Shown here: piece by piece, positions 1 to 64,000 of the stretch
How positions within the stretch are numbered: the stretch's first letter is position 1
How the letters are laid out: every line of letters starts with the position of its first letter
Assembly: GCF_007992835.1 (NCBI RefSeq)
Contig: NZ_BKBA01000002.1
Coordinates: 62,001-126,000 of the forward strand
Source of the DNA: Knoellia locipacati
Lineage (GTDB): Bacteria > Actinomycetota > Actinomycetes > Actinomycetales > Dermatophilaceae
Length of the DNA stretch: 64,000 nt
Reading direction: 5' to 3'
Program-made: the position numbers and the translations under genes
The notes under the pieces: generated by a model
Seen by the model: only the letters and a program-made list of their open reading frames with translations
Told to the model about the DNA's origin: nothing
Databases searched by the model: none

Positions 1-234
1 GAACGTCACGCCCTTGCCGGCCTCGGTGGCGTTGAACGCTGGGATGAGCTTGTCGAAGCCGACCTTGGGCACGGCGTAGCCGTAGAGGTTGAGGGTGCTC
101 GTCGAGGCCTGGTCGGCGCCCTGGGGCTCGGCCGCCCCGGCCGTGTCGCTCGCGCCTCCACCGGCACAGGCCGACATCACCAGCGCACCGGCGGTCGCGG
201 CGGCGGCCAGGGCGAGGCGGGGATGACGGCTCAT
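1..234 (-). CDS. Sulfate ABC transporter substrate-binding lipoprotein (5' part only)
   Basis: First 78 codons of a periplasmic-type binding protein; the rest lies beyond the left edge. The N-terminus has basic residues, an Ala-rich hydrophobic stretch and a lipobox (VMSAC, Cys near residue 23), so the product should be a lipid-anchored extracellular protein. The mature part begins with a Ser/Thr/Ala-rich linker and then NLYGYAVPKVGFDKLIPAF, which matches the first strand and helix of sulfate/thiosulfate-binding proteins (Sbp/CysP family). In that family it delivers sulfate to CysTWA permeases, whose genes are probably just outside. The ATG at 234 is the natural start because the signal sequence follows at once. 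The family is likely; sulfate specificity is inferred from the partial sequence. Confidence 0.72.
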   Translation of the reverse strand, partial: MSRHPRLALAAAATAGALVMSACAGGGASDTAGAAEPQGADQASTSTLNLYGYAVPKVGFDKLIPAFNATEAGKGVTF

Positions 235-307
235 GGTGGGGCTCCTTCGATCGGGTCCGTCAGAGCTGGCCGTGCGGCCGCACTTCCTGTCGGACACCCC
301 GATCTTT

Positions 308-326
308 GGATAAGCCGAAGTTATCC
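308..326. promoter_or_regulatory. Inverted repeat upstream of the sulfate-binding protein gene
   Basis: GGATAA (308-313) and TTATCC (321-326) form a 6-bp inverted repeat with a 7-nt spacer. It lies about 75 bp upstream of the sulfate-binding protein start, in the only AT-rich part of this spacer. It could be an operator for a sulfur regulator; no regulator is visible in the window. Confidence 0.3.
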
Positions 327-365
327 GTCAAACAACGTCAGATTATGTCTCGCATCGTGGAAGCC

Positions 366-1454
366 TCACCACGTCACGCCTCGCAGGACGACGGCATCCG
401 GCTCCCCCAGCGCCGTGACGTCCTCGCGGGGGTCGCGCGACAGGACGAGCAGGTCGGCGTCGGCGCCCTCCTCGAGCCCCGGTCGCCCGAGCCACGCGCG
501 CGCTCCCCACGTCGCTGCGCCCAGGACCTCGGCGTGCGTGAACCCGATCCGGGTGAGCTCGACCGCCTCCTTGGCCGCGAGCCCGTGCTCGATCGAGCCT
601 CCCGCGTCGGTCCCGACATAGATGGGTATGCCGGCCTCCCGAGCGGCGCCGAACGTCTCGTAGCGCCGTGCGTGCAGGTCGAGCATCCGCCGGTGGTAGT
701 CGGGGAACTTCTCGCGCGCGGGCTCGGCGATGCCCGGGAAGGTGGCGATGTTGACGAGGGTCGGGACGATGGCGATGCCCTGTGCCGCGAACGCGTCGAT
801 GGTGGCGGGCTCGAGCCCGGTGGCGTGCTCGATACAGTCCGTGCCGGCCGCGGCGAAGTCGCGCAGCGAGTCCGGGCCGAAGCAGTGGGCCGTCGTGCGG
901 GCGCCCTCCTCGTGGGCTGCGGCGATGGCCTCCGTGAGGACGTCGGCCGGCCAGCAGGGTTCGAGGTCGCCGGTCTCGCGGTCGATCCAGTCACCGACGA
1001 GCTTGACCCAGCCGTCGCCGGCGCGGGCCTCGATGCGCACGCGCTCGACGAGCTGCTCGGGCTCGACCTCCCACGCGTAGTTGCGGATGTAGCGCTTGGT
1101 CCGCGCGATGTGGCGCCCGGCCCGGATGACCTTGGGCAGGTCGTCGCGCTCGTCGATCCAGCGGGTGTCGGCCGGCGAGCCGGCGTCGCGGATGAGGAGG
1201 GTGCCGTTGTCGCGGTCGGTGCGCGCCTGCTGCTCGGCGGTGGCGTCGTCGACCGCGCCGTGGCGGTCGAGCCCGACGTGGCAGTGGGCGTCGACGAGGC
1301 CCGGGACGAACCAGCCACGCAACGTCTCGACGTCGTGACCGGCGCCGGTCGGGCGTTCGTAGGTCATCCGACCCCCGACCACCCACGCCTCAGGACGCAC
1401 GTCCTCGGGTCCGAGCAGGACCTCCCCGACCAGGTGCAGCACCGATGCCGTCAT
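366..1454 (-). CDS. Amidohydrolase superfamily metal-dependent hydrolase
   Basis: A 362-residue amidohydrolase. The metal-binding HxH motif is in GLVDAHCHVGLD (about residue 60); later motifs are TAHCFG and CIEHATG, which supply further His ligands, and the catalytic Asp in YVGTDAGGS. The short beta domain before and after the barrel (ADLLVLSRDP near the C-terminus) is typical of imidazolonepropionase/dipeptidase-like members that hydrolyse amide or cyclic amide bonds in the cytoplasm. The substrate cannot be read from the sequence. An open frame continues 28 codons upstream, but the ATG at 1454 begins the first beta strand and the extra residues look non-coding. It lies downstream of the alpha/beta hydrolase, separated by a likely terminator hairpin. 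Confidence 0.85.
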   Translation of the reverse strand: MTASVLHLVGEVLLGPEDVRPEAWVVGGRMTYERPTGAGHDVETLRGWFVPGLVDAHCHVGLDRHGAVDDATAEQQARTDRDNGTLLIRDAGSPADTRWIDERDDLPKVIRAGRHIARTKRYIRNYAWEVEPEQLVERVRIEARAGDGWVKLVGDWIDRETGDLEPCWPADVLTEAIAAAHEEGARTTAHCFGPDSLRDFAAAGTDCIEHATGLEPATIDAFAAQGIAIVPTLVNIATFPGIAEPAREKFPDYHRRMLDLHARRYETFGAAREAGIPIYVGTDAGGSIEHGLAAKEAVELTRIGFTHAEVLGAATWGARAWLGRPGLEEGADADLLVLSRDPREDVTALGEPDAVVLRGVTW

Positions 1455-1509
1455 GGCACCCGACCTTATGCGCCCGCCGCGGCCGGCACCGTGTGCGGGC
1501 GCTCTCGCA

Positions 1510-1553
1510 GCGTCTGCGGCAACGGTTGCTAGAACCACCGATTGCGCAGACGC
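1510..1553. terminator. Long imperfect hairpin between two minus-strand genes
   Basis: GCGTCTGCG (1510-1518) pairs with CGCAGACGC (1545-1553), and the stem continues inward with mismatches to about 17 bp around a 10-nt loop. It lies 28 bp after the hydrolase stop, so it is probably that gene's terminator. There is no T-tract, which is common in actinobacteria. Its stem resembles the hairpins at 24.4 and 41.9 kb. Confidence 0.55.
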
Positions 1554-1580
1554 AACGAGGAAAGGCCGCCGGGGCGGGCG

Positions 1581-2396
1581 TCAGGCGGGGGCGGCGAGGA
1601 CGCGGCGCAGCGCCTCGATGACGACCGCCGGCGCGTCGCTGTGCACCCAGTGGGAGGCGCCCTTGACGGTGAGCTGGCGCACCCGCGGGAAGAGCGCGCG
1701 CATCGTCGGCGAGTCCTCGTCCTTGATGTAGCGCGACTCCGAGCCGGCGATCCACAGGACGGGACCGGCATACGGCTCGACGTCGCCCGGTGCGAAGGGG
1801 AAGTCGGCGATGACCGAGTGCTGGCCGCGGGCCGCGTCGGCGACGAAGAGCTCGACGTTGGCCTGCCAGCGCCACGACGTCCCCTCGCGCCGGAGGTTCT
1901 GGAGGAGGAACGCCTTGACACCGGGATCGGGCTCCTCGAACCGCGCCTCGGCGTCGGCACGGTCGCGCAGCTCCCCCAGTGGCAGGCGCTGCATCTCGTC
2001 CATGTAGCCGGTGAACCGGTCGAGGTTGACGTAGTCCTTGGGCGCGATGTCGACGACGACGAGCTTCGCCACGAGCGAGGGGTCGGTGAGCGCCAGCGTC
2101 ATCGCGACCTTGCCGCCGAGCGAGTGACCGACGACGACCCACGGCCCCTCGTCGACGGCGCGCAGGGTCGAGGCGACGGACGCGGCATACGCCTCGAAGG
2201 AGAACTCCTGCGTCCACGGGCTGCGACCGTGGTCGGGAAGGTCGACGAGCGTGCACCGCGCGCCGTCACCCGAGGGACCCGCGAGCGCCTTGGCGATCGT
2301 CGACCAGTTGCGTCCCTGGCCGAAGAGACCGTGGAGGAAGGCGATCCGCGGTCCGGCGGTCCCGACCGACAACGTGTGGAGCGGCGCGGTGTTCAC
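1581..2396 (-). CDS. Alpha/beta hydrolase, YbfF/ABHD11-like esterase
   Basis: A 271-residue alpha/beta-hydrolase fold protein. The oxyanion-hole region is HGLFGQGRNW near residue 22, the strand-loop LVDLPDHGRS follows, and the nucleophile elbow is GHSLGG (GxSxG). The late VLWIAGSESRYI strand and the His of GASHWVHSDAP complete the triad. FTGYMDEMQRLP in the cap and the overall pattern resemble YbfF/ABHD11 esterases acting on acyl esters or acyl-CoA. No signal peptide is seen, so it should be cytoplasmic. A GTG at 2396 is the best start, giving the usual length; no convincing ribosome-binding site precedes it. The gene begins 10 bp after the ffh stop and is probably co-transcribed with ffh. 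Confidence 0.82.
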   Translation of the reverse strand: MNTAPLHTLSVGTAGPRIAFLHGLFGQGRNWSTIAKALAGPSGDGARCTLVDLPDHGRSPWTQEFSFEAYAASVASTLRAVDEGPWVVVGHSLGGKVAMTLALTDPSLVAKLVVVDIAPKDYVNLDRFTGYMDEMQRLPLGELRDRADAEARFEEPDPGVKAFLLQNLRREGTSWRWQANVELFVADAARGQHSVIADFPFAPGDVEPYAGPVLWIAGSESRYIKDEDSPTMRALFPRVRQLTVKGASHWVHSDAPAVVIEALRRVLAAPA

Positions 2397-2406
2397 GACC
2401 GGGAGG

Positions 2407-4011
2407 TCACTTGCCCAGGAACTTCTCGAAGCCCTTGGGGAGCTGCGCCGGGTCCATGGCAGCCGGGTCGAACCCACCGGGCGCCCCGGCGCCACCGCCG
2501 AAGGACGAGCCGGCGGGCTTGGACGACGCACGCTGGGCGTCGGCCCGCGCGTCGGCCGCGCGCTTGGCGGGGTTGCCGGACTTCGACTTCTTGCCGCGCA
2601 CCTGCTGCTGCTGGCGGGCCTTCTTGCCACCACCGCCCATACCCGGCATGCCGGGGATGCCGCCACCTCGGGCGAGCTGCTTCATCATCTTCTGGGCCTC
2701 GCCGAACCGCTCGAGCAGCTGGTTGACCTCGGAGACGGTGACACCGGAGCCGCCGGCGATGCGGGCGCGGCGCGAGCCGTTGATCTGCTTGGGGTGGTTG
2801 CGCTCGAACGGCGTCATCGAGCGGACCATGGCCTCGACGCGGTCGAACTCGCGCTCGTCGAGGTTGTCGAGCTGGGCCGACATCTGGCCCATGCCCGGCA
2901 TCATCTTGAGCATCGACTTGAGCGAGCCCATCTTCTTGATCGCCGACATCTGCTGGAGGAAGTCGTCGAACGTGAAGTCCTCGGCTGCGAGGAACTTGCG
3001 CTCCATCTCGGCGGCCTGGGTGCGGTCGAACGCCTTCTCGGCCTGCTCGATGAGGGTGAGGACGTCACCCATGTCGAGGATGCGCGAGGCCATGCGGTCG
3101 GGGTGGAAGACCTCGAAGTCGCGCACGCCCTCGCCGGTCGACGCGAACATGATCGGGCGGCCGGTGATGCCGGCGACCGACAGGGCGGCGCCACCGCGGG
3201 CGTCGCCGTCGAGCTTGGACAGGACGACACCGGTGAAGTCGACGCCCTCGAGGAACGCCTCGGCGGTCTCGACGGCCGCCTGGCCGATCATCGCGTCGAT
3301 GACGAAGAGGACCTCGTCGGGGTCGATCGCGGCTCGGATGTCGCCGGCCTGGCGCATGAGGTCGGTGTCGACGGCGAGACGGCCGGCGGTGTCGACGATG
3401 ACGACGTCGTGCTGCTTGGACACGGCCTCGCGTATGCCGTCGCGGGACACCGCGACCGGGTCACCGAAGCTGCGGGTGCCCTCACCGGTGGGCCCGACGG
3501 CGTCGTGGCCGCCGACGTTGCCCTGCTCGGGTGCGTAGACGGGGACGCCGGCGCGCTCACCGACGACCTGGAGCTGGGTGACGGCGTTGGGGCGCTGGAG
3601 GTCGGCCGCGACGAGCATGGGCGTGTGGCCCTGCTCCTTGAGCCAGTGCGCCAGCTTGCCGGCGAGCGTCGTCTTGCCCGCGCCCTGCAGGCCGGCGAGC
3701 ATGATGACGGTCGGGCCGGTCTTGGCGAAGCGGATCGTGCGGGTCGCGCCACCGAGGATGGCGACGAGCTCCTCGTTGACGATCTTGACGACCTGCTGGG
3801 CCGGGTTGAGCGCCTGCGACACCTCGGCACCGAGGGCGCGCTCACGGACGGCGTGCGTGAACTCCTTGACGACCGGCAGCGCGACGTCGGCGTCGAGCAG
3901 GGCCATCCGGATGTCGCGGACGGTCCTGTTGACGTCGGACTCGGACAGACGCCCCTTGGTGCGGAGGTTCTTGAAGGTCGACGTCAGGCGGTCGGAGAGG
4001 CTCGTGAACAC
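2407..4011 (-). CDS. ffh: Signal recognition particle GTPase Ffh (SRP54)
   Basis: The 534-residue SRP54 homologue binds SRP RNA and signal sequences of nascent membrane proteins and docks with FtsY at the membrane. The N domain starts MFTSLSDRLTSTFKNL. The G domain has the P-loop GLQGAGKTTLAGKLA (about residue 107), DTAGR and TKLDGDARGG-type motifs. The M domain holds Met-rich signal-peptide-binding helices (KSMLKMMPGMGQM) and the RNA-binding NGSRRARIAGGSG segment. A Lys/Arg-rich then Gly/Pro/Ala-rich tail of about 80 residues is longer than in E. coli but normal for actinobacteria. Its receptor gene ftsY is at 11.0-12.2 kb, separated by the nitrogen genes. Confidence 0.97.
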   Translation of the reverse strand: MFTSLSDRLTSTFKNLRTKGRLSESDVNRTVRDIRMALLDADVALPVVKEFTHAVRERALGAEVSQALNPAQQVVKIVNEELVAILGGATRTIRFAKTGPTVIMLAGLQGAGKTTLAGKLAHWLKEQGHTPMLVAADLQRPNAVTQLQVVGERAGVPVYAPEQGNVGGHDAVGPTGEGTRSFGDPVAVSRDGIREAVSKQHDVVIVDTAGRLAVDTDLMRQAGDIRAAIDPDEVLFVIDAMIGQAAVETAEAFLEGVDFTGVVLSKLDGDARGGAALSVAGITGRPIMFASTGEGVRDFEVFHPDRMASRILDMGDVLTLIEQAEKAFDRTQAAEMERKFLAAEDFTFDDFLQQMSAIKKMGSLKSMLKMMPGMGQMSAQLDNLDEREFDRVEAMVRSMTPFERNHPKQINGSRRARIAGGSGVTVSEVNQLLERFGEAQKMMKQLARGGGIPGMPGMGGGGKKARQQQQVRGKKSKSGNPAKRAADARADAQRASSKPAGSSFGGGAGAPGGFDPAAMDPAQLPKGFEKFLGK

Positions 4012-4033
4012 CGCACAAGGTTAACCGCCGCGC

Positions 4034-6415
4034 TCAGGTGGTCCCGTCACACGTGTCGATGATGACGGCGACGACCTGCGCCACCTTGCCCGGGCCCAGG
4101 GGGTGACCCGAGAAGTCGGTGACGTAGAACGTGTCGAGGGTCTGGCCGGCATACGTCGCGATGTGCGCGGAGCGCACCGAGACCCCTGACTTGGCGAACG
4201 CCATGCCCAGCTCGTGCAGCAGACCCGGACGGTCCTCGGCCCGGACCTCGAGCACGGTGGCCTCGTCGCTGGCGCCGGGGACGACGAGCGCCCGCGGCTG
4301 GCCGGGGGTGCCGATGGTCGACTCCCGGCTCGGCCGCGCCGCGAACTGGCGGCGCCGGTCGAGCAGCCCCAGCGGACCACGGTCACCGGTGGCGAGGCGT
4401 GCCAGGCCGCGCTGCAACCGCGGCTGCTCGGGCTCGTTGCCGCTCGGCGACTCCACGTGCCACTCGTTGACCGCCACCCCGTCCACGGTGCGCAGGATCG
4501 CCGTGCGGACGACGAGGCCCTCGGCCGCGAGCAGGCCGGCGGTGTCCGCGAAGAGCCCGAGCCGGTCGCGGTCGGCGATGTCGATCCGGTAGGACCCGCC
4601 GTGCGCGAGGACCTCGACGTGCGGGTCCCCCGCCGCGAGCGCCCGTACGAGGGCCTCGGGGACGACGCCCTGCCCGACGTTGGCGGCCGGCGTCGAGACG
4701 GTGGGGATGCTCGGGTCCAGACGGTCGCGCACCTCGGTGGCGAGCTGGGCGAGCAGGGCCGCGCGCCAGTCGGTCCAGGCCTTGGGCCCGGCGGCGACCG
4801 CGTCGGCCTCGGTGAGCGCGAGCAGCAGGTCGAAGCGGTCCCGGTCGCCGGCCACGGCCGTGACCGCGGCGTCGATGGTGCGCGGGTCCGAGTGGTCGCG
4901 GCGCGTGGCGAGCTCGATGAGGGTGAGGTGCTCGCGCACGAGCGAGGACACGACCTCGACGTCGTCCTCGGTGTGCCCGAGGCGTCGCATCACCGTCTCG
5001 GCGATGGGTGCGCCGGCGCGGGAGTGGTCGTGCGCCCCCGGCACCTTGCCGATGTCGTGGAGCAGGGCCGCGAGGAGCAGGAGGTCGGCGCGACCGACGC
5101 CGCGCACGAGCCCGGTCGCGTGCACGACGGTCTCGATGAGGTGGCGGTCGACGGTGTGGCGGTGGACGGCGTTGCGCTGCGGACGCGAGCGGACGGCCGC
5201 CCACTCGGGCAGCCAGCGCTCGATGATCCCCTGCTGGTCCAGGCCCTCCCAGACGGTGACGAGCCCGGGGCCGGCGGCGAGGAGGTCGCTGAACAGCCCC
5301 CGTGCGAGCGGCGACCACGGGGTCGGCACGTCGCCGCACTTCGTCGCGAGGTTCTCGAGGGTCGTCGGCGAGATCGGGAGGTTCGCGCCGGCGGCGACGA
5401 CCGCGGCACGCAGCGGCAGGAGCGGGTCGCTCTCGGGCTGGCGGCCGGCGCCGAGCACGACCTCGCCGTCGCTCTCGAAGAGCCCGTAGCCCAGCGGCGA
5501 CATCTGCGGGCGGCGTGGGCCGACCCGCAGGACGCGGGCGCGCTGGGACTGGCCGGCGCGGCGCACGGTCCCGTCGAGGGCGTAGGCGATGGTCCGGCCG
5601 GCGTCGGACACGTCGGCGAGCAGGTCGTCGGGGTCGCCGTAGCCGAGCAGGGCGGCGACGGCGTCGTGGTCCTCGCGTCCGAGACGGTCCCGTCCGCGAC
5701 CGGTGACCACGTGGACGGCGTCGCGCACGTCGAGCAGGAGCCCGTATGCCGTGTCGACCTCACCTCGCGGACGGTCCGCGAGCCAGGCCTCGGCGAGGGC
5801 GCTGAGGATCGTCATGTCGCGCAGGCCGCCGTGGGCCTCCTTGAGCTCGGGCTCGATCGACTGGGCGAGGTCCCCGTGGCGGTGGTGGCGCACGGCCATG
5901 GCGTCGGTGAGCTGCGGCAGCCGCTTGCGGGCGTTGGCCCGCCAGTCATGGCTCACCGTGGCCCGGGCCGCGGCCACGACCTCGGAGTCACCGGCGACCG
6001 GCGAGATGTCGAGCAGGCCCACCGCGGCGGTGAGGTCGTCGGCGGCGACGGTCCGGCACTGGTTCACCGTGCGGACGCTGTGGTCCAGCCTCACCCCGGC
6101 GTCCCAGATCGGGTACCAGATGCGGTCGGCGAGCCGGGTGACCTCGTCGTTGGACAGGGTGCGGCCGTAGTGCAGGAGCACGAGGTCGTAGTCCGAGAGC
6201 GGACCGGCGTCGCCGCGTCCCACGCTGCCCACGGCGGCGAGGGCGACACCCTCGACCCGGTGGCCGCGCACCGCGTCCTCCCAGAGCTCGCCGAGCCACT
6301 GCGCGTTGAACTCCGCGAGCCGGCGACGGCGCTCGGGGCCCGACCCGACCTGCTCGAACGCCCGCGTCCCCGCGAGGTCGAGCCGGCGGGCGGCGACGTC
6401 CGCGATGTCAGTCAT
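4034..6415 (-). CDS. glnD: PII nucleotidyl(uridylyl/adenylyl)transferase GlnD
   Basis: A 793-residue bifunctional enzyme that adds and removes a nucleotidyl group on PII according to glutamine level; in actinobacteria the modification is adenylylation. The nucleotidyltransferase motif is GSVGRGDAGPLSDYDLVLLH near residue 70. The HD domain follows (LLHDIGKVPGAHDHS, about residue 450) and two ACT domains end the protein (the last at VLEVRAEDRPGLLHELGMAF). The ATG at 6415 is preceded by GGGGAGGA about 7 nt upstream, which fixes the start although the frame stays open through three upstream 15-bp repeats. It is downstream of amt-glnB on the same strand, so sensor, signal protein and transporter form one locus. 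Confidence 0.95.
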   Translation of the reverse strand: MTDIADVAARRLDLAGTRAFEQVGSGPERRRRLAEFNAQWLGELWEDAVRGHRVEGVALAAVGSVGRGDAGPLSDYDLVLLHYGRTLSNDEVTRLADRIWYPIWDAGVRLDHSVRTVNQCRTVAADDLTAAVGLLDISPVAGDSEVVAAARATVSHDWRANARKRLPQLTDAMAVRHHRHGDLAQSIEPELKEAHGGLRDMTILSALAEAWLADRPRGEVDTAYGLLLDVRDAVHVVTGRGRDRLGREDHDAVAALLGYGDPDDLLADVSDAGRTIAYALDGTVRRAGQSQRARVLRVGPRRPQMSPLGYGLFESDGEVVLGAGRQPESDPLLPLRAAVVAAGANLPISPTTLENLATKCGDVPTPWSPLARGLFSDLLAAGPGLVTVWEGLDQQGIIERWLPEWAAVRSRPQRNAVHRHTVDRHLIETVVHATGLVRGVGRADLLLLAALLHDIGKVPGAHDHSRAGAPIAETVMRRLGHTEDDVEVVSSLVREHLTLIELATRRDHSDPRTIDAAVTAVAGDRDRFDLLLALTEADAVAAGPKAWTDWRAALLAQLATEVRDRLDPSIPTVSTPAANVGQGVVPEALVRALAAGDPHVEVLAHGGSYRIDIADRDRLGLFADTAGLLAAEGLVVRTAILRTVDGVAVNEWHVESPSGNEPEQPRLQRGLARLATGDRGPLGLLDRRRQFAARPSRESTIGTPGQPRALVVPGASDEATVLEVRAEDRPGLLHELGMAFAKSGVSVRSAHIATYAGQTLDTFYVTDFSGHPLGPGKVAQVVAVIIDTCDGTT

Positions 6416-6459
6416 GCGAGGGTCCTCCCCAGGTGTGCTGCTCGAATGCTGCGGTGACT

Positions 6460-6504
6460 GCTTGCGCAGGTGCTGCTTGCGCAGGTGCTGCTTGCGCAGG
6501 TGCT
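6460..6504. repeat. Three perfect 15-bp tandem repeats upstream of glnD
   Basis: GCTTGCGCAGGTGCT occurs three times in exact tandem (6460-6474, 6475-6489, 6490-6504) between glnB and glnD. Read on the minus strand, the frame leading into GlnD would give three QHLRK units, but the ribosome-binding site at the later ATG argues against translation here. Each unit contains the palindrome TGCGCA. Confidence 0.9.
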
Positions 6505-6507
6505 GCT

Positions 6508-6582
6508 CGACTGATTGCCCCACCGGGCTCCTTCGCGCGGTGCCGCGCGTTCTGGGGACCGGCCCAATGGGGCAATCAGTCG
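6508..6582. terminator. 75-bp nested hairpin between glnB and glnD
   Basis: CGACTGATTGCCCCA (6508-6522) and TGGGGCAATCAGTCG (6568-6582) form a perfect 15-bp inverted repeat. The 45-nt interior has its own short stem (CGCGCG-GTGC-CGCGCG). It starts 8 bp after the glnB stop. It may terminate amt-glnB transcripts partially, or stabilise their 3' end, so that glnD is expressed less. Confidence 0.6.
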
Positions 6583-6590
6583 TGGGTACG

Positions 6591-8359
<1,769 letters not shown>

Positions 8360-8436
8360 GGGGAAGGAGTCTGCGAGCACGCCGTTTCACGTCGCCGCGC
8401 GTTGTGTTACAGCCACGTTGCACCTCGCGGCGTCGC

Positions 8437-8452
8437 GTAAGAAGTGTGTTTC
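8437..8452 (-). promoter_or_regulatory. Candidate GlnR half-box upstream of amt
   Basis: On the minus strand this reads GAAAC-N6-CTTAC. It matches the inner b1-a2 part of the actinobacterial GlnR consensus (gTnAC-n6-GaAAC repeated). The outer half-sites are not recognisable. amt-glnB-glnD is a classical GlnR target, which is why the partial match is recorded. Confidence 0.35.
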
Positions 8453-8533
8453 GCGCCCTGCGTCGCCGTGAGCAGAGCCGGTATGCCGGGTGCTCACGTC
8501 CGCGTCCCGGCCCGCCGGTGCGAGACTGGGGGC

Positions 8534-8926
8534 ATGACCCCTCCCGTGCTCGTCTACGACGGTGACTGCGGCGTGTGCACCAAGCTTGCGCGCTTCGTCA
8601 CGACGACCGTGCGTCCCGCGCCCGAGAGCTTCTCGGTCAGCGCCTACCAGGACCTCGACCTCGATGCCCTCGGCCTCACGCCCGAGCAGTGCGACGAGGC
8701 GCTGCAGTGGGTGGCCAGGGGCGGGCGCGTCAGCTCGGCCCAGGACGCCGTGGCCCGGGTGCTGCTCGCCGGGCGCCTCCCGTTCCGGCCGCTGGGTGCG
8801 GTGATCCTCGTGCCGGGCGTCAACGCCCTGGCCGGTCTGGTCTACCGCTGGGTCGCGCTCAACCGACACCGGCTCCCGGGCGGGACGCCGGCGTGCTCGC
8901 TGCCGGCGGCGCAGCGCCCGAGCTGA
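8534..8926 (+). CDS. DCC-family thiol-disulfide oxidoreductase
   Basis: A 130-residue DCC family protein named after the N-terminal motif, here VYDGDCGVCTKLARF (residues 6-20), with the redox CxxC pair. The typical C-terminal part is also present (PGVNALAGLVYRWVALNRHR, then a conserved Cys). Proteins of this type are predicted thioredoxin-fold thiol oxidoreductases, often encoded next to HTTM or DoxX-like membrane proteins. The ATG at 8534 follows a GGGGG run. Its 3' end overlaps the end of the convergent HTTM gene by 68 bp, so the two meet tail to tail. Role unproven. Confidence 0.82.
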   Translation: MTPPVLVYDGDCGVCTKLARFVTTTVRPAPESFSVSAYQDLDLDALGLTPEQCDEALQWVARGGRVSSAQDAVARVLLAGRLPFRPLGAVILVPGVNALAGLVYRWVALNRHRLPGGTPACSLPAAQRPS

Positions 8927-9785
8927 GCCGGCGCTCCCCGACCCACCTCCCGGCTCGCGTGCGCGCCCACCACGCCCGCAGCCGGTCCGCGTACTCCTCG
9001 AGCGGGAGGAACGCGAGCATCATGACGAGGTGCGGCCAGAACGCGATCGTGATCGCGGCATACGTCATGGCGTGGAAGGCGAACCACGCCGCGACCGCCC
9101 GCCGGCGCCACCTCTCCGACAGCAGGAAGATCACCGGCGCCGTGATCTCGGCCGCCATGAGCACCCACTGGAACCAGTGCAGCGTCCAGGGGATCTCGAG
9201 CAGCCACTGCGCCCACGGGGTCCCCCGGCGCACGACGGCGCGCACCATCGTCGCCGAGTTGACCCACTCGAGCCCACCGAAGCGGAGCTTGGCCCACGCC
9301 GAGAGGAAGTAGGTGGCGACGGCGGCCAGCTGGATGGCCCGCAGCGCGAAGCCCGCGGCCTCCGAGAGGCGCCGGTCCGACAGGTGCGCGATGCCGACCG
9401 TGGGCAGCAGGGCCAGCGCGACGACGAAGTCGGCCCGGTCGTGGTCGACCTTGCCGTAGCTGAAGGCGACGTACTGGTACCAGATCCAGCACACGGCCAC
9501 GACCCAGCCGAGCAGCCGCGGCGCCCGACCGGAGATGGCCAGCGCGGCGGCGACGACGCAGCCCCACTTGAGCACCTCGACGAGCAGCACCGAGGCGGGA
9601 GGCAGGTGCAGCACCTGCCCCATGACGAGCGGTTCGTACCAGACCGGGTCGGCCTCACCGTGGTACCAGCCGGAGGTGTGGAGCAGGAGGACGTCGACGA
9701 TGACGAACGCGAAGACGAGCGCGCGGAGCACGGCCACCCGGGCCAGCGGCACGGGGGCGAAGAGCCAGTCGCGCAGCCGGCTCAC
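8859..9785 (-). CDS. HTTM-domain (vitamin-K gamma-carboxylase-like) membrane protein
   Basis: A 308-residue integral membrane protein with 6-8 predicted segments. The N-terminus RLRDWLFAPVPLARVAVLRAL, the WYHGEADPVWYEP loop, and the segments around ATYFLSAWAKLRFGG and AMTYAAITIAFWPHLVMM match the horizontally transferred transmembrane (HTTM) family related to vitamin-K-dependent gamma-carboxylase. Bacterial members are of unknown function. The GTG start at 9785 overlaps the stop of the upstream gene in a GTGA junction, so translation is coupled. The 3' end overlaps the DCC oxidoreductase gene in antisense. The pairing with DCC and a small anchored protein suggests a membrane redox unit. Confidence 0.75.
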   Translation of the reverse strand: MSRLRDWLFAPVPLARVAVLRALVFAFVIVDVLLLHTSGWYHGEADPVWYEPLVMGQVLHLPPASVLLVEVLKWGCVVAAALAISGRAPRLLGWVVAVCWIWYQYVAFSYGKVDHDRADFVVALALLPTVGIAHLSDRRLSEAAGFALRAIQLAAVATYFLSAWAKLRFGGLEWVNSATMVRAVVRRGTPWAQWLLEIPWTLHWFQWVLMAAEITAPVIFLLSERWRRRAVAAWFAFHAMTYAAITIAFWPHLVMMLAFLPLEEYADRLRAWWARTRAGRWVGERRLSSGAAPPAASTPASRPGAGVG

Positions 9786-10258
9786 GGTGAGCTCCACTCG
9801 GCGAGGACGTCGGTCTCGACCTCGCCCGTGGGCTCGCGGTCGACGACGACGATCTTGTGGCGCACGACCCGCAGACCCACCCACGCGGGCGCACCCGGGC
9901 GCAGGCGGGCGTGGCTGGTGGCGAGGGTGCCCAGGCGTGACGGGTCGGCCTGGATCTGCGGGATCCGCCCCTCCACCTCGGCGCGGTTGAGCCCGACGTT
10001 CTCCGGGGTGAGGGGTGCGGGCACCCAGGTGTCGACGTGGTCGGCGGTGCGGACCTCGATGCCGGTCGACCAGACCGACCCGGTGGCGGCCTGCGACGTC
10101 GCGAACATCCGCCACGGGCTGAACGGCCACCAGTGGTCGTTGCCGACGAGCGACCCGGCGCAGAAGAGCAGCGTGAGCACGACGACGGTCCCGGCGCGCC
10201 ACGCGCGCGCGCCCGCGCCCAGGCGCAGGACGTCCGTGTCCGGTTCCCCCGAAGTCAT
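9782..10258 (-). CDS. Single-pass membrane-anchored protein coupled to the HTTM gene
   Basis: A 158-residue protein not recognised as a named family. It has one hydrophobic segment (VVVLTLLFCAGSLVG, about residues 28-42) followed at once by NDHWWPFSPWRMFATSQ, then an extracytoplasmic domain of about 110 residues with mixed strands. Homologues of such proteins often sit beside HTTM genes. The stop overlaps the HTTM start codon by 4 bp, indicating production in similar amounts and perhaps a complex. The ATG at 10258 was chosen because the preceding 15 open codons look like spacer and contain a GTATGCCG octamer. Confidence 0.7.
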   Translation of the reverse strand: MTSGEPDTDVLRLGAGARAWRAGTVVVLTLLFCAGSLVGNDHWWPFSPWRMFATSQAATGSVWSTGIEVRTADHVDTWVPAPLTPENVGLNRAEVEGRIPQIQADPSRLGTLATSHARLRPGAPAWVGLRVVRHKIVVVDREPTGEVETDVLAEWSSP

Positions 10259-10351
10259 GGGCCGAGGGTATGCCGTCCGCCCACCTCCGCGCCGCAGCCT
10301 CACCGCCGCGGCCTCCTCACCACGCCGCAGCCTCGACGCCGTGCCGCCACC

Positions 10352-11017
10352 TCAGAAGGCGGAGACGTCACCCGACGCGCGCTGCGGCCGGCTCAGCGCC
10401 CGGATGAGCGCGACCTGGCCGTGGCGGCCGAGCGAGACGTGCACGAGCAGGTCGAGCACCGCCTCCACGACGTCGTCATCGTGCTCGGGCGTGGGCAGGC
10501 CCACGCTCGCCGCGAGGTCGTCACCGTGCACGACCATCTCCATGAGGCGGGTGGTGGCGAAGTCCGGCGTGGCGAGCGACCAGCCCTGCCACGGGATGTG
10601 GACCACGTCGGGGTCGCGCGGCAGGGCCAGCACACCCGGGAGGTCGGCCAGTGCCTGCCGGGCCTCGGCCAGCACCTGTGCGTGGCCCACCTGCGCCGCG
10701 GCGTTGTCCTGCTCGTCCTGGTCCGGGTCGGTCTCACCGCTGCGCGAGGCCTTGACCCACGGGGCGCTCGAGTAGTGCCCGAGCCGCGTGATGACGGGCG
10801 CCTCGCCCGGTGCCTCGACCCGCAGCCCGCGCACGAGGTGGGCGCTCTGGGCCAGCAGGTGGTGGGTCAGGCCGCCCACGGTCATGCCGGTGCAGGCGCT
10901 GTCGCGCTCCCACGCGGTGCGGACCTCGTCGCGGGCGGCGAGCGCGATGCTGCGTTCGGTGCACGAGACGAGCGCCGCGGTGAGGCGCTCCCGGTCGTGC
11001 AGGGTCGCGAGCGCCAT
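10352..11017 (-). CDS. Maleylpyruvate-isomerase/DinB-like mycothiol-dependent family protein
   Basis: A 221-residue protein with the helical pattern of the actinobacterial DinB/maleylpyruvate isomerase superfamily. The N-terminus DRERLTAALVSCTERSIALA leads to GMTVGGLTHHLLAQSAHLV (the usual WTVGDLAAHL-type helix with a metal-binding His, near residue 50). A second conserved segment is MEMVVHGDDLAASVGL, with the HxxD pair. Members bind a divalent metal, and some use mycothiol as cofactor; most are unassigned, as here. The gene starts 2 bp after the ftsY stop, so it is probably in the ftsY transcript. Confidence 0.75.
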   Translation of the reverse strand: MALATLHDRERLTAALVSCTERSIALAARDEVRTAWERDSACTGMTVGGLTHHLLAQSAHLVRGLRVEAPGEAPVITRLGHYSSAPWVKASRSGETDPDQDEQDNAAAQVGHAQVLAEARQALADLPGVLALPRDPDVVHIPWQGWSLATPDFATTRLMEMVVHGDDLAASVGLPTPEHDDDVVEAVLDLLVHVSLGRHGQVALIRALSRPQRASGDVSAF

Positions 11018-11019
11018 CG

Positions 11020-12222
11020 TCAGTCGATGATGGCGTCGACGAAGCCCTCGGGGTCGAACGGCGCGAGGTCGTCGGGACCCTCGCCCAGGCCGATGAGCTT
11101 GACCGGGACGCCGAGCTTGCGCTGGACGGCGACGACGATGCCGCCCTTGGCGGTGCCGTCGAGCTTGGTGAGGACGATGCCGGTGATGCCGACGACCTCG
11201 CTGAACACCTCGGCCTGGCGCAGGCCGTTCTGGCCGGTCGTGGCGTCGAGCACGAGCAGGACCTCGTCGATCGGGCTCTGCTTCTCGATGACGCGCTTGA
11301 CCTTGCCGAGCTCGTCCATGAGGCCGACCTTGTTGTGGAGGCGACCCGCGGTGTCGATGATGACGACGTCGGCCTCGAGCTCGGCGGCTCCCTTGACGGC
11401 GTCGAAGGCCACGGCGGCGGGGTCGGCGCCCTCGCGGTCCGAGCGGACCGTGGGCACCCCGACGCGCTCGCCCCAGGTCTGGAGCTGGTCGGCCGCGGCG
11501 GCCCGGAAGGTGTCCGCCGCACCGAGGACGACGTCCTTGTCCTCGGCCACGAGGACCCGGGCCAGCTTGCCCACGGTGGTGGTCTTGCCGGTGCCGTTGA
11601 CGCCGACGACGACGATGACGGCGGGGCGGCCGTCGACGCGGGACGAGGCGACCGAACGGTCCATCGAGGGGTCGACGAGGCTCACGAGCTCCTCGCGCAG
11701 CCAGCCGCGGACGGTGGCCTCGTCGGCGTTGCCGTGGATCTTGACCTTGGTGCGCAGCGAGTCGACCAGCTCGGTCGTCGCCTCGACGCCGAGGTCGGCG
11801 GTGAGCAGGGTGTCCTCGACGTCCTCCCACGCCTGCTCGTCGAGGTCCCCGCGCGAGAGCAGCGCGAGCAGCCCCTGGCCGAGGGCGCTGTTGGAGCGGG
11901 CCAGGCGGGCGCGCAGCCGCTGGAGGCGGGTCTGCGGAGCCTCGGGACGCTCGACCTCGGGGACGGTGACGGGCGGGAGCGTCTCCTCGACCGTGTCGCC
12001 GGCCGGCGGCTCGAGGGTGTCGACCGCACCACCGGCGCGGTCGTCACGCTCACCCTCGTCGGCCGTCGGGGCAGGCGCGGAGGAGGTGCGCGGCTGCTCG
12101 CGCGGCAGCTCCTTGGTGGCTCCGCCCCGCCCTCGCAGGAAGGTGGCGGCGAGGCCTCCGAGGACGACCAGCAGGCCGACCGCGACGGCGAAGAATTCCC
12201 AGAAGGTGTCGATGGCGCTCAC
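11020..12222 (-). CDS. ftsY: Signal recognition particle receptor FtsY
   Basis: A 400-residue SRP receptor GTPase that receives Ffh-ribosome complexes at the membrane. The N-terminus has a membrane anchor (FFAVAVGLLVVLGGLAATFL), as in other actinobacterial FtsY, then an acidic/Pro-rich linker. The NG domain has the P-loop VVGVNGTGKTTTVGKLA (about residue 200), DTAGRLHNK and TKLDGTAKGG. A GTG start at 12222 follows GAGGATGG and gives the usual start of the anchor. Longer open sequence upstream is not convincing. It lies downstream of smc on the same strand, with lepB (opposite strand), a small membrane protein gene and the M13 peptidase between them. Confidence 0.96.
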   Translation of the reverse strand: MSAIDTFWEFFAVAVGLLVVLGGLAATFLRGRGGATKELPREQPRTSSAPAPTADEGERDDRAGGAVDTLEPPAGDTVEETLPPVTVPEVERPEAPQTRLQRLRARLARSNSALGQGLLALLSRGDLDEQAWEDVEDTLLTADLGVEATTELVDSLRTKVKIHGNADEATVRGWLREELVSLVDPSMDRSVASSRVDGRPAVIVVVGVNGTGKTTTVGKLARVLVAEDKDVVLGAADTFRAAAADQLQTWGERVGVPTVRSDREGADPAAVAFDAVKGAAELEADVVIIDTAGRLHNKVGLMDELGKVKRVIEKQSPIDEVLLVLDATTGQNGLRQAEVFSEVVGITGIVLTKLDGTAKGGIVVAVQRKLGVPVKLIGLGEGPDDLAPFDPEGFVDAIID

Positions 12223-12244
12223 GTCGCCATCCTCGCACCCGCCC

Positions 12245-14206
12245 TCAGAAGATGCGGACCCGCTCGTCCTCCGGGACCCACATGCCGTCACCGGGCTGGA
12301 CGTCGAACGCCTCGTGGAACTCGGTGAGGTTGCGGGCCGCGTTGGCGCGCAGGTCCATCGGGGCGTGCGGGTCGATCGCGAGGAGGCGGACCGCCTCGGC
12401 CTCGCGGGCCATCCCGCACCACACCTGGGCCCAGCCGAAGAAGAAGCGCTGGTCGCCGGTCAGCCCGTCGATGACGGGAGCGTCGCTCCCCTCGGTCGAG
12501 ATCCGGTATGCCGCGTGCCCGATCGTCAGCCCGCCGAGGTCGCCGATGTTCTCGCCGACCGTGAGCGCGCCGTTGACCTTGTGGCCGGGGGCGTCACGCG
12601 ACTCGAGGGCGTCGAACTGGGCGATGAGCCGCTGCGAGCGCTCGTCGAAGTTCGCCCGGTCGGTGTCGCTCCACCAGTTGCGGAGGTTGCCGTCCTTGTC
12701 GTACTGCGAGCCCTGGTCGTCGAAGCCGTGGCCGATCTCGTGACCGATGACGCCACCGATGCCGCCGTAGTTCACGGCGTCGTCGGCGTCGACGTCGAAG
12801 AACGGGGGCTGGAGGATGGCCGCCGGGAAGACGATCTCGTTGAGACCCGGGTTGTAGTAGGCGTTGACGGTCTGCGGGGTCATGAACCACTCGTCGCGGT
12901 CGACCGGTCCGCCGAGCTTGGCGAGGTTGCGGTCGATCTCGAAGGCCGAGGCCCGGGCGACGTTGCCGACGAGGTCCGCGGCGTCGACCTCGAGCGAGGA
13001 GTAGTCGCGCCACCGGTCGGGGTAGCCGATCTTGGGGGTGAACGACCCGAGCTTGGCGAGCGCCTCGCGGCGGGTCTCGACGCCCATCCACTCCAGGCCC
13101 TCGAAGTCGCGGCGGAACGCCTCGACGAGGTTGGCCACGAGCTCGACCATCCGCTCCTTGGCGCGCGGCGGGAAGTGCTTCTCGACGTAGAGCTGACCGA
13201 CGGCCTCACCGAGCGCGTCCTCGACGAGTCCCACGCCCCGCTTCCAGCGGTCGCGGATCTGCGGGACGCCGGAGAGCGTGCGGCCGTAGAAGTCGAAGTT
13301 CTCGGCGACGACGGCGTCGGCGAGGTAGGGGGCCAGGGCGTGCACGACCCGCCAGCGCAGCCAGTCCTGCCACGTGGCGATGTCGACCTCGGCCAGCGCC
13401 GCGGCCATCGATCGCAGGTGGTCGGGCTGGCGGGCGATGACCTGGTCGAAGGCGCCGGCAGGGGCATGCGCAGCCGCGAGGTAGGCGTCCCAGTCGACAC
13501 CGGGGGTCAGCTCGGCCAGACCGTCACGGTCGACGAGCGTGTAGGTCTTCACCGCGTCGCGGTTGGCGACCTGGTCCCAGTGCGAGGCCGCGATGCGGGT
13601 CTCGAGGTCGACGACCCGGTCGGCGGCAGCGGAGGCCGCGTCGCCGGCATACACACCGGTCAGGGTGAGCATGCGCGTGACGTGACCGGGGTAGGCCGAG
13701 CGGATCGCGGCGTGCTGCGGGTCGCGGTAGTAGGCCTCGTCGGGCAGGCCGATGCCGGCCTGCTCGAGGTAGACGACGTAGCGGCTGGAGTCGCGGTCGT
13801 CGGTGTTGACGATGGGGTGGACGAGCCCGTCGACGCCCGCGCGCAGGAACCGGCCCAGCGCCGCCATGACCTCGCTCGGGGTCGAGACGGCGTCGACCGC
13901 CTCGAGGAAGGACGCGAGCGGCGTGGCGCCGAGGTCCTCGATCCGGGCCTCGTCCATGAACGAGCTGTAGAGGTCACCCACCTTGCGCGCGACGGTGCCG
14001 GCCTCGGGGCTGCCCTCGGCGACCTGCGTGATGATGTCGCGGACGTGCTCCTCGGCCTTCTCGCGCAGCTGGTCGAAGCTGCCGTAGCGGCCGCGGTCGG
14101 CCGGCATCTCGGTCTGCTTGATCCAGGTGCCGTTGACGTGGCCGAAGAGGTCGTCCTGGGGGCGGACCGTGGGGTCGCCGGCGGACTGGTCGATCCCCGA
14201 GCGCAT
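12245..14206 (-). CDS. M13 family zinc metallopeptidase (PepO/neprilysin-like)
   Basis: A full-length 653-residue M13 endopeptidase. The zinc motif is GVIGHEIGHGFDDQGSQYD (HExxH, about residue 490), the third ligand Glu lies in the following GENIGDLGG segment, and the substrate-binding NAYYNPGLNEIVFPAAIL precedes it. The N-terminus starts directly with the mature-type DDLFGHVNGTWI and has no signal peptide or membrane anchor, unlike mammalian neprilysin, so this enzyme probably cleaves peptides in the cytoplasm. The start ATG overlaps the stop of the small membrane protein gene by one base (TGATG), which fixes the start and implies coupled translation. The gene begins just upstream of ftsY. 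Confidence 0.93.
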   Translation of the reverse strand: MRSGIDQSAGDPTVRPQDDLFGHVNGTWIKQTEMPADRGRYGSFDQLREKAEEHVRDIITQVAEGSPEAGTVARKVGDLYSSFMDEARIEDLGATPLASFLEAVDAVSTPSEVMAALGRFLRAGVDGLVHPIVNTDDRDSSRYVVYLEQAGIGLPDEAYYRDPQHAAIRSAYPGHVTRMLTLTGVYAGDAASAAADRVVDLETRIAASHWDQVANRDAVKTYTLVDRDGLAELTPGVDWDAYLAAAHAPAGAFDQVIARQPDHLRSMAAALAEVDIATWQDWLRWRVVHALAPYLADAVVAENFDFYGRTLSGVPQIRDRWKRGVGLVEDALGEAVGQLYVEKHFPPRAKERMVELVANLVEAFRRDFEGLEWMGVETRREALAKLGSFTPKIGYPDRWRDYSSLEVDAADLVGNVARASAFEIDRNLAKLGGPVDRDEWFMTPQTVNAYYNPGLNEIVFPAAILQPPFFDVDADDAVNYGGIGGVIGHEIGHGFDDQGSQYDKDGNLRNWWSDTDRANFDERSQRLIAQFDALESRDAPGHKVNGALTVGENIGDLGGLTIGHAAYRISTEGSDAPVIDGLTGDQRFFFGWAQVWCGMAREAEAVRLLAIDPHAPMDLRANAARNLTEFHEAFDVQPGDGMWVPEDERVRIF

Positions 14207-14472
14207 CAGGAACGCACGCCGGCGTCTGCGGGGACCACGGGCTCGTCGGCGGCGGCAGGGCCGCTCACGTCACCGGCCGGGGCGTCGTCCTCGTCGTCGC
14301 GCCCGTGGCGCTGGCGGGCGGACTGCTGGCGCTCCTTGAGGGCCGTCACGACCTCGTCACCCTTGGGCGTGAGGATGTCGCGTCCGTCGCGCCGCGCCGG
14401 GATCGCCACGAGGGCGACGATGGCAAGGGCGAGCACGACGCAGATGAGCATTCCGATGATGAGGGCGACCAT
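14206..14472 (-). CDS. Small single-pass membrane protein
   Basis: An 88-residue protein of unknown function. A hydrophobic segment at the very N-terminus (MVALIIGMLICVVLALAIVALVAI) is followed by a basic patch and a charged cytoplasmic tail (KGDEVVTALKERQQSARQRHGRDDEDD) ending in an Ala/Pro-rich stretch. The layout suggests N-out insertion with the tail inside. The ATG at 14472 starts exactly at the membrane segment. Its stop overlaps the M13 peptidase start by one base. Divergent from lepB. No domain is recognised. Confidence 0.75.
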   Translation of the reverse strand: MVALIIGMLICVVLALAIVALVAIPARRDGRDILTPKGDEVVTALKERQQSARQRHGRDDEDDAPAGDVSGPAAADEPVVPADAGVRS

Positions 14473-14559
14473 GCCCCAAGGGTGTCCTAGTGGAGCCGCC
14501 CTGACAAAACGACACCCCGGCCCCGGGAGCCGCGCCGCGCGCGGCACGTCCCCACGACG

Positions 14560-14565
14560 TAGGCT
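14560..14565 (+). promoter_or_regulatory. -10 box TAGGCT, leaderless promoter of lepB
   Basis: TAGGCT ends 6 nt before the GTG start codon, so transcription should begin at or next to the start codon. No ribosome-binding site precedes the gene, consistent with a leaderless mRNA. No clear -35 was seen. Confidence 0.55.
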
Positions 14566-14571
14566 CGCCCG

Positions 14572-15279
14572 GTGACCGCGACGACTCCGCACGAGGCTCC
14601 CCAGCGCCGTCGTCGCAGGCTCCCCGCCGGCCTGGAGATCCTGCTCGCCATCGTCGTCGTCGCGCTGGTTCAGAGCTTCGTCGCCAAGCCGTTCGGCGTC
14701 CCGTCGCAGTCGATGGAGGAGACGCTGCGGATCGGTGACCGGATCGTCGTCAACCGCACCGACACCACCGTCGAGCGCGGCGACGTCGTCGTCTTCTCGC
14801 ACGGCGAGACGTGGCAGGACTCGCGGCTTCGCCCGACCGGCAACGTCGTCAAGGACGCGGTGCGCAAGGTCGGCGACGTCACCGGGATCGGACCGTCGAG
14901 CACGGCATACACGGTCAAACGGGTCGTCGGCATGCCCGGTGACCGGGTGAAGTGCTGCGACTCCGAGGGCCACGTCGTCGTCAACGGCGACGCGCTCGAC
15001 GAGGACTACGTCTTCGAGGACCACACCTTCCGCCAGGCAGACCTCTCCTGCGACACGACCCCGCGCTCGTCCCGGTGCTTCCCCGAGATCCGCGTCCCGT
15101 CCGACCGGCTCCTCGTGCTCGGCGACCACCGCTCGCAGTCGGCCGACTCGGTCGTCAACTGCCGCGGGGGCACCGACGCCGAGGGGTGCGCGCGGTTCGT
15201 CCCGATGAACCGCGTCGTCGGTCCGGTCGTGTTCCGCATCTGGCCGCTCGGCACGTTCGGCTTCGTCAACCACGGCTGA
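14572..15279 (+). CDS. lepB: Signal peptidase I
   Basis: A 235-residue type I signal peptidase that removes signal peptides on the outer face of the membrane. After a basic stretch (RRRRR) comes one membrane anchor (ILLAIVVVALVQSFV, residues about 23-37). The catalytic Ser lies in PSQSMEETL, the general-base Lys in YTVKRVVGMPGD, and the conserved late box is LGDHRSQSADS. A pair of Cys residues (VKCCD) and a long insert with further Cys lie between boxes and may form disulfides outside the cell. The GTG start sits 6 nt after a TAGGCT -10. Divergent from the small membrane protein gene and convergent with smc. Confidence 0.95.
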   Translation: MTATTPHEAPQRRRRRLPAGLEILLAIVVVALVQSFVAKPFGVPSQSMEETLRIGDRIVVNRTDTTVERGDVVVFSHGETWQDSRLRPTGNVVKDAVRKVGDVTGIGPSSTAYTVKRVVGMPGDRVKCCDSEGHVVVNGDALDEDYVFEDHTFRQADLSCDTTPRSSRCFPEIRVPSDRLLVLGDHRSQSADSVVNCRGGTDAEGCARFVPMNRVVGPVVFRIWPLGTFGFVNHG

Positions 15280-15290
15280 CCGCCGCGACG

Positions 15291-15309
15291 ACCCGGCGCC
15301 GGGCCGGGT
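15291..15309. terminator. Hairpin between convergent lepB and smc
   Basis: ACCCGGC (15291-15297) pairs with GCCGGGT (15303-15309), with further CGAC/GTCG pairing outside. It lies in the 43-bp spacer between the two stop codons, so it probably serves both strands. Confidence 0.45.
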
Positions 15310-15322
15310 CGGGTCGCCCCCT

Positions 15323-18300
15323 TCAGGCGGTGGCGGCGACGTCGCGGATGCGCTGCGAGACCACGGTCGTGATCCCGTCGCCGCGCATGCTCACGCCGTA
15401 GAGCGCGTCGGCGATCTCCATCGTCTTCTTCTGGTGGGTGATGACGATGAGCTGGCTGCTGTCGCGCAGCTCCTCGAAGAGCGTGATGAGCCGGCCCAGG
15501 TTGGTGTCGTCGAGGGCGGCCTCGACCTCGTCCATGATGTAGAACGGGCTCGGCCGGGCCTTGAAGATCGCCACGAGCAGCGCCACCGCGACGAGCGAGC
15601 GCTCGCCACCGGAGAGCAGCGAGAGCCGCTTGACCTTCTTGCCGGGCGGGCGGGCCTCGACCTCGATGCCGGTCGTGAGCATGTCGCCCGGGTCGGTGAG
15701 GACGAGCTGGCCGGAGCCGCCGGGGAAGAGCCGCTGGAAGACGCGCTCGAACTGCTCGGCGGTGTCGTGGTAGGCCTGCGTGAAGACCTGCTCGACGCGC
15801 TCGTCGACCTCCTTGACGATGTCGAGGAGGTCGCGCTTGGACTTCTTGAGGTCCTCGAGCTGCTCGGTGAGGAACTTGTGGCGCTCCTCGAGCGCCGCGA
15901 ACTCCTCGAGCGCCAGCGGGTTGACCCGACCCAGGGCCGACAGGCCACGCTCGGCCTTGCGAAGGCGCTTCTCCTGCTCGTCGCGCACGAACGCCGACGG
16001 CATCGGCACGTCGCCCTCGTGGTCGGGGCCGACAATGAACGGGATCGGCTGGTGCGGGCCGTAGTCCTCCATGAGGACGTCCGGGTCCATGCCGAGCTCC
16101 TCGACCGCCTTGGCCTGGAGCTGCTCGATCCGGGCGACCTGGCGGGCGCGGGCGACCTCGTCACGGTGCGCGGAGTCGGTGAGGTCACGCAGCTCGTCCT
16201 GGTGCGTGGCCATCTCGGTGCGCAGCTCGCGGACGGCGGTGTCGCGGCGGGTGCGCTCGACCTCGGCCTCGTCGCGCAGGCGGGCGGCCCGGACCAGCGC
16301 GGTCGCCATGCGGTCGGTCGCGTATGCCGCGGCCTGGCTCACGGCGTCGGCGATGGTCGCCTCGCGGCGGCGGCGCTCCTGGCGCTGGCGGAGCTTCTCG
16401 CGGGCCTGGATCTCGTTGCGGGCCGCACCCTCGAGCGAGTCGGCCCGTCCCTTGAGCGAGCGAGCCCGCTCCTCCTTGGTGCGCAGCGTGAGGCGGAGCT
16501 CGGTCTCGGCGGTGCGGGCCCGGCTGGCGGCGAGCTCGAGGGCGTCGCGCTCGTCGGTCGAGGGCTCCTCGGACTCGGTCGGCTCCGCACTGGCCTCCTC
16601 GAGGCGGGCGGCGAGCGCCGTCTCCTCGAGGCGGTCGTTCTCGAGCGCGGCCTCCGCGTCGGCGATGGTCCGCTCGGTGCGCTCGACCTCGGCGCGGCTC
16701 GTGCGGATCGTGGACTGCAGTCCACCGAGCTGCTCGGCGACGGCGGCCATGCGGGCGTCGCTGTCGTGCAGCGCCTCGAGGGCGGCCTCGACCCGCTCGG
16801 TCACCGCGGCGGCCTTGTCGCGCTCGGCGACGAGGGCGAACCGCGCCTGCTCGCCCCGGGTCGTCGCAGCAGCAGTCGCAGCCTGGGCGTCCTCGAGCGC
16901 TGACTGGACCTCGAGCAGGGACTGGCCGCTGCTCGAGCCGCCGCGCACCCAGCCGGGGGCGAAGACGTCGCCGTCGGCGGTCACCGCGGTGATGCCCTCA
17001 CCACGGGCGACGAGGGCGAGGGCGTGCTCGGCGTTGGGGACGAGGGCGACGAGGTCGAGCAGCTGCTCGACGGCCGGTCGCACGGAGGCCGGGGCGTCGA
17101 CGACGTCACGGGCCCAGACGGCGGAGCCGTCGAGCGCCGGCCACGAGGAGCGGTCGGAGGGGACTGCGGTGTCACCCACGAGCAGGGTGGCCCGGCCGTG
17201 GTCCTCCTCGCGGAGCCTGGTGACCGCACGGGCGGCGTCCTGGGCGGTGCCCACGGCGAGCGCCTCGGACGCCCAGCCGAGGGCGGCCGCGACGGCACCC
17301 TCGTGCCCGCCGCTCACCTGGAGGAGAGAGGCGACGGTGCCGACGATGCCGTGGCCGCGGTCGCCGTCCTCGGAGGCGGCGAGGAGGGCGGCGGCGCCGT
17401 CCTTGCGCCGCAGGCTCATCCCGAGCGCCTCGACGCGGGCGGCGGCCGACGCGCGGTCGCGCTCGGCCTCGCGCTCGACGTTCTCGAGCTCGGCGATCCT
17501 CGTCTCGATGGTGGCGAGCTCCTCGGCGGCGGTCTCGTAGGCGCTGTCGAGACCCTCCTCGCCCTCCTCGTCGTTGGCGACGGTGCCCTCGAGCCGGGCG
17601 AACTCCTTCTCGGCCTCGGAGGCGCGCGCGAGCGAGGCCTCGATGATCCCGCGGAGCCGACCGATCTCGGCCTCCCCCGCCTCGATCCGGCTGCGCCGGG
17701 CGCCGACCTGGCCGGCGAGCTTGGCCAGTCCCTCGCGACGGTCGGCAGCGGCGCGAGCCAGACGCGACAGGCGTTGCTGCTCACCGGCATACGCGCTCTC
17801 GGCCTCCTCGCGGGAGGTGACGGCGGCGGCGAGCTGCTCGGCGGCGGTGGCGACCTCGGCGGCGAGCTTCTGCTCGGCCTCGCGGGCCTGGGCGGCCTGC
17901 GCCCGCAGCTCCTCGGGGTCGCGGCCGGACGTCGTCTCGTCGACGTCGTCCTGGCTCAGGAGGCGCACGCGCTCACGGGCCACGGAGGCCGTGGACTCGA
18001 GCCGGTCGCGCAGGGACTGGAGCCTGACGAAGCGGTCCTGCGAGCGCCCGAGCTCGGGCGCGGCGTCGGCGGCCTGGCGCTCGATCTCGGTGATCCGCGA
18101 GCGCAGCGACTCGAGGGCGTTCTCGACGGTGGTGCGGCGCTCGATGAGCGCGGTCTCGTCGGCGACCTCCTGCTCGAGCGTCGAGGTGAGCTGGACGAGG
18201 TCGTCGGCGACGAGGCGCAGGCGGGCGTCGCGCGCCTCGGCCTGGATGACGGCGGCCTTGCGCGCGGCCTCGGCCTGGCGACCGAGCGGTCCGAGCTGGC

Positions 18301-18898
18301 GGCGGATCTCGCCGGTGAGGTCGTGGACGCGGGTGAGGTTGGCCTCCATCGCGTCGAGCTTGCGCAGCGCGCGCTCCTTGCGCTTGCGGTGCTTGAGGAC
18401 GCCGGCCGCCTCCTCGATGAAGCCGCGGCGCTCCTCGGGGGTCGCGCGCAGCACCGCGTCGAGCTGGCCCTGGCCGACGATGACGTGCATCTCGCGGCCG
18501 ATGCCGCTGTCGGAGAGCAGCTCCTGGATGTCGAGCAGGCGGCTGGGGGTGCCGTTGATGGCGTACTCGGAGCCACCGTTGCGGAACATCGTCCGGGTGA
18601 TCGTCACCTCGGTGTAGTCGATCGGCAGCGCACCGTCGGTGTTGTCGATCGTCAGGCTCACCTCGGCCCGGCCGAGCGGCGGGCGGCCGGCGGTGCCGGC
18701 GAAGATGACGTCCTCCATCTTGCCGCCGCGCAGGGTCTTGGCGCCCTGCTCCCCCATGACCCAGGCGAGCGCGTCGACGACGTTGGACTTGCCGGAGCCG
18801 TTGGGGCCGACGATGCACGTGATGCCGGGCTCGAGACGCATGGTCGTGGCCGAGGCGAAGGACTTGAACCCCTTGAGGGTCAGGCTCTTGACGTACAC
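15323..18898 (-). CDS. smc: Chromosome segregation ATPase SMC
   Basis: A 1191-residue SMC protein of normal length that compacts and segregates the chromosome with ScpA/ScpB. The N-terminal Walker A is CIVGPNGSGKSNVVDALAW (about residue 30). Two long coiled coils of Arg/Ala/Glu-rich heptads flank a hinge around residues 500-680. The C-terminal head has the signature LSGGERSLVAVALL and Walker B PFYIMDEVEAALDD. A GTG at 18898 gives the canonical start VYVKSLTLKGFKSFA; the 114 upstream open codons are Arg/Pro/Ser-rich and rejected. Starts about 160 bp after chorismate mutase on the same strand. Confidence 0.97.
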   Translation of the reverse strand: MYVKSLTLKGFKSFASATTMRLEPGITCIVGPNGSGKSNVVDALAWVMGEQGAKTLRGGKMEDVIFAGTAGRPPLGRAEVSLTIDNTDGALPIDYTEVTITRTMFRNGGSEYAINGTPSRLLDIQELLSDSGIGREMHVIVGQGQLDAVLRATPEERRGFIEEAAGVLKHRKRKERALRKLDAMEANLTRVHDLTGEIRRQLGPLGRQAEAARKAAVIQAEARDARLRLVADDLVQLTSTLEQEVADETALIERRTTVENALESLRSRITEIERQAADAAPELGRSQDRFVRLQSLRDRLESTASVARERVRLLSQDDVDETTSGRDPEELRAQAAQAREAEQKLAAEVATAAEQLAAAVTSREEAESAYAGEQQRLSRLARAAADRREGLAKLAGQVGARRSRIEAGEAEIGRLRGIIEASLARASEAEKEFARLEGTVANDEEGEEGLDSAYETAAEELATIETRIAELENVEREAERDRASAAARVEALGMSLRRKDGAAALLAASEDGDRGHGIVGTVASLLQVSGGHEGAVAAALGWASEALAVGTAQDAARAVTRLREEDHGRATLLVGDTAVPSDRSSWPALDGSAVWARDVVDAPASVRPAVEQLLDLVALVPNAEHALALVARGEGITAVTADGDVFAPGWVRGGSSSGQSLLEVQSALEDAQAATAAATTRGEQARFALVAERDKAAAVTERVEAALEALHDSDARMAAVAEQLGGLQSTIRTSRAEVERTERTIADAEAALENDRLEETALAARLEEASAEPTESEEPSTDERDALELAASRARTAETELRLTLRTKEERARSLKGRADSLEGAARNEIQAREKLRQRQERRRREATIADAVSQAAAYATDRMATALVRAARLRDEAEVERTRRDTAVRELRTEMATHQDELRDLTDSAHRDEVARARQVARIEQLQAKAVEELGMDPDVLMEDYGPHQPIPFIVGPDHEGDVPMPSAFVRDEQEKRLRKAERGLSALGRVNPLALEEFAALEERHKFLTEQLEDLKKSKRDLLDIVKEVDERVEQVFTQAYHDTAEQFERVFQRLFPGGSGQLVLTDPGDMLTTGIEVEARPPGKKVKRLSLLSGGERSLVAVALLVAIFKARPSPFYIMDEVEAALDDTNLGRLITLFEELRDSSQLIVITHQKKTMEIADALYGVSMRGDGITTVVSQRIRDVAATA

Positions 18899-19058
18899 GC
18901 GGTGGCTCTCGGTTCTTCGGGGGGCATGCGGACGGGACGACGTCGTCACTGTACCGGCGGGGGGACGGGGCTCCCGGGACCTGCGACGGGGCCTGCGTTG
19001 CCTGTGACGGCAGTGGCTGGTGGGACGTGGGGGGGTGGACGCGGGCGCGTCTCGCGCG

Positions 19059-19346
19059 TCAGCCGTTGGCGATCGACTCGTGGTGGTGGATGACCTCGGC
19101 GATGACGAAGTTGATGAACTTCTCGGCGAACTCCGGGTCGAGCCCGCTCTCCTTGGCCAGCGCCCGCAGCCGGGTGATCTGGCGCTCCTCACGGGCGGGG
19201 TCCGCAGGCGGCAGCCCCTCGGTCGCCTTGAGCTCGCCAACCTGCTGCGTGCACTTGAACCGCTCGGCGAGCAGGTGCACGAGGGCTGCGTCGATGTTGT
19301 CGATGCTCGAACGCAGGCGGACCAGCTCGGGAGGGGCGTCGCTCAT
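19059..19346 (-). CDS. Chorismate mutase, AroQ type
   Basis: A 95-residue all-helical AroQ-class chorismate mutase, which turns chorismate into prephenate for Phe and Tyr synthesis. LVRLRSSIDNIDAALVHLLAERF carries the first active-site Arg, QQVGELKATEG the catalytic Lys, and EERQITRLRALAKESGLDPEF the second half, ending EVIHHHESIANG. There is no secretion signal, so it is the cytoplasmic enzyme. Actinobacterial AroQ of this size often needs DAHP synthase as activating partner; that gene is not in the window. The ATG at 19346 is the only sensible start. Confidence 0.92.
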   Translation of the reverse strand: MSDAPPELVRLRSSIDNIDAALVHLLAERFKCTQQVGELKATEGLPPADPAREERQITRLRALAKESGLDPEFAEKFINFVIAEVIHHHESIANG

Positions 19347-19441
19347 CGGACCATCGTATGAACGCGCGCCCCCCGCGGTCCCCCGCGTCCCACGACCCGG
19401 TATGCCGGGCGGTGCAGAGGCGTGGGACCCGCGCCGTCCGC

Positions 19442-19765
19442 TCACCTCTCGACGAAGCCGGTGACGCCTTCGCGCGGTGCGCTCTCGAGCGGCGTCGACA
19501 CCGACACGACCGCTCCGGGGCGACGCGTCGTCGACGGCTCCTCGGACAGGAGGCGGACGAGGCGCTCGACGGCGCCGCGCGGCCCCTGGGCCACGACCTC
19601 GACCCGTCCGTCGTCGGTGTTGCGCGCCGAACCCGCCAGCCCGAGCTCGAGCGCTCGGGCCCGGGTCCACCAGCGGAAGCCCACGCCCTGGACGCGTCCG
19701 CGCACGCTCACGGTGACCCGGACGGGCTGCACCCCGTCGGTGCCGGGGTCGAGGCTGCTCTCCAT
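19442..19765 (-). CDS. acyP: Acylphosphatase
   Basis: A 107-residue acylphosphatase that hydrolyses carboxyl-phosphate bonds. The catalytic signature is present as RGRVQGVGFRWWTRARALE (phosphate-binding Arg about residue 30) and NTDDGRVEVVAQGP (catalytic Asn). The usual length is about 92, so there is a short N-terminal extension; the ATG at 19765 is nevertheless the first in-frame Met that makes sense, and an internal GTG near the first beta strand is possible. Acylphosphatase genes often lie between mutM and smc in actinobacteria, as here, though a membrane acyltransferase is inserted. Confidence 0.93.
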   Translation of the reverse strand: MESSLDPGTDGVQPVRVTVSVRGRVQGVGFRWWTRARALELGLAGSARNTDDGRVEVVAQGPRGAVERLVRLLSEEPSTTRRPGAVVSVSTPLESAPREGVTGFVER

Positions 19766-19827
19766 GCCGCCGATCGTAGGTCGCCGCCGCCCCAGCGCGC
19801 CTCCACGCCCGTGTCGGTGCGTCTCCA

Positions 19828-19833
19828 TAGCCT
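19828..19833 (+). promoter_or_regulatory. -10 box TAGCCT for the acyltransferase gene
   Basis: TAGCCT is followed by 6 nt and the ATG at 19840. Another in-frame ATG at 19834 touches the box and would lie upstream of the expected transcript start, so this box supports the start at 19840. Confidence 0.5.
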
Positions 19834-19839
19834 ATGGGC

Positions 19840-21798
19840 ATGAGCGTGGACAGCCCGTCGCTCGGGCCCGGGGCCGCGACCTCCGCACCCCCGCCCGGCA
19901 GAGCTGCGTCGCGCCCGGGAGGGCGGCTGCCCGGTCTCGACGGCCTGCGTGCCACCGCCATCGTCGCCGTGCTCCTGTTCCACCTCGACCCGCGCTGGCT
20001 GCCCGGTGGCTTCCTCGGCGTCGACGTCTTCTTCGTCATCTCCGGCTTCCTCATCACCACGCTGCTCGTGCGTGAGCACGCCCGCGAGGGCCGGGTCGAC
20101 CTGCGCGGGTTCTGGACCCGCCGCGCCCGCCGACTGCTGCCCGCCCTGCTCGTCCTCGTGCCGAGCGTCATCCTGCTGGCCCGGCTCGTCGAGGGCGACC
20201 TGCTCGTCGGCATCCGCCGCCAGGCCGTCGGCGCCCTGACCTTCACGAGCAACTGGCTCGAGATCGCGGCCGGCTCCGACTACTTCCACAGCACCGCGCC
20301 GCAGCTGCTCATGAACCTGTGGTCGCTCGCGGTCGAGGAGCAGTTCTACCTCGTGTGGCCGGTCGTCGCGCTCGTGCTCCTGCGCCTCGCGCCGTCGTCA
20401 CGGGCGCGCGCCGGGGTCGCGGTCGCCCTCGCCCTCGGGTCCGCCGTCCTCATGGCAGTCCGCTTCGACCCCTCGCTCGGCGCGACCCGGGTCTACTACG
20501 GCACCGACACCCACCTCATGGGTCTCATGCTCGGTGCGGCGCTGGCGTTCGCGTGGGCGGCACCGCACCGCGCCTGGACGTCGACGGCGCAGTGGCACCG
20601 GGTCCGGGTGCCCGCCGTCGCTGCCGCGGCCGTCGTGCTCGTGGCCCTCGTCGCGCTGCTCGACGAGTCCACGCCCTTCACGTTCCGCGGCGGCATCCTC
20701 CTCGCCTCGCTGGCCACGGCCGTCCTCGTGCTCGGCGTGGTCGAGCGCCCCACTCCCCTGCGCACCGTGCTCGACCTGCCGGTCCTGCGCTGGGTCGGCG
20801 AGCGCTCCTACGGCCTCTACCTCTGGCACTGGCCCGTCATCCTCATCGTCGAGGCCGACCTCGCCTGGGCCGAGCGCTCCGCCGACGGCTACCTCTGGTC
20901 GCGGCTGTGGTGCGTCGTCGTGACCGTGGCCGTCGCCGACCTCTCCTACCGCTTCATCGAGACGCCCGTGAGGCGACGCGGCTTCCGGGGCACGGCGCGC
21001 CACGCGCTCCACACGATCCGGTATGCCGGCACCCGCACCGCGCGCATCGTCTGGGCCGGCGTCGCCGTCCTCGCCATCGCCCTCACGGCCGTCCTCCTCA
21101 CCGCCCCGACCCGTACGCGGGTCGAGCAGCTGCTCGACGCCAACGCCGCCGCCGCTCGGGTCTCACCCACCGCCGCCTCGGCCGGCACGACGGGCTCCGG
21201 TGCCCGCGGCGCGACACCCGGACCGCGGTCCACCGCACCGGCGGCCAAGCCGGCACCCGTGAAGCAGACGTGGGCGATGCCCACCGGCACCGAGATCGAC
21301 GGCTACGGCGACTCGATGATGGTGGGGAGCGTGCACGCCCTGCGCTACTACTTCCCCGGCATCCGCATGGACGCCCGCTCCAACCGCCAGTGGTCCGAGG
21401 GACTCAAGGTCGCCAGCACCCGAGGAGCCGGCAACCGTCGGGCCGTCATCCTGGCCCTGGGCACCAACGCCGGCACCGACCTCGACCGGGCCAGGGCCAC
21501 GCTCGACGCGCTCGGCCCCGACCGCATGGTCGTCCTCGTCACGCTCCACGGCAGGATCAACCGCATCGCGTCCGACAACGCCGCCCTCAAAGAGCTCGCC
21601 AAGGGCCGCGACAACGTCGCCATCGCCGACTGGGACGCCGCGCTCGAGGGCACCACCCGCCAGCTCCAGTCCGACGGCATCCACCCGTCGCTCGTCGGCG
21701 CCCACCTCTACGCCAAGACCATCCGGCAGGCGTTCGCGGACCTGAGCGAGCGGCATACGGGCAAGGCCGTGACGCTCAAGGAGCTCCCGGTCCCCTGA
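19840..21798 (+). CDS. Acyltransferase-3 membrane protein with C-terminal SGNH domain (OafA/OatA-like)
   Basis: A 652-residue membrane O-acyltransferase. Residues about 28-380 form the acyltransferase-3 domain with about 10-11 membrane segments; the motifs are LPGLDGLRATAIVAVLLFH (active-site His region), FFVISGFLIT, FWTRRARRLLPA and NLWSLAVEEQFYLVWPVV. A Thr/Ala/Pro-rich linker leads to an extracellular SGNH-like domain (EIDGYGDSMMVGS with the nucleophile Ser, LALGTNAG, DGIHPSLVGAHLY with Asp/His). Such fusions move acetyl or other acyl groups through the membrane onto peptidoglycan or surface polysaccharide. The acceptor is unknown; no glycan cluster is next to it. Confidence 0.9.
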   Translation: MSVDSPSLGPGAATSAPPPGRAASRPGGRLPGLDGLRATAIVAVLLFHLDPRWLPGGFLGVDVFFVISGFLITTLLVREHAREGRVDLRGFWTRRARRLLPALLVLVPSVILLARLVEGDLLVGIRRQAVGALTFTSNWLEIAAGSDYFHSTAPQLLMNLWSLAVEEQFYLVWPVVALVLLRLAPSSRARAGVAVALALGSAVLMAVRFDPSLGATRVYYGTDTHLMGLMLGAALAFAWAAPHRAWTSTAQWHRVRVPAVAAAAVVLVALVALLDESTPFTFRGGILLASLATAVLVLGVVERPTPLRTVLDLPVLRWVGERSYGLYLWHWPVILIVEADLAWAERSADGYLWSRLWCVVVTVAVADLSYRFIETPVRRRGFRGTARHALHTIRYAGTRTARIVWAGVAVLAIALTAVLLTAPTRTRVEQLLDANAAAARVSPTAASAGTTGSGARGATPGPRSTAPAAKPAPVKQTWAMPTGTEIDGYGDSMMVGSVHALRYYFPGIRMDARSNRQWSEGLKVASTRGAGNRRAVILALGTNAGTDLDRARATLDALGPDRMVVLVTLHGRINRIASDNAALKELAKGRDNVAIADWDAALEGTTRQLQSDGIHPSLVGAHLYAKTIRQAFADLSERHTGKAVTLKELPVP

Positions 21799-21838
21799 CC
21801 GTTCCCCCGGACCCCGACCACGACGTCGTGCGAGCTCG

Positions 21839-22717
21839 TCAGGCGCGCGAGGGCCGAGGGGTCCGCGGGCGCGGCTGACACCTCGGGCAGCTGAACGACG
21901 AGCGGTTCATGAACTGCTCGCGGCGGATCGGCGTCCCGCACCGAGCGCAGGGCTCGCCCTCCTGCCCGTAGGCGTGCAGCGACCGGTCGAAGTAGCCCGA
22001 GGCGCCGTTGACGTTGACGTAGAGCGCGTCGAAGCTCGTCCCGCCCTGCAGCAGGGCCGCCGCCATGACGTCGCGGGCGTGGTCGAGCACGCGGGAGATG
22101 GCCGGCTTCGTGAGGCTGCTCGCCGGGCGCTCACCGTGGACCTTGGCGCGCCACAGCGCCTCGTCGGCATAGATGTTGCCGATGCCCGAGACGACGCCCT
22201 GGTGCAGGATCATCCGCTTGATCGCGCTGTCGCTGGCCTTGATCCGGCGCACGACCGCAGCCTGGTCGTAGACCGGCTCGAACGGGTCGGGCGCGATGTG
22301 CCGGATCTGGTGCGGCACGCCGTCGTCCGCGAGGTCGTCGAGGGCGAACCCGCCGAAGGTGCGCTGGTCGACGAAGCGCAGCTCGGGGCCGCCGTCGGCG
22401 AAGGTGAACCGGGCGTGGAGGTGCTTCTCGTCGGGGGCGTCGGCCGCCTCGACGAGCAGCTGGCCGCTCATGCCGAGGTGTGCGATGAGGCCGAGGACCG
22501 GCTGTGCCTGATCGCTGAGCACGAGCCAGAGGTACTTGCCCCTGCGGCGCGCGGCGCTGACCTCGAGCCCGGTGATCCGGTCGGCGAGGTCCGCGGGGCC
22601 GGCGACGTGACGGCGCGCGACGCGGGCACCGGTGAAGGCGGCCGTGGCGATCGACCGGCCGACGACGTGGTCGGCCAGACCACGACGGACGACCTCGACC
22701 TCGGGCAGCTCGGGCAC
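21839..22717 (-). CDS. mutM: Formamidopyrimidine-DNA glycosylase
   Basis: A 292-residue Fpg/MutM base-excision enzyme that removes 8-oxoguanine and opened purines. After start removal the protein begins [13 protein letters not shown], with catalytic Pro and the Glu pair. Later motifs are HLGMSGQL, the helix-two-turn-helix region [12 protein letters not shown], and a C-terminal zinc finger ([10 protein letters not shown] ... FSCPRC). The GTG at 22717 must be the start because the N-terminal Pro is the nucleophile. It follows rnc by 19 bp in the usual rpmF-rnc-mutM order, which precedes smc in many actinobacteria. All key residues are intact. Confidence 0.97.
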
Positions 22718-22736
22718 GGGTTGTCGTCGTCCCCGG

Positions 22737-23510
22737 TCAGCCGAGGTCGGGCAGGGGCGCGGTCGCGAGCCCGTCGCCGTGACGCTCGCGCAGGGCCTGC
22801 CACGCCTGGGCGGCGGCCTGCTGCTCGGCGTCCTTCTTGGTGCGGCCGACACCGCTGCCGAGCTCGACGCCGTCGACGAGCACCTGTGCGGTGAACGTCT
22901 TGGCGTGCTCGGGTCCCTCCTGCTGCACGGCGTACTCGACCGGGCCGGCCGAGTGCAGGGCCGAGATCTCCTGCAGGCTGGTCTTCCAGTCGAGCCCGGC
23001 GCCGAGGGTCGCCGAACGAGCCATGAGCGGGTCGAGCAGGTGGTGGACGAGCTCGCTGGCGGCGGGCAGGCCGGCGCTCGAGTAGGTCGCACCGATGACG
23101 GCCTCGACGGTGTCCGCGAGGATCGAGTCCTTGTCGCGACCGCCGGTGGACTCCTCGCCCCGGCCGAGCAGGATGTAGTCCCCCAGCCCGAGGGTGCGCC
23201 CCACGGCGGCGAGCGCGCGCATGTTGACGACGGCCGCCCGGAGCTTGGCGAGCTGGCCCTCGGTGAGGTCCGGGTGCGTCGTGTAGAGGGTGTCGGTGAC
23301 GACGAGCCCCAGCACGGAGTCCCCGAGGAACTCGAGCCGCTCGTTGTGCGGGATGCCGCCGGCCTCGTAGGCGTACGACCGGTGCGTCAGGGCACGACCG
23401 AGCAGCGCCTCGTCGATGTCTCCACCGGTCACCTCGGTGAGGTGCTGGTGGAGCTCATCGACGGGGCGCAGCGGCTCGAGGGCCGCAGGGCGCTGCGTGC
23501 CCCTCCCCAT
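22737..23510 (-). CDS. rnc: Ribonuclease III
   Basis: A 257-residue double-strand-specific RNase III that processes rRNA and structured mRNAs. The signature [17 protein letters not shown] (about residue 58) supplies the metal-binding Glu/Asp, and [15 protein letters not shown] the second acidic set. The double-stranded-RNA-binding domain occupies residues about 178-245 ([14 protein letters not shown] ... [16 protein letters not shown]). The ATG at 23510 lies 12 bp after the rpmF stop. No strong ribosome-binding site is seen, so translation may depend on reading through from rpmF. Upstream gene rpmF, downstream mutM. Confidence 0.97.
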
Positions 23511-23521
23511 GAGGAGTGGGC

Positions 23522-23716
23522 TCAGCCCTGGTGCTCGGTGCGCTCGGCCACGCCGTACTGGCGGCCGTTGTAGCTGCCACACGACGGGCACGCGATGTGC
23601 GGCTGCATCGGGGCCTTGCACTGGGGGCACGTGGTCAGCGTGACCGGCGTGGCCTTCCAGTTGGCACGGCGGTGGCGCGTGTTGGAGCGCGACGTCTTCC
23701 GCTTCGGAACAGCCAC
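23522..23716 (-). CDS. rpmF: 50S ribosomal protein L32
   Basis: The 64-residue L32 of the large ribosomal subunit. [21 protein letters not shown] is the family N-terminus. Two Cys pairs (CPQC and CPSC) make it the zinc-binding form. It begins 1 bp after the yceD stop, the conserved yceD-rpmF pairing, and is followed by rnc. Complete and normal. Confidence 0.98.
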
Positions 23717-23717
23717 G

Positions 23718-24311
23718 TCAGGTCCTCTTCTCTGTCTGCGTCGCGGGCGACTCGGACCCGAGGTCCGTGAGAGCCGCCCACCTGGGGTCGATCACGTCAT
23801 GTGCGTGGTCCGGGTCCTCCGCGAGGTGCATTCCGCATTCGGAACACAGCCCCGGGCAGTCCGGACGACACACGGGCTGGAACGGCAGTGCAGGCACCAC
23901 GGCGTCCCGGAGCACCGGCTCGAGGTCGATGAGACCGTCCTCGATGAGGTACTCCTCGGCTGCGTCCTCGTCGCCCACCTCCTGGTGGTGGGCGTTGCGA
24001 TCGGCGTAGGCGAACAGCTCCTGGAACCGGGCATCCACATCGTGGCTGATCGGATCCAGGCACCGCACGCAGGCGCCGGTCGCCGTTCCTTGGACCGAAC
24101 CGGTGACCAGGACGCCCTCGACGACGGACTCGAGCCGCACGTCGAGGTCCAAGGGTTCCCCCTCGGCGACGCGCAGCACCTCCGTGCCGAACTCGGCTGG
24201 TGCCTCGACCTCACGAGAGAGCTCCGCCATCGAGCCGGGTCGCCGGCCGACCTCCTTGGTGTCGAGCACCAGAGGAGACCGAGGATCGAGACGGTTCATT
24301 TCCCTTGCCAT
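23718..24311 (-). CDS. yceD: YceD family protein (DUF177), 23S rRNA accumulation factor
   Basis: A 197-residue DUF177/YceD protein. The conserved core has VQGTATGACVRCLDPIS with a Cys pair, then an acidic stretch, and the second Cys cluster CRPDCPGLCSECG, which probably binds a metal. In E. coli and plants the family is needed for normal 23S rRNA levels. It directly precedes rpmF, as in most bacteria. The ATG at 24311 is annotated; an in-frame ATG at 24299 (MNRLDPRSPLVLD) is an equally good start. A hairpin of the 41.9-kb type lies between this gene and coaD. Confidence 0.9.
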   Translation of the reverse strand: MAREMNRLDPRSPLVLDTKEVGRRPGSMAELSREVEAPAEFGTEVLRVAEGEPLDLDVRLESVVEGVLVTGSVQGTATGACVRCLDPISHDVDARFQELFAYADRNAHHQEVGDEDAAEEYLIEDGLIDLEPVLRDAVVPALPFQPVCRPDCPGLCSECGMHLAEDPDHAHDVIDPRWAALTDLGSESPATQTEKRT

Positions 24312-24415
24312 GGTCGAGTGGTTCGGTCGGTCGTCACGGCTGACGCAGACCGAAGATCAAAGGTACCGGAGGGGGTGCCGCCTGCCCAAATGCGGTCGGT
24401 ATGCCGGCCGGTCGC

Positions 24416-24455
24416 GTCCGCAGCCGTGGTCACCTTCGCGACCACCCCTGCGGAC
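24416..24455. terminator. 16-bp imperfect hairpin between yceD and coaD
   Basis: GTCCGCAGCCGTGGTC (24416-24431) pairs with GACCACCCCTGCGGAC (24440-24455), with two mismatches and an 8-nt loop. It is 26 bp after the coaD stop, so it is a likely coaD terminator. The stem is nearly the same sequence as the hairpin at 41858-41903. Confidence 0.6.
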
Positions 24456-24481
24456 CCAAACCCGTGCAGGAGCGGGCGGGG

Positions 24482-24985
24482 TCAGGACCCTTGCGCGAGC
24501 TTCTCCGCGAGCGCCGCGTGGACCTCGTCGGGGACGAGCCCGGCCACGTCTCCCCCGAACCGCGCGACCTCCTTGACCAGCGAGCTCGACACGTGCTCGA
24601 ACTCGGGCGCACCGGGCAGGAACACGGTCTCGACGCCCGTGAGGTGGCGGTTCATGAGCGCCATCGGGAGCTCGTAGGCGTAGTCCGTGCCACCGCGCAG
24701 GCCCTTGACGATGACGTCGGCGCCGACGTCGCGGCACACGTCGACGAGCAGGCGGCCCGCGAAGGCCTCGACCCGCACATGGCCGGCGGCCTCCTCGGGC
24801 AGGGCCCGCTCGATGAAGCCGATCCGCTCCTCGATGCTGAACGTCCCCGACTTGGCGGGGTTGTGCAGGACGGCGACGACGACCTCGTCGTAGAGGGCCG
24901 CAGCGCGCACGAGGACGTCGACGTGCCCGACGGTGATCGGGTCGTAGGACCCCGGGCAGACGGCGCGCCTGATGTTGTCGCTCAC
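24482..24985 (-). CDS. coaD: Pantetheine-phosphate adenylyltransferase
   Basis: A 167-residue enzyme that makes dephospho-CoA from ATP and 4'-phosphopantetheine. The nucleotidyltransferase motif is CPGSYDPITVGHVDVLVRAA (the HxGH-like TxGH), with KGLRGGTDYAYELPMA and EFEHVSSSLVKEVARFGGD as the other CoaD signatures. The start is set by a TAGGGT -10 box: a GTG at 24994 would overlap the box, while the GTG at 24985 lies 7 nt after it, so the mRNA is probably leaderless. Length is normal for the family. Own promoter; hemerythrin gene lies upstream on the same strand. Confidence 0.96.
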   Translation of the reverse strand: MSDNIRRAVCPGSYDPITVGHVDVLVRAAALYDEVVVAVLHNPAKSGTFSIEERIGFIERALPEEAAGHVRVEAFAGRLLVDVCRDVGADVIVKGLRGGTDYAYELPMALMNRHLTGVETVFLPGAPEFEHVSSSLVKEVARFGGDVAGLVPDEVHAALAEKLAQGS

Positions 24986-24992
24986 GCGCGTC

Positions 24993-24998
24993 ACCCTA
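24993..24998 (-). promoter_or_regulatory. -10 box TAGGGT of coaD
   Basis: On the minus strand TAGGGT is followed by 7 nt and the GTG at 24985. This spacing implies a leaderless transcript and decides between two candidate starts. Confidence 0.5.
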
Positions 24999-25033
24999 CT
25001 GACCGAGGTCCCACGGGGCCCGGGCGCCGCGCC

Positions 25034-25666
25034 TCAGTCCTTGGCCTTCGCCTTGGAGGCCTCCTCGACCTCCTTGGCCTTCTCCTTGGCGTCCTCCTTG
25101 ATGGCGTCGGCCTTCTCCCTCGCTGTGGGCGTGGCGATGACGCCCTCGGACTCGGCGCGGCGCAGCAGCGCCTTGACCTGGTCGAGGCTGGCGCACCCCT
25201 CCTCGAGGAGCTGGTTGCGCCGGGTCGCCCAGGCAACGCCCAGCTCGGCTCGCACGTCCTCGGAGACGTCCTCGCGCGCCGGGTTGAGGATGGTCTGCTC
25301 CTCCTCGTTGCTGTGGTGGTTGACCACCGTGGCGAGCTCCTCGAGCGCCTCGTCGTACTTGTCCGTGTCGGTCCCCTTGGCCTCGAGGAAGCCGACGATC
25401 GCCTCGGTGATCTCGGCGTGCTCCTCCTCGCCGTGCTCCTCCTCGTGGGCGCCGATGGCGCGCTTGCGGCGCAACGTCGGGTAGACCTTCTCCTCCTCGG
25501 CCTCCGCGTGGGCGACGAGCAGCTCGCAGAGGGCGCTGCGGGCGGCGTCCCGGTCGGCGTCGGTGCGACGGGCCAGGCGCAGGAAGTCCTCGAACAGGCG
25601 GTGGTCCGCGAGGATGAGGTCGAGGACGTCACCACTGGTCGGACGGGGGATCTCGTAGTCGCTCAT
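25034..25666 (-). CDS. Hemerythrin HHE domain protein
   Basis: A 210-residue protein with a four-helix HHE cation-binding domain: ILADHRLFEDFL (first His), LLVAHAEAEEEKVYP (HxxxE), HGEEEHAEITEAI and VVNHHSNEEEQTILN (HxxxE). Such proteins bind a di-iron site and are linked to oxygen, NO or redox handling. The C-terminal third is a highly charged Lys/Glu/Ala helix (REKADAIKEDAKEKAKEVEE) that could be a coiled coil. The ATG at 25666 fits the family start. It lies between rsmD and coaD, where it is not part of the usual conserved gene order. Confidence 0.88.
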   Translation of the reverse strand: MSDYEIPRPTSGDVLDLILADHRLFEDFLRLARRTDADRDAARSALCELLVAHAEAEEEKVYPTLRRKRAIGAHEEEHGEEEHAEITEAIVGFLEAKGTDTDKYDEALEELATVVNHHSNEEEQTILNPAREDVSEDVRAELGVAWATRRNQLLEEGCASLDQVKALLRRAESEGVIATPTAREKADAIKEDAKEKAKEVEEASKAKAKD

Positions 25667-25700
25667 CCCCGCATTCTGGCTGATCAGGGGCGCTGTCGGG

Positions 25701-26264
25701 TCACTGGGACCCGACAGTCCGGACGGCATACCAGATCACCGTCTCGCCGTACTTCTTGAGCCGCTCGGGCACGAGCCCTTCGGGCCACGCCGGCTCGGCC
25801 GAGCGCTTCGACCGCTCGACGACGACGAGGGCGTCCTCGACGAGCCAGCCCCGGTCGACCAGGGCGGCCAGGTCGCCGGCCAGCGACTCCTCGGACAGGT
25901 CGTAGGGCGGGTCGAGGAAGACGAGGTCGAGTGGTCGTGGCGCACCGGCGAGGGCGGAGGACACCGTCGTGGGCAGGACGCTCGCCCGCAGGCCGAGCCG
26001 GGCGGCGTTGTCGCGGACCACGGAGGCCGCGGCGCGGTCGGACTCGACGAGCGTCACCTCGGCCGCACCACGGCTGGCCGACTCGAGACCGAGCGCGCCG
26101 GAGCCGGCATACAGGTCCATGACCCGCGCGCCCGCAAGCGCGTCGCGCGCCTCGAGCGCCGAGAACAGCGCCTCGCGGACGCGGTCGCTCGTCGGCCGGG
26201 TCCCGCGTCCGGGCGGGGTCCGGAGCTCTCGGCCACCGGCCGTGCCGGCGATGATGCGGGTCAC
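25701..26264 (-). CDS. rsmD: 16S rRNA (guanine(966)-N(2))-methyltransferase
   Basis: A 187-residue Rossmann-fold methyltransferase that modifies G966 of 16S rRNA using S-adenosylmethionine. TRIIAGTAGGRELRTPPGRGTRPTSDRVREALF is split here over the family N-terminus and the TSDRVREALF motif. MDLYAGSGALGLESASRG binds the cofactor, and the catalytic motif is FLDPPYDL (D/NPPY). The GTG at 26264 lies 4 bp after the recG stop, so the two are co-transcribed and probably translationally coupled. The recG-rsmD-coaD order is common to actinobacteria. Confidence 0.94.
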   Translation of the reverse strand: MTRIIAGTAGGRELRTPPGRGTRPTSDRVREALFSALEARDALAGARVMDLYAGSGALGLESASRGAAEVTLVESDRAAASVVRDNAARLGLRASVLPTTVSSALAGAPRPLDLVFLDPPYDLSEESLAGDLAALVDRGWLVEDALVVVERSKRSAEPAWPEGLVPERLKKYGETVIWYAVRTVGSQ

Positions 26265-26268
26265 GGGC

Positions 26269-28488
26269 TCATCCTCGTTCCAGGTATGCCGCCTGCTCGG
26301 CGTCGACGCGCGCAGAGACGAGCGCGGCGAGCCGGGGGTGGGCGGAGAGGTCGGGGTCGTCGGTGACGACGCCGTGGGCGTCCTCGCGTGCCGCCTCGAT
26401 GAGGTCCTCGTCCTCGAGGACGTGGAGGAACTGCAGCTGGCTGCGGACGCCGTGCTGCGACGAGCCGAGGATGTCGCCCTCACGCCGCTGGCGCAGGTCG
26501 ATGCGCGAGAGCTCGAAGCCGTCGGTGGTCGCGGACACCGCGTCGAGCCGCTCGTGGGGCGTGTCGGGGGCGCCGGCGTGGACGAGCAGGCAGAGCCCGG
26601 GCAGGCCCCCTCGACCGACCCGTCCACGCAGCTGGTGCAGCTGGGAGACACCGAAGCGGTCGGCGTCCATGACGACCATGACGCTGGCGTTGGGGACGTC
26701 GACACCGACTTCGATCACCGTCGTCGAGACGAGGACGTCGATGTCGCCCGCCGCGAACTCGCGCATCACGGCGTCCTTGTCCTCGGCGGCGAGGCGGCCG
26801 TGGAGGATCTCGATGCGCAGCCCGGCGAGGGCGGGGTTGGCGACGAGGTCGGCGTGGACGCGGTGAACCGACGCGAGCGGGCGCGGCGGCGCCCCGGCCC
26901 CGTCGTCGCCCTCGTCGGGGCCACCGTCGTCGCCGTCGTCACCCCCGTCCACCCCGTTGCTCGGGTCGGCGTCGAAGATCTCGGTGTCGTCGTCGGGCTC
27001 GTCGTCGTCGCCGATGCGGGGGCACACGACATAGGCCTGGCGGCCCTGGGCCACCTCCTCGGCGACGCGCACCCACGTGCGCTGCAGCCACCCCGGCTTG
27101 CCCTCGGGGACGACGTGCGTGGTGATCGGCGCACGTCCCGCGGGGAGCTCGCTCAGCGTCGAGGTCTCCATGTCGCCGAACACCGTCATCGCGACGGTGC
27201 GCGGGATCGGGGTCGCCGTCATGACGAGCACGTGAGGGGGCTGGGCGGCCTTGCCGCGCAGGGCGTCGCGCTGCTCGACGCCGAAGCGGTGCTGCTCGTC
27301 GACGACCACGAGGGCGAGGTCCTGGAAGCTCACGTGCTCCTGGATGAGGGCGTGGGTCCCGATGACGATGCCGGCGTCTCCGCTGGCGATGTCGAGCATC
27401 GCCCTGCGACGGGAGGCCGTCGGCATGCTGCCCGTGAGCAGCGTGACCCTCGTGCCGATGTCGCTCCCGCCGAGCATGCCGCCCTCGGCCAGGTCGCCGA
27501 GCATCGCGGTGATGGAGCGGTGGTGCTGGGCCGCGAGGACCTCGGTCGGGGCGAGCAGCGCCGCCTGACCTCCGGCGTCGACCGCCGCGAGCATTGCCCG
27601 GAGTGCGACGACGGTCTTGCCGGAGCCGACCTCTCCCTGGAGGAGCCGGTGCATGGGCACGTCGCGCGCCATCTCGGCCGCGAGGGTCTCGCCGATCTCG
27701 CGCTGGCCGTCGGTGAGGGTGAACGGCAGGCGGGCGTCGAAAGCGTCGAGCAGTCCTCCCGGGCGCGGCACGCGGGCCTTGGTCGACTCCTGCGCCTGGC
27801 GGGCCCGCCGCTGGGCGAGCGCGACCTGGAGGACGAAGGCCTCCTCGTAGGACATCCGCCGGCGGGCCGCGTCGACCTCGCTCGTCGAGGCCGGCGTGTG
27901 GATCCCCCGCAGGGCGGCGGTGCGGTCCATGAGGTCGCGCCGGTCGAGGATCGGCTCCGGGATCGCCTCGGGGGTCTCGTCGAGGAGGTCGAGGACCATC
28001 CGCACGCACTCGGTGACCGTCCACGTGTGGAGGTTGCCGACGGCGCGGTAGATCGGGATGAGGTCGCGGCGCTCGCCGCGGTCGAAGTCGCTGAGCAGCG
28101 AGTAGCCCGGGTGGGCGAGCTGGAGCCGGTTGTTGAACGACGACACCTTGCCGGCGAACAGGGCGCGCGTGCCGGGCAGGAGCTTGCCCTCGTGGCCGTG
28201 CGCCGAGAAGAAGGTGATCTCGAGGTCCTTGCTGCCGTCGGTGATGACGGCCTGGAGCATCCGGCCACGCCGGGCCTTCATCGTGCGCGTGGTCGCGGAC
28301 TTCACCTCGGCGACGGCGACGATGTAGGAGCCGATCCTCGCCGCGGCGAGGTTGCTCTCGGGTGACTGGTAGCGCCGCGGCCAGTAGCCCAGGAGGTCGC
28401 CGACGGTGGTGATGCCCCGGGCCGTCCTGAACTTCGTGGCCTCGCGCTTGCCGAGGACCTTGGAGAGCGGGGTGGACTCCGAGTACAC
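26269..28488 (-). CDS. recG: ATP-dependent DNA helicase RecG
   Basis: A 739-residue RecG, which rewinds and reverses stalled replication forks and processes recombination junctions. The N-terminal wedge/OB domain includes VGDLLGYWPRRY. Walker A is LQGEVGSGKTVVALRAML (about residue 300), the DExx box is VVDEQHRFGVEQRD, and TATPIPRT, SVIEVGVDVPNAS-type and QLRGRVGRG motifs complete superfamily II. An acidic Asp/Gly-rich insert (about residues 510-560, PDDDTEIFDADP onward) is an actinobacterial feature. The GTG at 28488 is 4 bp after the fakA-like stop, so they share a transcript. Confidence 0.96.
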   Translation of the reverse strand: MYSESTPLSKVLGKREATKFRTARGITTVGDLLGYWPRRYQSPESNLAAARIGSYIVAVAEVKSATTRTMKARRGRMLQAVITDGSKDLEITFFSAHGHEGKLLPGTRALFAGKVSSFNNRLQLAHPGYSLLSDFDRGERRDLIPIYRAVGNLHTWTVTECVRMVLDLLDETPEAIPEPILDRRDLMDRTAALRGIHTPASTSEVDAARRRMSYEEAFVLQVALAQRRARQAQESTKARVPRPGGLLDAFDARLPFTLTDGQREIGETLAAEMARDVPMHRLLQGEVGSGKTVVALRAMLAAVDAGGQAALLAPTEVLAAQHHRSITAMLGDLAEGGMLGGSDIGTRVTLLTGSMPTASRRRAMLDIASGDAGIVIGTHALIQEHVSFQDLALVVVDEQHRFGVEQRDALRGKAAQPPHVLVMTATPIPRTVAMTVFGDMETSTLSELPAGRAPITTHVVPEGKPGWLQRTWVRVAEEVAQGRQAYVVCPRIGDDDEPDDDTEIFDADPSNGVDGGDDGDDGGPDEGDDGAGAPPRPLASVHRVHADLVANPALAGLRIEILHGRLAAEDKDAVMREFAAGDIDVLVSTTVIEVGVDVPNASVMVVMDADRFGVSQLHQLRGRVGRGGLPGLCLLVHAGAPDTPHERLDAVSATTDGFELSRIDLRQRREGDILGSSQHGVRSQLQFLHVLEDEDLIEAAREDAHGVVTDDPDLSAHPRLAALVSARVDAEQAAYLERG

Positions 28489-28492
28489 CGGG

Positions 28493-30199
28493 CTACTCCA
28501 CCCCCAGGAGCAGGGGGTAGACCTGCTGGCCGCCGTCGAGACGCACGACCTCGACCTCGGCGTGGTCCTTGGCAAGGTGGTCGGCGACCGCGTCGACGAG
28601 GGCCTCGTCGGCGTCGACGCCCGAGACGAGGGTCACGAGCTCGCCGCCACCGGAGAGGAGTCGGTCGAGCACCTCGTTGGCCGTGGCGGCCAGGTCGTCG
28701 CCGATGAGGGCGACGTCGCCGCTGACGATGCCGAGGACGTCGCCGACCGAGACCGGTCCGGCCCAGGTGAGCACCTCCCGCGAGGCGATCGAGACGGCGC
28801 CGTGGCGGGTCGAGACGGCGGCACCGGTCATGGCGATGGCGTTCTCGCGCAGCCCGCGGTCGAAGTCGACGACGGCGAGGGCGGCCAGGCCCTGCACCGC
28901 CGTGCGTGCGGGGACGATCGCCGTGACGAGCCCGTCTTCGTCGGCTGCCCGGCACGCGACCTCGGCCGCCATGAGGGTGTCCTTGTCGTTGGGCAGGACG
29001 ACGACCGACGCCGCGCCCGTGGCGCGGATGGCCTCGAGCAGCTGTCCTGCGGAGGCCCGCGCACCCGGGGCGCTCGTCACGACGAACGCGCCGGCGTCCT
29101 CGAGGATCGCCGCCATGCCCGGGCCGGCGGCACAGGCGACGACAGCGAACCTCTGCGGCTCGCGGGCCGCCACCTGGGTGGCGAAGTGCGTGACCTTGAT
29201 CCGGTGCGGGCGCCCGGCGGCGAGGCCCGCCTCGATGGCGGCACCGACGTCGTCGACGTGGACGTGGACGTTCCAGAGCTCGGGACCGCCGACGACGAGC
29301 AGCGAGTCACCGAGCCCGTCGAGTGCGGTGGTGAGCTGACCGACCCGCTCGGCGTCGCTGTCCTCGAGGAGGTACATGACCTCGAACGCCGGGCCGTCGA
29401 TGCCGACGGGCAGGGTGTCCATCGGGTCGTCACCCTCGGGGCGCTGCCGGGTGGTCGTGGAGGACTCGCTGCCGGGGGTCGGGTCGGAGTGCCACGACGA
29501 GCGGGGCAGCAGCAGGTCCTCGGTCGCCTGCTGGAGCGAGCCGGACTCGTCGGTCCACGAGCCGGTGAGGGCGCGGTGCAGCGCCTCGACCATGAGCAGG
29601 CACCCGGCGCCCCCGGCGTCGACGACCCCGGCCTGTGCGAGGGTCGGGAGCTGCTCGGGCGTGCGCGCCAGCGCCTCCTCGGCCGCCGCCACACCGGCCG
29701 CGGCCACCTCGACCGCATCGCCACCACCGTCGGCGGCCTCGCGGGCGGCCGCGGCCAGGGCGTCGGCCACGCTGAGGATCGTCCCCTCCTGCGGGTGGGC
29801 CACGCTGGCCCGGGCGAGCTCGGCGCCACGGGTCACGGCGCGTGCCAACGCCGGACCGTCGACCTCGTCGAGCTCCTCCTCGACGATGACGGCGCTGATG
29901 CCCGCGACGACCTGGCTGACGATGACGCCGGAGTTGCCCCGGGCCGACATGAGCAGGGCGCGCGAGAGCGTCCGCGCCTCGTCCACGAGCGAGGCCGAGC
30001 CGAGGATCCCCCGGTTCGCGTGCTCGCGACGCACCTCGCCCATCGCGGCGTCCATGGTGAGGTAGAGATTGGTGCCGGTGTCGCCGTCCGGGACGGGGAA
30101 GACGTTGAGGTCGTCGATCTCGGTGCGCCTCGCCGCGAACGCGGCGCGGGTCAGCGCACCCCAGAGACGGGCGGCGTCGGCATCGAGAACGGCTGGCAC
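28493..30199 (-). CDS. DAK2-domain kinase, FakA/YloV-like
   Basis: A 568-residue protein with an N-terminal DAK2 domain (DDLNVFPVPDGDTGTNLYLT, about residues 29-48; LMSARGNSGVIVSQ) for ATP-Mg binding, and a C-terminal DegV-related region with VLPNDKDTLMAAE. In Firmicutes FakA phosphorylates fatty acids held by FakB, so acyl-phosphate enters phospholipid synthesis. In actinobacteria this gene regularly precedes recG and follows rpmB, as here, but its substrate is not proven. A GTG start at 30199 lies 6 nt after a TAGCCT -10 box. The stop is TAG. Confidence 0.87.
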   Translation of the reverse strand: MPAVLDADAARLWGALTRAAFAARRTEIDDLNVFPVPDGDTGTNLYLTMDAAMGEVRREHANRGILGSASLVDEARTLSRALLMSARGNSGVIVSQVVAGISAVIVEEELDEVDGPALARAVTRGAELARASVAHPQEGTILSVADALAAAAREAADGGGDAVEVAAAGVAAAEEALARTPEQLPTLAQAGVVDAGGAGCLLMVEALHRALTGSWTDESGSLQQATEDLLLPRSSWHSDPTPGSESSTTTRQRPEGDDPMDTLPVGIDGPAFEVMYLLEDSDAERVGQLTTALDGLGDSLLVVGGPELWNVHVHVDDVGAAIEAGLAAGRPHRIKVTHFATQVAAREPQRFAVVACAAGPGMAAILEDAGAFVVTSAPGARASAGQLLEAIRATGAASVVVLPNDKDTLMAAEVACRAADEDGLVTAIVPARTAVQGLAALAVVDFDRGLRENAIAMTGAAVSTRHGAVSIASREVLTWAGPVSVGDVLGIVSGDVALIGDDLAATANEVLDRLLSGGGELVTLVSGVDADEALVDAVADHLAKDHAEVEVVRLDGGQQVYPLLLGVE

Positions 30200-30205
30200 G
30201 GTGGC

Positions 30206-30211
30206 AGGCTA
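30206..30211 (-). promoter_or_regulatory. -10 box TAGCCT of the fakA-recG-rsmD transcript
   Basis: TAGCCT on the minus strand, 6 nt before the GTG at 30199. Leaderless layout; it probably drives fakA-like, recG and rsmD together because those genes are separated by 4 bp each. Confidence 0.5.
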
Positions 30212-30370
30212 TCGGGCGGCTCCGGCCCGTTTTGGAGCCACACCCGAACTCGGCTACTCTTGAGCGGTTCCGCGTGAGCCCCATCCGGGGCGGGCACCGG
30301 AATCCACTGACCTGAGACGGCTGGCCATCCAGTCGGTCTCGTTTGACACCTGACTTCAAGGAGATCCACC

Positions 30371-30565
30371 GTGGCTGCCAACTGCGATGTCTGCGGCAAG
30401 GGACCCGGCTTCGGCCACAGCATCTCGCACTCGCACCGCCGCACCAAGCGTCGCTGGAACCCGAACATCCAGCGCGTGAAGGCTCTCGTCGGCGACAAGG
30501 GTGTGACGCCGAAGCGTCTCAACGTCTGCACGTCCTGCCTCAAGGCGGGCAAGGTCAAGCGCTGA
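30371..30565 (+). CDS. rpmB: 50S ribosomal protein L28
   Basis: The 64-residue L28. NCDVCGKGPGFGHSISHSHR is the conserved N-terminus and the second Cys pair is CTSC, so this is the zinc-binding form. Unlike most plus-strand genes here it has a strong ribosome-binding site, AAGGAG, 8 nt before a GTG start, and a leader of about 100 nt. It diverges from the fakA-like gene and ends at a perfect terminator hairpin. Confidence 0.98.
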   Translation: MAANCDVCGKGPGFGHSISHSHRRTKRRWNPNIQRVKALVGDKGVTPKRLNVCTSCLKAGKVKR

Positions 30566-30581
30566 CCCCCTAGCCGTACCC

Positions 30582-30618
30582 GAGAGGGCGCCGTCCGGTC
30601 TCCGGACGGCGCCCTCTC
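30582..30618 (+). terminator. Terminator of rpmB, perfect 17-bp stem
   Basis: GAGAGGGCGCCGTCCGG (30582-30598) pairs without mismatch with 30602-30618 around a 3-nt TCT loop. It lies 17 bp after the rpmB stop. No T-tract. Confidence 0.8.
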
Positions 30619-30624
30619 GCATCC

Positions 30625-30688
30625 CCGACTTCTTGCCCTGCTGGGACGGCGAGCGCCAGCGAGCGGTCCCAGCAGGGCAAGAAGTCGG
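30625..30688. terminator. 23-bp perfect hairpin between convergent rpmB and thiL
   Basis: The arms 30625-30647 and 30666-30688 are perfectly complementary over 23 bp, core TTCTTGCCCTGCTGGGAC, with an 18-nt loop. It follows the rpmB terminator and lies 22 bp from the thiL stop. It probably ends thiL transcripts, though its stem is unusually long. Confidence 0.6.
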
Positions 30689-30709
30689 ACACAAACCTGC
30701 GTATGCCGG

Positions 30710-31741
30710 TCAGCCGGCGAAGTGGTCCCAGCCGGTGACGCTCGGCACCGCTCCCCCGACCGTGAGCCGCGGTCCGGCGGGGCCGGCCTCGACGACCTCG
30801 CCGATGACGGTCCAGGGGGCGGCCAGGTCATCGGGCACCGATCCCGGGGGGAACGTCGCGAGCAGCGAGTGCTCCTCTCCCCCGGACAGGACCTGCCTCC
30901 AGCCCTCGTCGGGAGTCAGTGCCTCCTCGAACGCGTAGAGATATCCCCGTAGTGCCATTTCGTCCAGGGCGAGCTCGACGCCGCTCGCTGTCGCGATGCG
31001 CCCGCCGTCCCGGACAAGGCCGTCGGAGAGGTCGATCATCGACGTCGCGCCGGCGTCTGCGGCCACCGGGCCGGACTCCCACGGCGGGCGTGGCGACCGG
31101 TGGTACCACTGGAGCACCGACATGTTCTTGTCCCGGTCGCTGTGCTGGTCCGGTGGGAGAGACAGGGTCGTCGGGCGGGCACCCGCCTCGTAGAGCGCAA
31201 GCCCGGCGCCGGACCAGCCGAGCGAGCCGGCAACCGCCACGATGTCGCCCGGCCGCGCACCCGACCGGAGCACCGGCGCGCGCCCCTGAAGGTCGCCGAA
31301 CGCCGTAACGGACACGATGACGACGCCCGGCGGGGCTGAGGAGAGGTCACCGCCGACGACGGGGCACCCGGCGTCCTCGGCCGCGTCCGCGATGCCCCGC
31401 GTGAGGTCGAGCACCCAGTCGAGGTCGGTATCGGGGTCTGCGGCGAGGGCGACGAGCAGGCCCGTCGGGACGGCGCCCATCGCCGCGACGTCGCTGACGT
31501 TCTGGGCGACGACCTTGGTCCCGACGTCGTGCCCGCTCGACCAGTCGTCGCGCCAGTCACGGCCGCGCACCATCGAGTCGGTGGTGACGACGACGGACCC
31601 GCTCGTGGCGAGCACGGCGGCGTCGTCACCGGGTGGCACGACGACGCCGGAGCCGGCGTGCGGGCTCTCCCCGAACATCGGGATGATCCGCGCGAGCAGA
31701 TCGGACTCGCTCACCGATCCGATCGTGATGTGCGCGACCAC
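30710..31741 (-). CDS. thiL: Thiamine-monophosphate kinase
   Basis: A 343-residue ThiL that makes thiamine diphosphate from thiamine monophosphate and ATP. The N-terminal GDDAAVL motif (about residue 38) and TTDSMVRGRDW bind nucleotide and metal. VAQNVSDVAAMGA, VVGGDLSSAP and MIDLSDGLVRDGGR are further family motifs. A perfect AGGAGG seven bases before the GTG at 31741 fixes the start. It diverges from a stand-alone RAM-domain gene across a spacer with a 14-bp palindrome. Complete, with no missing motif seen. Confidence 0.95.
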   Translation of the reverse strand: MVAHITIGSVSESDLLARIIPMFGESPHAGSGVVVPPGDDAAVLATSGSVVVTTDSMVRGRDWRDDWSSGHDVGTKVVAQNVSDVAAMGAVPTGLLVALAADPDTDLDWVLDLTRGIADAAEDAGCPVVGGDLSSAPPGVVIVSVTAFGDLQGRAPVLRSGARPGDIVAVAGSLGWSGAGLALYEAGARPTTLSLPPDQHSDRDKNMSVLQWYHRSPRPPWESGPVAADAGATSMIDLSDGLVRDGGRIATASGVELALDEMALRGYLYAFEEALTPDEGWRQVLSGGEEHSLLATFPPGSVPDDLAAPWTVIGEVVEAGPAGPRLTVGGAVPSVTGWDHFAG

Positions 31742-31781
31742 ACTGCCACCTCCTGAGCCACCCGCGACGTGTGAACTCTCG

Positions 31782-31795
31782 GCACGGTACCGTGC
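31782..31795. promoter_or_regulatory. 14-bp perfect palindrome between thiL and the RAM-domain gene
   Basis: GCACGGTACCGTGC is a perfect palindrome in the 135-bp divergent spacer. It contains TACCGT, a possible -10 for the rightward gene, so a bound protein could block that promoter. No known operator is matched. Confidence 0.4.
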
Positions 31796-31876
31796 AGACA
31801 CCGCCGCCCCGGCGACGGTCGACGAAGACCCGACGGAGCGGCTCGCATGCGCTCCACGACAGTGAGGTGACACCCA

Positions 31877-32110
31877 GTGGTCCAGGCCTACATCCTGATT
31901 CAGACCGAGGTCGGTCGCGCGGCCGCCGTGGCCCAGGCGATCGCGGCGATCCCGGGAGTGGCGCTCGCCGAGGACGTCACCGGTCCCTACGACTGCATCG
32001 CGCGCGTCGAGGCCGAGACGGTCGACGAGCTCGGCAAGCTCGTCATCGCCAAGATCCAGGAGGTCGAGGGCATCACCCGCACCCTGACCTGCACGGTGGT
32101 GCACGTCTGA
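31877..32110 (+). CDS. Stand-alone Lrp/AsnC-type RAM domain protein
   Basis: A 77-residue protein consisting only of the RAM (regulation of amino acid metabolism) ligand-binding domain of Lrp/AsnC regulators, with no DNA-binding helix-turn-helix. The pattern AYILIQTEVGRAAAVAQAIAA ... VTGPYDCIARVEAETVDEL ... RTLTCTVVHV covers the beta-alpha-beta-beta-alpha-beta fold. Such proteins form decamers and may sense amino acids or associate with full-length regulators. The GTG at 31877 follows GAGGTGA, a fair ribosome-binding site. The DUF3515 lipoprotein gene starts 2 bp after its stop, so they form an operon. Confidence 0.88.
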   Translation: MVQAYILIQTEVGRAAAVAQAIAAIPGVALAEDVTGPYDCIARVEAETVDELGKLVIAKIQEVEGITRTLTCTVVHV

Positions 32111-32112
32111 CC

Positions 32113-32568
32113 GTGCCTCCACGGAAGCGTTCGACGACGGCGGTGGCGCTCGGCGCCACCGCCGTCGTCCTTGTGTCCGGCTGCTCGTCCGCCGTCGAGA
32201 TCGCGCCCACTCCCCTGGCCGGCGGTGAGGTATGCCGTGCGGTCGCCTCCGCGTGGCCCGCCGACGTCGGCGACCACGCACGACGTGAGGTGTCCGACCC
32301 GAGCGCCGGTGCGGCATACGGTGATCCGGCGATCATCGCGAGGTGCGGTGCCCCGGCTCTCGGACCGACGACCGACGACTGCATCGAGGTCGACGGGCTC
32401 GGCTGGGTCGCCCAGCCGCTGAGCGACGGCACCCGGTTCACGACGTTCGGGCGCGACCCGGCCATCGAGGTCCTCATTCCTAGGGACTACGCGCCGGAGC
32501 CGCTGCTGCTCCCGGCGTTCAGCAGGGCCGCACGGGCCCTGCCCACGAACTCCCTCGCCTGCCGCTGA
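32113..32568 (+). CDS. DUF3515 lipoprotein
   Basis: A 151-residue DUF3515 protein, an actinobacteria-specific family of unknown function. A basic start (PPRKR), a hydrophobic stretch and the lipobox LVSGC (Cys about residue 25) show export and lipid anchoring. The mature part has conserved Cys residues (VCRAVASAWP, ARCGAPAL, DDCIEVDG) that could form disulfides outside the cell. The GTG at 32113 is 2 bp after the RAM-domain stop. It ends 9 bp before the convergent ddl stop. The ddl-DUF3515-thiL neighbourhood is conserved in actinobacteria and hints at an envelope role. Confidence 0.87.
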   Translation: MPPRKRSTTAVALGATAVVLVSGCSSAVEIAPTPLAGGEVCRAVASAWPADVGDHARREVSDPSAGAAYGDPAIIARCGAPALGPTTDDCIEVDGLGWVAQPLSDGTRFTTFGRDPAIEVLIPRDYAPEPLLLPAFSRAARALPTNSLACR

Positions 32569-32577
32569 GGTCCTTGG

Positions 32578-33723
32578 TCAGCGCAGGCCGACGCGGCGCT
32601 CCATCGCGAGCGAGATGAGCTCGTCGATGAGCTGCGGGTAGGTCAGACCCGCCGCAGCCCACATGCGCGGGTACATCGAGCTCGGCGTGAAGCCGGGCAT
32701 CGTGTTGATCTCGTTGATGAGGAGCTCGCCACCCTCGGTGAGGAAGAAGTCGCACCGGGCCAGTCCCTCGCAGCCCGCCGCCTCGAAGGCGGTGAGCGCC
32801 ATCGCGGCCACCTGCTCGGCGACGTCGGGGGCGACGTCGGCCGGGGACTCGAGCCGGATGTCGTCGTCGGCGAGGTACTTCGCCTCGAAGTCGTAGAAGG
32901 CGTGCCCCTTGACGACGATGCACTCGCCGAGCGGGCTCGTCCGCGGGGCGTCGGTGCCGTGGCCGTCGAGGACGCCGCACTCGATCTCGCGTCCGACGAC
33001 GCCCTGCTCGACGACGACCTTGGGGTCGTGCTCACGCGCCGCCTCGACGGCTGCGCGCAGGTCCTCGGCGGAGTCGACCTTGGTGATGCCCATGCTCGAG
33101 CCGGCCCGGGCGGGCTTGACGAAGACGGGGTAGTCCAGCGCCCCGACCGCGTCGAGGGCGGCCTCGGGGTCGCGGCGCCACTGGCGGTCGGTGATGACGA
33201 CGTAGGGGCCGACGGGCAGCCCGGCCGCCTGGAAGACGACCTTCATCATGTGCTTGTCCATCATCACGGCCGACGCCGTGACCCCGGAGCCGACGTAGCG
33301 CACGTCGGCGAGGTCGAGCAGGCCCTGGATGGTGCCGTCCTCGCCGAACGGGCCGTGGAGCAGCGGGAAGACGACGTCGACGTCGCTCAGCTCGCGCGGC
33401 GCCGCACCGGGCTCCTGCACGATGAGGTGGCTCGCCGACATGCTCGTGGGGACGAGGACGGCGGGACCGGAGGCGTCGACCTCGGGCACGTGGCCCGGGG
33501 CGAGCCGGAGCGGCTCGGGGTCGTTGGGTGCGAGCACCCAGCTGCCGTCCTTGGCGATGCCGATCGGGATGACCTCGTAGCGCTCCGGGTCCAGCGCCGA
33601 CATCACGCTGGCCGCCGTGGCGCACGACACCGCGTGCTCGGAGGACCGTCCACCGAAGACGAGGGCGACCCTCAGGCGGCGGGGCTCGAGGGCAGGGTCC
33701 GGGGTGCTCAGCTCGGTGTCCAT
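32578..33723 (-). CDS. ddl: D-alanine--D-alanine ligase
   Basis: A 381-residue ATP-grasp ligase that makes D-Ala-D-Ala for peptidoglycan. VALVFGGRSSEHAVSCATA is the family N-terminal signature (about residue 20). Further motifs are FPLLHGPFGEDGTIQGLL, FVKPARAGSSMGITKV, and ARCDFFLTEGGELLINEINTMPGFT with metal-binding Glu and Asn. The ATG at 33723 lies 8 nt after a TAGGGT -10 box, so the transcript is nearly leaderless. It diverges from the trans-sulfuration gene, with about 50 bp between the start codons. Confidence 0.96.
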   Translation of the reverse strand: MDTELSTPDPALEPRRLRVALVFGGRSSEHAVSCATAASVMSALDPERYEVIPIGIAKDGSWVLAPNDPEPLRLAPGHVPEVDASGPAVLVPTSMSASHLIVQEPGAAPRELSDVDVVFPLLHGPFGEDGTIQGLLDLADVRYVGSGVTASAVMMDKHMMKVVFQAAGLPVGPYVVITDRQWRRDPEAALDAVGALDYPVFVKPARAGSSMGITKVDSAEDLRAAVEAAREHDPKVVVEQGVVGREIECGVLDGHGTDAPRTSPLGECIVVKGHAFYDFEAKYLADDDIRLESPADVAPDVAEQVAAMALTAFEAAGCEGLARCDFFLTEGGELLINEINTMPGFTPSSMYPRMWAAAGLTYPQLIDELISLAMERRVGLR

Positions 33724-33731
33724 CGCCAGAG

Positions 33732-33737
33732 ACCCTA
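33732..33737 (-). promoter_or_regulatory. -10 box TAGGGT of ddl
   Basis: TAGGGT on the minus strand, 8 nt before the ddl ATG. It is only 24 bp from the -10 of the divergent gene, so the two promoters must overlap in their -35 regions. Confidence 0.5.
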
Positions 33738-33761
33738 TCCCGGGGAGGGAGGCACCCGGCA

Positions 33762-33767
33762 TACGCT
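33762..33767 (+). promoter_or_regulatory. -10 box TACGCT of the trans-sulfuration gene
   Basis: TACGCT, 7 nt before the GTG at 33775. Its first bases overlap a CGGCATAC octamer. Confidence 0.5.
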
Positions 33768-33774
33768 CGCCCGC

Positions 33775-34860
33775 GTGGAACACGACGACCTCAGCCCCGC
33801 CACCCGCCTCGTCGCCCTCGGCCGGGTGCCGCGCGAGCCGGGCGCGCAGGTGGGGGCGCCGCTCACCCTGACCTCGACCTACCACGCGGACGGTCCGGCG
33901 AGCTATGCCCGCGTCGCGAACCCGACGTGGTCGGCGTTCGAGGAGGCCCTCGGGTCGCTCGAGGGTGGCGACGCGCTCGTGTTCGCCTCGGGCATGGCGG
34001 CTGTCGCCGCGGCCCTCTCGCTCGTCCCCCACGGCGGCCGGGTGGTCGTGCCGTCCGCGGCCTACAACGGCACCCTCGTCACGCTCGCCGACCGCTCCGA
34101 GGCCGGTGAGGTCGTCGTGAGCCAGGTCGAGGTCACCGACACCGACGCCGTCGTCGCGCTCCTCGACGGTGCGGCGATGCTCTGGCTCGAGTCACCGACC
34201 AACCCACTGCTCGACGTCGCCGAGGTCGAGGTGCTCGCCGCCGCGGCCCGCGAGCGCGGCGTCCTCGTCGCCGTCGACAACACCTTTGCCACTCCCCTGC
34301 TCCAGCAGCCGCTCACCCTGGGCGCCGACCTCGTCGTCCACTCGGTGACGAAGTACCTCTCCGGCCACAGCGACCTCCTCCTCGGCGCGGTCGTCACCGG
34401 CACCGACGACGCCGGCCGTGCCCTGCACGAGCGCGTGCGTCGCCACCGCCAGCTCCACGGCGCGATCGCGGGACCGATGGAGACGTGGCTCGCCCTGCGC
34501 GGGCTGCGCACCCTCTCGGTCCGGCTCGAGCGCGCGTCGGCCAACGCAGCCACCCTGGCCGAGCGCCTCACCGGCCACTCGGGGGTGACGCGGGTGCGCT
34601 ACCCCGGGTTCGGCGCCATGGTGGCGATCGAGGTCGGCGGTGACGCCGAGACGGCCGAGCGCGTGTCGGCGGCCACGCGGGTCTGGGTGCACTCGACGAG
34701 CCTCGGCGGCGTCGAGAGCCAGGTCGAGCGGCGCCGTCGCCAGCCCGGCGAGCCCGAGGCCGTGCCCGACGACCTGCTCCGCCTCTCGGTCGGCATCGAG
34801 GACGTCGACGACCTGTGGCGCGACCTGTCCGCAGCGATCGACGCGGCGACCGGCGCCTGA
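33775..34860 (+). CDS. Trans-sulfuration PLP enzyme (cystathionine gamma-synthase/lyase family)
   Basis: A 361-residue fold-type I PLP enzyme of the Cys/Met metabolism family. The start LSPATRLVALGR is typical of the family. TLTSTYHADGPASYARVANPTW, FASGMAAVAAAL and LESPTNPLLDVAEVEVL lead to the PLP-binding Lys in HSVTKYLSGHSDLLLG (about residue 190). The late motif WVHSTSLGGVESQVERR follows. It acts on cystathionine, O-acetyl- or O-succinylhomoserine or a related substrate; which one cannot be told. It is somewhat shorter than the usual 380-400 residues. Divergent from ddl, convergent with gpsA. Confidence 0.88.
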   Translation: MEHDDLSPATRLVALGRVPREPGAQVGAPLTLTSTYHADGPASYARVANPTWSAFEEALGSLEGGDALVFASGMAAVAAALSLVPHGGRVVVPSAAYNGTLVTLADRSEAGEVVVSQVEVTDTDAVVALLDGAAMLWLESPTNPLLDVAEVEVLAAAARERGVLVAVDNTFATPLLQQPLTLGADLVVHSVTKYLSGHSDLLLGAVVTGTDDAGRALHERVRRHRQLHGAIAGPMETWLALRGLRTLSVRLERASANAATLAERLTGHSGVTRVRYPGFGAMVAIEVGGDAETAERVSAATRVWVHSTSLGGVESQVERRRRQPGEPEAVPDDLLRLSVGIEDVDDLWRDLSAAIDAATGA

Positions 34861-34877
34861 GCCGCCGCCGACCCGGG

Positions 34878-35876
34878 TCAGCCGGTCTCGGCCTTGCGCG
34901 GCCGTGACAGCAGGGCGCCGACGACGTCCTGGGCCGACTTGCCCTCGGTGATCATCGCGTTGACCTGCTCGATGATCGGCACGTCGACGCCGTGGTGGCG
35001 AGCGAGGTCGAGGATCGAGGTGCACGACTTCACGCCCTCGGCGGTCTGCTTCGTCACGGCGACGACCTCGTCGACCGTCATCCCTTGACCGAGCCGCACG
35101 CCGAAGCTGTGGTTGCGCGACAGCGGGGACATGCAGGTGGCGATGAGGTCACCGACACCGGCGAGGCCCGCGAACGTCACGGGTGAGCCCCCGAGTGCCA
35201 TGCCCAGGCGGGTGGTCTCGGCCAGACCGCGGGTGATGATCGAGGCCTTGGAGTTATCACCCATGCCCAGGCCCTCGGCCATGCCGACGGCCAGCGCGAT
35301 GACGTTCTTGGTCGCCCCCGCGATCTCGGTCCCGACGACGTCGGTGCTCGTGTAGGGCCGGAAGTATGCCGCGGCGCACGCGTCCGCGACGTGCTGCGCC
35401 GCTGCCTCGTCCGCGGCCGCGACGGTGCTGGCGGCCGGCTGCTTGACGGCGATCTCGCGGGCCAGGTTGGGTCCGGACACGACGACGATGCGGGCGGGGT
35501 CGACCCCACCGGCGTCGGCGATGACCTCACTCATCCGCTTGGTGGTGCCGAGCTCGACACCCTTCATGAGCGAGACCACCGCAGCGTCCGTCGGGATGAC
35601 CGAGCCCCAGGAACCCAGGTTGTCGCGCAGCGTCTGCGACGGCACGGCGAGCACGACGATGTCGGCGCCGGCCGCGGCCTCCTCGGGGTCCGAGGTCGCC
35701 GAGATCCGCTGCGGGAGCGGGAGCTCGGGGAGGTACTCGTCGTTGCACCCGGCGTTGATCGCGTCGACGACCTCGGGGCGTCGGCCCCACATCCTCACGT
35801 CGGTGCCCGCGTCGGCCATGACGGCGGCGAAGGCGGTCCCCCAGCTGCCGGTACCGAAAACGGCTGCAGTGCTCAC
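34878..35876 (-). CDS. gpsA: Glycerol-3-phosphate dehydrogenase [NAD(P)+]
   Basis: A 332-residue GpsA that reduces dihydroxyacetone phosphate to sn-glycerol-3-phosphate, the backbone for phospholipids. VFGTGSWGTAFAAVMA is the nucleotide-binding motif at the N-terminus. SGPNLAREIAVKQPAAS and GATKNVIALAVGMAEGLGMGDNSKA contain the catalytic Lys and substrate site. A GTG start at 35876 overlaps the plsC stop in a GTGA junction, so the enzyme that makes glycerol-3-phosphate is translated with an acyltransferase of the same pathway. Complete. Confidence 0.96.
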   Translation of the reverse strand: MSTAAVFGTGSWGTAFAAVMADAGTDVRMWGRRPEVVDAINAGCNDEYLPELPLPQRISATSDPEEAAAGADIVVLAVPSQTLRDNLGSWGSVIPTDAAVVSLMKGVELGTTKRMSEVIADAGGVDPARIVVVSGPNLAREIAVKQPAASTVAAADEAAAQHVADACAAAYFRPYTSTDVVGTEIAGATKNVIALAVGMAEGLGMGDNSKASIITRGLAETTRLGMALGGSPVTFAGLAGVGDLIATCMSPLSRNHSFGVRLGQGMTVDEVVAVTKQTAEGVKSCTSILDLARHHGVDVPIIEQVNAMITEGKSAQDVVGALLSRPRKAETG

Positions 35877-36751
35877 GCGCGGTCCTCCACATCGTCGGGG
35901 TGGTCGTCGGGCCGGCCGCCGGGCACGTCGTCGGGCTGCCCGTCCGGCTGGTCGTCGGCCCATTGTGCGGGGTGGGCCGCGCCCAGCGTGTCGGAACGCT
36001 CGCTCGGGGTGACCGCGCGCGGACGCCCGGTCACGGTGATGCCGTGCTCGCGCGGGTCGAACCGCCCTTGCGGCGCCGGCTCACCGCGCAGTGTCTCGAG
36101 CTGGCGGGTCAGGGCCACCATGATCCGTTCGGTCGCCTCGGCGAGGACGTCCGCGGTGACGGGCCGGCCCTGGAGGTCGGCGAGGTCGACCGGTGGCCCG
36201 GCGCTGACCTGCATCGTGTGCCGCGGGAGCACGCTCGGGCGGTGCGAGTAGGGCCCGAGGATCTCCTGGGCACCCCACTGGGCGACGGGGACGACGGGGC
36301 ACCCGGTCTCGAGCGCGATCCGGGCGGCCCCGGTCTTGCCCCGCATCGGCCAGAGGTTGGGCTCGCGGGTCACGGTGCCCTCGGGATAGATCGCGACGCA
36401 CTTGCCGTCCCGCACGGCCTGCACCGCCGCCCGGTAGGCGTCCGAGGCCTGACCGGTCTCGCGGTAGACCGGGATCTGGTCGGCTCCGCGCAGGATGGCC
36501 CCGATGAGCGGGATGCGGAACACCTCGACCTTGCCGAGGAAGTGCGGCACGATCCCCTCGTCGTTGAGGAAGTGCGCGAAGACGAACGGGTCGACGTGCG
36601 AGATGTGGTTCGAGACGGCGACGAACCCACGGTCCCGCGGCAGGTGCTCGGCTCCCGTCCAGCTGCGCCTCGTGAGCGACATGAGGAGGGGCCGAAGGAC
36701 GGTGACGGCGAACCGGTATGCCGGCGGGGAGTGTCGTGGCCCGGTCCTCAT
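35873..36751 (-). CDS. plsC: 1-acyl-sn-glycerol-3-phosphate acyltransferase
   Basis: A 292-residue PlsC-type acyltransferase that acylates lysophosphatidic acid. Motif I is SNHISHVDPFVFAHF (HxxxxD, about residue 48), motif III is AIYPEGTVTREPNLWPMRGKTGAARIA in two conserved parts (YPEGT). A hydrophobic N-terminal segment (FAVTVLRPLLMSL) attaches it to the membrane. The C-terminal 50 residues are Asp/Pro-rich with repeated QPDGQPDD-like units and are probably disordered. The ATG at 36751 follows AAAGGG. Coupled to gpsA by a 4-bp overlap, giving a phosphatidic acid module. Confidence 0.93.
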   Translation of the reverse strand: MRTGPRHSPPAYRFAVTVLRPLLMSLTRRSWTGAEHLPRDRGFVAVSNHISHVDPFVFAHFLNDEGIVPHFLGKVEVFRIPLIGAILRGADQIPVYRETGQASDAYRAAVQAVRDGKCVAIYPEGTVTREPNLWPMRGKTGAARIALETGCPVVPVAQWGAQEILGPYSHRPSVLPRHTMQVSAGPPVDLADLQGRPVTADVLAEATERIMVALTRQLETLRGEPAPQGRFDPREHGITVTGRPRAVTPSERSDTLGAAHPAQWADDQPDGQPDDVPGGRPDDHPDDVEDRA

Positions 36752-36870
36752 GCAGCCCTTTCGTCGCGTGACGGAGATGAGCCGCGACTCGGGGGCCGCG
36801 GTCTGCGGACATCTTGGTCGTCGCGAGGGGTGATGTCGAGCAGGCGGGCCCGGCGGGAGAGGATCGAGCC

Positions 36871-37494
36871 ATGGAGCCAGCCCCCGACCCCGGATGGCAC
36901 GTCGTCATCCCCGTCAAGGGCGGTCCGACGGCGAAGTCGAGGCTGCGCCACTCGCTCGACGACGGTGCCGTCGTCGCCGCCGTCGCGCACGACACGCTCG
37001 ACGTCGCCGGGCAGGTCGTCGGCCCGGCCCGGGTGGTCGTCGTGACCTCGGAGCCGTCGGAGACGGCATACGCCCGCTCGTCCGGACACCTCGTGGTGGC
37101 CGACCCCGGGACGGGGCTGGACGACGCCTGCGCGGCCGGTGTCGCAGCGGCCCACGCCGCGGGGGCGGTCCGGGTGGCCGTGCTGCTGGGCGACCACCCC
37201 GCCCTGCGCCCCGCCGAGCTGGAGTCCACCCTGCGGGCCGGTGAGCTCCACCCGACCTTCTTCGTCGCGGATGCCGACGGCACCGGGACCGCCCTCGTCG
37301 GTGCGACCGGGGGCCACTCGCCGACCCTCGCGTTCGGACCGGGCAGCGCTGCCCGGCACCGCGACCTCGGCCACGCGCCCCTCGAGGTCGACGCCCCCGG
37401 CCTGCGTCACGACGTCGACGACGAGGAGTCGCTGCGCTGGGCGCTGGCGCACCTCACCCTGGGCCCGAGGACACGGGCCGCCCTCGAGCGATAG
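36871..37494 (+). CDS. cofC: 2-phospho-L-lactate/phosphoenolpyruvate guanylyltransferase (F420 biosynthesis)
   Basis: A 207-residue CofC/FbiD family nucleotidyltransferase. WHVVIPVKGGPTAKSRLRHS is the GTP-binding signature near the N-terminus. DPGTGLDDACAAGV and VLLGDHPALRPAEL (catalytic Asp) follow, and late motifs HSPTLAFGPGSAARH and GLRHDVDDEESLRWA match the family. It makes lactyl- or enolpyruvyl-diphospho-guanosine for coenzyme F420; in mycobacteria the substrate is phosphoenolpyruvate. The ATG at 36871 follows GGAGAGG. Its presence implies the organism uses F420, although other fbi genes are not in the window. Confidence 0.92.
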   Translation: MEPAPDPGWHVVIPVKGGPTAKSRLRHSLDDGAVVAAVAHDTLDVAGQVVGPARVVVVTSEPSETAYARSSGHLVVADPGTGLDDACAAGVAAAHAAGAVRVAVLLGDHPALRPAELESTLRAGELHPTFFVADADGTGTALVGATGGHSPTLAFGPGSAARHRDLGHAPLEVDAPGLRHDVDDEESLRWALAHLTLGPRTRAALER

Positions 37495-37497
37495 CGT
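37492..37497 (+). promoter_or_regulatory. -10 box TAGCGT overlapping the cofC stop codon
   Basis: TAGCGT begins within the cofC stop and ends 6 nt before the next gene's GTG, which suggests that the small gene can be transcribed on its own without a leader. Confidence 0.4.
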
Positions 37498-37503
37498 CGG
37501 GGC

Positions 37504-37713
37504 GTGCAAGCGAGCATCCACACCTTCTCCGACGACGGGTCGGGCTCGGCCCTGCTCGACGACGGCCGGCTCGTGTCCTGGCCGAGCAGCGTCTTCGCCG
37601 GCAGCGCCCTGCGCCACGTGCGGCCGGGCCAGCGGGTCAGCGTCGAGGTCGAGGGCACCGACGTCACCCGGCTCTGGATCGTCGGCATCGGCGAGGGCGA
37701 GGTCATCCGCTGA
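37504..37713 (+). CDS. Small cold-shock-like (OB-fold) protein
   Basis: A 69-residue protein resembling a divergent cold-shock domain: a first strand (ASIHTFSDDGSGSALL), a DDGRLVSWPSSVF strand pair, and RPGQRVSVEVEG with a final hydrophobic strand. The classic RNP1/RNP2 aromatic motifs of CspA are not present, so nucleic-acid binding is uncertain. It may be an actinobacterial OB-fold family of unknown role. GTG start 6 nt after TAGCGT. It starts 9 bp after cofC and ends before a bidirectional terminator. Confidence 0.65.
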   Translation: MQASIHTFSDDGSGSALLDDGRLVSWPSSVFAGSALRHVRPGQRVSVEVEGTDVTRLWIVGIGEGEVIR

Positions 37714-37757
37714 CCGACCCCGTGGGCGCCGTTCGACGACGCCGGCGGTGGCAGACG

Positions 37758-37794
37758 GAGGGGGCCGACGCCGCATCGCGGTGTCGGCCCTCTC
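37758..37794. terminator. Bidirectional terminator between the cold-shock-like gene and hup
   Basis: GAGGGGGCCGACGCCGC (37758-37774) pairs with GCGGTGTCGGCCCTCTC (37778-37794) over 17 positions. Two positions are not Watson-Crick pairs and the loop is 3 nt. It lies between two convergent stop codons. Confidence 0.7.
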
Positions 37795-37806
37795 GTCGTG
37801 CCCGGC

Positions 37807-38535
37807 TCAGCGCTTCTTGGCCGTGGCCTTCTTCGCGGGGGCCTTCTTGGCGGGAGCCTTCTTCGCGACGGCCTTGGTCGCCGTCGTGGCCTTCTTTGCG
37901 GGGGCCTTCTTGGCGACCGCCTTCGTCGCCGTGGTCGCCTTCTTGGCGGTGGACTTCGCGGCGGACGCGGTCTTGGTCGCCGTCTTCTTCGCGGTGGCCT
38001 TGGTCGCCGTGGCCTTGGTCGCCGTCTTCTTTGCGGCGGTCTTGGTCGCGGTGGCCTTCGTCGCCGCCTTGGTCGCCGTCTTCTTGGCGGGGGCGGCCTT
38101 GGTCGCGGTCTTCTTCGCGGCGGTCTTGGTCGCGGTGGCCTTCGTCGCCGTCGCCTTGGTCGCCGTCTTCTTGGCGGGAGCTGCCTTCTTCGCAGCAGCG
38201 GTCGCCGTGGCGGAGCCGGCGCTGGCACGCTGTGCGGCCGGGGAGGCCTTGGGCAGCAGCGACGGCTTCTTGACGTAGGACTTGAAGGCGGCGCCGGCAC
38301 GGAAGCGAGGAGCCTTGGCCTTCGGGATGCGCACGCTGGCGCCCGAGTGCGGGTTGCGGCCGGTGCGCGCGGCGCGCTCGACCCGGTCGAAGGTGCCGAA
38401 GCCGGTGATGCCGACCTTGCCACCCTTGGTGACCTCGCGGACGATCGTGTCGAGGACCGCATCGAGGGCCTCGGTCGCTGCCTTGCGGCTGCCGAGACGC
38501 TTCTCGAGCTCCCGGACGAGTTCTCCCTTGTTCAC
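37807..38535 (-). CDS. hup: Histone-like DNA-binding protein HU with Lys/Ala tail
   Basis: A 242-residue HU protein. Residues 1-90 are a standard HU domain (MNKGELVRELEKRLGSRKAA, GITGFGTFDRVERAARTGRNP, SVRIPKAKAPRFRAGAAFK). The rest is an intrinsically disordered tail of Lys/Ala/Thr units (KKTATKATATKA, KKAPAKKA) like that of eukaryotic histone H1, found in mycobacterial HupB and Streptomyces HupS. The tail adds non-specific DNA compaction. GTG start preceded by GGAGAG. At the DNA level the tail consists of degenerate short repeats that could change length by slippage. A TTGACA -35-like box is about 70 bp upstream. Confidence 0.95.
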   Translation of the reverse strand: MNKGELVRELEKRLGSRKAATEALDAVLDTIVREVTKGGKVGITGFGTFDRVERAARTGRNPHSGASVRIPKAKAPRFRAGAAFKSYVKKPSLLPKASPAAQRASAGSATATAAAKKAAPAKKTATKATATKATATKTAAKKTATKAAPAKKTATKAATKATATKTAAKKTATKATATKATAKKTATKTASAAKSTAKKATTATKAVAKKAPAKKATTATKAVAKKAPAKKAPAKKATAKKR

Positions 38536-38924
38536 TGGCTCTCCATCGTGTGTGCCGTCGGCCGACCCGACGATGTGCGTGCGACCAGGCGATCACCTGA
38601 CCTGTCAACGACGTTAGGCCCGCGTGCAGGGCGCGTCCACCACCCTCGGGACGTGTTCCGTTGTCCCACAAGCGCTTTGGCGGACAGCCCCGACCCACGG
38701 GGCAAACCGCCGCACGGCCGCGTCTCGGGCGCTGCACACGGCACACCCGGACGAATCCGCCTGTGCCACAACGCAACTCGGGCGTCACGGGACGCGCGAG
38801 CCCCATCAGCAGGCAAGAGCGACCGTCGCCAGGCGAGTCACATCCGTCACACCAGTCACAGCCGCACGGATCGCCGACGAGCGTGAACTGCCCACTCCCA
38901 CACGGCGTGTCGCACGCCGAACCG
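38536..38924. other. 389-bp spacer between leuD and hup
   Basis: No gene is supported here. The end near hup holds the presumed hup promoter, with TTGACA on the minus strand at 38603-38608 and no clear -10. The end near leuD holds a terminator hairpin. The middle, about 38650-38880, has somewhat lower GC than the genes, contains several CACA/GTCAC stretches, and shows no long repeat or open frame with coding character. Confidence 0.6.
38903..38919 (-). terminator. Terminator hairpin after leuD
   Basis: CGGCGTG (38903-38909) pairs with CACGCCG (38913-38919), 3-nt loop, 6 nt beyond the leuD stop on the minus strand. Confidence 0.55.
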
Positions 38925-39512
38925 TCAGAGGGTGACGGGCTTCCAGCTCGGACGCGTCTTCTCGTATGCCGTGACGTCACCTTCGTGACGCAGCGTCAGC
39001 GAGATGTCGTCGAGGCCCTCGAGCAGCCGCCACCGCGCGTAGTCGTCGACCTGGAACGGTGCCGTGAGGTCACCGGCGGTGACGGTGCGCGACTCGAGGT
39101 CGACGGTCACCGACGTCCCGGGCTCGTTCTCGAGGAGCTTCCAGAGCAGCTCGACGTCGTCCTGGCTGCACTGGGCCGCAAGCAGACCGGCCTTGCTGCT
39201 GTTGCCGCGGAAGATGTCGGCGAACCGTGAGGAGATGACGACGCGGAAGCCGTAGTTCATGAGCGCCCAGACGGCGTGCTCGCGTGAGCTGCCTGTCCCG
39301 AAGTCGGGACCAGCGACGAGGACCGAGCCCGCGGCATACGTCGGGTCGTTGAGGACGAAGGTCTCGTCGCCCCGCCAGGCCGCGAAGAGGCCGTCCTCGA
39401 AGCCGGACTTCGTCACCCGCTTGAGGTACTCCGCGGGGATGATCTGGTCGGTGTCGACGTTGCTGCGGCGCAGCGGGACGCCGATGCCGGTGTGGGTGGT
39501 GAAGGCTTCCAT
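38925..39512 (-). CDS. leuD: 3-isopropylmalate dehydratase small subunit
   Basis: The 195-residue small subunit of isopropylmalate isomerase in leucine synthesis; with LeuC it converts 2- to 3-isopropylmalate. [30 protein letters not shown] and [27 protein letters not shown] are recognisable in parts, including the conserved substrate-binding GTGSSREHA. The ATG at 39512 lies 2 bp before the leuC stop in transcription order, so the subunits are co-expressed. Complete. Confidence 0.97.
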
Positions 39513-39513
39513 G

Positions 39514-40947
39514 TCAGGCCTCCTGGGTGGCGTGGCCGGCGGTCGCAGCCGAGAGCGGCTGGAGGTCGGACGGGCTGGAGAGGGTGCCGCGCACGGCGGT
39601 CGCGGCGGCGACGAGCGGGCTGACGAGGTGGGTGCGGCCACCCTTGCCCTGGCGCCCCTCGAAGTTGCGGTTGGACGTCGACGCGCTGCGCTCCCCCGGT
39701 GCGAGCTTGTCGGGGTTCATCGCCAAACACATCGAACAGCCCGGGAGGCGCCACTCGGCGCCCGCCTCGGTGAAGACGGCGTCGAGGCCCTCGGCCTCGG
39801 CCTGGAGCCGGACGCGGGCGGAGCCGGGGACGACGAGCATGCGGACGCCGTCGGCCACCCGGCGTCCCTTGACGACGTCGGCGGCGGCACGCAGGTCCTC
39901 GATCCGGCCGTTGGTGCACGACCCGACGAAGACGGTGTCCACCGGGATGGCGCGCAGGGGCGTGCCGGCGACGAGACCCATGTACTCGAGGGCGCGCTCC
40001 GCGGCCTGGCGCTCGGAGTCCTCCATCTGCGCGGGGTCGGGCACGGAGTCGCCGAGCGGAGCACCCTGGCCCGGGTTGGTGCCCCAGGTGACGAAGGGAG
40101 TGAGCGAGGCCGCGTCGAGCACGACCTCGGCGTCGAACTCGGCGTCGTCGTCGGTGCGCAGCTCGCGCCAGGCGGCGACCGCGGCGTCCCAGTCCTCACC
40201 ACGGGGCGCGTGGTCGCGGCCCTCGAGGTAGGCGAAGGTCGTCTCGTCGGGCGCGATCATGCCGGCGCGGGCCCCGGCCTCGATCGACATGTTGCAGACG
40301 GTCATCCGCGCCTCCATCGACAGCGACCGGATGGCGCTACCGCGGTACTCGAGGACGTAGCCCTGCCCGCCGCCGGTGCCGATCTTGGCGATCACCGCGA
40401 GGACGATGTCCTTGGAGGTCACGCCGGCGGGCAGCTCGCCCTCGACCGTGACGGCCATGGTGCGGAACGGCTTGAGCGGCAGCGTCTGGGTGGCGAGGAC
40501 GTGCTCGACCTCGCTCGTGCCGATGCCGAAGGCCAGGGCGCCGAACGCGCCGTGGGTTGACGTGTGGCTGTCCCCGCAGACGACCGTCATGCCCGGCTGG
40601 GTCAGCCCGAGCTGGGGGCCGACGACGTGGACGATGCCCTGCTCGGCGTCGCCCATCGGATAGAGCTTGATGCCGAACTCCTCGCAGTTGCGGCGCAGCG
40701 TCTCGACCTGGGTGAGGCTGATCGGGTCCGAGATCGGACCGGGCGTCGTGGGGACGTTGTGGTCCTCGGTCGCCAGCGTGAGGTCGGTGCGCCGGACGGG
40801 GCGCTGGGCGAGACGCAGTCCGTCGAAGGCCTGGGGGCTCGTCACCTCGTGGAGGAGGTGGAGGTCGATGTAGAGCAGGTCCGGCTCCCCTTCGCCCCGA
40901 CGCACCACGTGTGCGTCCCACACCTTCTCTGCCAGGGTCTTGCCCAC
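39514..40947 (-). CDS. leuC: 3-isopropylmalate dehydratase large subunit
   Basis: A 477-residue aconitase-family subunit with a 4Fe-4S cluster. The N-terminus [19 protein letters not shown] is canonical. [20 protein letters not shown] and [16 protein letters not shown] supply motifs and a cluster Cys, and [14 protein letters not shown] the other two Cys. The GTG at 40947 has GGAGG upstream and gives the standard start; a GTG at 40980 would add 11 residues. Divergent from ndgR, whose product is known in Streptomyces and Corynebacterium (as LtbR) to control leuCD from this spacer. An isoleucine-pathway gene, cimA, is at 51.7-53.3 kb. Confidence 0.97.
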
Positions 40948-41015
40948 GGCCAACACCTCCACGAAACGGTTCTTGGGCACCGCCCGTCCAGGTCGTGGGC
41001 GACGCCGCTCTGACC

Positions 41016-41054
41016 GAGACTCGCACGACGCTCCGAGCAGGGAACTTGCGTCTC
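41016..41054. promoter_or_regulatory. Candidate NdgR operator between leuC and ndgR
   Basis: GAGAC (41016-41020) with GCA (41023-41025) mirrors TGC (41047-41049) with GTCTC (41050-41054) in the 133-bp divergent spacer. The symmetry is imperfect. The position fits autoregulation and control of leuCD by the IclR-type regulator; the sequence match itself is weak. Confidence 0.3.
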
Positions 41055-41080
41055 ACCGCTTGGGACGGCAGTATCAAGAC

Positions 41081-41824
41081 ATGGACAACACCAGTGGGGT
41101 CGGCGTTCTCGACAAGGCCGCCATCGTTCTGAGCGCTCTCGAAGCGGGCCCATCCACCCTTGCGCAGCTCGTCACGGCCACCGGCCTGGCCCGCCCGACG
41201 GCACACCGCCTCGCGGTCGCCCTCGAGCACCACCGCCTCGTCGGCCGCGACATGCAGGGACGGTTCGTCCTCGGCCCGCGACTCGGCGAGCTGGCCGCCG
41301 CCGCCGGCGAGGACCGCCTCCTGGCCGCCGCCGGCCCGGTGCTCGGCGCGCTGCGCGACCACACCAACGAGAGCGCGCAGCTCTTCCGCCGGCAGGGCGA
41401 GCACCGCATCTGCGTCTCCGCGGCCGAGCGCCCGGTGGGCCTGCGCGACTCCATCCCGATCGGTGCCAGCCTGACGATGCTCGCCGGGTCGGCCGCCCAG
41501 GTACTCCTCGCCTGGGAGGAGCCCGACCGCCTCCACCGTGGCCTGCAGGGCGCCGCCTTCAACGCCACGACGCTCTCGGGCGTCCGGCGCCGCGGCTGGT
41601 CCCAGAGCGTCGGCGAGCGCGAGCCCGGCGTCGCCTCGGTCTCGGCCCCGGTCCGCTCCCCCTCCGGTCGCGTCATCGCCGCCGTGTCGATCTCGGGCCC
41701 GATCGAGCGGCTCTCCCGCCAGCCCGGTCGGCTGCACGCGTCCACCGTCATCGCCGGCGCGAACAAGCTCACCGAGGTCCTGGCGCGTCACGCCAAGACG
41801 GCCGAGGAGCAGCACTCGGCCTGA
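41081..41824 (+). CDS. ndgR: IclR-family transcriptional regulator NdgR/LtbR
   Basis: A 247-residue IclR-family regulator. The N-terminal winged helix-turn-helix is GVLDKAAIVLSALEAGPSTLAQLVTATGLARPTAHRL in adjacent parts, with the recognition helix ATGLARPTAHRL near residue 35. The C-terminal ligand-binding domain ends with VSAPVRSPSGRVIAAVSISGP. Its place beside and divergent from leuCD identifies it as the orthologue of NdgR (Streptomyces) or LtbR (Corynebacterium), which governs leucine synthesis and amino-acid-dependent growth. The ATG at 41081 lies 3 nt after a TATCAA sequence, and a clear ribosome-binding site is lacking. Confidence 0.93.
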   Translation: MDNTSGVGVLDKAAIVLSALEAGPSTLAQLVTATGLARPTAHRLAVALEHHRLVGRDMQGRFVLGPRLGELAAAAGEDRLLAAAGPVLGALRDHTNESAQLFRRQGEHRICVSAAERPVGLRDSIPIGASLTMLAGSAAQVLLAWEEPDRLHRGLQGAAFNATTLSGVRRRGWSQSVGEREPGVASVSAPVRSPSGRVIAAVSISGPIERLSRQPGRLHASTVIAGANKLTEVLARHAKTAEEQHSA

Positions 41825-41857
41825 CCCGCGAGGGTGGGCACACGGCATACGACGGCT

Positions 41858-41903
41858 TGCGTCCGCAACCGTGGTCGCTTTCCTGACCACGGTTGCGGAC
41901 GCA
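41858..41903. terminator. 19-bp perfect hairpin after ndgR
   Basis: Arms 41858-41876 and 41885-41903 are fully complementary (core GCGTCCGCAACCGTGGTC) with an 8-nt loop. ACGAC/GTCGT outside adds pairing past a bulge. It lies 34 bp after the ndgR stop, so it is a likely terminator. GTATGCCG octamers stand on both sides (41845-41852 inverted, 41935-41942). Confidence 0.65.
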
Positions 41904-41955
41904 GTCGTGTGCCGTCCTGTTGCGTACGCAGTGGGTATGCCGGCCGCGAGACGAC

Positions 41956-41989
41956 GAAGTCCCCGTCACCTGGAGGTGACGGGGACTTC
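41956..41989 (-). terminator. Terminator of the tRNA-Gln/tRNA-Glu transcript
   Basis: GAAGTCCCCGTCACC (41956-41970) pairs perfectly with 41975-41989, 4-nt loop. It begins 7 nt beyond the 3' end of tRNA-Glu on the minus strand. Confidence 0.75.
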
Positions 41990-41996
41990 TCTCCGG

Positions 41997-42069
41997 TAGC
42001 CCCGACGGGATTCGAACCCGCGCTACCGCCTTGAGAGGGCGGCGTGCTAGGCCGCTACACAACGGGGCC
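41997..42069 (-). tRNA. tRNA-Glu (anticodon CTC)
   Basis: A 73-nt cloverleaf on the minus strand, 5' GGCCCCG and 3' CGGGGCT plus discriminator A, with the G1-U72 pair usual in actinobacterial tRNA-Glu. The anticodon loop is CTCTCAA between CCGCC and GGCGG, so it reads GAG. The T loop TTCGAAT is intact. CCA is not encoded. Confidence 0.97.
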
Positions 42070-42167
42070 CTAGCTGGTGCTGCCGGACGAGCCGGACAGC
42101 GGGTGGAAGACTACCGCAGAACGGTGAATCTTCCGAATCGGCCTGTGCCACAAGGACATTGACCAAG

Positions 42168-42239
42168 CTGGGGTACCAGGACTCGAACCTAGAATGACGG
42201 TACCAGAAACCGTAGTGTTGCCAATTACACCATACCCCA
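42168..42239 (-). tRNA. tRNA-Gln (anticodon CTG)
   Basis: A 72-nt cloverleaf on the minus strand, acceptor TGGGGTA/TACCCCA with discriminator G. The anticodon loop TTCTGGT lies between ACGGT and ACCGT, so it reads CAG. The T loop TTCGAGT is present and CCA is not encoded. It lies between gltX and tRNA-Glu. Confidence 0.97.
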
Positions 42240-42356
42240 AGGGGGTATCACTGGCGCTCCGGTCCGAAGACCATCTGCACCGGTGAACCGAGGAGCGATA
42301 CTACCGGGTCCGCTCCCCCGCGCCCAAATCGCGGGTCGTGCCGTGGTCGCGAGGCC

Positions 42357-43886
<1,530 letters not shown>

Positions 43887-43895
43887 GGTGCCCCG

Positions 43896-43901
43896 ATTCT
43901 A
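43896..43901 (-). promoter_or_regulatory. -10 box TAGAAT of gltX
   Basis: TAGAAT on the minus strand, 9 nt before the gltX ATG. It is the closest match to the TATAAT consensus among the start-proximal boxes in the window. Confidence 0.55.
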
Positions 43902-44015
43902 GGGACACCCCGCGCGCGCGACGTCCGCGCGAGGTCTCCCCACGCCCCGCCGACGGGTCTACGTTGGCGGGAGGACCGGGCGACCGGCGTCCGGCACGAC
44001 GTCCGGAGGCACCTC

Positions 44016-44228
44016 ATGGCCAACCACGTGTACGCGATCTCGGAGCTCGTCGGCAGCTCCCCCGAGGGCGTGGAGGCGGCCGTCGACAACGCCATCGCCT
44101 CGGCCGGCAGCACGATCCGCAACCTCGACTGGTTCGAGGTGACCCAGATCCGCGGCCACCTCGGGGACGACGGCGCGGTCGCCGACTGGCAGGTCGGCAT
44201 CAAGCTGGGCTTCAGGGTGGAGAAGTAG
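44016..44228 (+). CDS. Dodecin family flavin-binding protein
   Basis: A 70-residue dodecin: HVYAISELVGSSPEGVEAAVDNAI, TIRNLDWFEVTQIRGH with the flavin-stacking Trp, and WQVGIKLGFRVE at the end. Dodecins assemble as 12-mers that store or buffer FMN, riboflavin or CoA. The ATG at 44016 is preceded by CGGAGG. A TACGTT box about 50 bp upstream may be the promoter. The last 17 bp overlap the 3' end of the convergent sigma factor gene. Confidence 0.93.
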   Translation: MANHVYAISELVGSSPEGVEAAVDNAIASAGSTIRNLDWFEVTQIRGHLGDDGAVADWQVGIKLGFRVEK

Positions 44229-45474
44229 GCCCGCCCAGCGTCTCGCGCCGCCGACCCAGCCACGCGCGCTCGGCGGGGTTGTCCGTGGTCGCGATCGCGG
44301 CGGCATACGCGCGGCTCGCGTCGTCCGCGCGTCCCAGACGGCGCAGGAGGTCCGCGCGGGTCGCGTGCCACGGTGCGTATGCCGTGAGCCCCAGTCCGTC
44401 GACGACGGCCAGGGCGACCTGGGGCCCGTCGAGCTCTGCCACGGCGACGGCCCGGTTGAGTGCGACGACGGGTGTCGGCGCGAGGGCCAGCAGCTGGTCG
44501 TAGAGCGCCACGACCTGGCTCCAGTCGGTGAGCGAGACGTCGAGCGCGTCGGTGTGCACGGCCTGGATCGCGGCCTGCAGCTGGTAGGGACCGGGACGGC
44601 CCCGCCGCAGGCACTCCCTCACGAGCGCGTGCCCCTCGTCGATGAGCCCGGCGTCCCACAGGGCGCGGTCCTGCTCGTCGAGGGTGACGAGCGAGCCGTC
44701 CGGGCCGATGCGCGCCGGGCGCCGTGCCGAACCGAGCAGCATGAGCGCCAGCAGGCCGTCGACCTCGGGAGGCGAGCCGATGCCGCGGGCCAGGCTGCGC
44801 ACGGCGCGGGTGAGCCGGATAGCCTCCGCTGCGAGGTCGGGTCGGTCGGCGGTGTCGGCGCCCGAGCTGAGGTAGCCCTCGTTGTAGATGAGGTAGAGCA
44901 CCGCGAGCACCCCGTCGAGCCGCTCCGCGAGGTCGTCCTGCTCGGGGACGCGGTAGGGGATGCGGGCCTTGGCGATCTTGGCCTTGGCCCGGGTGATGCG
45001 CTGCGCCATCGTCGTCTCGGGCACGAGGAACGCGCTGGCGATCTCGCCGACGGTGAGGCCGCCCAGCAGCCGCAGGGTGAGGGCGACCCTGGCCGGCTCC
45101 GCGAGGGCAGGGTGGCAGCACGTGAAGATGAGCCGCAGCCGGTCGTCCGTGACGGGTCCGGTGGGCTCCGGGGGTGTGTCGTCGGTGAGCATGGTCGCCT
45201 CGGCGTACTTCTCGTCGCGGACCTTCTCGCGGCGCAGGTGGTCCAGCGCCTTGCGGGTCGCCGTCGTCGTGAGCCACCCGGCGGGGTTGGGCGGGACGCC
45301 GTCGCGCGGCCACCGTTCGAGGGCGACGACGAGGGCGTCGCCCAAGGCGTCCTCGGCCAGCCCGATGTCACCGAAGCGACGGATCAGTCCGGCCACGACG
45401 CGGCCGTACTCGGTGCGGACGACGTCGGCGACGGCGTCCGCACCGAGAGCGGCCTCGAGTGCCGGCCCGGTCAC
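44212..45474 (-). CDS. ECF sigma factor with C-terminal TPR-like extension (ECF42 type)
   Basis: A 420-residue ECF sigma factor, twice the usual length. Region 2 is YGRVVAGLIRRFGDIGLAEDALGDAL (about residues 18-43) and region 4 is LRLLGGLTVGEIASAFLVPETTMAQRITRAK. The C-terminal half (residues about 200-420) is helical with conserved YLIYNEGYLSSG, VDGLLALMLLGSARR, LNRAVAVAELDGP and TRADLLRRLGR, as in the ECF42 group. In that group the extension is required for activity and there is a DGPF/YCII partner, which here lies 43 bp upstream. GTG start at 45474. No anti-sigma gene is adjacent, as expected for ECF42. Confidence 0.9.
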   Translation of the reverse strand: MTGPALEAALGADAVADVVRTEYGRVVAGLIRRFGDIGLAEDALGDALVVALERWPRDGVPPNPAGWLTTTATRKALDHLRREKVRDEKYAEATMLTDDTPPEPTGPVTDDRLRLIFTCCHPALAEPARVALTLRLLGGLTVGEIASAFLVPETTMAQRITRAKAKIAKARIPYRVPEQDDLAERLDGVLAVLYLIYNEGYLSSGADTADRPDLAAEAIRLTRAVRSLARGIGSPPEVDGLLALMLLGSARRPARIGPDGSLVTLDEQDRALWDAGLIDEGHALVRECLRRGRPGPYQLQAAIQAVHTDALDVSLTDWSQVVALYDQLLALAPTPVVALNRAVAVAELDGPQVALAVVDGLGLTAYAPWHATRADLLRRLGRADDASRAYAAAIATTDNPAERAWLGRRRETLGGPTSPP

Positions 45475-45517
45475 GAGGGTGCCTGCGTGAGGGCCACGCG
45501 AGCTCCGGGGGCCCGGG

Positions 45518-45865
45518 TCAGGCCGGGGAGAACGGACGGACCTCGACCCGGCCACCGCACGCGGCCGAGCCCTGCTTGGCCCACGTGAGCGCCTCGTCGA
45601 GGTCGGCTGCCTCGATGATCCAGAACCCCCCGAGGAACTCCTTGGCCTCGGAGTACGGCCCGTCCGTGACGGTCGGGGACTCACCCGTGGCGTCGACCGT
45701 CGTGGCCGTGGTGATCGGCTCGAGCCCGCCGGCGAAGACCCACTTGCCGGCGGCACGGACGGTCTCGTTGAACGCCTCGACGTCCTTGAACATCTGCTGC
45801 ATGACGTCGTCGCTCGGCATCGGGTCGTCGACGTTGCCGGGGACAGAGAGCATGTACTGGGTCAT
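45518..45865 (-). CDS. YCII-related DGPF-domain protein
   Basis: A 115-residue YCII/DGPF family protein. The name motif appears as TVTDGPYSEAKEFLGGFWII (residues about 65-84), with the N-terminal MTQYMLSV strand and an ALTWAKQGSAACGGRVEVRP end. Such proteins are encoded beside and controlled by ECF42 sigma factors; they are thought to be small enzymes or ligand sensors, without proven chemistry. The ATG at 45865 has an AAGGAG ribosome-binding site. TGTCGTA on the minus strand at 45954-45960 is a possible ECF-type -35. This gene and the sigma gene likely share a transcript. Confidence 0.9.
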   Translation of the reverse strand: MTQYMLSVPGNVDDPMPSDDVMQQMFKDVEAFNETVRAAGKWVFAGGLEPITTATTVDATGESPTVTDGPYSEAKEFLGGFWIIEAADLDEALTWAKQGSAACGGRVEVRPFSPA

Positions 45866-46032
45866 GGGAGTTCTCCTTGCTGCGAGCGACGGGGCCTTCG
45901 GTGTGGTGCCCTGTGGCGTCGTCTCATCCTCTCCACGAACGGGGCGACGCGGATACGACACCGCCGACGAACTTTTTCCATCCGTCCGTCGTCGCGTGCT
46001 GCGGCGCGCGCCACTCGCGCGCGGGGCGCGGC

Positions 46033-46806
46033 TCAGCCGGCGCTGACGAAGGGGTTGCTCAGGGTGCCGATCTGGTCGACCTCGACCTCGACGCGCTGCC
46101 CGGCGACGACCTGGCCGACACCGGCGGGCGTCCCGGTGAGGATGACGTCACCCGGGAGCAGGGTGAACGCCTGCGACGCGAAGGCGATGAGCTCGGCGAC
46201 GCCGTGGACCATGTCGGACGTCGGGCCGTCCTGGACGACCTCGCCGTCGAGCGTGGTGCGGATCCGGCAGGCGGTCGGGTCGAGGTCGGTCTCGATCCAC
46301 GGGCCGAGCGGGCAGAACGTGTCCATCCCCTTGGCACGGGCCCACTGACCGTCGCTGCGCTGGAGGTCACGCGCGGTGACGTCGTTGGCGACGGTGTAGC
46401 CGAAGACCGTGGAGAGGGCCTGCTCGACCGCGACGTCCTTGGCCATGCGACCGATGATGACGGCGAGCTCGCCCTCGTAGCTGACCTCCTCGGTGACCGC
46501 GGGGATGACGACGGGGTCCCCCGGGCCGACGACGGCGGTGTTGGGGATGAGGAACATCAGCGGGGTCGTCGGCGCCTCGCCGCCCATCTCCTTGGCGTGG
46601 TCGGCGTAGTTCTTGCCGATGCCGATGACCTTGCTCCGCGGGATGACCGGCGCGAGGAGGCGCACGTCCTCGACGAGGTGGGTCGCTCCCGTGAGCTCGA
46701 TCCGCTGGTAGAGCGGGTCACCCGTGATCTCGGCGATCTTCTCGCCTGCCCCGTCGACCAGCCCGTATGCCGGGTCCTCACCTGTCGTGAATCTCGCGAT
46801 GCGCAC
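46033..46806 (-). CDS. Fumarylacetoacetate hydrolase family protein
   Basis: A 257-residue FAH-family enzyme. GIGKNYADHAKEMGG is the family signature around residue 62. SYEGELAVIIGRMAKDV contains metal-binding Glu residues, and NDVTARDLQR, KGMDTFCPLGPWI and GDVILTGTPAGVG follow. Members hydrolyse or decarboxylate 2-oxo acids such as acylpyruvates, oxaloacetate or aromatic ring products; the substrate is not clear here. It starts with GTG at 46806, only 9 bp after the truncated haemoglobin stop. In many actinobacteria this gene lies just upstream of gltX, and the ECF pair looks inserted. Confidence 0.9.
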   Translation of the reverse strand: MRIARFTTGEDPAYGLVDGAGEKIAEITGDPLYQRIELTGATHLVEDVRLLAPVIPRSKVIGIGKNYADHAKEMGGEAPTTPLMFLIPNTAVVGPGDPVVIPAVTEEVSYEGELAVIIGRMAKDVAVEQALSTVFGYTVANDVTARDLQRSDGQWARAKGMDTFCPLGPWIETDLDPTACRIRTTLDGEVVQDGPTSDMVHGVAELIAFASQAFTLLPGDVILTGTPAGVGQVVAGQRVEVEVDQIGTLSNPFVSAG

Positions 46807-46815
46807 GGGCCCACC

Positions 46816-47256
46816 CTAGTTGGGCCGGGGCCAGCGTTCGAGCGCCAGTCCGTCCGGCACCGTGTCCGGGGTGTCGTGGTGCTGCGCCATGCGCCGGATG
46901 CCGTCGGCGAAGTAGTCGTGCAGGGTCCTCGCGAGCTCGACGTCGCGGTCGAGCCCGCAGTCGGCGAGGGCCCCGTCCCACGCGGCGAGCGCCAGCGCGT
47001 CCATCTCCTCGTGCACCCCGTTGCCCGAGTGCATGCGCACCACCTCCGACTCCGTGCCCATCGACGCGGTGTAGGTCCGGGGGCCGCCGAGCGCCTCGCC
47101 GAGGTAGGCGGCGAGGCGCTCGGTGTGGTCCTCCCGGAAGCCGTGCGAGAACGCGTGCGACACCACCGGGTCTGCGAGGACCCTGCGGTGCCACGCCTCG
47201 GCCAGCGCGAGCATGCCGTCGGCTCCCCCGGCGGCCTCGTAGGTCGACGTCGTCAT
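46816..47256 (-). CDS. Truncated haemoglobin, group II (GlbO-like)
   Basis: A 146-residue globin of the 2/2 fold. HRRVLADPVVSHAFSHGFREDHTERLAAYLGEALGGPRTY contains the conserved E-helix region in consecutive parts, and VVRMHSGNG carries the proximal His F8. Group II globins bind O2 tightly and may detoxify peroxide or NO. The ATG at 47256 is followed by the expected A-helix. It is upstream of the FAH-family gene in the same direction. A terminator hairpin separates it from the SGNH hydrolase gene. Confidence 0.88.
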   Translation of the reverse strand: MTTSTYEAAGGADGMLALAEAWHRRVLADPVVSHAFSHGFREDHTERLAAYLGEALGGPRTYTASMGTESEVVRMHSGNGVHEEMDALALAAWDGALADCGLDRDVELARTLHDYFADGIRRMAQHHDTPDTVPDGLALERWPRPN

Positions 47257-47283
47257 CCCCTCAGTGAAGCACCGACGTCCCCG

Positions 47284-47318
47284 CGACCCGCCCGGATCGA
47301 GGTGATCCGGGCAGGTCG
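47284..47318 (-). terminator. Terminator after the SGNH hydrolase gene
   Basis: GCCCGGATC (47290-47298) pairs with GATCCGGGC (47304-47312), 5-nt loop. CGACC and GGTCG extend the stem by 5 bp past single-base bulges. Located 11 bp after the SGNH stop on the minus strand. Confidence 0.75.
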
Positions 47319-47328
47319 GCGCGGCGCC

Positions 47329-48165
47329 TCAGTCGAGGCGACCCGCGACGACGTCCGCGAGGACGGCATACCCCGTGTCGTTCGCGTGGATGTCGTTGCG
47401 GCTGCACATCCACGTCCACGCACAGATCGTCGCGACGTTCGTCGGGATGGTCCCGTATGCCGTGGCCACCGGTGTCGTGTTCGTCGACCGGAACGCCGTG
47501 GCCACGTCGGCGACGTCGGCGTCGGCGGAGGTCGCGGACCTCGCGACGGCGCCGTTGAGCATGGCCTGCAGCTGGGTCGTGAGCGCGGCGACCTGCTGGC
47601 CGGCCGGACCGGTGAGCCAGGCGGCGAGGAAGGGGTTGTAGTAGTTGAGGACGACGATCTGCGTCTGGGGGCCGGTGGCCGCGCGCAGCCGCCCCAGGAT
47701 CGTCGTGAGGTTGCGCTCGACGGTGCCGACCGCACCGATGGCGCACGCGACGTCGACGGTCCCCCGGGCGCACGGGGTCACGTCGTTGGCGCCGATGTCG
47801 ATCGTCACGAGGTCGACCTTGGTCTTGTGCGCCGCGAGAAAGGCCACGGCCGCGTCGACCTGCGAGCCCTGCTCGTAGGTGCAGCGGTCCACGCCGAGCA
47901 TCGACGTCGTCGTCGCTCCGGAGCACGAGAGGTTGCGAAGCTTGGCCTTGGGCGCGCTCTCCTGCAGCGCCGACAGCACGCCACCGACGTAGCCGCCGGT
48001 CCGGTCGTCTCCGACGCCGGGCTGGTAGCCGGCGGCCAGGGAGTCGCCGAGGGCGAGGTACCAGCTGGTGGCCCGGCCCGCACTCGGGTCCGGCTTCGCG
48101 GACGCGGCTGCGGGCGTCACGAGGACGGCGAGGCAGGCGATGACGAGGGTGAGCAGTCGACGCAT
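47329..48165 (-). CDS. Secreted SGNH/GDSL-family lipase/esterase
   Basis: A 278-residue exported hydrolase. The signal peptide is MRRLLTLVIACLAVLVTP with a likely AxA cleavage after ASA (about residue 24). The mature enzyme has block I YLALGDSLAAGYQPG (nucleophile Ser), the TIDIGANDVTPC block with Gly/Asn, and block V NDIHANDTGYAVLA with Asp and His. Several Cys pairs (CSGATT, RCTYE, CAWTWMC) suggest disulfides, as in Streptomyces scabies-type esterases. Probably an extracellular esterase or lipase; substrate unknown. Divergent from the gene at 48283. Confidence 0.9.
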   Translation of the reverse strand: MRRLLTLVIACLAVLVTPAAASAKPDPSAGRATSWYLALGDSLAAGYQPGVGDDRTGGYVGGVLSALQESAPKAKLRNLSCSGATTTSMLGVDRCTYEQGSQVDAAVAFLAAHKTKVDLVTIDIGANDVTPCARGTVDVACAIGAVGTVERNLTTILGRLRAATGPQTQIVVLNYYNPFLAAWLTGPAGQQVAALTTQLQAMLNGAVARSATSADADVADVATAFRSTNTTPVATAYGTIPTNVATICAWTWMCSRNDIHANDTGYAVLADVVAGRLD

Positions 48166-48267
48166 GGGCTGGCTCCAGGGGCTCGTGGCCCGCGACGGTG
48201 CAGACCTCCCGGGATCGTCGCACAGCCGGGGCTCCTGTGACGGGAAGGAGGGCAGGGCGGGGTCACC

Positions 48268-48273
48268 TACGCT
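48268..48273 (+). promoter_or_regulatory. -10 box TACGCT upstream of the gene at 48283
   Basis: TACGCT ends 9 nt before the ATG at 48283; no ribosome-binding site lies between them. Confidence 0.45.
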
Positions 48274-48282
48274 TGACGGGCC

Positions 48283-49170
48283 ATGAGAACCGAGACGGTC
48301 CCCGACACCACCACGCTCGACCGCCCGACGTGGACGGCGCTCGAGGGGTCGCACGCGACGCGGGTCGACGCGGCGACGGCGGCCCACCGGTCGCGGCGCG
48401 GCCGGGGCGAGGCGCACCCCGTCGAGGACTTCCTCTTCTCGTACTACGGCACCACACCGTCCCAGCTGCGTCGCTGGCACCCCGGCCCCGGTGTGCGTCT
48501 CGAGGGCGCCGCCGCTCTGGAGCGCGCCACGTGGAAGCACTACCGCGTCGTCGGCGACGCCGTCGAGCTCGACGTGGCGGCCTTCGTCGCCGCGCGCGGA
48601 CGAGCCGTCGAGTTCATCCGCCGCCTGCTCTCGGCGACCGCCTCCCGGCCGGCACGGCTCGGCTGCTTCGGGCTGCACGAGTGGGCCATGGTCTACCGCG
48701 CCGGTGAGGGCGACGTGCGCCACCAGCAGGTGCCGCTGCGCCTGGGCCAGAGCGCGACCGACGAGGTCGTGGAGCGGCACCAGATCACCTGCAGCCACTT
48801 CGACGCGTTCCGCTTCTTCACCCCGGACGCCTTGTCCCGCAACGCGATCCAGCCCACGCGCGAGTCGCAGGTCGAGCTCGAGCAGCCCGGGTGCCTGCAC
48901 GCCGGCATGGACACCTACAAGTGGGCCACGAAGCTGTCGCCGCTCGTCCCGAGCGAGCTGACGATGGACTGCTTCGACCTCGCCCGCGAGATCCGGCTGC
49001 TCGACATGCAGGCCTCCCCCTACGACCTCTCGGACTACGGCGTCGAGCCGGTGCCGATCGAGACGGTGGCCGGCAGGACGGCATACGTCGCGCGGCAGCG
49101 GGCGTTCGCGGAACGGTCCAACGTGCTGCGCCACCGGATCCTCGAGGTGCTGGGCACCGAGGTGCACTGA
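48283..49170 (+). CDS. Conserved protein of unknown function (sometimes labelled 3-methyladenine DNA glycosylase)
   Basis: A 295-residue cytoplasmic protein. From memory, similar proteins in high-GC genomes carry the label 3-methyladenine DNA glycosylase, but no helix-hairpin-helix or AlkA/Tag/AAG motif is visible, so I do not adopt it. Distinctive conserved-looking blocks are HPVEDFLFSYYGTTPSQLRRWHPG (two parts), LGCFGLHEWAMVY, HQITCSHFDAFRFFTPDA, and PGCLHAGMDTYKWATKLSP. Many His, Cys and Asp residues in these blocks would suit a metal enzyme. The ATG start is preceded by a TACGCT box. It ends at a small hairpin. Confidence 0.75.
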   Translation: MRTETVPDTTTLDRPTWTALEGSHATRVDAATAAHRSRRGRGEAHPVEDFLFSYYGTTPSQLRRWHPGPGVRLEGAAALERATWKHYRVVGDAVELDVAAFVAARGRAVEFIRRLLSATASRPARLGCFGLHEWAMVYRAGEGDVRHQQVPLRLGQSATDEVVERHQITCSHFDAFRFFTPDALSRNAIQPTRESQVELEQPGCLHAGMDTYKWATKLSPLVPSELTMDCFDLAREIRLLDMQASPYDLSDYGVEPVPIETVAGRTAYVARQRAFAERSNVLRHRILEVLGTEVH

Positions 49171-49188
49171 GCAGGCCGCGTCGTCTGT

Positions 49189-49207
49189 CGCGTCAACCAT
49201 TGACGCG
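49189..49207 (+). terminator. Small hairpin after the gene at 48283
   Basis: CGCGTCAA (49189-49196), loop CCA, TTGACGCG (49200-49207). It lies 18 bp after the stop and about 70 bp before the amidase start. It could be a terminator or an operator of the amidase gene. Confidence 0.45.
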
Positions 49208-49278
49208 CAGAGGGCCGACAGCGTTGGATAGTCCCATCGCCCGGGACTCCCCCGGGACCTTGCTGGAAGGTCGCGACG

Positions 49279-51186
49279 ATGGCTCGCAGGTTCTCACGGT
49301 TCGGGGCGGGGGCGCTGGCTGCGATGCTGGCTGCGGCCGGACTCACGCTCAGCAGCACGTCGACGGCGTCGGCCACGGACTGGGGCAGCTGCCTCGAGGG
49401 TCCGGACGACACTCAGGCCGTCTTCGCACGGGCCGCGCAGGTCAGCGGGGTCCCCGAGGACGTGCTGCTCGCGGTCGGCTACATGGGCGGCCGCTGGAGC
49501 CACCACGCCGGGCAGCCCAGCGTGTCCGGCGGGTACGGCGTCATGCACCTGACCGACAGGCCCGTGGCCCCGGTGTCCGCGCCGGACAAGGGCGACGCCG
49601 CCACCGGGCTGCCCAGTCGTGCGGGCACGCTGGTCGTCGCGGGTCAGCGGACCGGGCTGTCGGCCGAGCGGCTGCGCACCGACCCCGTCGCCAACATCTG
49701 CGGGGCGGCTGCCGTGCTGGCGTCGTACCAGCCCGGCACGACGGCGCAGGGTCCGGCCGGGTGGAGCAAGGCGGTCGCGAGGTATGCCGGCACCGCCGAC
49801 CGACAGGAGGCCCTGAACTACGCCGGCCTCGTGTTCGACGTGATCCGGGCCGGTGCCACCGAGACCAACGACCTCGGCGACGCCGTGACGCTGGCTGCGG
49901 ACCCGGGCGCGACGCTCGACACCGCAGCCGTGGCGGGCGACCGCGTCCTCCGGCCCGGAGTCCAGGAGCTCGAGTGCCCCTCGACGATCGACTGCGACGT
50001 CGTCGAGGCGCAGTACCGCCGCACCGGACCCGCCGTCACGCAGTACGTCAACTACGACCTCGCCGACCGCGAGAAGGACCTGTCGATCGACTACCTCGTC
50101 GTGCACAACACCGAGTGCACCTACGACGTCTGCACCAGGCTCATCAAGGGCGAGGCCGAGCCGAACCGGTTCGTGTCGTGGCACTACACCGTGCGGTCCA
50201 AGGACGGACACGTCGACCAGCACGTCGCCACCCGCAACGTCGCCGCCCATGCGGGCAACTGGTACCTCAACATGCACTCCATCGGTGTCGAGCACGAGGG
50301 CAAGGCCGGCGAGCCCGGCACGTGGTACACCGAGGCGCTCTACCGTTCCTCGGCCCAGCTGGTGTCCTACCTCGCCACGCAGAAGGGCATCCCGCTCGAC
50401 CGCGCCCACGTCGTCGGCCACGAGGAGTTCATGTCGAGCAACTACAAGTGGGACCCGGGGCCCTACTGGGACTGGGAGCACTACATGGCCCTGCTCGGCG
50501 CCCCCATCAAGCCCGACCGGCGCAGCGGCCCCAGCCAGGTGTTCACGGTCAAGCCCGGCTTCACCGACAACGCCCGGACGCTCACCGGCTGCTTCGCGAC
50601 CGAGACGCAGCCGGGCCGGGCCTGCCCGTCGTTCGGCACCAACTACGTCGACGTCCGCACCGCCCCGAGCGACTCGGCGCCTCTCGTGTGGGGGTCCACC
50701 GACCTGGTCTCCGACCGCGACGCCCGCGCAGTCGCCGGTCACAAGTTCTCCGTCGCCGGACGCCAGGGCGACTGGGTGAAGGTCTGGTGGGACGGCTCCA
50801 CCGGGTGGGTCAAGAGCCCGACGGGCAAGAAGTCCACCCTTGTCCCGTCCCAGGGTGAGGTCGTCGAACCGGTGCGCCAGTCCGTCCCGGTCTATGCGCG
50901 CGCCTACCCCGAGGCGTCGGCGTATGCCGGCACGCCGGTGCCGAACCAGGGGCAGCCCACCGTCACCGCGCCCGACGGGTCGGTGCTCACGCTCCAGCCG
51001 GGTCAGCGCTACGTCGTCGCCGACAGGACGGTCCCGACCGACTACTACCACGCGAAGTCGTTCGACAACTCGCTCCCCGGCGACAAGACCGTCGTCAGAG
51101 GGCAGCAGGAGTACTTCCAGGTCTGGGTCGGGCACCGCTTCGGCTACGTCAAGGCCGAGGACGTGAGGGTGCTCTCCGGGCGGTGA
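49279..51186 (+). CDS. Secreted N-acetylmuramoyl-L-alanine amidase with lysozyme-like and SH3-like domains
   Basis: A 635-residue exported cell-wall enzyme. The signal peptide (MARRFSRFGAGALAAMLAAA) ends near ASA (residue 33). Residues about 45-175 resemble a soluble lytic transglycosylase fold (VPEDVLLAVGYMGGRWSHHAG, GGYGVMHLTD), but where I recall ESRW in relatives this protein has GGRW, so the catalytic Glu may be lost. Residues about 265-415 form an Amidase_2/PGRP domain (DYLVVHNTEC, HSIGVEHEG, HVVGHEEF, KWDPGPYWDW) that cuts the peptide from muramic acid. SH3-like repeats near VDVRTAPSDSAPLVW and VWVGHRFGYVKAEDV probably bind the wall. GGAAGG precedes the ATG. Confidence 0.92.
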   Translation: MARRFSRFGAGALAAMLAAAGLTLSSTSTASATDWGSCLEGPDDTQAVFARAAQVSGVPEDVLLAVGYMGGRWSHHAGQPSVSGGYGVMHLTDRPVAPVSAPDKGDAATGLPSRAGTLVVAGQRTGLSAERLRTDPVANICGAAAVLASYQPGTTAQGPAGWSKAVARYAGTADRQEALNYAGLVFDVIRAGATETNDLGDAVTLAADPGATLDTAAVAGDRVLRPGVQELECPSTIDCDVVEAQYRRTGPAVTQYVNYDLADREKDLSIDYLVVHNTECTYDVCTRLIKGEAEPNRFVSWHYTVRSKDGHVDQHVATRNVAAHAGNWYLNMHSIGVEHEGKAGEPGTWYTEALYRSSAQLVSYLATQKGIPLDRAHVVGHEEFMSSNYKWDPGPYWDWEHYMALLGAPIKPDRRSGPSQVFTVKPGFTDNARTLTGCFATETQPGRACPSFGTNYVDVRTAPSDSAPLVWGSTDLVSDRDARAVAGHKFSVAGRQGDWVKVWWDGSTGWVKSPTGKKSTLVPSQGEVVEPVRQSVPVYARAYPEASAYAGTPVPNQGQPTVTAPDGSVLTLQPGQRYVVADRTVPTDYYHAKSFDNSLPGDKTVVRGQQEYFQVWVGHRFGYVKAEDVRVLSGR

Positions 51187-51205
51187 CGGGGCTCGCCGCT
51201 CGTCG

Positions 51206-51667
51206 TCAGTCGGGGGTCACCCGGCCCCGACCGGACTTGAGGTCGCCGCGGCGCTTCTTGGCGTCGAGCCTGCGCCGCTGCGAGCCCCTCGTCGGTCGCG
51301 TGGGTCGACGTGACGGCGGCGCCGGGGCCAGTGCCTCGCGCAGGATCGCGACGAGCCGTTCGCGGGCGGCGGCCCGGTTGCGCAGCTGGGACCTGTGCTC
51401 GGAGGCGACGACGACGATCCGCCCCTGCACCAGGCTGGACCCCAGCACCTCGACCACCCTGCCCGCCTGCGTCGGCGTGAGCGACGTCGACGCTGCCGGG
51501 TCGAAGACAAGCTCGACCCGGCTGTCGGTCGTGTTGACTCCCTGACCACCGGGGCCCGACGCGCGGCTGAACCGCTCGACGAGCTCGGACGCATCGAGCA
51601 CGAGGCCGCCGGGCAGACCGGGACCGGGCCGCACCACGAGGTTGCCCGGACCGTTCATGCCAGCCAT
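51206..51667 (-). CDS. arfB: Peptidyl-tRNA hydrolase ArfB-like (GGQ, RF-1 domain)
   Basis: A 153-residue GGQ-domain protein (YaeJ/ArfB). ASELVERFSRASGPGGQGVNTTDSRVEL contains GGQ near residue 43 in consecutive parts. Then come the RIVVVASEHRSQLRNRAAARERL helix and a basic tail (RRRLDAKKRRGDLKSGRG) that enters the mRNA channel. The family frees ribosomes stalled without a stop codon. The ATG at 51667 is annotated; the ATG at 51658 is also possible, and neither has a clear ribosome-binding site. It lies 13 bp after the cimA stop and is convergent with the amidase gene. Confidence 0.9.
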   Translation of the reverse strand: MAGMNGPGNLVVRPGPGLPGGLVLDASELVERFSRASGPGGQGVNTTDSRVELVFDPAASTSLTPTQAGRVVEVLGSSLVQGRIVVVASEHRSQLRNRAAARERLVAILREALAPAPPSRRPTRPTRGSQRRRLDAKKRRGDLKSGRGRVTPD

Positions 51668-51680
51668 GGTCGCAGGGTGG

Positions 51681-53306
51681 TCAGCGGGCGGGCACTCCGG
51701 CGCGCAGCAGGCCGTAGGTGACGCTCTCGACGAGCGCCATCCAGCTCGCCTCGAGGATGTTCGCGGCGACACCGATGGTCTCCCAGGTCGTCTCGCCGTC
51801 GCTCGTCTCGATGAGCACCCGGGTCACGGCGTCGGTGCCGTGCGCCGCGTCGAGGATGCGGACGCGGTAGTCGATGAGCTCGAGGTGCTCGATCTCGGGG
51901 TAGGCCGTGGCGAGTGCGAGCCGCAGTGCGTGGTCGAGCGCGTTGACGGGACCGTTGCCCTCGCCGGTGCGCAGGACCCGCTTGCCCCCGGCGGTGAGCT
52001 TGACCGTCGCCTCCGACAGGGCGCCGCCGTCGGACTGGCTGTCGGTGATGACCCGCCACGACTCGACCTCGAAGAACGGCGGCAGCGCGCCGTCGATCTC
52101 CCGGCGCAGGAGCAGCTCGAAGCTCGCGTCCGCGGCGTCGAAGGTGTAGCCGCGCAGCTCGAGGTCCTTCACGGTCGCGAGCACCCGCTGCACGAGTGCG
52201 CTGTCCTCGTCCCTCAGCGGGTCGAGGTCGAGGCCGAGCTCGCGGGCCTTGAGCTCGATCGACGCGCGGCCGGCCATGTCGGAGATGAGCATCCGCATGT
52301 CGTTGCCGACGTGCTTGGGGTCGAGGTGCTGGTAGAGGTCGGGGTCGACCTTGATCGCGCTCGCGTGCAGCCCGGCCTTGTGCGCGAACGCGCTCGCCCC
52401 CGTGTAGGGCTGGCGGCTGTAGGCCGGCACGTTGGTGATCTCGCTGATGGCGTGGCTGATCCGCGTCGACTCCTGGAGCCGGTGCGGCTCCAGGACCTGC
52501 TGGCCGACCTTGAGCTGGAGGTTGGCGACGACCGTGACGAGGTTGGCGTTGCCGGTGCGCTCGCCGTAGCCGTTGATGGTGCCCTGCACGTGCGTCGCGC
52601 CGGCGTCGACGGCCGCCATCGAGTTGGCGACGGCGCAACCTGTGTCGTTGTGGCAGTGGATCCCCAGCCGGGCGTCGCCGCTCGCTCCCGCGTCGAGCCC
52701 GGTGAGGCCGAGGCTCTGGGCGACATCGGTGACGACGTCCCAGACCTGGCCGGGGAGCATGCCGCCGTTGGTGTCGCACAGGGCCGCCACCTCGCCCCCG
52801 GACTCGAAGACGGCGCGGAGGGCCTCGAGCGCGTAGGCGCGGTCGACGGCATACCCGTCGAAGAAGTGCTCCGCGTCGACGAAGACGCGCCTCCCCTCAC
52901 CGCGAAGGAAGGTCACGGTGTCGCGGATCATCTCGAGGTTCTCGGCCTTGGTCGTGCGCAGGGCGCGCTCGACGTGCCCCACGTGGGACTTCGCGACGAG
53001 GGTGACGACCGGTGCCCGGCTGTCGAGCAGCGCCCGCACCAGCGGGTCGGTGGCGGCGGAGCCTCCCGCGCGCCGGGTGGCGCCGAACGCCGCCAGCGTG
53101 GCGTTCTTGAGCTCGAGTTCGGTGGCGGCCCGGGCGAAGAACTCGGTGTCCTTCGGGTTCGCCCCGGGCCAGCCACCTTCGATGAAGCCCACGCCGAGCT
53201 CGTCGAGGTGGGACGCGATGGTGAGCTTGTCCGCCACGGAGAGGTTGAGCCCCTCCTGCTGGGCACCATCGCGCAGGGTGGTGTCGTAGACGTGCAGGTC
53301 GCTCAT
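51681..53306 (-). CDS. cimA: (R)-citramalate synthase
   Basis: A 541-residue DRE-TIM metallolyase that condenses acetyl-CoA and pyruvate to citramalate, the threonine-independent entry to isoleucine. VYDTTLRDGAQQEGLNLSVADKL is the family start with the DGAQ motif. GIHCHNDTGCAVANSMAAV has the HxH metal site, and GYGERTGNANLVTV follows. The long C-terminal regulatory domain (about 140 residues, VKLTAGGKRVLRTGEGNGPV onward) suggests feedback control by isoleucine. The ATG at 53306 has a GAGGCGAGA stretch upstream. The 5' leader has a terminator and a short Val-Ile-Ile reading frame, described separately, which points to attenuation. Confidence 0.93.
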   Translation of the reverse strand: MSDLHVYDTTLRDGAQQEGLNLSVADKLTIASHLDELGVGFIEGGWPGANPKDTEFFARAATELELKNATLAAFGATRRAGGSAATDPLVRALLDSRAPVVTLVAKSHVGHVERALRTTKAENLEMIRDTVTFLRGEGRRVFVDAEHFFDGYAVDRAYALEALRAVFESGGEVAALCDTNGGMLPGQVWDVVTDVAQSLGLTGLDAGASGDARLGIHCHNDTGCAVANSMAAVDAGATHVQGTINGYGERTGNANLVTVVANLQLKVGQQVLEPHRLQESTRISHAISEITNVPAYSRQPYTGASAFAHKAGLHASAIKVDPDLYQHLDPKHVGNDMRMLISDMAGRASIELKARELGLDLDPLRDEDSALVQRVLATVKDLELRGYTFDAADASFELLLRREIDGALPPFFEVESWRVITDSQSDGGALSEATVKLTAGGKRVLRTGEGNGPVNALDHALRLALATAYPEIEHLELIDYRVRILDAAHGTDAVTRVLIETSDGETTWETIGVAANILEASWMALVESVTYGLLRAGVPAR

Positions 53307-53445
53307 TCGTGTCTCGCCTCGATCGGTCTCGTGCCGTGGTTGTCGCAGTGCTCTAAGTGTCGCCCTCGAACCAGCGTTGCCGTCCAGCAGCCGGGGTGTG
53401 GCGGCCGGACCCTCTGCCTGGCGACTGCGGCGCACCGTCGTCGAC

Positions 53446-53478
53446 CAAACAAAAAGACCCCCCGGGTGTGGGAGGTCT
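53446..53478 (-). terminator. T-tract terminator inside the cimA leader (candidate attenuator)
   Basis: On the minus strand AGACCTCCC, a 6-nt loop and GGGGGGTCT form a 9-bp stem (one U-G pair) followed by TTTTTGTTT. It is the only hairpin with a real T-tract noticed in the window. It lies 140 bp before cimA with no gene upstream on that strand, so it can only act on the cimA transcript. Confidence 0.75.
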
Positions 53479-53506
53479 GCGCGACGAACGGTGACGTTCG
53501 TCGCGC
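53479..53506 (-). promoter_or_regulatory. Perfect 12-bp leader hairpin before the cimA attenuator
   Basis: GCGCGACGAACG (53479-53490) pairs fully with CGTTCGTCGCGC (53495-53506), 4-nt loop. Its base coincides with the last base of the leader-peptide stop codon and it abuts the terminator. It may act as a pause or anti-antiterminator hairpin. Confidence 0.65.
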
Positions 53507-53541
53507 TAGTCGATAATGACGGTGGCGGTGGCCACGGACAT
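53506..53541 (-). CDS. Putative leader peptide of cimA (MSVATATVIID)
   Basis: An 11-codon frame, ATG at 53541 and TAG at 53508-53506, encoding MSVATATVIID. Val-Ile-Ile codons (GTC ATT ATC) stand just before the stop, and ATT is rare in this genome. That is the layout of branched-chain amino acid leader peptides: scarcity of charged tRNA-Ile or tRNA-Val would stall a ribosome next to the hairpin pair. An in-frame GTG at 53550 would add three residues. No strong ribosome-binding site was seen; a leaderless GTG start is possible. The match of regulatory codons to the isoleucine pathway is the main support. Confidence 0.6.
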   Translation of the reverse strand: MSVATATVIID

Positions 53542-53664
53542 GGGAGTCACGAGGAGAGCGTGGCACGCGCGCCCGGCATGCGGGAAGGTCTGTCCACATC
53601 GCGGGCGCCCGCTCGGGTCCACTCCGCTTCGAGCGAGGTATGCCGTCCGCACCCCTCGCGTCGC

Positions 53665-53670
53665 TACGCT
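53665..53670 (+). promoter_or_regulatory. -10 box TACGCT of the gene at 53679
   Basis: TACGCT ends 8 nt before the ATG at 53679, another leaderless-type arrangement. Confidence 0.5.
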
Positions 53671-53678
53671 CGGCTCCC

Positions 53679-54140
53679 ATGGGAGAGACGTTGCACCTCA
53701 CCGCCGTCCTCGAGCCGCGAGGCCCCGCGGGCGCGCTGGTGTTCACCGACGACCAGGTGGCGGCGATGGGCGACGGGGCGAAGACCTTCCCCGTGACCGT
53801 GACGGTCGGTGACACCACGCTCCACCTCCGGCTTGCCCGGATGGGCGGCGAGTCGCTCGTCGGGTTGAGCAAGGCGGCGCGCGCCGAGGCCGGGGTCGAG
53901 ATCGGCGACACCGTGACGTTCAGCATCGCCGCGGAGACGGGTCCGCGGACGGTCGAGGTGCCCGGCGACCTCGCCGAGGCCCTCGCCCGCGATCCCGCGG
54001 CGGCTCGGGCCTTCGAGTCGATGGCCTACACCCACCGCAAGGAGTACGTGCGGTGGGTGGGCGAGGCCAAGCGCGAGCAGACCCGACTCGACCGCATCGC
54101 GAAGACCGTCGAGATGGTGCGCGAGGGCCGCACCCGCTGA
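53679..54140 (+). CDS. DUF1905/YdeI (OmpD-associated) family protein
   Basis: A 153-residue protein. The first 95 residues fit the DUF1905 beta-barrel-like domain (GETLHLTAVLEPRGPAGALVF, VTVGDTTLHLRLARMGGESLVGLSKAAR, GDTVTFSIAAETGPRTVEVP). The C-terminus is the Bacteriocin-protection/YdeI-type helix pair (LARDPAAARAFESMAYTHRKEYVRWVGEAKREQTRLDRI), described by its ends here: AFESMAYTHRKEYVRWV. The biochemical role is unknown; homologues are cytoplasmic. Start supported by a TACGCT box at leaderless distance. Complete and single-copy in the window. Confidence 0.82.
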   Translation: MGETLHLTAVLEPRGPAGALVFTDDQVAAMGDGAKTFPVTVTVGDTTLHLRLARMGGESLVGLSKAARAEAGVEIGDTVTFSIAAETGPRTVEVPGDLAEALARDPAAARAFESMAYTHRKEYVRWVGEAKREQTRLDRIAKTVEMVREGRTR

Positions 54141-54145
54141 GGCGT

Positions 54146-54190
54146 GTCAACTCAGGGTTGACGTCCAGACTTCGTCAACCTATCGTTGAC
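54146..54190 (+). promoter_or_regulatory. Two GTCAAC-N5-GTTGAC palindromes at a promoter
   Basis: GTCAAC-TCAGG-GTTGAC (54146-54162) and GTCAAC-CTATC-GTTGAC (54174-54190) are two identical-armed 17-bp operators, 28 bp from centre to centre. The second covers TATCGT (54181-54186), a -10 box 7 nt before the next ATG. A dimeric repressor bound here would block the promoter. The regulator is unknown. Confidence 0.65.
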
Positions 54191-54193
54191 ACC

Positions 54194-54445
54194 ATGACCC
54201 GACGCCCGGACATCCGCCCCCGCAGGAAGACCTCACTCTCGACCGGCATGCTCTGCGTGCTCGGTGGTCTCGTCGCCCTCATGCTGTCCCGGGGCCGCGA
54301 CGGGTTCGACAAGGGCTTCTTCCTCGGCGCCTGCATCGCCCTCATGATCCTGGGCGCCTACCTCCTGGGGTCGGCGACCTTCCGCAAGGGCACCGAGGAC
54401 GAGCTCGGTGACGACGCGTGGCTGCCGAGCCGCGACGGGCGCTGA
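54194..54445 (+). CDS. Small membrane protein with two transmembrane segments
   Basis: An 83-residue protein of unknown family. After a basic N-terminus (RRPDIRPRRKTS) come two hydrophobic segments, TGMLCVLGGLVALML and FFLGACIALMILGAYLLG, joined by a short charged loop (SRGRDGFDKG). A charged tail follows. This predicts a two-pass protein with both ends in the cytoplasm. The ATG lies 4 nt after the second GTCAAC palindrome, so its expression is probably repressor-controlled. The following gene starts 4 bp after its stop and is likely in the same transcript. Confidence 0.78.
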   Translation: MTRRPDIRPRRKTSLSTGMLCVLGGLVALMLSRGRDGFDKGFFLGACIALMILGAYLLGSATFRKGTEDELGDDAWLPSRDGR

Positions 54446-54449
54446 GCGC

Positions 54450-55007
54450 GTGACGACGTCGGACGGCCCGTCCACGCACCCGACCAGCGAGTCCGGCGCG
54501 GTCCACCGCGACCTCGTCGAGGCGGTCGGGTCGGCGATCCTCTCGACGGCCCCCAGCAGGGACCCGCTCGTCCTCGTCGAGCACACGGCGTCCGCCGAGG
54601 CGGCCGTGCGGGACCTGCTGTCGCAGGCCGTGGGCACCGCCCGCGCCGACGGTCACAGCTGGGCCGCAATCGGCGCCGTGCTCGGCATGAGCCGCCAGGC
54701 CGTGCAGCAGCGGTTCGGCGGTCGCGGCGGTGACGACGAGCTCGAGCCGGAGGAGCGGTGGCTGGGTCCGGTCACGGCCTTCGACGAGATGGCCGAGCTC
54801 GAGCTCGCCGGGCGACTGGGCTGGCACACGATCGGGGTGGGCATGCTCCGCCACCGCATGGTCCGCACCCCGCACCAGTGGGAGCACAAGCGGGTGCTCT
54901 GGTCGGGTTCGCTCACCCGGTGGGAGAAGGACGACTGGGTCCTGGGGTCGCGGGCCTTCCCGTGGGTCTACCTCGTGCGCGACACCGGGCTGCCCGCCGA
55001 GGAGTGA
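54450..55007 (+). CDS. Helix-turn-helix protein of unknown function
   Basis: A 185-residue protein. Residues about 55-90 (AVRDLLSQAVGTARADGHSWAAIGAVLGMSRQAVQQRFG in consecutive parts) form a helix-turn-helix like that of sigma region 4 or AsnC, with recognition helix GMSRQAVQQRFG. The rest (LGPVTAFDEMAELELAGRLGWHT, WLRHR-type and WEHKRVLWSGS) is not recognised and is rich in Trp. It could be the regulator that binds the GTCAAC palindromes in front of its own operon, which is an inference. GTG start at 54450, 4 bp after the upstream stop. Confidence 0.72.
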   Translation: MTTSDGPSTHPTSESGAVHRDLVEAVGSAILSTAPSRDPLVLVEHTASAEAAVRDLLSQAVGTARADGHSWAAIGAVLGMSRQAVQQRFGGRGGDDELEPEERWLGPVTAFDEMAELELAGRLGWHTIGVGMLRHRMVRTPHQWEHKRVLWSGSLTRWEKDDWVLGSRAFPWVYLVRDTGLPAEE

Positions 55008-55053
55008 CCGCCGGAGTGACGCGGCGCAGGACCGCCGGGGACTGACAGCAGGC

Positions 55054-56340
55054 TCAGCCTCGGCGGCGACGGCCCAGCCCGGCCCGGGCCCCGGCGCCGT
55101 CGAGGCTCGCGCGGTCGGCGGCGGCGCGACCGACGTGCCAGCCCTCGGCGTCGCGGACCGAGCCCGTGGACTTTGTCCGGACCGACGGGAACCACTCGCC
55201 CACCGTGGCCTCGACCTCCTCGGTGCGGGCGGCGAGGAGCGGGACGAGGGCCTGCCCCTGGGGCCCGGCCGCCGACACGGCAGCATCAGTCTCGGCGTCC
55301 ATGACCTCGCGCAGGCGCTCACCGATCCGGTGCGCGTAGGCAGTGAGGAACGACGAGCGGAAGGCCCGGGTGCGACTGCGGCCGCGGTGGTCCTCGCGTG
55401 AGCCCTCGGCCAGCATCCGGGTGTTGGCCTGGACGAGCAGGGACGTGAAGAGCAGCTCGACCGACTCGAGGTCGCCCTCGAAGCCCACGACGGTGCCGAA
55501 GCCCAGGGCGCGGGTCCAGACCATGCGGCAGTGGTTCGCGGTCGCGACGGCCGTGAGCAGCGACGCCTTGGGGCCGTCGTAGGGGGTCTCGATCCCGATC
55601 CGCCGACCCCGTGGCCCCTCCCCCGCGTCGGGCTCGCGCGCGGAGAGCAGGGCGAGGTCGATGCTGTGCCGGGCCATGAGTGCCTGGGCGCCCGCGGTGA
55701 ACGTCTCGGCCTCGGCGGCGAAGGTCGTCGACTCGGCCTTGGCGAGCAGCATCCGGACCCGCTCGAGGATGCGCGAGTCCACGTGGGCCGGCGCCGACCC
55801 GGCGCGCCCTGCGCCTCCGGCAGCAGCCTGCGGTGCCGCGGTCGCCGTGCCCGGCAGCGGCGAGAGCCGCTCGATCCCCGGCAGGGTCTGGAGGAGGTGC
55901 AGGACCGTCAGCGCCTGCGTCAGCAGGGTGAGCCAGTCCGCGCCCCGGCGTCGTCGGGCGTCGAGCCAGGTCTGGGAGCGCGGCCACCACACCGCGCCCT
56001 GGAGCGTCTCGAGCTGCGACCACCACTGGGGGTCGACGGTCGTCGAGGCATAGCGGTCGAGCTCGTCGGCCATGACGTCGAGGACGACGACCTGCTCGTC
56101 GGCACCGAGCCCTCGCACCGCCATGCGGTGCACGTCGGCGGGCTGCCAGCCCCGCTCCCAGGCCCCCGTCGTGGCCGCGCGCAACGACTCGACCACCGCG
56201 CCGCCCACCGCCCGGGCGCCCTCGGCGGTGTCGCACCGCTGCGCCAGGGCGACGACGACGTCGTCGAAGGCGCGGGCCCGCCGGGCGCCCAAGGCACGGA
56301 CCGCGAGCGCGACCAGGTCCGACTCGGTGCTGCTGTGCAT
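55054..56340 (-). CDS. DUF2786 domain protein
   Basis: A 428-residue protein with the DUF2786 motif in the middle: RVRMLLAKAESTTFAAEAETFTAGAQALMARHSID, described by its ends, about residues 210-245. The N-terminal region is an Ala/Arg-rich helical domain (LVALAVRALGARRARAFDDVV). The C-terminal region includes FRSSFLTAYAHRIGERLREV. No enzyme motif is recognised. Phage and plasmid relatives exist, but codon use here equals that of the neighbours. The ATG at 56340 follows GGGGGAG. It stands alone between the convergent HTH gene and the metallo-beta-lactamase-fold gene. Confidence 0.78.
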   Translation of the reverse strand: MHSSTESDLVALAVRALGARRARAFDDVVVALAQRCDTAEGARAVGGAVVESLRAATTGAWERGWQPADVHRMAVRGLGADEQVVVLDVMADELDRYASTTVDPQWWSQLETLQGAVWWPRSQTWLDARRRRGADWLTLLTQALTVLHLLQTLPGIERLSPLPGTATAAPQAAAGGAGRAGSAPAHVDSRILERVRMLLAKAESTTFAAEAETFTAGAQALMARHSIDLALLSAREPDAGEGPRGRRIGIETPYDGPKASLLTAVATANHCRMVWTRALGFGTVVGFEGDLESVELLFTSLLVQANTRMLAEGSREDHRGRSRTRAFRSSFLTAYAHRIGERLREVMDAETDAAVSAAGPQGQALVPLLAARTEEVEATVGEWFPSVRTKSTGSVRDAEGWHVGRAAADRASLDGAGARAGLGRRRRG

Positions 56341-56476
56341 GTCTCCCCCGCTGGTCCTCGTGGACGTCCAGCATCGCATCGCCACACGACGACGGTCCGG
56401 GCGCAGGCGCAGACCTGTGGACGACGGCATACGGGATCGACGCCCTGTGGACGACGGGCCCCGCCGGTCAGGACCC

Positions 56477-57586
56477 TCAGGTGACCGAGCGCCACCAGTG
56501 CGTGGGCTCGGCCGGGAGGTCGGCGACGTCGATGCGCTCGCCGGGTCGCGGGACGACGACCGTGACCCCGCGTCGCTCGGCCTCGGCGAGGACACGCTCG
56601 ATCGGCTCGCTCCACGGGTGGAACGCGAGGTTGAAGGTGCCCCAGTGCACCGGCACCATGACCTGTGCGCCGACGTCGAGCGCCGCCTCGACACCGTGCT
56701 CGGGCGTCATGTGGATCGTCGGCCAGCCGTCGTCGTAGGCACCGACCTGCACGAGCGCGAGGTCGAACGGCCCGTAGCGCTCGCCGATCTGTGCGAACCC
56801 GATGAAGTAGCCGGTGTCACCCGAGTAGAAGACCTTGCCGTGCTCGCCCTCGAGGACCCACGAGGCCCACAGCGTGCCGTCGCGGGAGAGCCCGCGGCCC
56901 GAGAAGTGCTGGGCCGGCGTCGCCACGAGCCGCACCCCGGCGACCTTGGTGTCCTCGTGCCAGTCGAGCTCGTCGATGCGGTCGGCCGCGACGCCCCACT
57001 TCTCGAGGTGGGCACCGACGCCGAGCGGGACGACGAAGCGCGTCTCGGGACGCAGGTCGGCGAGCTCCTTGACCGAGTCCATGTCGAGGTGGTCGTAGTG
57101 GTCGTGCGAGATGACGACGGCGTCGACCGGGGGCAGGTCGCGCAGGGCGACCGGCACCGGGTGGAGGCGGCGCGGCCCGACCTGCTGCGAGGGCGAGCAC
57201 CGGTCGCTCCACACCGGGTCGAGAAGCACCACGGCCCCGTCGACCTGGACGAGCACGGTCGAGTGACCGAGCCAGGACACGTGGGTGCCCTCTGGCAGGG
57301 AGCCGAGCGGCTCGCGCACGAGGGGCACGTCACCGACCGGGTGGCGCTCCTGGCGTCCGGCGACGAGCTCCTTGACGCTGCCGGCGAGCGAGCGCGACGA
57401 GGGTTCGAAGCGCAGCTGCTGGTTGTGGAAGCGGCCGTTGGACCACTCCGGCGACTCGGCCATCCGGGCCGCACGGGCACCGGTCGCGCGTCCGCCCATG
57501 GCCTCGGGGATCGGGCGCCCCGCCTTCACGAGCCACGCCGCGAGGCCGACGCCACCTGCTGCCACTGCCAGTCCGGGGATTCTCAC
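56477..57586 (-). CDS. Metallo-beta-lactamase-fold hydrolase (NAPE-PLD/UlaG-like), membrane anchored
   Basis: A 369-residue MBL-fold enzyme. The N-terminus has a hydrophobic segment (IPGLAVAAGGVGLAAWLV), probably an anchor. The core starts VSWLGHSTVLVQVDGAVVLLDPVWSDR. The zinc motif is VVISHDHYDHLDM (HxHxDH, about residue 150), followed by TPAQHFSGRG, SGDTGYFIGF and VPVHWGTFNLAFHPWSEP. This pattern matches N-acyl-phosphatidylethanolamine phospholipase D-like proteins, so a phosphodiester lipid or similar is a plausible substrate. The GTG at 57586 begins the anchor. It starts 11 bp after the gamma-glutamyl hydrolase stop and may be the last gene of that transcript. Confidence 0.86.
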   Translation of the reverse strand: MRIPGLAVAAGGVGLAAWLVKAGRPIPEAMGGRATGARAARMAESPEWSNGRFHNQQLRFEPSSRSLAGSVKELVAGRQERHPVGDVPLVREPLGSLPEGTHVSWLGHSTVLVQVDGAVVLLDPVWSDRCSPSQQVGPRRLHPVPVALRDLPPVDAVVISHDHYDHLDMDSVKELADLRPETRFVVPLGVGAHLEKWGVAADRIDELDWHEDTKVAGVRLVATPAQHFSGRGLSRDGTLWASWVLEGEHGKVFYSGDTGYFIGFAQIGERYGPFDLALVQVGAYDDGWPTIHMTPEHGVEAALDVGAQVMVPVHWGTFNLAFHPWSEPIERVLAEAERRGVTVVVPRPGERIDVADLPAEPTHWWRSVT

Positions 57587-57596
57587 CGCTCCAGTG

Positions 57597-58334
57597 TCAC
57601 CCCAACTCGCCGAAGTCGCGGCATGCCACCACGAGGGCGTCGAAGAGACGGCCGTCCTCCCCCGCCTCCGGGTGCCACTGGACGGCGAGCCGGAACGGGT
57701 GCGCCGGGTCCTCCATCGCCTCCAGCGTCCCGTCCTCGTGCCAGGCGCCGGGCGCGTAGCCGGGGTGGGTGGCGACGGCCTGGTGGTGGTAGGTCGGCAC
57801 GTCCAGGGGCTCGATCCCGAGGATCGAGGCGAGCCGGGTGCCCTCGACGACGGAGACGTGGTGGGAGGCGTAGACACCCGGCGACGGGCTGTGCGAGGTG
57901 TGGCCCACGCGGTCGGGCACGTGCTGCTCGAGGGTCCCGCCCGCAGCGACGGCCATGACCTGCATCCCGCGGCAGATCCCGAGCAGCGGCAACCGCGTGC
58001 GCGCCGTCACGGCGGCGACCGCGATCTCGAACCCGTCCCGGTCCGGTCGCGGCGCCTGGGCGCTCTCGTGGGGGACGGCGGCATACCGGCTCGGTTCGAC
58101 GTCCGCGCCGCCCGCGATGACGACACCGTCGAGCCGCGAGAGCACCTCCTCGACGAGCTCCTCGTCGGCGTCCAGGCGCGGGGGCAGGACGACGGCGATC
58201 GCCCCGGCCCGCTCGAGGTGCTCGACGTAGTTGTGCGGCAGGACGGTGCTGGGCTGGTCGCTCCAGTCGCCGCGCACGACCGGCTCGACGTAGGACGTGA
58301 CGCCGATGACCGGACGACGACGTTGCGCTGTCAC
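57597..58334 (-). CDS. Gamma-glutamyl-gamma-aminobutyrate hydrolase-like class I amidotransferase (PuuD family)
   Basis: A 245-residue peptidase C26 enzyme. VIGVTSYVEPV is the typical start, LDGVVIAGGADVEPSRY precedes the nucleophile elbow LLGICRGMQVMAVAAGG (Cys about residue 114), and FRLAVQWHPEAGED has the catalytic His and Glu. PuuD enzymes remove the gamma-glutamyl group at the end of gamma-glutamylated amine breakdown. The operon context with a ligase, an aldehyde dehydrogenase and a permease supports that role. A GTG at 58334 is 5 bp after the short-chain dehydrogenase stop. Confidence 0.9.
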   Translation of the reverse strand: MTAQRRRPVIGVTSYVEPVVRGDWSDQPSTVLPHNYVEHLERAGAIAVVLPPRLDADEELVEEVLSRLDGVVIAGGADVEPSRYAAVPHESAQAPRPDRDGFEIAVAAVTARTRLPLLGICRGMQVMAVAAGGTLEQHVPDRVGHTSHSPSPGVYASHHVSVVEGTRLASILGIEPLDVPTYHHQAVATHPGYAPGAWHEDGTLEAMEDPAHPFRLAVQWHPEAGEDGRLFDALVVACRDFGELG

Positions 58335-58339
58335 GGGGC

Positions 58340-59107
58340 TCAGAGCGGGGTCACGTAGGCGCCGGAGATGCCGCCGTCGACGAGGAAGGTGTTGGCGGTG
58401 ATGAAGCTCGACTCGTCGGAGGCGAGGAAGAGGACCGCGTTGGCCATCTCCTCGGGCTCGCCGAAGCGCCCCATCGGCACGTGCACGAGACGTCGGGCGG
58501 CGCGTTCCTCGTCCTTGGCGAAGAGCTCGCGCAGCAGCGGCGTGTTGACCGGTCCCGGGCACAGGGCGTTGACCCGCACCCCCTGACGCGCGAACTGGAC
58601 GCCGAGCTCGCGCGACATCGACAGCACCCCGCCCTTGGAGGCGCTGTAGGAGATCTGCGAGGTCGCCGCACCCATGACCGCGACGAACGAGGCGGTGTTG
58701 ATGATCGAGCCCTTGCCCTGCTCGAGCATGTAGGGGATCGCCGCCTTGCAGCAGAGGTAGACCGAGGTGAGGTTGACCTCCTGCACCTTGCGCCACGCGT
58801 CGAGGTCGGTGTCGAGGATCGAGTCGTCCTCGGGCGGGCTGATACCGGCGTTGTTGAACGCAATGTCGACGCTGCCGAACCTCTCCTTCGCGGTGGCGAA
58901 GAGGGCGTCGACCTGGTCCTTGTCGGTGACGTCGCAGTGGACGTAGGCGCCGCCGACCTCGTCGGCGATCCGCTCGCCGTTGGTGTCGTCGAGGTCGCCG
59001 ATGACGACCCTGGCGCCCTCCTCCGCGAAGCGGCGCACGGTGGCGAGCCCGATGCCGGAGCAGCCCCCGGTGACGACGGCGACCTTGCCCTCAAGACGAG
59101 TTCCCAT
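58340..59107 (-). CDS. Short-chain dehydrogenase/reductase (SDR)
   Basis: A 255-residue classical SDR. The cofactor motif is VTGGCSGIGLATVRRFAEE (TGxxxGIG), with acidic IGDLDD afterwards, which favours NAD over NADP. NNAGISPPEDD, the Ser of INTASFVAVMG and the YxxxK of ISYSASKGGVL complete the active site. PGPVNTPLLREL is also typical. In the operon it stands where an amine oxidase (PuuB) is usually found, so it may oxidise a gamma-glutamylated amino alcohol to the aldehyde; this is an inference. The ATG at 59107 is preferred over an upstream TTG because of AAAGG spacing. Confidence 0.9.
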   Translation of the reverse strand: MGTRLEGKVAVVTGGCSGIGLATVRRFAEEGARVVIGDLDDTNGERIADEVGGAYVHCDVTDKDQVDALFATAKERFGSVDIAFNNAGISPPEDDSILDTDLDAWRKVQEVNLTSVYLCCKAAIPYMLEQGKGSIINTASFVAVMGAATSQISYSASKGGVLSMSRELGVQFARQGVRVNALCPGPVNTPLLRELFAKDEERAARRLVHVPMGRFGEPEEMANAVLFLASDESSFITANTFLVDGGISGAYVTPL

Positions 59108-59137
59108 GTGTTGCAAGCCTTTCAGTGGTGGTGGTGA

Positions 59138-60514
59138 TCAGCTCTCGGTGCTGATGAAGACGTTCTTGACCTCGGTGAACGCGTCGAGCGCATCGGGGCC
59201 GAGCTCGCGCCCGATGCCGCTCGCCTTGTAGCCGCCGAAGGGGGTCGAGTAGCGGACGCTGCTGTGGCTGTTGACCGAGAGGTTGCCCGCCTCGACCGCG
59301 CGCGAGACGCGGATCGCCCGCCCGACGTCGCGCGTCCAGATCGACCCCGACAGCCCGTATGCCGTGTCGTTGGCGAGGCGGATCGCGTCGGCCTCGTCGT
59401 CGAAGGGCATGACCCCGACGACGGGACCGAAGATCTCGTCCTGCCAGACGCGGTCGGTCGTGGCCCGGGGCAGGACGACCGTGGGTGGGTACCAGTAGCC
59501 CGCTCCCTCGGGGGCGGAGCCGCGGAAGGCGACGTCGACGGCGCCCCCGGACTCCTCGACGAACCCGCGGACCGTCTCACGCTGGCCTGCGCTGACGAGC
59601 GGGCCCATCTGGGTGGACTCGTCACCGGGGTCGCCGACGCGGACGTCGCCCATGGCCGCCTCGAAGCGCTCCATGAAGGCGTCGAACACGCTGCGCTGCA
59701 CGAGGATCCGCGTGCGGGCGCAGCAGTCCTGGCCGGCGTTGTCGAGGAAGGACATCGGCGCGGCAGCCGCCGCCACGTCGAGGTCCGAGTCATCGAAGAC
59801 GATGTTGGCCGACTTGCCGCCGAGCTCGAGCGTGACCCGCTTGAGCTGGTCGGCGGCCTTGCGCATGATGCCCTGACCGACGGCGGTCGAGCCGGTGAAG
59901 CAGACCTTGCGGACGTCGGGGTGGGTGACGAAGCGCTCCCCCACCACCGACCCCTTGCCGGGCAGCACGGTGAACACGCCCTCGGGGATGCCCGCCTCCA
60001 GCGCCAGCTCGCCGAGCCGCATCGCGGTGAGTGGCGTGAGCTCGGCCGGCTTGAGGACGACGGTGTTGCCCGCCGCCAGCGCGGGCGCGAACCCCCAGCC
60101 CGCGATGGGCATCGGGAAGTTCCACGGCACGATGACCGAGACGACGCCGAGTGGCTCCTTGATCGTGATGTCGAGGCCGCCGGCGACGGGGATCTGGCGG
60201 CCGAACAGCCGCTCGGGTGCGGCCGAGTAGTAGGCGAGGACGTCGCGGACGTTGCCGGCCTCCCATCGTGCGTTGCCGACGGTGTGCCCGGCGTTGGTCA
60301 CCTCGAGCTGGGCGAGCTCCTCGAGGTGGTCGTCGACGACCTCGCTGAAGCGGCGCAGCAGCCGGCCGCGGTCGGCGGGTGCGAGGCCTCGCCAGGACGG
60401 CCCCACCTCGACGGCGCGGGCCACCGCCTCGTCGGTCTCCTCGACACCGACGAGCTCGATGGTGCGCACCGTCTCCTCGGTCGCGGGGTTGATGACGTCG
60501 TGCGTGGTGCTCAT
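59138..60514 (-). CDS. NAD(P)-dependent aldehyde dehydrogenase (PuuC-like)
   Basis: A 458-residue aldehyde dehydrogenase. VIVPWNFPMPIAGWGFAPALAAGN, GSTAVGQGIMRKA (cofactor), VTLELGGKSANIVF (general-base Glu about residue 230) and NAGQDCCARTRILVQ (catalytic Cys about residue 264) are intact, as is PFGGYKASGIGRELG. It would oxidise the aldehyde formed in the previous step to an acid. It lies 9 bp downstream of the ligase stop and 31 bp upstream of the SDR start, all in one operon. Somewhat short at the N-terminus compared with 480-490 residue relatives, but complete. Confidence 0.94.
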   Translation of the reverse strand: MSTTHDVINPATEETVRTIELVGVEETDEAVARAVEVGPSWRGLAPADRGRLLRRFSEVVDDHLEELAQLEVTNAGHTVGNARWEAGNVRDVLAYYSAAPERLFGRQIPVAGGLDITIKEPLGVVSVIVPWNFPMPIAGWGFAPALAAGNTVVLKPAELTPLTAMRLGELALEAGIPEGVFTVLPGKGSVVGERFVTHPDVRKVCFTGSTAVGQGIMRKAADQLKRVTLELGGKSANIVFDDSDLDVAAAAAPMSFLDNAGQDCCARTRILVQRSVFDAFMERFEAAMGDVRVGDPGDESTQMGPLVSAGQRETVRGFVEESGGAVDVAFRGSAPEGAGYWYPPTVVLPRATTDRVWQDEIFGPVVGVMPFDDEADAIRLANDTAYGLSGSIWTRDVGRAIRVSRAVEAGNLSVNSHSSVRYSTPFGGYKASGIGRELGPDALDAFTEVKNVFISTES

Positions 60515-60522
60515 GTGTCTGC

Positions 60523-61908
60523 TTACAGCCTTTCGAATCCGCGGATGCGTTCCCAGTCGGTGACCGCCGCGTCGAAGGCCTTGAGCTCGACGTCGGCGGC
60601 GTTGACGTAGTGGTCGACGACGTCGTCGCCGAAGACGCTGCGGGCGATGGTGGACCCGGCGAGCAGGTCACGCGCCTCGCGCAGGGTGGTCGGCACGGTG
60701 TCGACGTCGGAGAGGTAGGCGTTGCCCTCGAAGGCCGGCTCGAGCTCGAGCTCCTGCTCGATCCCGTGGAGGCCACCGGCGAGCATCGCGGCGACGGCGA
60801 GGTAGGGGTTGACGTCACCGCCGGGGACGCGGTTCTCCATGCGCAGACCGGCCCCGTGACCGACGACGCGCAGGGCGCAGGTGCGGTTGTCACGGCCCCA
60901 TGCGACAGCGGTCGGTGCGAACGACCCCGCAGCGAAACGCTTGTAGGAGTTGATGTTCGGCGCATAGAAGTACGTGAACTCGCGCATGGTGGCGAGCACC
61001 CCGGCGAGGAACTGGTCGTGCAGCTCGCTCTGGCCGCCGTCGCGCTCGTCGTCGGCGAAGACCACCTCTCCGTCGAGCCCGCGCAGCGACAGGTGGATGT
61101 GGCACGAGTTGCCCTCGCGCTCGTCGTACTTCGCCATGAACGTCAGCGACATGCCGTGCTTGGCGGCGAGCTCCTTGGCGGCGGTCTTGTAGATGACGTG
61201 GTTGTCGCACGTGCGCACGACCTCGTCGTAGAGGAACCCGATCTCGTGCTGGCCGAAGTTGCACTCGCCCTTGGCCCCCTCGACGGTGACGCCCGCGGCA
61301 TACAGCTCGTTGCGGATCTCGCGCAGGAGCGGCTCGACGACGGTCCCACCGGTGATCGAGTAGTCCACGTTGTAGCGGTTGGCCCCCGTGAGCCCGACGT
61401 AGCGGCGGTCCCACGCGGAGGCGTAGGTGTCCTCGAAGACGATGAACTCGAGCTCGGTGCCGGCGATCGCGGTCCAGCCGAGCTCGGCGGCCCGGTCGAC
61501 CTGCGCGCGCAGGATCCCCCGCGGGGACTGCCGCACCGGCCCGGAGCCGTCGAGCCAGGCGAGGTCGCACTGGATCGTCACCGAGTGGGGGGCGCCGGGG
61601 GTGCGGCGGAGCGTGTCCATGTCGAGGACGAACTCGAAGTCGCCGTAGCCATTCTCCCAGGACGACATGGCGTAGCCGTCGACGGTGTTCATGTCGACGT
61701 CGACGGCGAGGAGGTAGTTGCACCCCTCGGCGCCGCCCTCGAGCACGTGGTCGAGGAAGTATGCCGCGTGCAGCCGCTTGCCGGTCAGCCGTCCCTGCAT
61801 GTCGGTGAAGGCCACGACGACGGTGTCGATCTCGCCGCTCGCGGAGCCGTCGCGCAGGTCGTCCAGGGTGAGCTGCCTGGGCCCCCCGGCGTGGATGGAT
61901 CCGGTCAT
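60523..61908 (-). CDS. Glutamine-synthetase-like gamma-glutamyl-amine ligase (PuuA/GlnA3/GlnA4 type)
   Basis: A 461-residue glutamine-synthetase fold ligase. Core motifs are ELEFIVFEDTYASAW, GQHEIGFLYDEVVRTCDNHVIYK, FMAKYDEREGNSCHIHLSL and RVVGHGAGLRMENRVPGGDVNPYLA (each given in part). The Tyr of the adenylylation site of GlnA-I is absent, and GAGLRMENR replaces the ammonia-site pattern, as in PuuA and Streptomyces GlnA3/GlnA4. Those join glutamate to putrescine, polyamines or ethanolamine. AAGGAG precedes the ATG. It follows the GntR regulator in the operon. Confidence 0.92.
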   Translation of the reverse strand: MTGSIHAGGPRQLTLDDLRDGSASGEIDTVVVAFTDMQGRLTGKRLHAAYFLDHVLEGGAEGCNYLLAVDVDMNTVDGYAMSSWENGYGDFEFVLDMDTLRRTPGAPHSVTIQCDLAWLDGSGPVRQSPRGILRAQVDRAAELGWTAIAGTELEFIVFEDTYASAWDRRYVGLTGANRYNVDYSITGGTVVEPLLREIRNELYAAGVTVEGAKGECNFGQHEIGFLYDEVVRTCDNHVIYKTAAKELAAKHGMSLTFMAKYDEREGNSCHIHLSLRGLDGEVVFADDERDGGQSELHDQFLAGVLATMREFTYFYAPNINSYKRFAAGSFAPTAVAWGRDNRTCALRVVGHGAGLRMENRVPGGDVNPYLAVAAMLAGGLHGIEQELELEPAFEGNAYLSDVDTVPTTLREARDLLAGSTIARSVFGDDVVDHYVNAADVELKAFDAAVTDWERIRGFERL

Positions 61909-61948
61909 GTGTCGCTCTCCTTCGTCGTCCGTGTCGTCGTGCGTGTCG

Positions 61949-62677
61949 TCATCCGAGAAGTCCCCTGAGCAGGGCGGAGGTCGCGTCGCAGTGCTCCTCC
62001 ATGGCAGCGCGGGCGGCGTCGGCGTCCCCCGCGAGGATGGCGGCGACGACGGCGTCGTGCTGCTCGCACGAGTGGGTGATGTTGCGGGGAAGGACGGGGA
62101 TCGCGGCGAGCATCTCGCCGAGCGCGGCCTGGGCCCGCGTCACCGACTCGATGACCATCGGCGAGGCCGACAGGGTCGCGACGGCGAGGTGGAACCTGCT
62201 GTCGGCGATCCGGTGGGCGCCGGTGTCGTCGGCCTCCCACACGGCCGCGGCCGAAGCGACGAGCCAGGCCCGCTGGTCCCCGGCGAGCTCCTGGCGCGCC
62301 GCGAGCCACGCGGCTCCCGGCTCGACGATCCGGCGGAAGTCGAGCGCGTCGGCCAGCGCCGCACCACGCCTCACCGGCGCTGTCCCCGAGCCCGGCTCGG
62401 GCGTGACGTAGGTGACGACCGTGCCGCCGCCACGACCGCGACGGGTCGTCACGAGACCGCTCTCGCGCAGCGCGGCGATGGCGTCGCGCAGCGTGTTGCG
62501 GGCGACCCCGAGGCGCTCGGAGAGCTCACGCTCGGGCGGCAGCTGCTCCCCGTCGACGAACACCCCGAGCCGGATGGCCGTGGCGAGCTGCTCGACCGTC
62601 GTCTCGAAGACGTTCGCCGTCGCCGGACGCAGGACGGCCTCCGGGAGGCGTCCCGCGCCCAGGGGCGCCTGCGTCAC
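61949..62677 (-). CDS. GntR/FadR-family transcriptional regulator
   Basis: A 242-residue FadR-subfamily regulator. The winged helix-turn-helix is FVDGEQLPPERELSERLGVARNTLRDAIAALRESGLV (about residues 40-76, given by its parts: LPPERELSERLGVARNTLR). The all-helical FCD effector domain follows (FRRIVEPGAAWLAARQELAG, HLAVATLSAS, HDAVVAAILAGDADAARAAMEEH) with metal/ligand His residues. The GTG at 62677 has AGGAGG five bases upstream; a GTG at 62698 next to the permease stop is rejected. It is likely the local repressor, responding to the amine or its gamma-glutamyl derivative. Confidence 0.93.
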   Translation of the reverse strand: MTQAPLGAGRLPEAVLRPATANVFETTVEQLATAIRLGVFVDGEQLPPERELSERLGVARNTLRDAIAALRESGLVTTRRGRGGGTVVTYVTPEPGSGTAPVRRGAALADALDFRRIVEPGAAWLAARQELAGDQRAWLVASAAAVWEADDTGAHRIADSRFHLAVATLSASPMVIESVTRAQAALGEMLAAIPVLPRNITHSCEQHDAVVAAILAGDADAARAAMEEHCDATSALLRGLLG

Positions 62678-62699
62678 GAAGGCCTCCTCACGGCACACC

Positions 62700-64000
62700 T
62701 CACCGGAAGATCTCCGCGGGCGGGATGGTGTCGTGACCCGCGGGGACGTCGACCATGAAGTGCTTCCGGCCCGCGAGGAACCACGACACCGTCGCGAAGC
62801 CGATGACGATGAGCACCGCGATCGGCGCGTAGTTGAAGGTGTCGACCGTGATCGGCGAGGCCGGAGGCAGCATGAAGAGCACGACGATGAAGGCCACCCA
62901 CACCACCGCGATCCAGCCGATGGGGGCGCTCCACCTCCCGAGGTTCCACCGCCCCGGCCGGAAGTCGGGGTTCGTCCGGCGCAGGAAGACCGGCGTGACG
63001 TAGGCGATGTAGAGCCCGATGACGGCGATCGACGTCACGGCGAGATAGGCCGTGGTGGAGACGAGGGCCGGGCTGGCCAGGACGATCGAAGCCACGGTGA
63101 CGAGCCAGATCGAGTTGGTCGGGGTGCCGGTGCGCGGGTTGACCTTGGACCACAGTCGCGAGCCCGGCAGGGCGTTGTCACGGGAGAAGGCGAAGGACAT
63201 GCGCGAGGACGAGGTCACGCACGCCATGCCGCAGAAGAACTGGGCGACGGCGGCGATGAAGAGCATGAACAGGCCCAGGGTCTCGCCGGTGGCGTCGATG
63301 AAGATCTGTGCCGGCGGCAGACCGATGTCGGACTCCCTCGCCGCGGTCCAGCCGTCCTCGCCCTGGACCGCGAAGGTCACCGCCAGGAGGAGGATCCACC
63401 CGGCGACGAGCGAGACGACGACCGAGTTCACGATCCCGCGAGGCGCGGCGACGGAGGCGTTCTTGGTCTCCTCCGCGACGTGGGCGGAGGCGTCGAACCC
63501 GGTGAAGGTGTACTGCGCCATGAGCAGCCCGATGAGGAAGACGTAGATCCCGCTCTGCCAGCCGGTCTCGTTCTTGAACTCGGTGAAGACCCACTGCGCG
63601 CTCTGGTGCTGGTCGGGCACGAAGGCCAGCAGGAGGACGATGATCGCCGCGCCGGCGAGGTGCCACCAGGCCGAGACGCTCGAGAGCAGCCGTACGAGGT
63701 TGACGCCGAAGGCGTTGAGCAGCCCGTGCAGCAGGAGGATGACGACGAAGGCGATGAACGTCGTCGTCGCGCTCACCTCGAACCCGAACACCAGGCTGAG
63801 GAAGGCCATCCAGGTCACCGCTGCGCCGTAGTCGACCGCGGTCGTCACGGCGACCTCGCCGAGGAAGTTGAACCACCCGACGTACCAGGCCCAGACCCGC
63901 TTGTTCGTCCGGGCGAGACGACCGGCCCAGAAGTAGAGCCCGCCGGCGGTCGGGTACACCGAGCAGATCTCCCCCATCGCGAGAGCGACGCAGACGACGA
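62700..64000 (-). CDS. APC-family amino acid/amine permease (5' end beyond window)
   Basis: The C-terminal 433 residues of an APC-superfamily transporter; the frame is open to the right edge, with VALAMGEICSVYPTAGGLYFWAGRLA at the truncated end (given by its parts). About 10 membrane segments are visible. TFTGFDASAHVAEETKNA is the conserved helix of amino acid/choline-type (ACT) permeases for GABA, choline or polyamines. The gene ends 22 bp before the GntR regulator start. It probably imports the operon's substrate by proton symport. The start cannot be given. Confidence 0.9.
   Translation of the reverse strand, partial: VVCVALAMGEICSVYPTAGGLYFWAGRLARTNKRVWAWYVGWFNFLGEVAVTTAVDYGAAVTWMAFLSLVFGFEVSATTTFIAFVVILLLHGLLNAFGVNLVRLLSSVSAWWHLAGAAIIVLLLAFVPDQHQSAQWVFTEFKNETGWQSGIYVFLIGLLMAQYTFTGFDASAHVAEETKNASVAAPRGIVNSVVVSLVAGWILLLAVTFAVQGEDGWTAARESDIGLPPAQIFIDATGETLGLFMLFIAAVAQFFCGMACVTSSSRMSFAFSRDNALPGSRLWSKVNPRTGTPTNSIWLVTVASIVLASPALVSTTAYLAVTSIAVIGLYIAYVTPVFLRRTNPDFRPGRWNLGRWSAPIGWIAVVWVAFIVVLFMLPPASPITVDTFNYAPIAVLIVIGFATVSWFLAGRKHFMVDVPAGHDTIPPAEIFR

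Follow-up and report, generated by a model that had tools for sequence, protein, structure and literature searches.

The citramalate synthase gene cimA of Knoellia locipacati is preceded by an element that is very probably an attenuator reading isoleucine. It comprises a short predicted leader peptide gene containing two Ile codons, a hairpin that we call P1, and a terminator hairpin that begins where P1 ends. The fuller proposal, in which the contact between the two hairpins is the step that switches an isoleucine attenuator of cimA, is the reading we favor, although with distinctly less assurance. The element lies within a window of 64,000 nucleotides, by which we mean the whole stretch of DNA that was analyzed, and its features are as follows.

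53557–53562, minus strand: −10-like box CACGCT, 6 nt upstream of the leader start
53506–53550, minus strand: predicted leader peptide gene GTG...TAG, encoding VTPMSVATATVIID and a stop, 14 codons, probably leaderless (sequence reading, with coordinates from a script)
53512–53517, minus strand: regulatory codons ATT ATC (Ile Ile), the last codon 8 nt before P1
53479–53506, minus strand: hairpin P1, 12 bp, proposed antiterminator (folding, covariation)
53455–53478, minus strand: terminator hairpin, 9 bp (hairpin scan, folding, covariation)
53447–53455, minus strand: T-tract TTTTTGTTT, the first T of which is also paired in the terminator stem
51681–53306, minus strand: cimA, citramalate synthase, the putative controlled gene (TIGR00977, 637 bits against a cut-off of 450; HMGL-like and LeuA_dimer)

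P1 is a perfect 12-bp stem with the loop TCAC that begins with the G of the leader TAG (stop at 53508–53506). The terminator stem of 9 bp includes one U-G pair and begins at the base directly after P1, with no gap. Between the terminator and the cimA ATG at 53306 there are 140 nt (53446–53307). A preliminary description of this DNA had reported a perfect 12-bp hairpin and a 9-bp stem with a T-tract 140 bp before cimA, and these features were confirmed, with coordinates from a script. The 11-codon frame from ATG53541 ending Val-Ile-Ile-Asp-TAG, also described there, is present on reading the sequence and by script. We consider GTG53550, giving 14 codons, the more likely start of the predicted leader, because the box CACGCT ends 6 nt ahead of it and an equivalent start is seen again in relatives. 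The 110-nt segment 53549–53440 folds with an energy of −56.2 kcal/mol, compared with −33.0 kcal/mol (sd 3.3) for shuffled sequences (z = −6.95), and none of 200 shuffles was as good.

Both strands of the window were scanned for T-tract hairpins with a stem of at least 7 bp and at least six T in nine positions. This returned the cimA site only, as the preliminary description had claimed for the 64 kb. A looser hairpin scan, confined to 51000–56000, picked up one more site on the minus strand, a weak match of 5 bp at 51531. Equally, there is no upstream gene on the minus strand whose transcript this terminator might end; the neighbor at 53640–54140 (plus strand) is divergent, and has OmdA and DUF1905 domains. 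A frame with an RF-1 domain, of the peptide release factor type, is found downstream at 51206–51772 on the same strand as cimA. In a search of the whole window against Rfam, only two tRNAs scored above the gathering thresholds, leaving the element without a family, and a search of 53250–53700 with E up to 5 gave only two matches, both far below the gathering scores.

The idea of a leader-peptide attenuator in front of cimA was supported by a test that had been set beforehand, in that the Ile codons, the hairpin and the terminator are kept in related genomes. When 39 related genomes were searched with CimA as the protein query, 26 usable loci were obtained (L002–L027), the shorter or weaker L028–L031 being excluded. 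These were examined for a layout of terminator and leader stop, with an Ile-codon condition in the script. The element was present in 23 of the 26, and on inspection the leader in all 23 is the same short frame. The exceptions are L022, L025 and L027. In the first two the CimA match starts 47 and 25 nt, respectively, after a branched-chain aminotransferase gene, an arrangement that L027 resembles by eye. A branched-chain aminotransferase gene also lies upstream in L012, where the 240-nt gap contains the element.

In the alignment of the 23 loci, 94.8% of cells pair (shuffles: 84.2%), and both sides have changed in 11 of 20 pairs, compared with a shuffle mean of 5.9; neither value was reached in any of 500 shuffles. 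The covariation is found in both P1 and the terminator. Between the leader and the gene there is thus a predicted intrinsic terminator, with a stem that covaries and a T-tract that follows.

A covariance model, R1, was built from these 23 loci; its E-values are rough. In the genome of K. locipacati it gives one strong match, of 91 bits, at cimA. A second match of 19 bits (L033/L106) was dismissed as chance, having neither leader stop nor T-tract and looking like coding sequence. Of 297 genomes of the order, 132 have an R1 match at E ≤ 0.01, as do 59 of 396 genomes sampled across the phylum at E ≤ 0.001. TIGR00977 is present in 167 of the 297 genomes of the order. Among the 150 TIGR00977 genomes listed, 113 have an R1 match 36–240 nt upstream on the same strand (median gap to the cimA match 104 nt), and 37 have no R1 match upstream. 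Where loci carried genus labels, the element was found at 64 of 80 cimA loci, with no match at the other 16. Its holders include Knoellia, Pedococcus, Cellulomonas, Kribbella, Nocardioides, Nonomuraea, Actinomadura and all 26 Streptomyces records. Five of these 64 elements are identical to a member of the set of 105 cimA elements used below, and kinship among genomes inflates all of the counts given here. Moreover, R1 favors Ile columns and a zero linker, and the sets found with it are therefore biased. A further set of 144 elements, mostly found by R1, contains the 23 protein-found loci and excludes weak matches without convincing layout (e.g., L107–L111, L193 and L194). The phylum loci L175–L192 stand outside the counts; one of them, L178, coincides with L065, which the counts include.

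We have examined which amino acid the leader might sense by counting codons among the last six of the leader, in the frame of the R1 model. Every one of the 105 cimA elements has an Ile codon there, and in 94 there are at least two; at least two Val codons are present in just 2. The preliminary description had proposed isoleucine or valine as the signal; the signal read looks like isoleucine rather than valine. Other genes have other codons. Of 29 ilvB elements, 20 have one Ile codon and none has two or more, two or more Val codons are present in 19, and two or more Leu codons in 15. Two or more Leu codons are also found in five of six leuS elements. For elements that do not precede cimA, gene names were assigned by eye according to how the next frame begins, and NCBIfam agreed with these names in 10 of 10 frames checked, eight of which belong to the 144 elements and two of which do not. 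The K. locipacati genome itself provides an example, since its ilvB, about 20 kb away, has the leader VARLLVLPPAPGPS followed by a stop, with P1 and terminator 1 nt apart. This is the cimA layout with other codons.

The Ile codons of the leaders are also unusual in kind. Of 217 Ile codons in the leaders, 115 are ATT (53%), compared with 14 of 486 (3%) in 26 cimA genes; the odds ratio of 38 is descriptive, the sequences being related. Their position is likewise constrained. Of 104 cimA elements (L077 omitted), 88 have their last Ile codon beginning 8 nt ahead of P1, and the leader stop falls between 4 nt before P1 and its first base in 96 of the 104, and inside P1 in the other 8. In the genus-labelled set the distance from the last Ile codon to P1 is 8 nt in 33 of 64 elements and 11 nt in 23; the 11-nt spacing belongs to Streptomyces and one close relative, where the stop is inside P1. 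The predicted leader thus has the codons for the end product that are expected of an attenuator, as seen in their conservation, the excess of ATT and the switching of codons from gene to gene, and its assignment as an isoleucine sensor is well supported by comparison of sequences. Some cimA leaders of cellulomonad type have Cys codons together with a single Ile, as in L023 (MTRVRQAHHLCSCRIS and stop) and L208 (Isoptericola; ending RCRCLIS and stop), as if cysteine were sensed too.

Transcription probably starts at or near the leader start codon, at about 53550, judging by the promoter-like sequence. A NANNNT motif is found 5–8 nt before an in-frame start in 98 of the 105 cimA elements, compared with 159 of 735 shifted controls, and in 59 of the 64 genus-labelled elements, compared with 137 of 448. 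The distance is almost always 6 or 7 nt. Elements without the motif include most of one family with large genomes. The predicted leader is thus probably leaderless, a property that is on record for S. lividans ilvL and leuL2 (PMC8079986, in part) and that is frequent among actinobacterial ilvB attenuators (PMC8079986, PMC11857589, PMC10272879 and PMC13236596, all in part). Inside the leader of the window, upstream of the Ile codons, a small hairpin GTGGC-CACC-GCCAC can be drawn at 53535–53522 (minus strand), and similar ones appear in free folds of several relatives, such as L011, L013, L014, L016, L019 and L020. It might cause the polymerase to pause until a ribosome has begun.

How might the position of a ribosome on the leader be communicated to the terminator? 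In the attenuators of the enterobacterial trp, ilvGMEDA and leu operons, the position of the ribosome at the regulatory codons decides between termination and read-through, by means of overlapping 2:3 and 3:4 pairings. The cimA element shares the principle of ribosome position, but no overlapping pairings were found on folding it. When the leader was masked as by a stalled ribosome, plain folding retained both hairpins in 23 of 23 loci. Forbidding the terminator cost 14.1–18.1 kcal/mol and gave no replacement helix in the structures printed, in folding that takes no account of kinetics, pseudoknots or polymerase. Thus plain folding of the 23 loci gave no antiterminator sharing bases with the terminator, and the earlier impression, gained by eye, that there is no convincing antiterminator agrees with the constrained folding. 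One candidate seen by eye in the window, pairing of GACTCCC at the leader 5′ end with the terminator 3′ arm, was rejected because relatives such as L011, L014, L018 and L024 lack it. The free fold of the window also contains a closing stem UCGACUA/UGGUCGA, which looked by eye to be specific to its genus. Judged by the criterion of a shared strand, the element lies outside the classical definition of an attenuator, yet it is putatively attenuator-like in action.

What is constant is the contact between the hairpins. Of the 23 cimA loci found by protein, 22 have a linker of 0 nt between P1 and the terminator, and one has a linker of 1 nt. In the 64 genus-labelled elements the linker is 0 in 55 and 1 in 9, even as P1 lengthens from about 24 to about 70 nt. 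Among the 144 elements, a set in which R1 favors a linker of zero, it is 0 in 121, 1 in 18, 2 in 3 and 4 in 2, the leuS elements (n = 6) having the loosest. We also picked 30 ilvB loci by protein from 60 genomes of the class, independently of R1. The layout of leader, P1 and terminator was found in 26 of these, with a linker of 0 in 21 and 1 in 5; in the other 4 the script did not find it. The ends that touch differ in strength. The first five pairs of P1 are 91–99% G-C in 137 distinct elements, and in the same elements the first terminator pair is A-U in 72% and the third in 61%, A-U pairs at the foot of a terminator being common anyway. We read this as a GC clamp opposed to a weak terminator foot. 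The contact could instead reflect mere compactness. Terminator stems close within the exit channel of the polymerase. The gate of this channel is reported to measure about 27 Å when it contains single-stranded RNA and about 30 Å when it contains a hairpin, and antitermination results when a protein plugs the channel (PMC6624301, in part). By analogy, a second duplex without slack should block closure of the terminator as a plug does, and the contact would then be the antitermination step.

We propose that transcription would start at or beside the leader start codon, so that a ribosome could enter the 14-codon leader at once. When charged Ile-tRNA is scarce the ribosome would stall at ATT ATC, with its leading edge just short of P1. 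P1 would then form, and its GC-clamped duplex, touching the terminator stem with zero spare nucleotides, would keep the weak lower rungs of the terminator open in the RNA polymerase exit channel, and cimA would be transcribed. When isoleucine is plentiful the ribosome would advance to the stop, which borders P1 (or lies within it in Streptomyces), and melt the hairpin; the freed 3′ strand would provide slack, the terminator would close, and transcription would end. A ribosome reaches about 12 nt beyond its A site, so that P1 would be wholly or almost wholly exposed during a stall at the Ile pair, and its 5′ arm would be covered by a ribosome that has come to the stop. P1 can reform once the ribosome leaves the stop, and the model therefore needs the ribosome to linger there while the polymerase passes the U-tract.

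A pairing that plain folding would miss is a pseudoknot with a shared strand, in which the P1 loop would mimic the terminator 5′ arm and pair with its 3′ arm, comparable to Corynebacterium ilvB-II, where a pairing of loop and shoulder has been drawn (PMC10272879, in part). The P1 loops of some loci do resemble the terminator 5′ arm, such as L014 (loop region AGACCTCC) and L065 (−13.1 kcal/mol), and the mean loop–arm pairing of −3.25 is stronger than the −2.18 obtained with random loops of 70% GC. However, the observed loops do not outdo shuffled versions of themselves (mean −3.38, sd of means 0.15, for 126 distinct loop–arm pairs), the terminator loops are equally C-rich, and the loop UCAC of the window itself has a pairing score of +0.6. 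We consider such a pseudoknot unlikely. Still less probable is a role for P1 in aiding termination as a pause or helper hairpin, with a ribosome at the stop leading to read-through. Both hairpins can coexist in folding, which agrees with such a role, and structure alone gives no direction to the regulation. Yet cimA would then be raised when isoleucine is plentiful, which is backwards for a biosynthetic gene, and a pausing role leaves the contact of 0–1 nt unexplained. Furthermore, changing the leader codons LVVI of Mycobacterium tuberculosis ilvB1 to Ala gave low, inducer-independent expression (PMC13236596, in part). An ordinary terminator unlinked to isoleucine, with a cimA promoter between it and the gene, is very improbable, since the 140-nt gap of the window has room enough for a promoter but the corresponding gap is short in other genomes (see above), with an open frame beginning 15 nt past the element in L065, and the conserved Ile codons, the excess of ATT and the codon switching would go unexplained.

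In its contact-based form the cimA attenuator invites comparison with those already known in actinobacteria before ilvB, leuS and leuA (PMC1262725). The ilvB attenuators (Corynebacterium ilvBNC and ilvB-II, Mycobacterium ilvB1, Streptomyces ilvL) likewise have a short branched-chain leader, a hairpin and a terminator with a U-tract (PMC8079986, PMC11857589, PMC10272879 and PMC13236596, in the portions covered), and the ilvB loci that we sampled by protein have the same hairpin contact. The cimA element differs in its gene and its Ile codons, and also in that the published ilvB models, as far as these portions extend, have antiterminator and terminator competing for bases, where folding and loop–arm scoring found no such competition in the cimA element. 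In C. glutamicum ilvBNC, termed a 'fast' attenuator, the two structures share a boundary trinucleotide (PMC11857589, in part); compared by text, the cimA hairpins are 0–1 nt apart and shared nucleotides were not found. For leuS and leuA, the attenuators known from Streptomyces and other actinobacteria also place regulatory codons before a hairpin and terminator (PMC1262725), and R1 finds leuS and leuA elements of similar layout. Their codons are for Leu instead of Ile. Unlike cimA, the leuS elements have the stop inside P1 in four of six and linkers of 0–4 nt, and the LEU element of leuA as published has a pseudoknot around the Shine-Dalgarno box (PMC1262725). We judge the chances evenly balanced that the cimA, ilvB, and probably leuS and leuA attenuators follow one contact design, in which the antiterminator touches the terminator instead of contesting its bases, and a ribosome at the stop melts the blocking hairpin.

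Several further elements were seen in passing. L184, in a distant actinobacterium, is an R1 match of similar layout before leuB (leader ending SIVIIR and stop), and L189, in another distant actinobacterium, is a weaker match before an isocitrate lyase gene (leader ending GFVAIA and stop), an odd target. L187, from an AT-rich distant relative, has a branched-chain leader and a GCCATG...CATGGC hairpin touching the terminator, before an apparent ilvB (by eye). In many ilvB leaders (L275, L287, L294, L300, L301) the branched-chain codons are followed directly by one for Gly (ILVLGKRVG, VIGTRAG, VLGQRAG); judged by eye, the GG of this Gly codon could pair with CC in the terminator 5′ arm when free of ribosomes.

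We have found no publication on a cimA or citramalate attenuator or leader peptide in the literature searched, outside which lie most subscription journals. The S. lividans paper (PMC8079986) does not contain the word cimA, although Streptomyces carries the element, and there is no mention of cimA in the portions of PMC1262725, PMC13236596, PMC11857589 and PMC10272879 covered. Citramalate synthase, with which the citramalate route to isoleucine begins, would join the genes under predicted leader-peptide control, from Knoellia to Streptomyces. Other attenuator elements have been reported missing from several actinobacterial amino acid leaders (PMC1262725), and results for S. coelicolor ilvB and leuA are termed paradoxical in the title of reference 22 cited there. 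The contact between hairpins offers a testable answer to this puzzle. If it is the switch, attenuators may have been misread where only competing base pairs were sought, and the contact rule would provide both an easy signature to search with and a compact plan for building sensors of amino acids.
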